From: a virus
Virus record (IMG/VR): IMGVR_UViG_3300042992_001156
Location: 1-23,313 of that record
Length of the DNA: 23,313 bases
Reading direction: 5' to 3' (one strand)
In this document: piece by piece, positions 1-23,313 of the stretch
Layout: each line of letters starts with the position of its first letter
How positions within the stretch are numbered: position 1 is the first letter of the stretch
Position numbers and translations under genes: made by a program
Notes under the pieces: model-generated
Databases searched by the model: none
What the model saw: only the letters and a program-made list of their open reading frames with translations
Told to the model about the DNA's origin: nothing

Positions 1-73
1 GCACGAAATTTTGCAGGTCGTCAATTTTTATCTGCTTTTTTTCTCACTTTTTTTTGATGGCCTGGCCGCAGTA

Positions 74-114
74 GGTTGGCACGCGTTATGCTCCCAGCAT
101 TTGCCATGCCAACC
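74..114. repeat. nested inverted repeat (hairpin within hairpin)
   Basis: GGTTGGCA at 74-81 is the exact reverse complement of TGCCAACC at 107-114. Between them ATGCT (88-92) and AGCAT (96-100) form an inner stem with a CCC loop. The outer arm is followed by a C run, one G and seven T. The T run starts too far from the stem for a standard intrinsic terminator. A structured RNA or a cruciform site are alternatives. Confidence 0.5.
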
Positions 115-290
115 CCCCCGTTTTTTTAAAAAAAAAGTTCTTGACTTTTGTGAGATATAGGCGGGGGGAGGTTATTCTCAATCTCTCAAACCCCAAATTC
201 TTAAACATTATATTTCTTAACATAAATAACCATCATATCATATCTATCTATTATATCTCCTATTTATTATCTCAACAACAACACAATCCA

Positions 291-315
291 TACCCCCTCC
301 CCCCCCCCTTTTTCC
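291..315. repeat. polypyrimidine tract
   Basis: An almost pure pyrimidine run with five C, one T and then ten C (299-308), followed by T and C. Such a run is unusual in this AT-rich window and is also prone to sequencing error. Function unknown. Confidence 0.5.
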
Positions 316-341
316 TATAAAAAAAACATAAAAACGCTATA

Positions 342-418
342 TTTCTATAAACAAAAAACAAAAAAAATACGAACCCATGTTTTCTATAAACAAAAAATAA
401 AAAAACCCATGTTTTCTA
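342..418. repeat. two interleaved short direct repeats
   Basis: TTTCTATAAACAAAAAA occurs at 342-358 and again at 381-397. AACCCATGTTTTCTA occurs at 372-386 and 404-418. The two pairs overlap, so the stretch is a small mosaic array ending 20 bases before the first gene. They could be protein-binding sites controlling that gene, or slippage products in A-rich DNA. Confidence 0.6.
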
Positions 419-423
419 CGTAT

Positions 424-436
424 GATATAATATAAT
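424..436 (+). promoter_or_regulatory. putative promoter -10 region (GATATAATA)
   Basis: GATATAATA at 424-432 holds TATAAT at 426-431, and a second TATAAT overlaps at 431-436, only 2-7 bases before the ATG at 439. The same nine bases occur at 10519-10527 and 22216-22224, also just before genes. If it is a real -10 box the transcript would start at or near the ATG. No -35 box is evident. Confidence 0.35.
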
Positions 437-438
437 AA

Positions 439-795
439 ATGTCTATCAAGATCTGTCGCAAATGTAAAAAAGAAAAAGACATAATTGAATTCCCTTTTTT
501 CTCTACGAACGATGCTGGCCGCAAAAACACATGCAGATCGTGTAATAATGAACTCAGTAATTTGCGCCGAAACCTACGCGCCCAGAACCGCCCACCTATT
601 GCTGGGCCATGCCCCATCTGCAAAAATCACACAACAACTTGGATATTAGATCATTGTCATTTTGACGATACATTTCGCGGATATATATGCAACAGTTGTA
701 ATTTAGGCATTGGGCGATTCAATGATGATATATCTATTCTCTATAACGCCATAGAATACCTGAACACGCAAAATAATATACAATACCATATATGA
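439..795 (+). CDS. endonuclease VII-type HNH nuclease
   Basis: A 118-residue protein of the recombination endonuclease VII family, a His-Me-finger (HNH) nuclease fold. In T4 the family member gp49 cleaves Holliday junctions and branched DNA. Visible here: an N-terminal zinc-knuckle-like part (C6, C9, C32, C35), then a second zinc site made of CPIC (C58, C61) and CNSC (C84, C87) around the catalytic motif LDHCH (D71, H72, H74), followed by RGYICNSCN and a short helical tail. This order is typical of the family. Its stop overlaps the next start (ATGA), so it is co-expressed with the epimerase gene. Local GC is higher than in the genes after 1591. It may be a junction resolvase or a free-standing homing-type nuclease, and the sequence does not separate these. 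Confidence 0.8.
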   Translation: MSIKICRKCKKEKDIIEFPFFSTNDAGRKNTCRSCNNELSNLRRNLRAQNRPPIAGPCPICKNHTTTWILDHCHFDDTFRGYICNSCNLGIGRFNDDISILYNAIEYLNTQNNIQYHI

Positions 796-1601
796 GAATA
801 TTGATTACTGGTGGCAGCGGCTTTATTGGCACCCATTTAATAAAAAAACTATCTAATGACGGACATGACATTTATAATTTGGACAAAATTAGCAGCCCCG
901 CACTCCCGCCCGACAAACAAAAGATAATAGATATCTTAGATATCGACGTTAACGATATCTTTTTCGATAATATAGACACTATTATACATTTAGCTGGTAT
1001 GGTGAGTGTACCGAAATCATTTGAAGATCCAATAAATAGCTTTGGTAATAATACGTTCTGTACTATAAAATTATTATCAGCCGCCCACCTTCATAAGATT
1101 AAGAAATTCGTCTTCGCTTCTAGCGCAGCGATATATGGCAGTAAAGAAGGTACGGTAAGTGAAACTGATGCCGCCGAACCTAACAGTCCATACGGATTAG
1201 ATAAGTTAGCCTCCGAAAAATACATACAAATGTATTGCCAACAATGGGGTATCGATTATTTAATATTTCGCTTCTTCAATGTGTATGGTGAAGGACAGAA
1301 TCCGCAATACGCTGGAGTCATAACGGCATTTAATGTCGCCGCTCAGAAAAAAGAGCCGCTGATCGTTTATGGAGATGGTGAACAGACTAGGGATTTCGTC
1401 AGTGTTAACGATGTGTGCAGTTATATTTCTAAACTAATTATTACTATGGTTAAGAATGAGATATTTAACATTGGAACCGGCAAATCTGTTTCTATAAACT
1501 CACTTGCAAAACAATTCGGTAGCCATATAATATACAACGAAGCGAAGAAAGAAGTCCGCCACTCATGCGCGAATATCAATAAATTAAAAAATGTCATCTA
1601 A
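792..1601 (+). CDS. NAD-dependent sugar epimerase/dehydratase, C-terminally short
   Basis: An extended short-chain dehydrogenase of the UDP-glucose 4-epimerase (GalE/WcaG-like) group, which interconverts or dehydrates nucleotide sugars using bound NAD. The Rossmann motif GGSGFIG is at residues 7-13, the catalytic serine region FASSAAIYG has S110/S111, and the catalytic pair YGLDK is Y134 and K138. RDFVSVNDV and NIGTG are typical of the substrate-binding half. The protein has 269 residues against roughly 310-330 for the family and stops in INKLKNVI, which matches the DISKAKxxLG helix, so the last 30-40 residues are missing. The end overlaps the next gene by 11 bases, where base composition also drops. 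Start is ATG at 792, overlapping the previous stop. Sugar specificity cannot be told, and it may be inactive. Confidence 0.85.
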   Translation: MRILITGGSGFIGTHLIKKLSNDGHDIYNLDKISSPALPPDKQKIIDILDIDVNDIFFDNIDTIIHLAGMVSVPKSFEDPINSFGNNTFCTIKLLSAAHLHKIKKFVFASSAAIYGSKEGTVSETDAAEPNSPYGLDKLASEKYIQMYCQQWGIDYLIFRFFNVYGEGQNPQYAGVITAFNVAAQKKEPLIVYGDGEQTRDFVSVNDVCSYISKLIITMVKNEIFNIGTGKSVSINSLAKQFGSHIIYNEAKKEVRHSCANINKLKNVI

Positions 1602-2526
1602 AAAAATATTAGTTAAGATATATGCATCTGGAATGGGAGATGCTTTATTATCAACGCCAGCTTTAAAAAAATTGTCTTCTTTTTATCATGATAAATCTTT
1701 ATCTGTTAAAACTCTACATCCCGATCTGTTTAGAAATAACCCTTATATTGAGGAGGTAATAAGTTTAGATAAAGATTTTGATGAAACTGATTATGAGGTT
1801 TTTAAAATATATAAAAATCATGAAAGAAAACATCACGCTTGTTATTGTGCCAGAAGTTGCGCTTATGATTTAGGTTTTGATTTAACAAGCGATGAACTTA
1901 GTCTTGATTTTTATCCAGATTCACAATCAATATACGAAATTAATAAATTAAATAATTATATTTGCTTACACACCACATCTAATTGGAAAAATAGAACATG
2001 GAGCGAAGAAAATTGGAAAAAACTAATATCATTACTACAAAATACTGATTTAAATATCGTATTAATTGGAAAAGATTATGAAGAGGTTTATTTTGATGGT
2101 TCTGTTTGCAAAAAAAGATGTTTCGAAATAAATGGTAGAAATATAATTAATTTTACCAATGATGGTAGTTCTATACATGATTTATGGCATTTAATAAATA
2201 ATTCTAAAGGCATAGTAACTATAGATTCAGGTCCATTACATTTAGCCGGAACGACGGATACATGGATTTTCCAGATAGGATCAGCAAGGCATCCTGAATT
2301 TGTAGCTCCATATAGAAATGATAGTCAAAATTACAAACATGAATATATTGGTGGAGAATGCAAAGCTTTTTGCGCCAGTAATTTAAAATATACAGTCAAA
2401 GAATGGAAAACAATTAGAGCCGCGCACTTCCTAGCGGAATGCCAAGAAAATTATTCTGAAATGAAATGTCATCCTACTGCCGAATCAGTATTTAATAAAA
2501 TAATTGAAAAGTTAAATTTAATATAA
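1591..2526 (+). CDS. glycosyltransferase family 9 (heptosyltransferase-like)
   Basis: A 311-residue GT-B glycosyltransferase of the GT9/ADP-heptose:LPS heptosyltransferase family. The N-terminal signature GMGDALLSTPALKKL (about residues 14-28) matches the GDxxxxTPxL motif of the family. The second half has a typical nucleotide-sugar region: ICLHTTSNWKNRTW, IVLIGKDYEE, and DSGPLHLAGT with D212, S213, G214, P215 and H217. The C-terminal part holds several cysteines (CKAFC, then two more), as seen in iron- or disulfide-containing relatives. The ATG lies inside the end of the epimerase gene, and A/T-rich DNA replaces an SD site. GC content falls sharply from here to about 8300. It probably adds a sugar to a lipid or protein acceptor, but the donor sugar is unknown. 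Confidence 0.8.
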   Translation: MSSKKILVKIYASGMGDALLSTPALKKLSSFYHDKSLSVKTLHPDLFRNNPYIEEVISLDKDFDETDYEVFKIYKNHERKHHACYCARSCAYDLGFDLTSDELSLDFYPDSQSIYEINKLNNYICLHTTSNWKNRTWSEENWKKLISLLQNTDLNIVLIGKDYEEVYFDGSVCKKRCFEINGRNIINFTNDGSSIHDLWHLINNSKGIVTIDSGPLHLAGTTDTWIFQIGSARHPEFVAPYRNDSQNYKHEYIGGECKAFCASNLKYTVKEWKTIRAAHFLAECQENYSEMKCHPTAESVFNKIIEKLNLI

Positions 2527-2536
2527 ATATTTTAAA

Positions 2537-5500
2537 ATGAATTTATTAGTAATTACGCCTCATTTGTCTACTGGTGGTTGCCCTCAGTATTTATTAGAAT
2601 ATCTAAAGTATAATGGATTTCAATACACAAATATAAAAGTCATAGAATTCAGCAACTTTTCGAACGAATATGTTGTTCAAAAAAATAAGATCAAATCTTT
2701 AATTGGTTCTAAAAATGTTATTTGTTTAGGCGATTTTTGGGTTAGCGACGAACAATTTAAAAATGATAAGCTTAAGTTATTAGATATTATATCGTCTTAT
2801 AAGCCTGATGTTATTTGGTTTAATGAGTTTCCTGAATGTTTCGAATATAAATCGCCACCGAAAGAATTGATGGTTCAGATATACGATAAAAATAGATCTT
2901 ATAAAATAATTGAAACAACTCATAATAACAGTTTTGATTTTAACTGCAAAATTTATTTGCCAGATGAGTTTATGTTTTGTTCTGAGTTGCATATTGAAAA
3001 ATCAAAGGATTTAAATATTAAAAATATAATCTGGGAAATACCAATTGGTAATAACATTAGACCAGATAGACAAATTGTTTTAGAGTCTCTAGGTCTAGAT
3101 TCAAGTTATTTACACATTTTAAATGTTGGAATTATAAATCAGAACAAAAATCAAAAATATATATTTGAATTAGCTGAAAAATTAAAATTTTATAAAATAA
3201 AATTTCATTTTATTGGTAACACTTGTTTTTTAAATGATTGTGGTATTCCTGTCGATCACTTAAAACAAGATAATTGTATTATGTGGGGTGAACGCTCTGA
3301 TGTGGATGTTTTTATGTCTTGCATGGATTTATTTTTATTTCCATCTCATAAAGAATTAAATCCTTTGAGTGTGAAAGAAGCTTTGTCGTGGAATATGGAT
3401 GTTGTTTGTAAAAAATGCGACAATTATACTTATAAATACGTTGATAAATCAAATTTTCATTTATTAGAGAATATAAAAATTAAAGATTATTTAATCAACA
3501 AGTTAAAAAACACCACTTCAGCAAAGCAAAATAAAAATAAAAATAAATATAAGAAATTCGCTTTGTATACATCTTTTTATAATTGTTCTGATTATGTTGA
3601 TGGTATTTTTGATCAAATTTTAAATTTAAAATATAATAATTTTACATGGTTTATAACTGATGATTTTAGCGCAGACGACACTAAAGAAAAGATTTTAAAC
3701 AAATTAAAAAATATAAATAGTTTTAAAAGTATAAAATATGTAGACCAAGATTTTAAAAAACAGATGTATTGGAACCCTAATCATTTTATCGACAATAGTC
3801 ATGATTATATAGTAACTGTTGACGCGGATGATTGTTTTGATTTGAATTTTTTAAATATTTATAATAAATATTTAATAGCAGACGAATCCATTCATTTATT
3901 AAGTTGTGATTTTCAAAAAATAAATGAATCTAATAAAAATTTTCATTCCTTTGGTTTAATCAAAAACGATATACCATTAAAACAAAAAATTCAAAAATTT
4001 CATCCACAGGTCGATTATTTAAATAATTTAAATTATTACTGCTTTGGAGTATTGCGTTGTTTTAAAAATTCAGAAAAAATCAAATTTAATATAAGAGATT
4101 ATAACGCTTGTGGTGAAGATTCTTATCGTAGTATGTTTATGAATTCTTTTGGAAAATGGTTGCATATACCAAGAAATTTATACACATGGAATTTTAGGGA
4201 AAATTCAGAATCTCATTCCGTTAAAAATGATAATTTTAATAATAATTTTGATATTGCATATGAAGCTATAATAAATTCTGAATCTATTGTAGATAATCGT
4301 TTTGACATTTTTTATAAAGAGACTTCCGCTTTAAATTATTTAAATATAAATTTTGAAAAATCTATCTCTTTATTTTCTAAAACCCGCAACACAGATAAAT
4401 TAAAAGATTTATATTTTGATTTGAATATGGATTTTAACGATTTTTCTATACATGATTTTTATGTTATTGTTTTAAATGATTTCAACAGATATGAAATAAA
4501 AACAATTTTAGCTAAAATAAAAAATAAAGAAGCTTCTATTTTATTTTATAATTTAGTGGATGGTAATTATCCTTCTAATTCAGAAATGGATATTGCTATT
4601 GAAAACAAAAAAAATGACAATATGAATTTCTTAAATTCTATTATAGATGTTAAATCTTGGTTTACATATATAAGGCATTTTTATTTGACATGTAGTCTAA
4701 AGTCTAATTTCTCTTTAGATTTACCAGTTAATGATTTTATAAGAGTATTTAATTTTGATTCTGAAAATTGTAAAGTAGATTATGCCCTTAGCAATGGTTC
4801 ACCTGGAGAATATTTTATAAAAATATTAGATGAAAAAACCAATATGCTTTTGTATTGTGAAAAAGTAAAATTAAATAGTGGTATAAGTTATTGGACTTCT
4901 TTTTCTTTTTTCAAAAAAATAATTTACAATTCAGTTTTAATTGTTTTTGAATACGAAAAAACAAAAGTTTTTGAACAGAGTTTTTTAGTAAATGATGAAA
5001 TAACTTCGATAACTAAATTATTTGAAAAAGATTATTTCAAAAATCCAGTTGAAGCTTATTCTTATGTAGAAGTCTTTTGTCAAAATCAATATTCTAAAAA
5101 TGGAATTAGTGTCGAGGCTAATGATATAGTCGTGGATATAGGATCGAACGTTGGTGCATTTATAAAATTAGCTTTAATAAATAATTGTCAAAAAATATTT
5201 AGTTGTGAGCCTAACATAAATTGCGTATCAATTATAAATGAAAATTATGGTAAAAATAAAAATTTGATAATAAATAATTGCGCTATTTATGATAAAAATG
5301 GTGATAGTTATTTAGATATTGATCCACAAAATAACACTTCTGGCAGCGCAAAGTTAATAGACTCTGGCGCGTGTTCCTATACATATAAAAATAATATACA
5401 AATAAAGACCAAAACTTTCAAAAATTTCTTATCTGAAAATTCTATTTATAAAATTGATTTTTTAAAAGTTGATTGTGAAGGTGGAGAAGATTTCATCTTT

Positions 5501-7186
5501 ATTGATGAAAACAAACAATTTATAAAAGAAAATATCAATAAGATTGTTTTAGAAACTCATAGCGATTCAAAATTTAAAATCATAGAAATGTTAAAAGATT
5601 CTGATTTTGAGGTGATTGAAGAGAAAATTAATTCTTCAGTTTCTATGCTATATGCAAAAAAAATATCTAAAAACTGTTTAATCAATGTGGTGAATGAATC
5701 TGGTAGCCTAGGAGATGCAATCGCTTGGATACCTATAGTTAATGAATTTGCAAAACAAAATAAACAAAAAATTAATTTATTCACACCGTACAAAAATTTA
5801 TTTGAAGGTCAGTATGAATTAATAAATTTTTATGATTACAAGGATAAGCCGAATTCAAGTTCAGAACAAATTTATTATTTAGGATGTTTTGACGACATGA
5901 ATTGGAAAAAATATTCTTTGCAAGAAATAGCTTGTAAAATATTAGGTATAAATTATGTACCTATAAAACCTTTAATAAATTTACCTAAATCTAATAAAAA
6001 TATTAATTTTAAAAAATACGTTTGCATCGCTACGCAATCAACGAGTCAATGTAAATATTGGAACAATAAAGACGGATGGAATAAAACGGTAGATTATTTA
6101 AAATTAATAGGATACGATGTCATTTGTATTGATAGGTATTCAATTTATGGATCGCAGGATAAAGTTAATATTATTCCAAAAAATTGTATAAATGATACTG
6201 GTGATAAACCATTATCAGATAGAATACAAACTTTAATAGATTGTGAATTTTTTATTGGATTAGGTTCAGGATTGTCATGGTTAGCTTGGGCTTGTAATAA
6301 ACCAGTGATAATGATATCAGGATTTTCAGATCCGAAATCAGAATTTTATACTCCTTATAGAGTTCATAATAAAAATGTATGCAATAGTTGTTGGAATGAT
6401 GAATCGGTTCATTTTGATAGAAATGATTGGTTATGGTGTCCTAGAGGTAAAAATTTCGAATGCTCTAAAGAAATAACTTTCCAAATGGTTAAAGACAAAA
6501 TAGATTTATGTATAAAAGATAATAAAAATACTAATTTTAATATAAAAGCTGCTCATATTTTAGTTGATATAACAAGTGAAAGAGAAAAAAAATCTATTGA
6601 ATCTATGAGTGTTGTTCAAAATGATATAACATACATTCAATGCATTAATAAAAAATATGCGGGTGAAGAATGGAAAAAAAATGTTCCTATAAATGGTTGG
6701 CGAAATCATGGCGAAGGGCATTATGGAGCTTTTCAGTCTTTTAAAAAAGCTATATTAGAAAATTTCACAGAAGATACAGACGCTTTGTTGTTATTTGAAG
6801 CTGATTGCGTTTTAGAAGTCGATAAAGACTTTTTTTTAAAAAATGTACGCCAAGCGATTATTTTTTGCGAAAAACATGATTTACCTTATTTTTCATTTGG
6901 ACCAAGAGTTGTCAATAACCATATTGAATCAATAGAATTAAAAAAGGATTTTGAATATCCAGATTTCATAGTAACAAATAATATCATTGAGGCTCATTGC
7001 GTATTGATAACGAAAAAATATAGAAATTATATTTTCGATTGTTTAAATAATTCTTGGGATTCTCCTGATTTATGGTTTAATAAAATATTTGAGAAATATA
7101 ATATGGGTATAACTTTAAATCAATTGGCTTATCAAACATTAGGGCTTTCAATGATAGACAATTGCATCAAAGGAAAAATAAAATAA
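2537..7186 (+). CDS. giant fused glycan-modifying enzyme: GT4, GT2, FkbM, TibC-like GT9, GT-A
   Basis: A 1549-residue multi-enzyme. (1) Residues 1-330: GT-B, GT4-like, with TPHLSTGG near the start and an E-x7-E type motif in ELNPLSVKEALSW (272-290). (2) About 335-610: GT-A, GT2-like, with DADD at 429-432 and ED at 527-528. (3) About 610-840: a poorly recognised linker, probably beta-rich at its end. (4) 840-1043: FkbM-type SAM methyltransferase, with VVDIGSNVG (865-873) and KVDCEGGE (D979, E981, E984). (5) 1045-1330: GT9-like heptosyltransferase, with GSLGDA (1056-1061), GLGSGLSWLAW (1241-1250) and four cysteines C1282, C1285, C1301, C1309 as in TibC/Aah-type enzymes. (6) 1340-1549: a probable GT-A domain with HYGAFQSF and EAD (1421-1423), distantly GT25-like. 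No signal peptide or membrane span. The start has no SD. Domains 1, 2, 4 and 5 are firm; domain 6 is tentative. Confidence 0.8.
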   Translation: MNLLVITPHLSTGGCPQYLLEYLKYNGFQYTNIKVIEFSNFSNEYVVQKNKIKSLIGSKNVICLGDFWVSDEQFKNDKLKLLDIISSYKPDVIWFNEFPECFEYKSPPKELMVQIYDKNRSYKIIETTHNNSFDFNCKIYLPDEFMFCSELHIEKSKDLNIKNIIWEIPIGNNIRPDRQIVLESLGLDSSYLHILNVGIINQNKNQKYIFELAEKLKFYKIKFHFIGNTCFLNDCGIPVDHLKQDNCIMWGERSDVDVFMSCMDLFLFPSHKELNPLSVKEALSWNMDVVCKKCDNYTYKYVDKSNFHLLENIKIKDYLINKLKNTTSAKQNKNKNKYKKFALYTSFYNCSDYVDGIFDQILNLKYNNFTWFITDDFSADDTKEKILNKLKNINSFKSIKYVDQDFKKQMYWNPNHFIDNSHDYIVTVDADDCFDLNFLNIYNKYLIADESIHLLSCDFQKINESNKNFHSFGLIKNDIPLKQKIQKFHPQVDYLNNLNYYCFGVLRCFKNSEKIKFNIRDYNACGEDSYRSMFMNSFGKWLHIPRNLYTWNFRENSESHSVKNDNFNNNFDIAYEAIINSESIVDNRFDIFYKETSALNYLNINFEKSISLFSKTRNTDKLKDLYFDLNMDFNDFSIHDFYVIVLNDFNRYEIKTILAKIKNKEASILFYNLVDGNYPSNSEMDIAIENKKNDNMNFLNSIIDVKSWFTYIRHFYLTCSLKSNFSLDLPVNDFIRVFNFDSENCKVDYALSNGSPGEYFIKILDEKTNMLLYCEKVKLNSGISYWTSFSFFKKIIYNSVLIVFEYEKTKVFEQSFLVNDEITSITKLFEKDYFKNPVEAYSYVEVFCQNQYSKNGISVEANDIVVDIGSNVGAFIKLALINNCQKIFSCEPNINCVSIINENYGKNKNLIINNCAIYDKNGDSYLDIDPQNNTSGSAKLIDSGACSYTYKNNIQIKTKTFKNFLSENSIYKIDFLKVDCEGGEDFIFIDENKQFIKENINKIVLETHSDSKFKIIEMLKDSDFEVIEEKINSSVSMLYAKKISKNCLINVVNESGSLGDAIAWIPIVNEFAKQNKQKINLFTPYKNLFEGQYELINFYDYKDKPNSSSEQIYYLGCFDDMNWKKYSLQEIACKILGINYVPIKPLINLPKSNKNINFKKYVCIATQSTSQCKYWNNKDGWNKTVDYLKLIGYDVICIDRYSIYGSQDKVNIIPKNCINDTGDKPLSDRIQTLIDCEFFIGLGSGLSWLAWACNKPVIMISGFSDPKSEFYTPYRVHNKNVCNSCWNDESVHFDRNDWLWCPRGKNFECSKEITFQMVKDKIDLCIKDNKNTNFNIKAAHILVDITSEREKKSIESMSVVQNDITYIQCINKKYAGEEWKKNVPINGWRNHGEGHYGAFQSFKKAILENFTEDTDALLLFEADCVLEVDKDFFLKNVRQAIIFCEKHDLPYFSFGPRVVNNHIESIELKKDFEYPDFIVTNNIIEAHCVLITKKYRNYIFDCLNNSWDSPDLWFNKIFEKYNMGITLNQLAYQTLGLSMIDNCIKGKIK

Positions 7187-7193
7187 TTTTAAA

Positions 7194-7553
7194 ATGATAA
7201 ATCTTTTAGTAGATGAAGCGTATGCTTTTGATTATTTAAGCATACTTGAAATTAAAAAAAATATATCTTTAGCTAATGATAGATCTTGGTCTATATGTTA
7301 TTCATATTTACAATCTCAGTTTGATACTGAAAAATGGCAATCAATGATAAACTCTGATGAATATAAAAAAATGATAGAAGCTAATACTTTGACTTTTGAA
7401 GCGGTAGATAAAGCGAAAAAAAATCAAGTAACTGCAAGAGATGTGGATTTTTGCAATTATAAAAGATATGTAGCCAAGCAAAAATTTCAAATAAAATTTT
7501 TTAAAATTGATGTTTCAGAAATAAAAATCGGTTATGGCGAATACAATAAATAG
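7194..7553 (+). CDS. hypothetical protein in the glycan island
   Basis: I do not recognise this 119-residue protein. It starts MINLLVDEAYAFDYLSILEI, seems mostly helical, is rich in Lys, Asp and Glu, and has no signal peptide, membrane segment or clear catalytic motif. It starts 7 bases after the fusion gene and ends 6 bases before the LicD-like gene, so all three are likely transcribed together. The leader AATTTTAAA before the ATG closely resembles that of the fusion gene. Position suggests an accessory or scaffold role in glycan modification, which is inference only. Confidence 0.7.
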   Translation: MINLLVDEAYAFDYLSILEIKKNISLANDRSWSICYSYLQSQFDTEKWQSMINSDEYKKMIEANTLTFEAVDKAKKNQVTARDVDFCNYKRYVAKQKFQIKFFKIDVSEIKIGYGEYNK

Positions 7554-7559
7554 TTTTCT

Positions 7560-8318
7560 ATGAATGATTCAAAACAAACATACGTAGAAACCGCTAAATT
7601 TATACAAAATATATTATTAGAAAATAATATAAAATGTTATTTAATTGGCGGGGCTTTAATTAATGCTGTAAGAGATGAAGGTGTTTTAAAAACAGATGAC
7701 ATAGATTTTGCGATTATAAATAATGAAGATGAGTCGCAAATGGATAAAATTGTACCATTGCTTGAGAAATATTTATTATATTTTACTTGGAGTAGGAATC
7801 ATAATTTTTTATCGATATATCTGTATGGAGATAAAAATAAAAAAATTGATTTTTTTAAATTCTCTAAAAAATATTTAAATTATTATATGTATGATTTGAC
7901 TTGGATTCATGAAAGAATTAGTCATTTTCAAACCTTTAAAAAACAAGAGGTAATTTTAGAAAATAAAAATTTTCTTACCATGCATAGACCAGATTTATTT
8001 TTAAAAACAGTTTATGGAGACTATTTAACACCAACAAAAGAATATAATAATTTAAATGGTGGTAATACGGAGCATCTTCAAGAATGTGATTTTTATATAA
8101 ATACTCAAGATTTTAATGTTATCGACTTTCGCATAAACAATTTAAAATTTTTTTTTAACAAAATTAATGTCAAAACTAATTTAGAAAATATAGATAAAAA
8201 TAAGATTAATATTTTTGACGACAGTTATTACAATTATTTTGATAATAAAAAATATTTATTTTATAATGATTTTAAACAGTTTTTAATAAAAGAGAATATT
8301 AATTTTGATAATTTTTAA
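7560..8318 (+). CDS. LicD-family phosphotransferase-like protein
   Basis: A 252-residue protein of the LicD/fukutin group, a nucleotidyltransferase-fold family whose members transfer phosphocholine, ribitol phosphate or similar groups from CDP-activated donors to sugars. The fold signature is clear: LIGGALINAVRDEG (28-41) with G30 and G31, then TDDIDFAI with the metal-binding D47 and D49. The late motif LKTVYGDYLTPTKEY (about 148-162) is typical of LicD. The tail from about residue 185 is Asn/Lys-rich and not recognised. It follows the 119-residue gene closely, and its last 20 bases overlap the end of the cytidylyltransferase gene on the other strand, which could supply a CDP-donor. The exact group transferred is unknown. 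Confidence 0.75.
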   Translation: MNDSKQTYVETAKFIQNILLENNIKCYLIGGALINAVRDEGVLKTDDIDFAIINNEDESQMDKIVPLLEKYLLYFTWSRNHNFLSIYLYGDKNKKIDFFKFSKKYLNYYMYDLTWIHERISHFQTFKKQEVILENKNFLTMHRPDLFLKTVYGDYLTPTKEYNNLNGGNTEHLQECDFYINTQDFNVIDFRINNLKFFFNKINVKTNLENIDKNKINIFDDSYYNYFDNKKYLFYNDFKQFLIKENINFDNF

Positions 8319-8700
8319 TTATATTTTTTATTATATCTGAAGTGCATACATGACTAGTTCTATCTAGAAGTATTAATTTATTTTTACTTACTTGGTAGTA
8401 TTTTTTTATATACTCTTCTTTTTCTCGCCCAGCAAAAACGCAATCAGCGTTAAGCTTATAAAGTATTTCATCTGTAGTTACTAGATCAGCGTTTTCGTAA
8501 ATAACATCGACATATTTACAAGATTTAATAATTTCTAATCTATCATCATAAGATATAATTGGTTTTTTCTTATACGTCATAACTTGCTCATCGTTATGAA
8601 CGCCCACAATTAGTTTGTCGCAATTTTCTTTTATTCTTTTGAATAGATTTATATGACCTATATGAAATAAATCATAAACACCGTATGTATATGCTGTCAT
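8299..8700 (-). CDS. cytidylyltransferase (TagD / CDP-alcohol type)
   Basis: A 133-residue nucleotidyltransferase of the glycerol-3-phosphate/choline-phosphate cytidylyltransferase family, which makes CDP-glycerol, CDP-choline or a related donor from CTP. The HxGH motif is H13-I-G-H16 in YDLFHIGHINL, and full length equals that of TagD-like enzymes. The second signature, RTxGISTT in the family, appears as RTSHVCTSD from R114, so the usual Gly-Ile-Ser is changed to His-Val-Cys. That may alter substrate choice. Its ATG overlaps the stop of the upstream minus-strand glycosyltransferase (TCAT on the plus strand, ATGA on the coding strand), so the two form an operon. It converges on and overlaps the LicD-like gene, a plausible user of its product. 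Confidence 0.8.
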   Translation of the reverse strand: MTAYTYGVYDLFHIGHINLFKRIKENCDKLIVGVHNDEQVMTYKKKPIISYDDRLEIIKSCKYVDVIYENADLVTTDEILYKLNADCVFAGREKEEYIKKYYQVSKNKLILLDRTSHVCTSDIIKNIIKNYQN

Positions 8701-9743
8701 AATATTAAAGATTTAAAAATATATTCATAATAATCACATTGCTGCTTAATTATAAATCTTGAGTTAGCGTTTTTATAACAATTTTCAGGATTAATAATCT
8801 TATCTATGTTTTGAGTAGCGTAAATCATATCATTCGTAGTAGAACATCTTAATCCAGTTTCTCCTTGCAATACCGTTTCGGTAAAGCCGCCAAAATTTGT
8901 TGTAATCGTAGGCGTTCCTGAAAATTGAGCTTCAATAACCGTCCAGTTGCACGGCTCCATAAACAGCGAAGGGGCAAATAAAAATTTCGCATCGCTTAGT
9001 AAATTCATTCGTTCAATAGGATCGACGAATCCTGTGAATTTACAGTGTTTAGTTTCTTTAAGATTCAGTATGTTTGGCCCTGCAAATATAATATCTTGTC
9101 CGACATGATTGCATATATCATAAGCGAGTTGTGCGCCTTTTTCTTCTATAATCCTGCCTAAAAATAATGCTGTATTTGATTTTTCTTTTTTGTATATGAA
9201 GTCGTCAGGATTAAAGCCGGGATAAACAATATGTTCGCATCCTAATTCAACATGTGTTTTAGAATGACCATGCATTTTATGCATTTGACTATATGTTTCA
9301 AACATCTTGATTGGCGCGAACATGCTATCATAACCTATGCTTGGTTCTACTACTATAGCTTTATCATAAAAGTGTTTAACACATGGTTCATGCGCGAACC
9401 CAAACCAACATAATATAAATTCTTTATTTGATTTTATTCTTTTGTTTAACTCTGTAACACAATTGTCATTAAACACATTAACCGCTTTTGTATTAACGTT
9501 TTGATCAAAACCTTTAACCTTCCAATCATTTAAGTTGCCATAGCTATTAATTAATATATCATTATTAGTAACATTAATATGTTCTGTGCAATTAACAATA
9601 GAGTTTTCATGACCATAATGATAAACAGTATGACCTCTTTTAGTCATTTCGTCGCAAAACTTATAAACTTTTTGCACAAAAGCACATAATGAAACATCTT
9701 TTCTAGTAGGCGAGTAAGGAACGCTTAAACAGTGAAAAACCAT
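8697..9743 (-). CDS. glycosyltransferase family 4 protein
   Basis: A 348-residue GT-B retaining glycosyltransferase. The C-terminal donor domain begins near ALFLGRIIEEKGAQLA, passes through FTGFVDPIERMNLL and FAPSLFMEPCNWTVIEA, where E263 and E271 form the E-x7-E motif of GT4, and continues with SGTPTITTNFGGFTE. The N-terminal acceptor domain is less conserved and begins MVFHCLSVPYSP. It is the first gene of a two-gene minus-strand operon with the cytidylyltransferase. The start is 27 bases from the divergent PhoH-like gene, and on this strand TATAAATA precedes the ATG by 17 bases. The acceptor and sugar are unknown. Codon use is less extreme than in the fusion gene. Confidence 0.85.
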   Translation of the reverse strand: MVFHCLSVPYSPTRKDVSLCAFVQKVYKFCDEMTKRGHTVYHYGHENSIVNCTEHINVTNNDILINSYGNLNDWKVKGFDQNVNTKAVNVFNDNCVTELNKRIKSNKEFILCWFGFAHEPCVKHFYDKAIVVEPSIGYDSMFAPIKMFETYSQMHKMHGHSKTHVELGCEHIVYPGFNPDDFIYKKEKSNTALFLGRIIEEKGAQLAYDICNHVGQDIIFAGPNILNLKETKHCKFTGFVDPIERMNLLSDAKFLFAPSLFMEPCNWTVIEAQFSGTPTITTNFGGFTETVLQGETGLRCSTTNDMIYATQNIDKIINPENCYKNANSRFIIKQQCDYYEYIFKSLIL

Positions 9744-9744
9744 A

Positions 9745-9750
9745 TATAAT
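9745..9750 (+). promoter_or_regulatory. TATAAT box 20 bases before the PhoH-like gene
   Basis: TATAAT with exactly 20 bases between its end and the ATG at 9771. The same spacing is seen at 20512-20517 and 22218-22223. No -35 box is evident. Confidence 0.35.
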
Positions 9751-9751
9751 A

Positions 9752-9757
9752 GTGTAA
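9752..9757 (+). promoter_or_regulatory. GTGTAA element before the PhoH-like gene
   Basis: GTGTAA followed by AT-rich bases, 13 bases before the ATG at 9771. It is one of five such elements placed 8-13 bases before start codons in this window. Confidence 0.4.
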
Positions 9758-9760
9758 ATT

Positions 9761-9768
9761 TATTTATA
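9761..9768 (-). promoter_or_regulatory. TATAAATA, T4-late-like promoter candidate
   Basis: Read on the minus strand the sequence is TATAAATA, identical to the T4 late promoter consensus recognised by gp55 in T4. It is 17 bases before the ATG of the minus-strand GT4 gene (start at 9743). The octamer is not rare in AT-rich DNA. Confidence 0.35.
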
Positions 9769-9770
9769 GT

Positions 9771-10520
9771 ATGTCAATCAAAAAGAAAAAAATTCAAAAA
9801 GAAAAACACGATCTGAACGACATTATCTCAAATAATAGTTTTAAATCGACTAAATTAACAATTAAGAATTTTAATTTAACAGACAAGCAAAAAAGTTTTA
9901 CTCAAATAGCTTTTGATAAAAATACTAAAATTGTTTTTATTAATGGACCTGCCGGAAGTTCTAAAACATTTTTGGCTGTTTATTGTGCATTGCATATGTT
10001 GAATATGAATTCAAAGTACGAGATCAAATACATTAGAACAATCGTCGAGTCTGGAGAAAGAGGCTTAGGCTCTTTACCTGGGACTGTAGATGAAAAGTTT
10101 AATCCTTTTATGATACCGCTGTATGATAAGTTAGATGAGCTTATTCCCATGTCTCAATCAAAATATCTTGAAACTAGTGGTATTATAGAGGCTTTGCCTG
10201 TGAACTTCTTAAGAGGTGCTACATGGAACGAGAAGATCATTATTGCAGACGAATCTCAGAACTATAGCAGCAAGGAGTTGATTACTCTTCTCACTCGTAT
10301 TGGCGAGAATACTAAAATGTTTATCTGCGGAGACGCTATGCAATCAGACATCGGAAACAAATCTGGTTTTATGAAAATTTATGATTTGTTTAATAATAAA
10401 GACAGCGAAGAAAGAGGTATTTATTGTTTTGAATTCAATGAAGAAGATATCATGCGTAGTGAAATTCTTAAATACATCGTTCATTCTCTTAAGAGATTAG
10501 ATAAAACAAACATTCATTGA
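9771..10520 (+). CDS. phoH: PhoH-like P-loop ATPase
   Basis: A 249-residue PhoH-family ATPase, related to the helicase-like domain of bacterial PhoH and very common in environmental phages, where its role is still unclear (RNA metabolism is suspected). The Walker A motif GPAGSSKT covers residues 59-66 and the Walker B motif IIIADESQN has D160 and E161. YIRTIVESGERGLGSLPGT and FICGDAMQSDIG are further family motifs. The Walker A has Ser where most PhoH proteins have Gly before the Lys. A lysine-rich N-terminal extension of about 40 residues precedes the ATPase core. The gene is divergent from the minus-strand GT4 and 10 bases from the zinc-ribbon gene. Confidence 0.88.
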   Translation: MSIKKKKIQKEKHDLNDIISNNSFKSTKLTIKNFNLTDKQKSFTQIAFDKNTKIVFINGPAGSSKTFLAVYCALHMLNMNSKYEIKYIRTIVESGERGLGSLPGTVDEKFNPFMIPLYDKLDELIPMSQSKYLETSGIIEALPVNFLRGATWNEKIIIADESQNYSSKELITLLTRIGENTKMFICGDAMQSDIGNKSGFMKIYDLFNNKDSEERGIYCFEFNEEDIMRSEILKYIVHSLKRLDKTNIH

Positions 10521-10527
10521 TATAATA
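10519..10527 (+). promoter_or_regulatory. GATATAATA element before the zinc-ribbon gene
   Basis: GATATAATA overlaps the PhoH stop codon and ends 3 bases before the ATG at 10531. The identical nonamer lies before the first gene and before the 68-residue gene. As a -10 box it would give a leaderless transcript. Confidence 0.3.
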
Positions 10528-10530
10528 ACC

Positions 10531-10935
10531 ATGAGTAATATTTACTGTTCAAGTTGCGGAACAAAACATGCTCAAGGCTCTAAATTCTGTACTAACTGTG
10601 GGGTTTCTTTGGGAGGATTTGCAAACATCAGTAAACCGACTTTACAAAATTCACTACAATCGAGATCTACCTCTCGCAAACAAAATACAGAAGTCGATGA
10701 AGATGGTATTCCCACTGTATTCGTTAGACCATCGAAGCTTTCATACGAAATAGAAAAACCAGCAGGTAATAAATATTTAGGAAAAGATTTATTTAACGCT
10801 CCTCCAGTCGATCCAAGTGAAAGAATAAATTCAAGACCGAATTCTAATTATAGAAAACTAAGTAAAGAAGAATTTTTAAGTCAATCGTTGAAGGAGTGTA
10901 GTTCGCGCCCAATACAAGACATAGATGAATCGTAA
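10531..10935 (+). CDS. zinc-ribbon protein
   Basis: A 134-residue protein with an N-terminal zinc ribbon: YCSSCG and FCTNCG give ligands C6, C9, C20 and C23, like the short zinc-ribbon domains found in many bacterial and archaeal proteins. The rest is Ser, Asn, Pro and Lys rich, with no recognised fold and probably largely disordered. The last 11 bases overlap the start of the sigma-like gene, so the two are translationally linked. It could be a partner of that factor or of RNA polymerase, which is inference from position only. Confidence 0.75.
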   Translation: MSNIYCSSCGTKHAQGSKFCTNCGVSLGGFANISKPTLQNSLQSRSTSRKQNTEVDEDGIPTVFVRPSKLSYEIEKPAGNKYLGKDLFNAPPVDPSERINSRPNSNYRKLSKEEFLSQSLKECSSRPIQDIDES

Positions 10936-11638
10936 AAAGAAAAATTTTGAAGACATGTATGAGATTATTAACCAAGTAATCAAAAAGCGCAGAAACAAGT
11001 GGAAGTTAAAAGCGATTACTTGGTTTGATTTTGAAGATATAGAGCAAGTCATTAAACTTCATATATATAAAAAATGGCATCTATGGGATCAATCGCGAGC
11101 GATTGAACCTTGGGTGAATCGTATAGTCACGAATCAAATTAGAAATATTATACGCAATAATTATACAAGTTTTGCGCGTCCTTGTTTGTCTTGTCCATTT
11201 AATCAAAATAAAGAAGGTGATTCTGGAATAGAAATGTCATGTGGTTTTACAACCAGCGGCAAACAATGTAATGAATGTCCATTATATGCTAAGTGGGAGA
11301 AAGTAAAAAAATCCGCTTACGATGTCAAGATGACTGTAAGTTTAGAGAACCATAAAAATTATTTTATGAATTGTGAATCAAGCGTAAGTTATGATTATAA
11401 AAACGCTGAAAGTAAACTTCATGGTTTAATGAAAAACAATTTAGGAGATAAGCATTTCTTTATTTATAAAATGTTTTTTATAGACAATCTTAGCGATGAT
11501 CAAGTAGCCCAAATACTAAAATTCAAAACAAGCGAAAAAGGAAGAAAAGCGGGTTACAAACAAATAAAAAATTTAAAAAAAATGTTGTATGTGAAAGCTC
11601 AATTGTTATTAAAAGAAAACGATATATTCTCATCTTAA
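10925..11638 (+). CDS. sigma-70-like factor with inserted cysteine cluster
   Basis: A 237-residue protein resembling a small sigma-70/ECF-type factor. Region 2-like sequence at about 35-80 includes FEDIEQVIKLHIYKKW and IEPWVNRIVTNQIRNIIR, the helix that normally contacts core polymerase and the -10 box. A region 4-like helix-turn-helix lies at about 190-225 (LSDDQVAQILKF, then KGRKAGYKQIKNLKKML). Between them sits a cysteine cluster, C87, C90, C106, C115, C118, which could bind zinc or an iron-sulfur cluster and is not part of ordinary sigma factors. It lies directly before the packaging and virion genes and may be the phage late-transcription factor, in the role of T4 gp55. The start overlaps the zinc-ribbon gene. 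Homology to sigma is moderately supported; function is inferred. Confidence 0.65.
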   Translation: MNRKKKNFEDMYEIINQVIKKRRNKWKLKAITWFDFEDIEQVIKLHIYKKWHLWDQSRAIEPWVNRIVTNQIRNIIRNNYTSFARPCLSCPFNQNKEGDSGIEMSCGFTTSGKQCNECPLYAKWEKVKKSAYDVKMTVSLENHKNYFMNCESSVSYDYKNAESKLHGLMKNNLGDKHFFIYKMFFIDNLSDDQVAQILKFKTSEKGRKAGYKQIKNLKKMLYVKAQLLLKENDIFSS

Positions 11639-11639
11639 T

Positions 11640-12710
11640 ATGTTAACAGACGAAAATAAAGCATTTATATTAAAGAAGATTAACGAAGGAATTCAAGATT
11701 ACGTCGTCCTCGCTAATCTACTTTATAATCGTGAAGATTTAACAGGTAGGTCTAAAGAGGCGAAACTTGTTAGGGATTTTCTTTTAACAACTGGATTTGT
11801 CAAAAAACAAGAAAAGCCAAAGCCCACACAAACAATAGAAATACTATCAAAAGAAAATTGCGAATTTATTGAACAAAACATTAAAACAAGAATAACTCCT
11901 AGGCAAGTAACAGAGTTAATATTTCATGAAAAATTTTTGGGCCTTGAAAACTTTAATATTTTTATTACACCTGAGTATAGAGCCGTTCAAAAATACATAA
12001 AAGAAAAATATCCTGATTATCTTGTAGATAACGAATCTGGAGTTGGCGACAAATATTCTGTTCCACGTTCAATCAGAACGGTAATCAATAAAGCGAATAA
12101 ATGGTGCGGCCAAAACATTTCTGAAGAAAAATTATCTTTGCAACATAGAAAATGGATGGAAAAATTATTAAATTATTTATCAAGTCCAAGATTTGTTGGC
12201 AATTACGACTCATACAATAGCTCTATAGATAAAGAATTATTTGAAGCAGAATTCGTGCGCTCTGTTTGGGATAAGCCTGACTTAACTGTCGATGAAATTA
12301 ATTTGTATATTAATGTTTGCATGGATTATATCAATCTAAGGCAGATCGATATTAAGAAGAATAAGATAAATGATATGTTCAATGAGACGCAGGATCAAAA
12401 GGACTTCACAATGCGTCTAACTGAGGTTCTTAAGACGATCTCTGAAGAATACAATCAGTGCGCTGGGCGCATAGACAAGAGTATTCAAAAGCTCAATGGC
12501 GAACGATCCAAGAGAGTAGAACAAACGCATCAGAAGAACGCTTCTATACTTAACCTTGTAGAGCTTTTTCAAGACGAACAAGAACGCAAAATGATGATTC
12601 AAATTGCCGATATGCAAAAGCGCACTATTAAGGAGGAGGCTGATCGTTTAGAGAATATGTCTTCATGGAAAGCTAGAATTTTAGGAATTTCTAAAGAAGA
12701 TGCTATATGA
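11640..12710 (+). CDS. candidate small terminase / DNA-binding protein
   Basis: A 356-residue protein not matched with certainty. The first 130 residues hold two similar units: one from residue 2 (LTDENKAFILKKI) and one from residue 69 (LSKENCEFIEQNI). Each is about 50 residues, mainly helical, and each ends in a charged helix (KEAKLVRDFL and PEYRAVQKYI). The middle is helical, and the C-terminal third (about 245-340) is a charged, coiled-coil-like stretch. Such helix-turn-helix plus coiled-coil designs, and the place 1.6 kb before the large terminase, fit a small terminase subunit that recognises phage DNA for packaging. The start is one base after the previous gene's end, and the stop overlaps the next start (ATGA). 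Confidence 0.5.
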   Translation: MLTDENKAFILKKINEGIQDYVVLANLLYNREDLTGRSKEAKLVRDFLLTTGFVKKQEKPKPTQTIEILSKENCEFIEQNIKTRITPRQVTELIFHEKFLGLENFNIFITPEYRAVQKYIKEKYPDYLVDNESGVGDKYSVPRSIRTVINKANKWCGQNISEEKLSLQHRKWMEKLLNYLSSPRFVGNYDSYNSSIDKELFEAEFVRSVWDKPDLTVDEINLYINVCMDYINLRQIDIKKNKINDMFNETQDQKDFTMRLTEVLKTISEEYNQCAGRIDKSIQKLNGERSKRVEQTHQKNASILNLVELFQDEQERKMMIQIADMQKRTIKEEADRLENMSSWKARILGISKEDAI

Positions 12711-13369
12711 TAAATCATAGTAAAAAATGGATGTTATATGATAACGCTTCTAAATCTTTTTATGCAAAAGATTTTGAAAATGTATTTAAAGAGCAAAACT
12801 ATTGGGATTATGATTTTTTTTATAAAGAAATTTATGATTTAGAATTTTCTCCAACTAAATGTATTTATGAAATGGATAGTTGCGTAATAGATGAAAATGA
12901 TGTTGTTGTCGATTTAGGAGCTAATGTGGGTTTTTTCACAAATTACGCTTCTCAAAAATGTAAAAAAGTAATATCAATCGAAGGTGGAGATGCGTTGTTT
13001 AGCTGTTTAGTTAAAAATACTTATGAAAATAATAATATAGAATATTTAAACGCAAACATTATTTCTGAAAACTCTTCTATTAATGGGTCTTGGGCAACTC
13101 CAACGAAAATAAACGTTACTATTTCAAATATTTTTGATTTTTATAAATTAGACTATATTGATTTTTTAAAAGTAGATATAGAGGGGGGTGAATATGATGT
13201 TTTTAGAGATATAGATAAAAACATCTTATCTAAAATAAAAAAAATAGCAATTGAAGTTCACGATTCAAATGAAAATAAAGAATTAATCAATAATATAAAT
13301 AAAAATAGATTCTTTTGTTTTAATTGGTTTTTAGGATCTACCGTTCAAACTACCTATTATTTTTCTTAA
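12707..13369 (+). CDS. FkbM-family methyltransferase
   Basis: A 220-residue SAM-dependent methyltransferase of the FkbM family, which O-methylates sugars and other small groups. The SAM-binding motif is VVVDLGANVGFF with D69, followed by the acidic ISIEGG strand end, and the family motif FLKVDIEGGE has D157. IKKIAIEVHD is a further conserved strand. It resembles the FkbM domain inside the fusion protein in both motifs and in the preceding helix, so the two are likely paralogues. It overlaps the preceding stop by four bases and is followed closely by the ERCC4-like gene. Its very AT-rich codon use matches the glycan island rather than the packaging genes around it, which suggests an inserted accessory gene. 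Confidence 0.85.
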   Translation: MINHSKKWMLYDNASKSFYAKDFENVFKEQNYWDYDFFYKEIYDLEFSPTKCIYEMDSCVIDENDVVVDLGANVGFFTNYASQKCKKVISIEGGDALFSCLVKNTYENNNIEYLNANIISENSSINGSWATPTKINVTISNIFDFYKLDYIDFLKVDIEGGEYDVFRDIDKNILSKIKKIAIEVHDSNENKELINNINKNRFFCFNWFLGSTVQTTYYFS

Positions 13370-13377
13370 TTCTAAAT

Positions 13378-14334
13378 ATGAAATGTGCAATATGTAATGA
13401 ATCTTTTATTAATGATAAGTCTTTTCATGCCCATTTGAAAAAACATAACCTTTATCAAGCGGAGTATTATTGCACGTATTATCCGAGAAGCTCTCTTTAT
13501 TATCGCCAACAAATACCTTTTAAAAATAAGAAACAATATTTTGAAACCGAGTTTCTTGATTATACAGAGTTTTTGAAGTGGGAAGCCGCATCTAATGAAG
13601 AGACGGTCAAAACAAAATGCATTGAACTATTAAAGAAGAGGATAGATGAAAAACAATATCATTTTGCGCCGTTTCATAATGAAGTGATAACTCTTGATTT
13701 GCCGAGTTTAAATATTTATAAGAAGTATTTTAGTTCTTATACCAACGCATGTAAGCTATTAAATATTGAACCTTTATATAACAAAAATTTACCAGAAGCT
13801 TTTAATAAAATTGATGTATCTCATTTGCCGATACTGATTGATACCAGAGAACAAGATGCGTTGGAATTTCCTAAGTCTAAAATAGAAAAAATATTTGTAG
13901 GAGATTATCTAATAGCTGATAAAAAATATTTTACCAATACATTTGTTGATAGAAAAAGCGAATCTGATTTTCTAGGTACTATGGCTTCTGGAATAGAAAG
14001 ATTTGAGAAAGAAGTGGTGAAAGCAGTTGAATTGAATTGTTATTTGTTTGTGGTTATTGAAAGCAGTATAAGTAGCATATTAATAAATCAGCGTAAATAC
14101 AATAGAAAAACAAATTTAGAATACGTTTTTCATAATATGCGTTCTTTATGTCATAAATATCCAAGGCATATACAATTTATATTCACTGGTAGTCGAAACA
14201 AATCTTTAGATATTATACCAAAATTATTATATCATGGTAAGTCAGTATGGCAGGTAGATATACAGTATTTTTTAGATAATGAGCTGGGAAATTGGCAACC
14301 AAGTACCAAGGAAATCGCAGTTAATTTCCAATGA
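13378..14334 (+). CDS. C2H2 zinc-finger / ERCC4-domain nuclease
   Basis: A 318-residue protein with an N-terminal C2H2 zinc finger (C3, C6, H19, H23) and a C-terminal ERCC4/XPF-type nuclease domain. The catalytic pattern is visible as ILIDTREQD (D155, R157, E158), VGDYL (D176) and FVDRKS (D191, R192, K193), matching the GDx(n)ERK core of XPF-like nucleases. Such enzymes cut branched or flap DNA. I chose the ATG at 13378 because it starts directly before the zinc finger and follows the preceding stop by 8 bases; an upstream in-frame ATG at 13324 would lie inside the methyltransferase gene. It overlaps the terminase start by 56 bases, suggesting a role in repair or processing of DNA before packaging. 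Confidence 0.8.
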   Translation: MKCAICNESFINDKSFHAHLKKHNLYQAEYYCTYYPRSSLYYRQQIPFKNKKQYFETEFLDYTEFLKWEAASNEETVKTKCIELLKKRIDEKQYHFAPFHNEVITLDLPSLNIYKKYFSSYTNACKLLNIEPLYNKNLPEAFNKIDVSHLPILIDTREQDALEFPKSKIEKIFVGDYLIADKKYFTNTFVDRKSESDFLGTMASGIERFEKEVVKAVELNCYLFVVIESSISSILINQRKYNRKTNLEYVFHNMRSLCHKYPRHIQFIFTGSRNKSLDIIPKLLYHGKSVWQVDIQYFLDNELGNWQPSTKEIAVNFQ

Positions 14335-16144
14335 GGAATTAGCGAAGATACCTGGATATATAGAAGAACGAGAAGCGAAGTTATTGTTTTATCAATTTCT
14401 TCGCAACAATACTACTTTTGCTACTGATTTAATAACTGGTGTCAAACTGTTTCCTTTTCAACATATGGCTATTAAAGGCATGTTGGAAAGTGATTATTTT
14501 TTGGGCGTGTGGTCGCGTGGTATGAGTAAATCTTATACTACTGGTATTTATGCCGTACTTGATGCTATATTAAATCAAGGAGTTGAAACAGGTATATTAT
14601 CCCGATCATTTCGTCAGTCAAAAATGATATTTAAAAAGATAGAAGACATCGCTGCTAAACCTGAAGCTTATCTTTTAAAACAATGTATTACAAAAATATC
14701 CAAGTCTAACGATGAATGGGTAATGGAGATTGGTAGAAGTCGTATTCGTGCGTTGCCATTGGGTGATGGCGAAAAGCTTCGTGGTTTTCGTTTTCATCGT
14801 ATTATTATTGATGAGTTTTTATTGATGCCTGAACGTATTTATAACGAAGTTATTATTCCCTTCTTATCCGTCGTTCAAAATCCGACTCAAAGAGAAGAAC
14901 TTTATAATCTTGAAACCCAATTGATTAATAAAGGAGAAATGACTGAAGAAGATAGGTATATCTGGCCTAACAATAAATTAATAGCATTATCTTCAGCGTC
15001 TTTTAAATTTGAATATTTGTATAAATTATACGAGCAGTATGAAAATCTAATATCTAACCCTAAAAACAAAGAAAAGACTAAGCGTTGTATTATGCAGTTC
15101 TCTTATGACTGCGCTCCAGTTCAGTTGTACGATCAAAATCTAATTAATCAAGCAAAATCGACAATGAGTGAGTCGCAGTTTTTGCGAGAGTTCGGCGCAC
15201 AGTTTAGTGATGATAGTTCTGGCTATTTTAAAATATCTAAAATGGCGTTATGCACTGTTCCTGATGGTGAGCTTCCTGCTGTTGAGGTAGTTGGTAATCC
15301 AGAAGATGAATATATATTGGCGGTAGATCCTTCTTGGTCAGAAACTGAATCATCAGATGATTTTGCCATTCAAGTATTAAAAATAGATAAAGAAAAACAA
15401 ATTAATACTTTAATTCATTCTTATGCTCTTTCTGGATCTTCTTTAAAAGATCATATTAAATATTTCTTATATCTATTGCAGAACTTTAATATTATAGCGA
15501 TCTGCATGGACTATAACGGCGGCGTTCAGTTCATGAATTCTTGCAATGAAAGCGAATTATTTAAGGATGCTAAAATAAATTTAAAATCAATGGTAACAGA
15601 ATTTGAAAGACCTGAAGAATATGCTCAAAATTTATATTCTGCAAAAACCGAATACAACAGATCAGATTATAAATACGTTTTCTTAAGAAAACCAACTTCA
15701 GGTTGGATACGATTAGCGAATGAAATGTTACAAGCTAATTTTGATCATCGCCGTACATATTTCGCTAGTAGAGCTATTGATGATAATTTCAGAAGTCAAA
15801 CTAAAAAGCGCATTGGTATTACAGATTTAAAATTCTCTAACGCTTTGGACACTGAAAAAGAAAATGAAGAAGCTAAAATGATTGATTTTGTAGAACATTT
15901 AACTGATATGATATTGTTAACTAAAACAGAATGCGCTCTCATACAAATAACAACATCTGCTCAAGGTATGCAGAACTTTGATCTTCCAGCGAACCTTAAA
16001 CGTAAGTCTGGACCAGATAAACCTAGAAAAGATAGTTACTCAGCATTAGTATTAGGTAATTGGTTGTGTAAGATTTATTTCGACATGAATAATACTCAAG
16101 TTGAAGATATGACTGAAACTTTTGAACCAATGTTTATAGCTTAA
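14279..16144 (+). CDS. terL: terminase large subunit (packaging ATPase/nuclease)
   Basis: A 621-residue large terminase that pumps DNA into the prohead and cuts concatemers. The ATPase half shows FPFQHMAIKGM (adenine-binding region), a Walker A variant SRGMSKS (79-85) and Walker B IIIDEF with D178 and E179. The C-terminal RNase H-like nuclease shows AVDPSW (D350), CMDYNGG (D411) and HLTDMI (D543). Length and order are normal for the family. The Walker A has Ser in place of the usual Gly before Lys. The ATG at 14279 lies 56 bases inside the nuclease gene. It is the only ATG before the adenine-binding region, so it is kept, though a later non-ATG start is possible. It is followed by a palindrome and then the portal gene. 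Confidence 0.92.
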   Translation: MSWEIGNQVPRKSQLISNEELAKIPGYIEEREAKLLFYQFLRNNTTFATDLITGVKLFPFQHMAIKGMLESDYFLGVWSRGMSKSYTTGIYAVLDAILNQGVETGILSRSFRQSKMIFKKIEDIAAKPEAYLLKQCITKISKSNDEWVMEIGRSRIRALPLGDGEKLRGFRFHRIIIDEFLLMPERIYNEVIIPFLSVVQNPTQREELYNLETQLINKGEMTEEDRYIWPNNKLIALSSASFKFEYLYKLYEQYENLISNPKNKEKTKRCIMQFSYDCAPVQLYDQNLINQAKSTMSESQFLREFGAQFSDDSSGYFKISKMALCTVPDGELPAVEVVGNPEDEYILAVDPSWSETESSDDFAIQVLKIDKEKQINTLIHSYALSGSSLKDHIKYFLYLLQNFNIIAICMDYNGGVQFMNSCNESELFKDAKINLKSMVTEFERPEEYAQNLYSAKTEYNRSDYKYVFLRKPTSGWIRLANEMLQANFDHRRTYFASRAIDDNFRSQTKKRIGITDLKFSNALDTEKENEEAKMIDFVEHLTDMILLTKTECALIQITTSAQGMQNFDLPANLKRKSGPDKPRKDSYSALVLGNWLCKIYFDMNNTQVEDMTETFEPMFIA

Positions 16145-16154
16145 AAGTTAAAAA

Positions 16155-16171
16155 GTCACTTTTAAAGTGAC
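16155..16171. repeat. perfect 17-base palindrome before the portal gene
   Basis: GTCACTTTTAAAGTGAC is symmetric around its central T: GTCACTTT and AAAGTGAC are exact reverse complements. It lies between the terminase stop and the portal start, with no T run after it, so an operator or RNA-processing stem is more likely than a terminator. Confidence 0.55.
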
Positions 16172-16174
16172 AAT

Positions 16175-16180
16175 GTGTAA
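16175..16180 (+). promoter_or_regulatory. GTGTAA element before the portal gene
   Basis: GTGTAA with 11 bases before the ATG at 16192, directly after the 16155-16171 palindrome. It has the same spacing as the element before the protease/scaffold gene. Confidence 0.4.
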
Positions 16181-16191
16181 CTATTATTAAC

Positions 16192-18228
16192 ATGAGTCGC
16201 AAATATAATAAAAGATCAGATTATTGGGGCAAATTCTCTAAAGCTCAAGAAGGGCAGTCTGAGCCGCTTGACGCTATGTTAAGAGATAATGCTTCTGAAC
16301 CTTCTTTAGTTGGTGATCCATTCTATCAACAAGAGGCTAAAGCTTCTAGTTATGAAAGAAGTGGAGGAGGAGAATCTACTAATTTACGCAGAAATTTGGC
16401 TTATGTAGGACCAAAAATTTATAAATATGGAAACATTAGAGAAGGAATGTTGCCGTTCGAAACTTCTATTAACGGATATAATATTCGTGACGCTATAGAA
16501 TTATGCCAGAAAGCTTATGCAAATATAGCTATTTTTAGAAATGCTGTTGATATTATGTCTGAATTTGCTAATGCTGAAATATATTTAGAAGGTGGAAGTC
16601 AAAAATCAAAAGACTTTTTCTCAAAATGGATGAAGTATACAAGGATGTGGAATGTTAAAGATCAATACTTCCGCGAGTATTATCGCAGTGGTAATGTTTT
16701 CTTTTACAAGATAAATGCTAAATTTAATATCGACGATTTTCAAAAAATTCTAGAAACATACGCTTCATATGATGGAGCGTCTTATAATACAGATATTAAA
16801 TTGTATAATTATCCTACGCCATACGACGTAAAGAATTTAATTCCAGTTCAATACACACTTCTCAATCCATATTATTTGACAACAAATCACACAAGTTCTT
16901 GGCATCAAATTGTTTATCAAAAAATACTTTCTGAATACGAATTAGAAAGACTTAGATCGCCTAAAAACGATCACGATAAAGTTGTGTTTGATAGTTTAGA
17001 CAACGATACAAAAGAAAAAATCAGATTGGGTCAATGGGCAAGAGATGGGCTTAAAATTCAATTGAATCCTACAGATATTATCTATTCTTTTTATAAGAAG
17101 CAAGATTACGAACCTTTCGCTATACCTTTTGGTTTCGCCGTTCTTGATGATATCAATTTCAAGATGGAAATGAAAAAGATTGATCAAGCTATTTGCCGCA
17201 CAATTGAGAATGTCATTCTATTGATAACTATGGGTAGCGAACCCGCTAAAGGAGGCATCAATCATAAGAATATAAAAGCGATGCAAAATCTTTTGAGCAA
17301 TCAATCTGTTGGTCGCGTTCTAGTTGCAGATTATACAACAAAAGCTGAGTTCATTATCCCAGATATGAATAAAGTTTTAGGATATGAGAAGTATAAAGTA
17401 GTCAATGAAGATATAAAAGAAGGATTGCAGAACATTCTTATCGGTTCAGAAAAGTTTGCAAACACAACTGTAAAAGCTCAAGTATTTTTCGAAAGATTAA
17501 AGGAAGCTAGAAAAGCTTTCTTGAATGATTTTCTACAGCCTGAAATGGAATTGATTTTTCGCAACTTGGGATTTAAAGGTAAATGCCCTATCGCTAAGTT
17601 TGAAGAGGTATCTATTAAAGACGAGACTCAATTTAATCGCGTGGTCACGCGCATGATGGAACTAGGAATATTGCCTCCAGAAGAAGGGTTGAGAGTAATT
17701 GAAACTGGTATTTATCCAACTAAAGAAGAGCTAGGTACTGCTCAAGCTAAGTTCGTAGAAGAAAGAAAGAAGGGATATTATAACCCAATTGTTGGCGGCG
17801 TTCCTGTTATCGCTCCTCCAACGCCTGAAGTTTCAGGAGTTAAACCCCCAATCAAAAAGACAACGACTCCAACTGAAAAAGGTCGTCCTGTCGGATCTAA
17901 CGCTTCTGTTTATGCAAAAGATGCAATTGCTAAAGTCATGGACAAAACAAAAGATTTATATTCTATCGTAGAATTAGGTTTGAAAAAGAAATATTCTAAA
18001 AAATCTTTAAACGCCGAACAGAATAAATTAGCACAAGGTATTTCCGAAGCAATCATATTAGGATCTCAGTGTGAATCTTGGACTTCTTTAGCTACAGAAG
18101 TTCTAAACGATCCAAATAAATTAGACAAGCTAAACATATTAAGTGAGATACAAACTACTGCTGGCGAACATGATTTAGACACATACGCAGCAGCACTTTT
18201 ATATCACAGTACTAAGTATTCCGTGTAA
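16192..18228 (+). CDS. portal protein
   Basis: A 678-residue portal protein, the dodecameric ring at the head vertex through which DNA enters and to which the tail attaches. It begins with a polar N-terminal arm, then the wing/stem-like region (IRDAIELCQKAYANIAIFRNAVDI, seen in parts from about residue 98) typical of phage portals, and a long alpha-helical part with GLQNILIGSEKF. After about residue 530 there is a Pro/Thr-rich linker and a helical C-terminal extension of roughly 100 residues. Position between large terminase and protease/scaffold supports the call. The leader has a GTGTAA element and no SD. Confidence 0.85.
   Translation: MSRKYNKRSDYWGKFSKAQEGQSEPLDAMLRDNASEPSLVGDPFYQQEAKASSYERSGGGESTNLRRNLAYVGPKIYKYGNIREGMLPFETSINGYNIRDAIELCQKAYANIAIFRNAVDIMSEFANAEIYLEGGSQKSKDFFSKWMKYTRMWNVKDQYFREYYRSGNVFFYKINAKFNIDDFQKILETYASYDGASYNTDIKLYNYPTPYDVKNLIPVQYTLLNPYYLTTNHTSSWHQIVYQKILSEYELERLRSPKNDHDKVVFDSLDNDTKEKIRLGQWARDGLKIQLNPTDIIYSFYKKQDYEPFAIPFGFAVLDDINFKMEMKKIDQAICRTIENVILLITMGSEPAKGGINHKNIKAMQNLLSNQSVGRVLVADYTTKAEFIIPDMNKVLGYEKYKVVNEDIKEGLQNILIGSEKFANTTVKAQVFFERLKEARKAFLNDFLQPEMELIFRNLGFKGKCPIAKFEEVSIKDETQFNRVVTRMMELGILPPEEGLRVIETGIYPTKEELGTAQAKFVEERKKGYYNPIVGGVPVIAPPTPEVSGVKPPIKKTTTPTEKGRPVGSNASVYAKDAIAKVMDKTKDLYSIVELGLKKKYSKKSLNAEQNKLAQGISEAIILGSQCESWTSLATEVLNDPNKLDKLNILSEIQTTAGEHDLDTYAAALLYHSTKYSV
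18223..18228 (+). promoter_or_regulatory. GTGTAA element before the protease/scaffold gene
   Basis: GTGTAA ends on the portal stop codon, 11 bases before the ATG at 18240. A related TGTAAATA follows at 18231-18238. Confidence 0.4.
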
Positions 18229-18239
18229 AATGTAAATAT

Positions 18240-19832
18240 ATGTTCCTTTATAGAACTAAATTTGACAACATAGTTACGGCTTCGTTAAATTTCGATAGCA
18301 ATGTTTTGTTGTCGCAAGCTTCATTGGAACCGCTTAAGTCAATTATACCTTCTTCAGTTAATTTAGAAAAAAATGTTGATTTAGTTGGGGCTGCATTTAA
18401 TGCGGCTCTTGTAAATCGTTTTAATAAAAATGGTGATGGTATTGATACTAATACAGCCATTGCGTTTAAAAATTATTTCATTCATAAGCCAACAAATATT
18501 GAACATAACAAAAAAAGAGTAGTTGGGCATATTGTTAATTCAGCGTTTTCTTCTTATGGAGAGAATAAAATATTATCTGACGAAGACGTAAGAGGAAGTC
18601 TTAGTCCATTTAATATTGCTTTGGCCGCTGTAATTTATAAAACAGTTGATCGCGATTTCGCAGACGCATTAATGGATTCTAACGATCCTGATTCCGCATT
18701 ATATGAAAAAATTAGCGCAAGTTGGGAGATAGGATTTAATGAGTATTATATTGCAGTTGGAAGTTTAGATTTGAAGCAAGCGGAGATTATCACTAAAAAA
18801 GAACAAATAGATGAATTCAAGAAATATTTAAAAGGCTTTGATGGATCTGGATATATGAACGATGGAACTCCAGTATATCGTTTGGTTACTGGACGTATTT
18901 ATCCTTTAGGTATCGGATTCACAAGCAATCCTGCTGCTGATGTTAAAGGCGTAGTAATTGATGATGGAACATCTGCTATAGAAATTGAAAACGAAAAACA
19001 AGAAATAGAAACAGAAGAAGCTGAGTTTTATGAAGTCGATTCTGTAGAATTATTAAACTTTAACAATAAAATATTTTCACAAAAACAAAAACAACCTGTA
19101 AATATTACCAAAACAAAAATTATGGATTTAGAACAAATACTATCTGCATTAAAAACAGTTCTCGCTGAAAAGCAAGACACTGCCAAGTTTAGTGATGAAG
19201 CCGTAGCTTCTATTTCAGCCAAGATCGCTGAGAGCATTAAACTGAAGAGTGACGAAATGAAACTAGAGATGGAAAATGCTGAAGTCGCTAAGGCTGAAGC
19301 TGTCGCTCAAGTTGAAAAATTCAAGAAAGATCTTGATGAGAACAACAAAAAACTTTCTGAGACTCTCGCTAAATTAGCAGAACTCGAAAACACAATTTCC
19401 GCTCAAGCTTCTCAAGAACTTTATAGTTCAAGAATGAGTTTCCTAGATACTGATTATGATCTTGATGAGATTGATCGTCAGTTTCTAGCTAAAGAAGTAT
19501 CTGCTTTGGCAAACACAGAAGAGGCGTTTGCTTCTTATAAAGAAAAGCTCGCTGTTCTTTTTAGACACAAGAACAAAGCTTCAAAGCAAGATCAAGATAA
19601 ATTTTTCCAAGAACGTCTGGAAGCCGAATTGGCAAAGAGAATGGGACAAGCAAAGACTCAACGAACTGAAGTTGTCGAAAAGACAGTTGAAGTTGAAACC
19701 GCTTTGGCTAACGCCAAACGCGAAGAGCCAGCTATACCCGCTCAGTCACTCGCTCCTTCAGAAGCAAAAGCTTCTTGGAAAGAAAGACTAGGTAAAGCTT
19801 TCAGCAAGGAAAACATAACAGTTAAATTTTAA
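18240..19832 (+). CDS. prohead protease fused to scaffold protein
   Basis: A 530-residue protein combining two head-assembly roles. Residues 1-250 look like a prohead protease that cleaves scaffold and capsid precursors: IEHNKKRVVGHIV has candidate catalytic His H89 (or H97), and ISASWEIGF has candidate Ser S159 or S161. Residues 295-530 look like a scaffold: a long charged coiled-coil (about 325-390, Ala, Glu, Lys rich) and a basic C-terminal helix (SWKERLGKAFSKE) typical of scaffold-capsid contacts. An in-frame ATG at 19122 starts MDLEQILSALK at the domain boundary and could give a separate scaffold, as in lambda. Codons become more GC-rich after that point. It lies between portal and capsid genes. 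Confidence 0.75.
   Translation: MFLYRTKFDNIVTASLNFDSNVLLSQASLEPLKSIIPSSVNLEKNVDLVGAAFNAALVNRFNKNGDGIDTNTAIAFKNYFIHKPTNIEHNKKRVVGHIVNSAFSSYGENKILSDEDVRGSLSPFNIALAAVIYKTVDRDFADALMDSNDPDSALYEKISASWEIGFNEYYIAVGSLDLKQAEIITKKEQIDEFKKYLKGFDGSGYMNDGTPVYRLVTGRIYPLGIGFTSNPAADVKGVVIDDGTSAIEIENEKQEIETEEAEFYEVDSVELLNFNNKIFSQKQKQPVNITKTKIMDLEQILSALKTVLAEKQDTAKFSDEAVASISAKIAESIKLKSDEMKLEMENAEVAKAEAVAQVEKFKKDLDENNKKLSETLAKLAELENTISAQASQELYSSRMSFLDTDYDLDEIDRQFLAKEVSALANTEEAFASYKEKLAVLFRHKNKASKQDQDKFFQERLEAELAKRMGQAKTQRTEVVEKTVEVETALANAKREEPAIPAQSLAPSEAKASWKERLGKAFSKENITVKF
19097..19124 (+). promoter_or_regulatory. possible internal start for the scaffold part
   Basis: TGTAAATA at 19097-19104 is followed 17 bases later by an in-frame ATG (19122, residue 295). 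The same octamer precedes the start of the full gene at 18231-18238. The location at the protease/scaffold boundary suggests a nested scaffold product. Confidence 0.35.
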
Positions 19833-19838
19833 AAATAT

Positions 19839-20516
19839 ATGTCACTAAGATTATATCCATTCAGACAGTATAGCGACGTTGATGTTATCAACATGTTCGC
19901 GAGCGACACTGTTGATGCCACTCCATCTACAAATGGCAATGGTTCAGCAGGTGTTTTCGTCAAGGTATCTGCTGGTAACTTGGATCTCGATCCAATTCAA
20001 TACACAGCTACCGATATTACAAATACACTTGGTAAAACAGACTATCCCTTCTTGGGAGCTGTTCAATACCCTGCTGTACCTTTGAAGTTTACAGCCGCCA
20101 CTGCTGGTGAGCCAGTTCTTGGCATGACTCTTAATCAGACTCTAGCTACTGATGAAAATGGCGAAAGACTTCTTTACAATCCAGTAAAGAGAGCAGAACT
20201 ACAAGCCGTTCTTACTGGACAAGCTGTACCTGTAGCTACTCGCGGTATCTTCACACTAGCTGATACAGCTATTGACTGGGTTGACGCTAACATGGTTGTT
20301 AATAGCCATCTTATCATTTCAGCTAACGCTGGTAAGGTTTCTGGCCTATTGGCTAGTGCTGTATCCCCAATCACTGGAACCACAAGTATCATTGGCCGTA
20401 TTCTCGGCACTGGTCAACGTGTTTCTCAGAACGGTAAGAGTGATTATTTTGCCGGTAGTACTACTGGTAAATATGCTCTTGTTCAATTCGATTGTAATTC
20501 CTCTTACGTTGTATAA
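19839..20516 (+). CDS. virion protein, probable capsid decoration/stabilisation protein
   Basis: A 225-residue protein without a recognised motif. It is rich in Ala, Gly, Thr, Val and Asn, contains no long helix, and looks like a beta-rich structural protein (TRGIFTLADTAIDW, HLIISANAGKVSG). It uses the GC-richer, optimised codons of the capsid gene next door, which fits abundant expression. Its place between the protease/scaffold and the major capsid gene is where head decoration or stabilising proteins are often encoded. It starts 6 bases after the previous gene, with an A/T-only leader. It may instead be a minor head protein. Confidence 0.55.
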   Translation: MSLRLYPFRQYSDVDVINMFASDTVDATPSTNGNGSAGVFVKVSAGNLDLDPIQYTATDITNTLGKTDYPFLGAVQYPAVPLKFTAATAGEPVLGMTLNQTLATDENGERLLYNPVKRAELQAVLTGQAVPVATRGIFTLADTAIDWVDANMVVNSHLIISANAGKVSGLLASAVSPITGTTSIIGRILGTGQRVSQNGKSDYFAGSTTGKYALVQFDCNSSYVV

Positions 20517-20517
20517 T
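20512..20517 (+). promoter_or_regulatory. TATAAT box 20 bases before the capsid gene
   Basis: TATAAT overlaps the stop codon of the preceding gene and lies exactly 20 bases before the ATG at 20538. A capsid-specific promoter here would fit the high expression expected. Confidence 0.4.
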
Positions 20518-20537
20518 CAATTTAACTAATAAATAAT

Positions 20538-21713
20538 ATGAAAATCGTTTTAAAGAGAACAGACGAACAAGTCGAGCTAATTAAAGCTCTAGCCTCAAAG
20601 AACCGTGAAGTAGCCTTCGATGCTCAAGTAGCTTTGGCTGAATTCATTGGACCAGTTTTGGCTGAAGTTATTAATAACGCCCCAACTATTTCTAATTTGT
20701 TCACAAGTCTTCAATTCAATGCTGAAGATAACCCCTCAATTCCTCTAGACCTCTATTATGATATCTTCGATGAAGATTACATCAAGGTCTATAGTCAGAG
20801 TGTAGCTGGTGGTCTTCCTCAGAACGTAGTTCAACCTTTGGCTTCTGAGCTAAAGATTGCTACTTATCGTCTCGATAGCGCAATCGCTTTCGATAAGAAG
20901 TACGCTGCCAAGAGCCGTTTGGACGTAGTTAGTAAGTCTTTCACTCGCATAGCTCAAGAAGTTATGCTCAAGCAAGAAAGAACTTCTGCTAACCTTCTAA
21001 TGACTGCTCTAGCTAACGCTTCCACTGGTAATGATGCTACTGCTGCTAATAACCTTCACACCTTCCGTGCTGCTGCTGTTGGACGTTTCGTTCTTAACGA
21101 CTTGAACAAGTTGTTCACTAAGATCAAGCGTATTAATGCTTCATTCGTTGGTGGCACTCCTTCTGGCGCTCGTAGAGGTCTAACCGATCTTATCGTTTCT
21201 CCAGAAATCATCGAAGAAATTCGTGGTATGGCTTATAACCCAATCAATACCAAGGCTTCTATAGCTGGTACTGCCAGTACTTCTAATAGCGCTGGTAATG
21301 CTCCTATTACTGCTACCGATGAAATTCGTAACCAACTTTTCAATCAAGCTGGTCTACCTGAATTCTTCGGAGTTTCAATCATGGAAATTCTAGAGTTCGG
21401 TGTTGGTAAGAAGTTCACCACAATTTTCGATACAGTCGCTGGTTCTACAGCTTACGCTGACAACTATGCTGTAAATGCAAATAGTGGAACTGCTCAGGCA
21501 TTCCAGGCTACTGAACAGATCATAGTTGGTCTTGACAGAAGCCGTGATTCACTAATTCGTGCTGTAGCTGTTGATGCTGACAGCGGTTCTGAGTTCAATC
21601 TAGTCGCTGATGACCAATATACTCTTCGTCAGGGTAAGATTGGTTATTATGGTTCTCTTGAAGAGGGTCGTATGGTTCTCGACAATCGCGCTTTGGTTGG
21701 ATTGATTGTCTGA
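20538..21713 (+). CDS. major capsid protein (HK97-fold type)
   Basis: A 391-residue major capsid protein. It starts with a helical N-terminal arm (EQVELIKALASKNREVAFDAQ), then FIGPVLAEVINNAP and a beta region (IPLDLYYDIFDEDYIKVY) as in phage capsid proteins with the HK97 fold, followed by a long spine-like helix (RIAQEVMLKQERTSANLLMTAL) and an A-domain region (LTDLIVSPEIIEEIRGMAYNP). The length suits the family, and its place after protease/scaffold is standard. The base composition is the highest in the window: 30 of 60 bases are G/C at 21121-21180, against 12 of 60 at 3541-3600. Frequent GCT, CGT, AAC and AAG codons suggest very strong expression. It is followed by a strong terminator. Confidence 0.85.
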   Translation: MKIVLKRTDEQVELIKALASKNREVAFDAQVALAEFIGPVLAEVINNAPTISNLFTSLQFNAEDNPSIPLDLYYDIFDEDYIKVYSQSVAGGLPQNVVQPLASELKIATYRLDSAIAFDKKYAAKSRLDVVSKSFTRIAQEVMLKQERTSANLLMTALANASTGNDATAANNLHTFRAAAVGRFVLNDLNKLFTKIKRINASFVGGTPSGARRGLTDLIVSPEIIEEIRGMAYNPINTKASIAGTASTSNSAGNAPITATDEIRNQLFNQAGLPEFFGVSIMEILEFGVGKKFTTIFDTVAGSTAYADNYAVNANSGTAQAFQATEQIIVGLDRSRDSLIRAVAVDADSGSEFNLVADDQYTLRQGKIGYYGSLEEGRMVLDNRALVGLIV

Positions 21714-21738
21714 TATATAGTAAGTCCGTCATAAATTG

Positions 21739-21769
21739 GGCGTTATCCGAAAGGGTAACGCCTTTTTTT
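21739..21769 (+). terminator. intrinsic terminator after the capsid gene
   Basis: A ten-base-pair stem (GGCGTTATCC with GGGTAACGCC, one G-U pair) closed by a GAAA tetraloop at 21749-21752, followed by seven T at 21763-21769. It is 25 bases after the capsid stop and closes the head operon. Confidence 0.9.
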
Positions 21770-21788
21770 ATTGAATAATATATATTTT

Positions 21789-21794
21789 GTGTAA
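21789..21794 (+). promoter_or_regulatory. GTGTAA element before the 139-residue gene
   Basis: GTGTAA with 8 bases before the ATG at 21803, placed between a strong terminator and the next gene, so some promoter is needed here. Confidence 0.45.
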
Positions 21795-21802
21795 TATAGT
21801 AT

Positions 21803-22222
21803 ATGGCTAAAAAGTCAATTAAAAATACCCCGACAGATGCAAAAAAGCCTGAGCCTAAGAAGTCAGAGCTAGACAATCTAACGCTTACAGATGGAAAAGC
21901 TCATCTCGATCCAGACATTGAAAAAGTTAAAAAGCTAGAAGAAATCCTTGGCATCAGAAAGATGAATCCATTTGGCACATCTAATATTGATGTTTTTAGA
22001 GAAAGACTAAATGAAATGGCTATTGTTGATTTGCAGCATATGTGCGAAAATATAGGCATATTTGCAAGCGGCTCACGAATGCAAATTAAGGAAAAACTAT
22101 TGCGCGAATTTAAGTCTACAAATAAAGGCAGTATTTCTATGTTGATTAATAATCCAGCATTAATTTTAGATCCTACGAACCCAAAGCATCAAAAAACTTT
22201 AAAAATTCTTCGCGAGATATAA
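21803..22222 (+). CDS. hypothetical protein with SAP-like helical motif
   Basis: A 139-residue protein. The first 30 residues are Lys/Pro-rich and disordered. About residues 72-105 (MAIVDLQHMCENIGI and SGSRMQIKEKLLREF) resemble a SAP-type helix-extension-helix, a small nucleic-acid-binding fold with the pattern L..LC...G....G....L...L. The tail reads ISMLINNPALILDP. It is a small gene following the capsid gene, between two strong terminators, and may be a head-completion or DNA-binding protein. The function is not certain. Confidence 0.65.
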   Translation: MAKKSIKNTPTDAKKPEPKKSELDNLTLTDGKAHLDPDIEKVKKLEEILGIRKMNPFGTSNIDVFRERLNEMAIVDLQHMCENIGIFASGSRMQIKEKLLREFKSTNKGSISMLINNPALILDPTNPKHQKTLKILREI

Positions 22223-22224
22223 TA
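22216..22224 (+). promoter_or_regulatory. GATATAATA element, TATAAT 20 bases before the 68-residue gene
   Basis: GATATAATA overlaps the stop codon of the preceding gene. Its TATAAT (22218-22223) ends 20 bases before the ATG at 22244, the same spacing as before the capsid and PhoH-like genes. Confidence 0.4.
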
Positions 22225-22243
22225 TATAGTACCTTAATTAATT

Positions 22244-22450
22244 ATGGAACAGAACAATCAGAATCAAGTTAACCTATCACAAGTAAGCGACATTCAACTA
22301 AAAGCTTTCGCTTATGATGAACTCGGTAAGATCGAAATGGCGCAAGCCAATCTTCGTCTTATTAATCAAGAACTAACCACTCGCGCAAAGTCTGCTGCTG
22401 ATGCATCAAGTAATGGTGTCGTCAATCCAGACTTGCCAGTGGTAAAGTAA
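22244..22450 (+). CDS. small helical hypothetical protein
   Basis: A 68-residue protein that I do not recognise. It has a Gln/Asn-rich beginning, a central helix (IQLKAFAYDELGKIEMAQANLRLINQ cut into two amphipathic parts), and a short Pro-containing tail. It has no signal peptide or membrane segment. It lies 21 bases after the SAP-like gene and 18 bases before an intrinsic terminator. Small helical proteins of this size next to capsid genes are often head or assembly chaperone proteins, but no function can be assigned here. The coding region has well-used codons and a clear stop, so a real gene is likely. Confidence 0.65.
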   Translation: MEQNNQNQVNLSQVSDIQLKAFAYDELGKIEMAQANLRLINQELTTRAKSAADASSNGVVNPDLPVVK

Positions 22451-22468
22451 GTTTACATAAACAACGCG

Positions 22469-22495
22469 AACCCAAGCGAAAGCTTGGGTTTTTTT
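22469..22495 (+). terminator. intrinsic terminator after the 68-residue gene
   Basis: A nine-base-pair perfect stem (AACCCAAGC with GCTTGGGTT) closed by a GAAA tetraloop at 22478-22481, with a run of seven T at 22489-22495 whose first two belong to the stem. It has the same loop as the terminator after the capsid gene. Confidence 0.9.
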
Positions 22496-22515
22496 GTCTC
22501 CAGATTTAATATAAC

Positions 22516-22521
22516 GTGTAA
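22516..22521 (+). promoter_or_regulatory. GTGTAA element before the tail-unit gene
   Basis: GTGTAA followed by TAAATA, 10 bases before the ATG at 22532, directly after a strong terminator. A TTTAAT at 22505-22510 could be a degenerate -10. Confidence 0.45.
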
Positions 22522-22531
22522 TAAATAACAA

Positions 22532-22861
22532 ATGGCGACACAGTTATCAATAATAAGAGGAGATACATTTCCCACGCAAACAATAACTGTTACTTCTGCT
22601 AATTTAGATTTCGCGAATATAACTTGCACAGGACAATTGCGTCCACATCCTGACGGTAATTTATTATATACATTTGTACCAACAACGGTATCAGGTGTAA
22701 ACGGAACAGGCGTTGTGCAATTTAGCTTTCCGTCTTCAGTTACTAAAGGGTTTCCTCCTATTAATTTGTATGGTGATTTGCATTTTTATTCTACTGGGAT
22801 ACTAGATTGTACTCTTTTTGAATTTAGATTAAATGTATTGCCTGATGTAACACAATTATAA
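22532..22861 (+). CDS. small beta-rich virion protein, probably tail or baseplate
   Basis: A 109-residue protein with an all-beta, immunoglobulin- or BppU-like look. The start IIRGDTFPTQTITV is a pattern often seen at the N-terminus of phage baseplate and tail proteins, followed by alternating beta strands (ITCTGQLRP, GVVQFSFPS, FEFRLNVLP). It has two cysteines and no membrane segment. It is the first gene of a new transcription unit and is followed after one base by the collagen-like gene, which suggests that the two proteins act together in the tail fibre or its attachment. The family is not certain. Confidence 0.55.
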   Translation: MATQLSIIRGDTFPTQTITVTSANLDFANITCTGQLRPHPDGNLLYTFVPTTVSGVNGTGVVQFSFPSSVTKGFPPINLYGDLHFYSTGILDCTLFEFRLNVLPDVTQL

Positions 22862-22862
22862 A

Positions 22863-23313
22863 ATGTCAAATATAGATGTCAACGTTTCCTCTAATAATAA
22901 TCAAATAAATGTAACTGTTGGAGGCGGATCTAATTCTACTGTTGTTGAAAGTAGTAATAAGAATACTATTTTAGTAGAGTCAGTTGCGCCAGCAGGATCA
23001 ACTAGTAATATTGTTGAAAGAGGACCGGCTGGCACTTCAGGAACTAGCGGTTCTTCTGGTACAAGTGGAAGTTCAGGCATTAACGGTACTTCTGGATCTT
23101 CTGGCGTAAATGGAACTTCAGGATCTAGCGGAACATCAGGCACTTCAGGAAGCTCAGGAACCAGTGGAACAAGCGGTTCTTCTGGTACAAGTGGAAGTTC
23201 AGGCATTAACGGTACTTCTGGATCTTCTGGCGTAAATGGAACTTCAGGATCTAGCGGAACATCAGGCACTTCAGGAAGCTCAGGAACCAGTGGAACAAGC
23301 GGTTCTTCTGGTA
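22863..23313 (+). CDS. collagen-like fibre protein, 3' end outside the window
   Basis: An open reading frame from the ATG at 22863 running past the window end, 150 residues visible. The first 55 residues are Ser/Asn/Val-rich and beta-like (MSNIDVNVSSNNNQINVTV). From ERGPAGTSG onward there are Gly-X-Y triplets such as GTS, GSS, GIN and GVN, as in phage collagen-like fibre and spike proteins that form trimers. Almost every X and Y is Ser or Thr. These have few prolines, so triplet stability would depend on other factors. The 126-bp DNA repeats inside it are listed separately. It follows the small beta-rich gene by one base. A fibre or virion-surface role is likely. The hydroxyl-rich repeat is a possible O-glycosylation target, which is inference. 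Confidence 0.8.
   Translation, partial: MSNIDVNVSSNNNQINVTVGGGSNSTVVESSNKNTILVESVAPAGSTSNIVERGPAGTSGTSGSSGTSGSSGINGTSGSSGVNGTSGSSGTSGTSGSSGTSGTSGSSGTSGSSGINGTSGSSGVNGTSGSSGTSGTSGSSGTSGTSGSSG
23046..23313 (+). repeat. perfect 126-bp tandem repeat in the collagen-like gene
   Basis: The unit starting AGCGGTTCTTCTGG occurs at 23046, 23172 and 23298, each 126 bases apart (42 codons, 14 triplets). Units one and two appear identical at every base, and the third runs out of the window after 16 bases. The absence of silent differences implies recent amplification or gene conversion, or an assembly artefact. Confidence 0.9.

Follow-up and report, generated by a model that had tools for sequence, protein, structure and literature searches.

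A five-module glycan-modifying phage protein with a TibC-type heptosyltransferase core, and the association of that core with Ser/Thr-rich collagen-like repeats

The window analysed here is a stretch of viral DNA of 23,313 nucleotides (IMG/VR record IMGVR_UViG_3300042992_001156, positions 1 to 23,313). Its feature of interest is a gene that encodes, in one frame of 1549 residues with no internal stops, five catalytic modules – GT4, GT2, FkbM methyltransferase, BAHT (TibC-type) and a C-terminal GT-A domain (Table 1) – an arrangement that an earlier note on this DNA had claimed from the letters alone. Genes for an epimerase, a second GT9 protein, a nucleotidyltransferase, a GT4 glycosyltransferase and an FkbM-like protein make up a small glycan island adjoining the packaging and capsid genes. 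The nearest terminase among named phages is only ~26% identical. A search of the PADLOC defence library gave no match, a promoter scan did no better than chance, and matches to PHROG were confined to the FkbM part of the fusion protein and the separate GT4 gene. Two ORFs that follow the fusion gene directly, 7194-7553 and 7560-8318, show no convincing family match and are kept in a related contig, L002; by eye the second appears nucleotidyltransferase-like (GGALINAVRD...DDIDFA).

Table 1. Features of the window, with module boundaries in the fusion protein and the evidence for each
Feature	Position	Strand	Evidence
NAD-dependent sugar epimerase/dehydratase	792..1601	+	PF01370 9e-56
Second, divergent GT9-family gene	1591..2526	+	PF01075 1.8e-12; BAHT-module profile 1e-39
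1549-aa multi-module glycan-modifying protein (whole gene)	2537..7186	+	ORF call; full-length relative L002:3452-8086
GT4 module, residues 1-330, E273-x7-E281	2537..3526	+	PF00534 2e-8; motif 35/35
GT2 module, residues 331-606, DADD 429-432 and ED 527-528	3527..4354	+	PF00535 5.9e-10; motifs
Non-catalytic linker region, residues 607-840	4355..5056	+	AF2 pLDDT 78; Foldseek; sequence support marginal
FkbM methyltransferase module, residues 841-1043	5057..5665	+	PF05050 6.6e-10, TIGR01444 4e-19; motifs
BAHT/TibC-type heptosyltransferase core, residues 1044-1330	5666..6526	+	TIGR04414, 4rap, residues
C-terminal GT-A domain, undescribed phage family, residues 1337-1549, E1421-x-D1423	6545..7183	+	AF2 pLDDT 92.8; COLGALT1 top structural match
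Cytidylyltransferase-like nucleotidyltransferase	8299..8700	-	PF01467 3e-20; below cut-offs of matched NCBIfam equivalogs
Separate GT4 glycosyltransferase	8697..9743	-	PF00534; phrog_3408 glycosyltransferase 2e-63
Separate FkbM-like methyltransferase, judged by similarity	12707..13369	+	L002 ortholog L002:13586-14254 vs FkbM module, E 5e-6
Gly-X-Y collagen-like protein, Ser/Thr-rich repeats, ended by contig end, candidate acceptor	22863..23313	+	84% Ser/Thr at X/Y

L002 is a separate IMG/VR contig that encodes a 1544-residue counterpart with six regions in common and the gene order also kept. Because the full-length protein is present in this independent contig, an assembly artefact is excluded. 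Comparison of the two genes gave dN/dS values of 0.08 for GT4, 0.26 for GT2, 0.13 for BAHT and 0.17 for the C-terminal module, and these modules are thus under purifying selection; in the FkbM module dS was saturated, and for the linker (residues 607-840) the ratio was 0.64. Sliding-window identity to L002 is 88-98% in GT4 and falls to 56-68% across most of GT2, and the GT2 module is equally close, or closer, to two other relatives (L009 and L011): the shift suggests recombination at module boundaries.

The earlier note had proposed that each part be searched separately. Four modules were identified by Pfam and NCBIfam, and the fifth by an AlphaFold model that matches GT-A enzymes; catalytic motifs are conserved across relatives in all five. 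In the GT4 module, residues 183-297 match PF00534 at 34.4 bits (curated cut-off 26.4), and both glutamates of the E-x7-E motif (E273/E281) are kept in 35/35 relatives. The match of the GT2 module to PF00535 (residues 346-472) scores 39.8 bits against a cut-off of 23.3; D-x-D-D is kept in seven of seven relatives and the catalytic-base motif ED is present. For the FkbM module (match over residues 865-1021) the scores are 39.8 bits for PF05050 (cut-off 22.7) and 69.3 bits for TIGR01444 (cut-off 37.7), and the SAM-binding and acidic motifs (D867, E981, E984) are kept in 28-29 of the 29 rows with letters at these positions.

Between GT2 and FkbM lies a non-catalytic region, residues 607-840, which the note's list – sound for the five catalytic modules – had overlooked. 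Its model (pLDDT 78) consists of a partial alpha/beta first half, with weak Foldseek matches to SAM methyltransferases, and a beta-sandwich second half, whose matches include the N-terminal barrel of TibC. Residues 726-832 are tentatively a TibC-type barrel on the basis of the model; assignment from sequence alone was rejected as marginal (≤8.5 bits). The BAHT core itself has no adjoining barrel, its TIGR04414 match starting at model position 81, and a barrel parted from the core through insertion of the FkbM module is plausible. L009 is without the second half of the linker: BAHT comes directly after, and FkbM stands at the C-terminus.

The note's identification of the fourth domain as TibC-like, with four cysteines, was borne out. 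Residues 1045-1323 score 282.6-287.3 bits against TIGR04414 (Aah/TibC), for which the NCBIfam equivalog cut-off is 200; PF01075 (GT9) matches above its curated cut-off, the best solved relative is TibC (4rap, E 1e-59), and TIGR02193, a model of the LPS heptosyltransferase type, scores just 19 bits. The catalytic base and ADP-heptose contacts of TibC are D110, T226, K230, R286 and W305 (PMC4358343); in the window protein the catalytic Asp and the four ADP-heptose-binding residues tested are all kept, as D1060, T1169, K1173, R1229 and W1248, together with all four iron-finger cysteines (C1282, C1285, C1301, C1309). Among phage relatives the catalytic Asp is found in 65/65 and the four cysteines in 66/67. 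The adenine-contacting Arg is variable, being present in 30/67 only, and sugar donors may therefore differ between phages. At the position that bears on ligand and stereoselectivity – Pro300 in TibC, Ser294 in AAH – the window protein has Gly.

No sequence match for the last 213 residues was found in Pfam, NCBIfam, PHROG or PDB. A model built on an alignment of 26 relatives is nonetheless confident (pLDDT 92.8), and its best PDB matches by Foldseek are GT-A glycosyltransferases, with human collagen galactosyltransferase COLGALT1 on top (E 9.6e-8; TMq 0.60-0.72 among its entries). The E-x-D motif is kept in 35/35 relatives. Given this GT-A-like model, all five catalytic domains are present. We do not file the domain as GT25, since the resemblance is at the level of fold: PF01755 (GT25) matched one of 26 family members at a non-significant E of 0.038. 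With GT25 enzymes such as COLGALT1 it has in common the GT-A fold and a similarly placed acidic E-x-D motif, yet identity is ~13%, and the domain constitutes a family of its own, apparently undescribed and phage-restricted; in a pattern-limited scan no bacterial relative could be confirmed. As a stand-alone gene of ~222 residues the domain occurs in about 30 large phage contigs. Among 23 records, 20 of them picked via loci of this domain, 17 carry BAHT above cut-off, in several cases distant in the genome. The stand-alone homologues of contigs L034-L063 lie at a conserved place (~8000-8670) among large aquatic phages of one lineage, and the same neighbourhood holds a protein starting MCGIFINIDGETS (cluster c3), asparagine-synthetase-like by eye.

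The earlier note regarded the fusion as exceptional. Profile searches, with one profile per module, show instead that fusion of several modules is usual in this family of phage genes: relatives of 1003-1634 residues carry the modules in many orders, some of them duplicated (Table 2). The five-domain gene is one state of a shuffling module set. The note had named related genomes with separate genes as a possible refutation: the full-length fusion recurs in L002, whereas more distant relatives have separate genes, and the pathway therefore needs no covalent linkage. The note's idea that a glycan could be built with no release of intermediates is conjecture; variable module order and the split versions argue against a strict assembly line or obligatory channelling.

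Table 2. Module arrangements among the window protein and its relatives (BAHT', divergent GT9 copy; C, C-terminal GT-A domain; link, linker region)
Arrangement	Where found
GT4-GT2-link-FkbM-BAHT-C	window, L002
GT4-GT2-link-FkbM-BAHT (without C)	L011/L012
GT4-GT2-link-BAHT-FkbM	L009/L010/L029
BAHT'-FkbM-GT4-BAHT	L014, 1634 aa
BAHT'-FkbM-GT4 + GT2-BAHT, two genes	L008
BAHT'-GT4-BAHT	L018/L019
GT4-BAHT	L016/L017
GT4-C-FkbM	L064
GT4-C	L003, L065
BAHT'-GT4-BAHT-C	L069
GT4-BAHT-FkbM	L328, 1527 aa
GT4 and BAHT as fully separate genes	L021-L028

The divergent second GT9 (1591-2526 in the window; the N-terminal copies of L014, L018, L008 and L069) often accompanies BAHT or is fused with it; in the BAHT tree the divergent copies of L008, L012-L014, L018 and L019 share a very long branch apart from the rest. 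Bacterial members are organized differently from those of phages. In the best 80 bacterial loci, 88 of 89 BAHT ORFs are without other modules (mostly 350-550 residues), the lone exception being a BAHT-FkbM protein in L462. In the tree, 38 of 40 bacterial rows make up one well-supported clade, and phage rows many deep branches. L462 and L531, the two bacterial rows that do not join this clade, come from exactly the two loci of the best 80 that bear Gly-Ser/Thr repeats: for both reasons these contigs probably represent phage or prophage DNA that binning assigned to bacteria.

Such repeats are also found in the window, where a Gly-X-Y collagen-like gene lies 15.7 kb from the enzyme gene. A longer version of its product is encoded in G023 (L458:4574-6127), and this repeat protein recurs with close relatives of the window enzyme (G023, G025); the fusion genes of other phages, among them megaphage LR756501 and Microcystis phage Mel-JY01, likewise have such repeats nearby. 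In Mel-JY01, a culturable phage, the gene is of 1227 aa and includes a BAHT module, with G-S/T-S/T repeats on the DNA around it. After the collagen-like gene of G023 comes one for a 3820-residue protein (L458:6184-17646) with an uninterrupted G-[T/S/A]-[S/T] run of 255 residues. PF01391 (collagen) matches four of the five repeat proteins scanned from other phages, and in two of these four the tail-fibre chaperone Peptidase_S74 is present as well.

The association was tested in reverse, starting from 50 contigs (mostly longer ones) picked solely by the pattern (G-S/T-S/T)7. Controls were 50 phage contigs picked by a PhoH-type P-loop pattern and 42 contigs with Pro-containing collagen repeats. 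Repeat and control contigs alike were the first among the matches listed, a non-random selection unmatched for habitat, and most records were fragments. BAHT was found above cut-off in 23/50 repeat contigs, compared to 1/50 P-loop contigs (Fisher P = 7e-8) and 0/42 Pro-collagen contigs (P = 4e-8); the other 27 repeat-bearing records, most of them partial like the rest, have no BAHT over the cut-off. Records of 20-100 kb alone gave 14/38 against 0/31 (P = 6e-5). The (G-S/T-S/T) repeat itself was present in none of the 50 P-loop contigs. GT2, taken as a control for specificity, showed no link to the repeats (16/50 vs 11/50, P = 0.37). Clustered at 60% identity, BAHT domains from the repeat contigs form 19 groups: the association thus does not come from one clade. 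Repeat ORFs are also close to BAHT genes: 12 of the 20 regions examined have one within 3 kb, where ~4.7 would be expected if each record held one randomly placed 8-kb repeat block (P = 1.5e-4). Proximity was assessed at 3 kb because adjacency within 100 bp (5/20 vs 2.8 expected) was not significant.

As for the acceptor, on which the note made no proposal, the association favours a Ser/Thr-rich, collagen-like protein of the phage's own virion as the candidate. The modular enzyme probably acts on collagen-like fibres of the virion, where it would prime an O-glycan, build it up and cap it with methyl. Hydroxyl groups of Ser/Thr in the fibre protein's Gly-Ser/Thr-Ser/Thr repeats would receive a heptose, or a related ADP-sugar, from the BAHT module; extension of this first sugar would fall to the GT4, GT2 and GT25-like modules, in an order that is a guess; and the FkbM module would O-methylate the glycan. 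Fusion would keep several of these steps on one multivalent acceptor, and tethering to so repetitive a substrate would be a milder reason for fusion than channelling. Glycosylated Ser/Thr may in turn stabilise or shield a triple helix free of proline. The starting points are observations – the modules and their conserved motifs, the full-length relative, module shuffling, and the genomic association of BAHT with the repeats – and from them we infer donor identity, acceptor, order of steps and effect on the virion as the best explanation. Several points weigh against it: 27 of the 50 repeat contigs lack BAHT above cut-off, albeit mostly as fragments; 15.7 kb separate enzyme gene and repeat gene in the window; TibC acts on beta-helices rather than collagen helices; Gly replaces Pro300; and the contig sets were neither random nor matched for habitat.

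A first alternative is that the enzyme modifies a surface polysaccharide of the host (LPS or O-antigen) and so blocks superinfection, as is generally proposed for glycosyltransferases of aquatic phages. The epimerase, second GT9 and nucleotidyltransferase genes of the locus form a set that occurs also in LPS/O-antigen loci. For pelagimyophage glycosyltransferases, modification of the host surface against superinfection is the published interpretation (PMC7029224). Against this, the GT9 module is of the TibC type (287 bits) rather than the LPS heptosyltransferase type (19 bits to TIGR02193) and keeps the iron finger; nor does modification of LPS predict a tie to Ser/Thr-rich collagen repeats, a tie that GT2 does not show. 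We regard this alternative as unlikely. Somewhat more doubtful still is a role in glycosylating other virion proteins, such as capsid or tail tube, with the link to repeats reflecting shared phage lineages or habitats: capsid and tail tube of mycobacteriophages are reported to be glycosylated (Freeman et al. 2023, cited in PMC12619734), and the window gene stands upstream of packaging and capsid genes, but the association spans 19 divergent BAHT clusters, is absent from Pro-collagen phages and is accompanied by physical proximity.

That the fusion is mostly decaying, with some modules (the linker, perhaps FkbM) mere remnants and one or two of the five reactions performed, is improbable: the linker has a high dN/dS (0.64) and its first half resembles a partial methyltransferase fold, yet all five catalytic modules keep their motifs and the four for which dN/dS could be estimated lie at 0.08-0.26. 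Glycosylation of phage DNA bases, for which the precedent is that phage glycosyltransferases can hypermodify DNA (cited in PMC12619734), can be set aside almost entirely, since BAHT enzymes are protein-Ser/Thr transferases and no base-hypermodification gene was seen among the annotated ORFs of the window.

O-glycosylation of collagen-like fibres by the window enzyme, the reading that we prefer, resembles several known systems in part. The closest in sequence is the BAHT family itself (TibC, AAH; TIGR04414), of which the window module keeps the core, the catalytic Asp, the four ADP-heptose-binding residues and the four iron-finger cysteines. TibC hyper-heptosylates autotransporters (PMC4358343). 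The differences are that sampled bacterial members are almost all single-domain, whereas the window core sits inside a five-enzyme fusion, has no adjoining barrel and carries Gly at the Pro300 position; and that the acceptors of TibC are autotransporter beta-helices, while the candidate acceptor associated with the window enzyme is collagen-like. In C. difficile, the collagen-like protein BclA3 receives a priming O-GlcNAc on Thr from SgtA, whose gene is immediately upstream of bclA3: here too a transferase gene adjoins a collagen-like gene, and the sugar, O-linked to Thr/Ser of G-X-Y, is extended further (PMC7157674). That system differs in that priming falls to a GT-A O-GlcNAc transferase distinct from the enzymes that extend the glycan, its repeats are Gly-Pro-Thr, and it belongs to a bacterium, not a phage. 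Mimivirus, a virus of amoebae, has an enzyme that hydroxylates and glycosylates lysine. Like the window protein, this collagen hydroxylase/glycosyltransferase is a virus-encoded multi-domain enzyme, and it acts on virus-encoded collagen (PMC8968730), but its enzyme families are unlike those found here. Phage-encoded transferases also decorate the virion in mycobacteriophages, where in contrast it is at the C-termini of capsid and tail-tube proteins that modification is reported (Freeman et al. 2023, cited in PMC12619734). Our literature search found no paper with a title or abstract reporting a link between phage BAHT and collagen glycosylation.

A broader reading, which we put forward tentatively and with less confidence than that for the window enzyme, is that O-glycosylation systems, modular and dedicated to proline-free Gly-Ser/Thr-Ser/Thr collagen-like fibres, are carried by many aquatic phages. 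In such a system the phage branch of TibC/BAHT would prime, domain shuffling would diversify the enzymes into polyenzymes, and glycosylated Ser/Thr would replace proline/hydroxyproline, giving a stable or shielded viral collagen. Glycosyltransferase genes abound in phages, and their usual annotation, modification of LPS or DNA, is guesswork. An enzyme-acceptor pair whose association holds against controls offers a testable function both for a class of aquatic phage genes and for the common, unexplained Gly-Ser/Thr repeat proteins; it also brings to light a phage glycosyltransferase family, so far undescribed, whose fold is GT25-like, and glycan pathways that evolve by shuffling whole enzyme domains, both between and within phage genes. 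Synechococcus phage DSL-LC02 (L006:4362-6515) has a different combination, a fusion of FkbM with a radical SAM/SPASM protein. Collagen-like and tail-fibre genes flank the block in which it is encoded, which is possibly a parallel fibre-modification locus.
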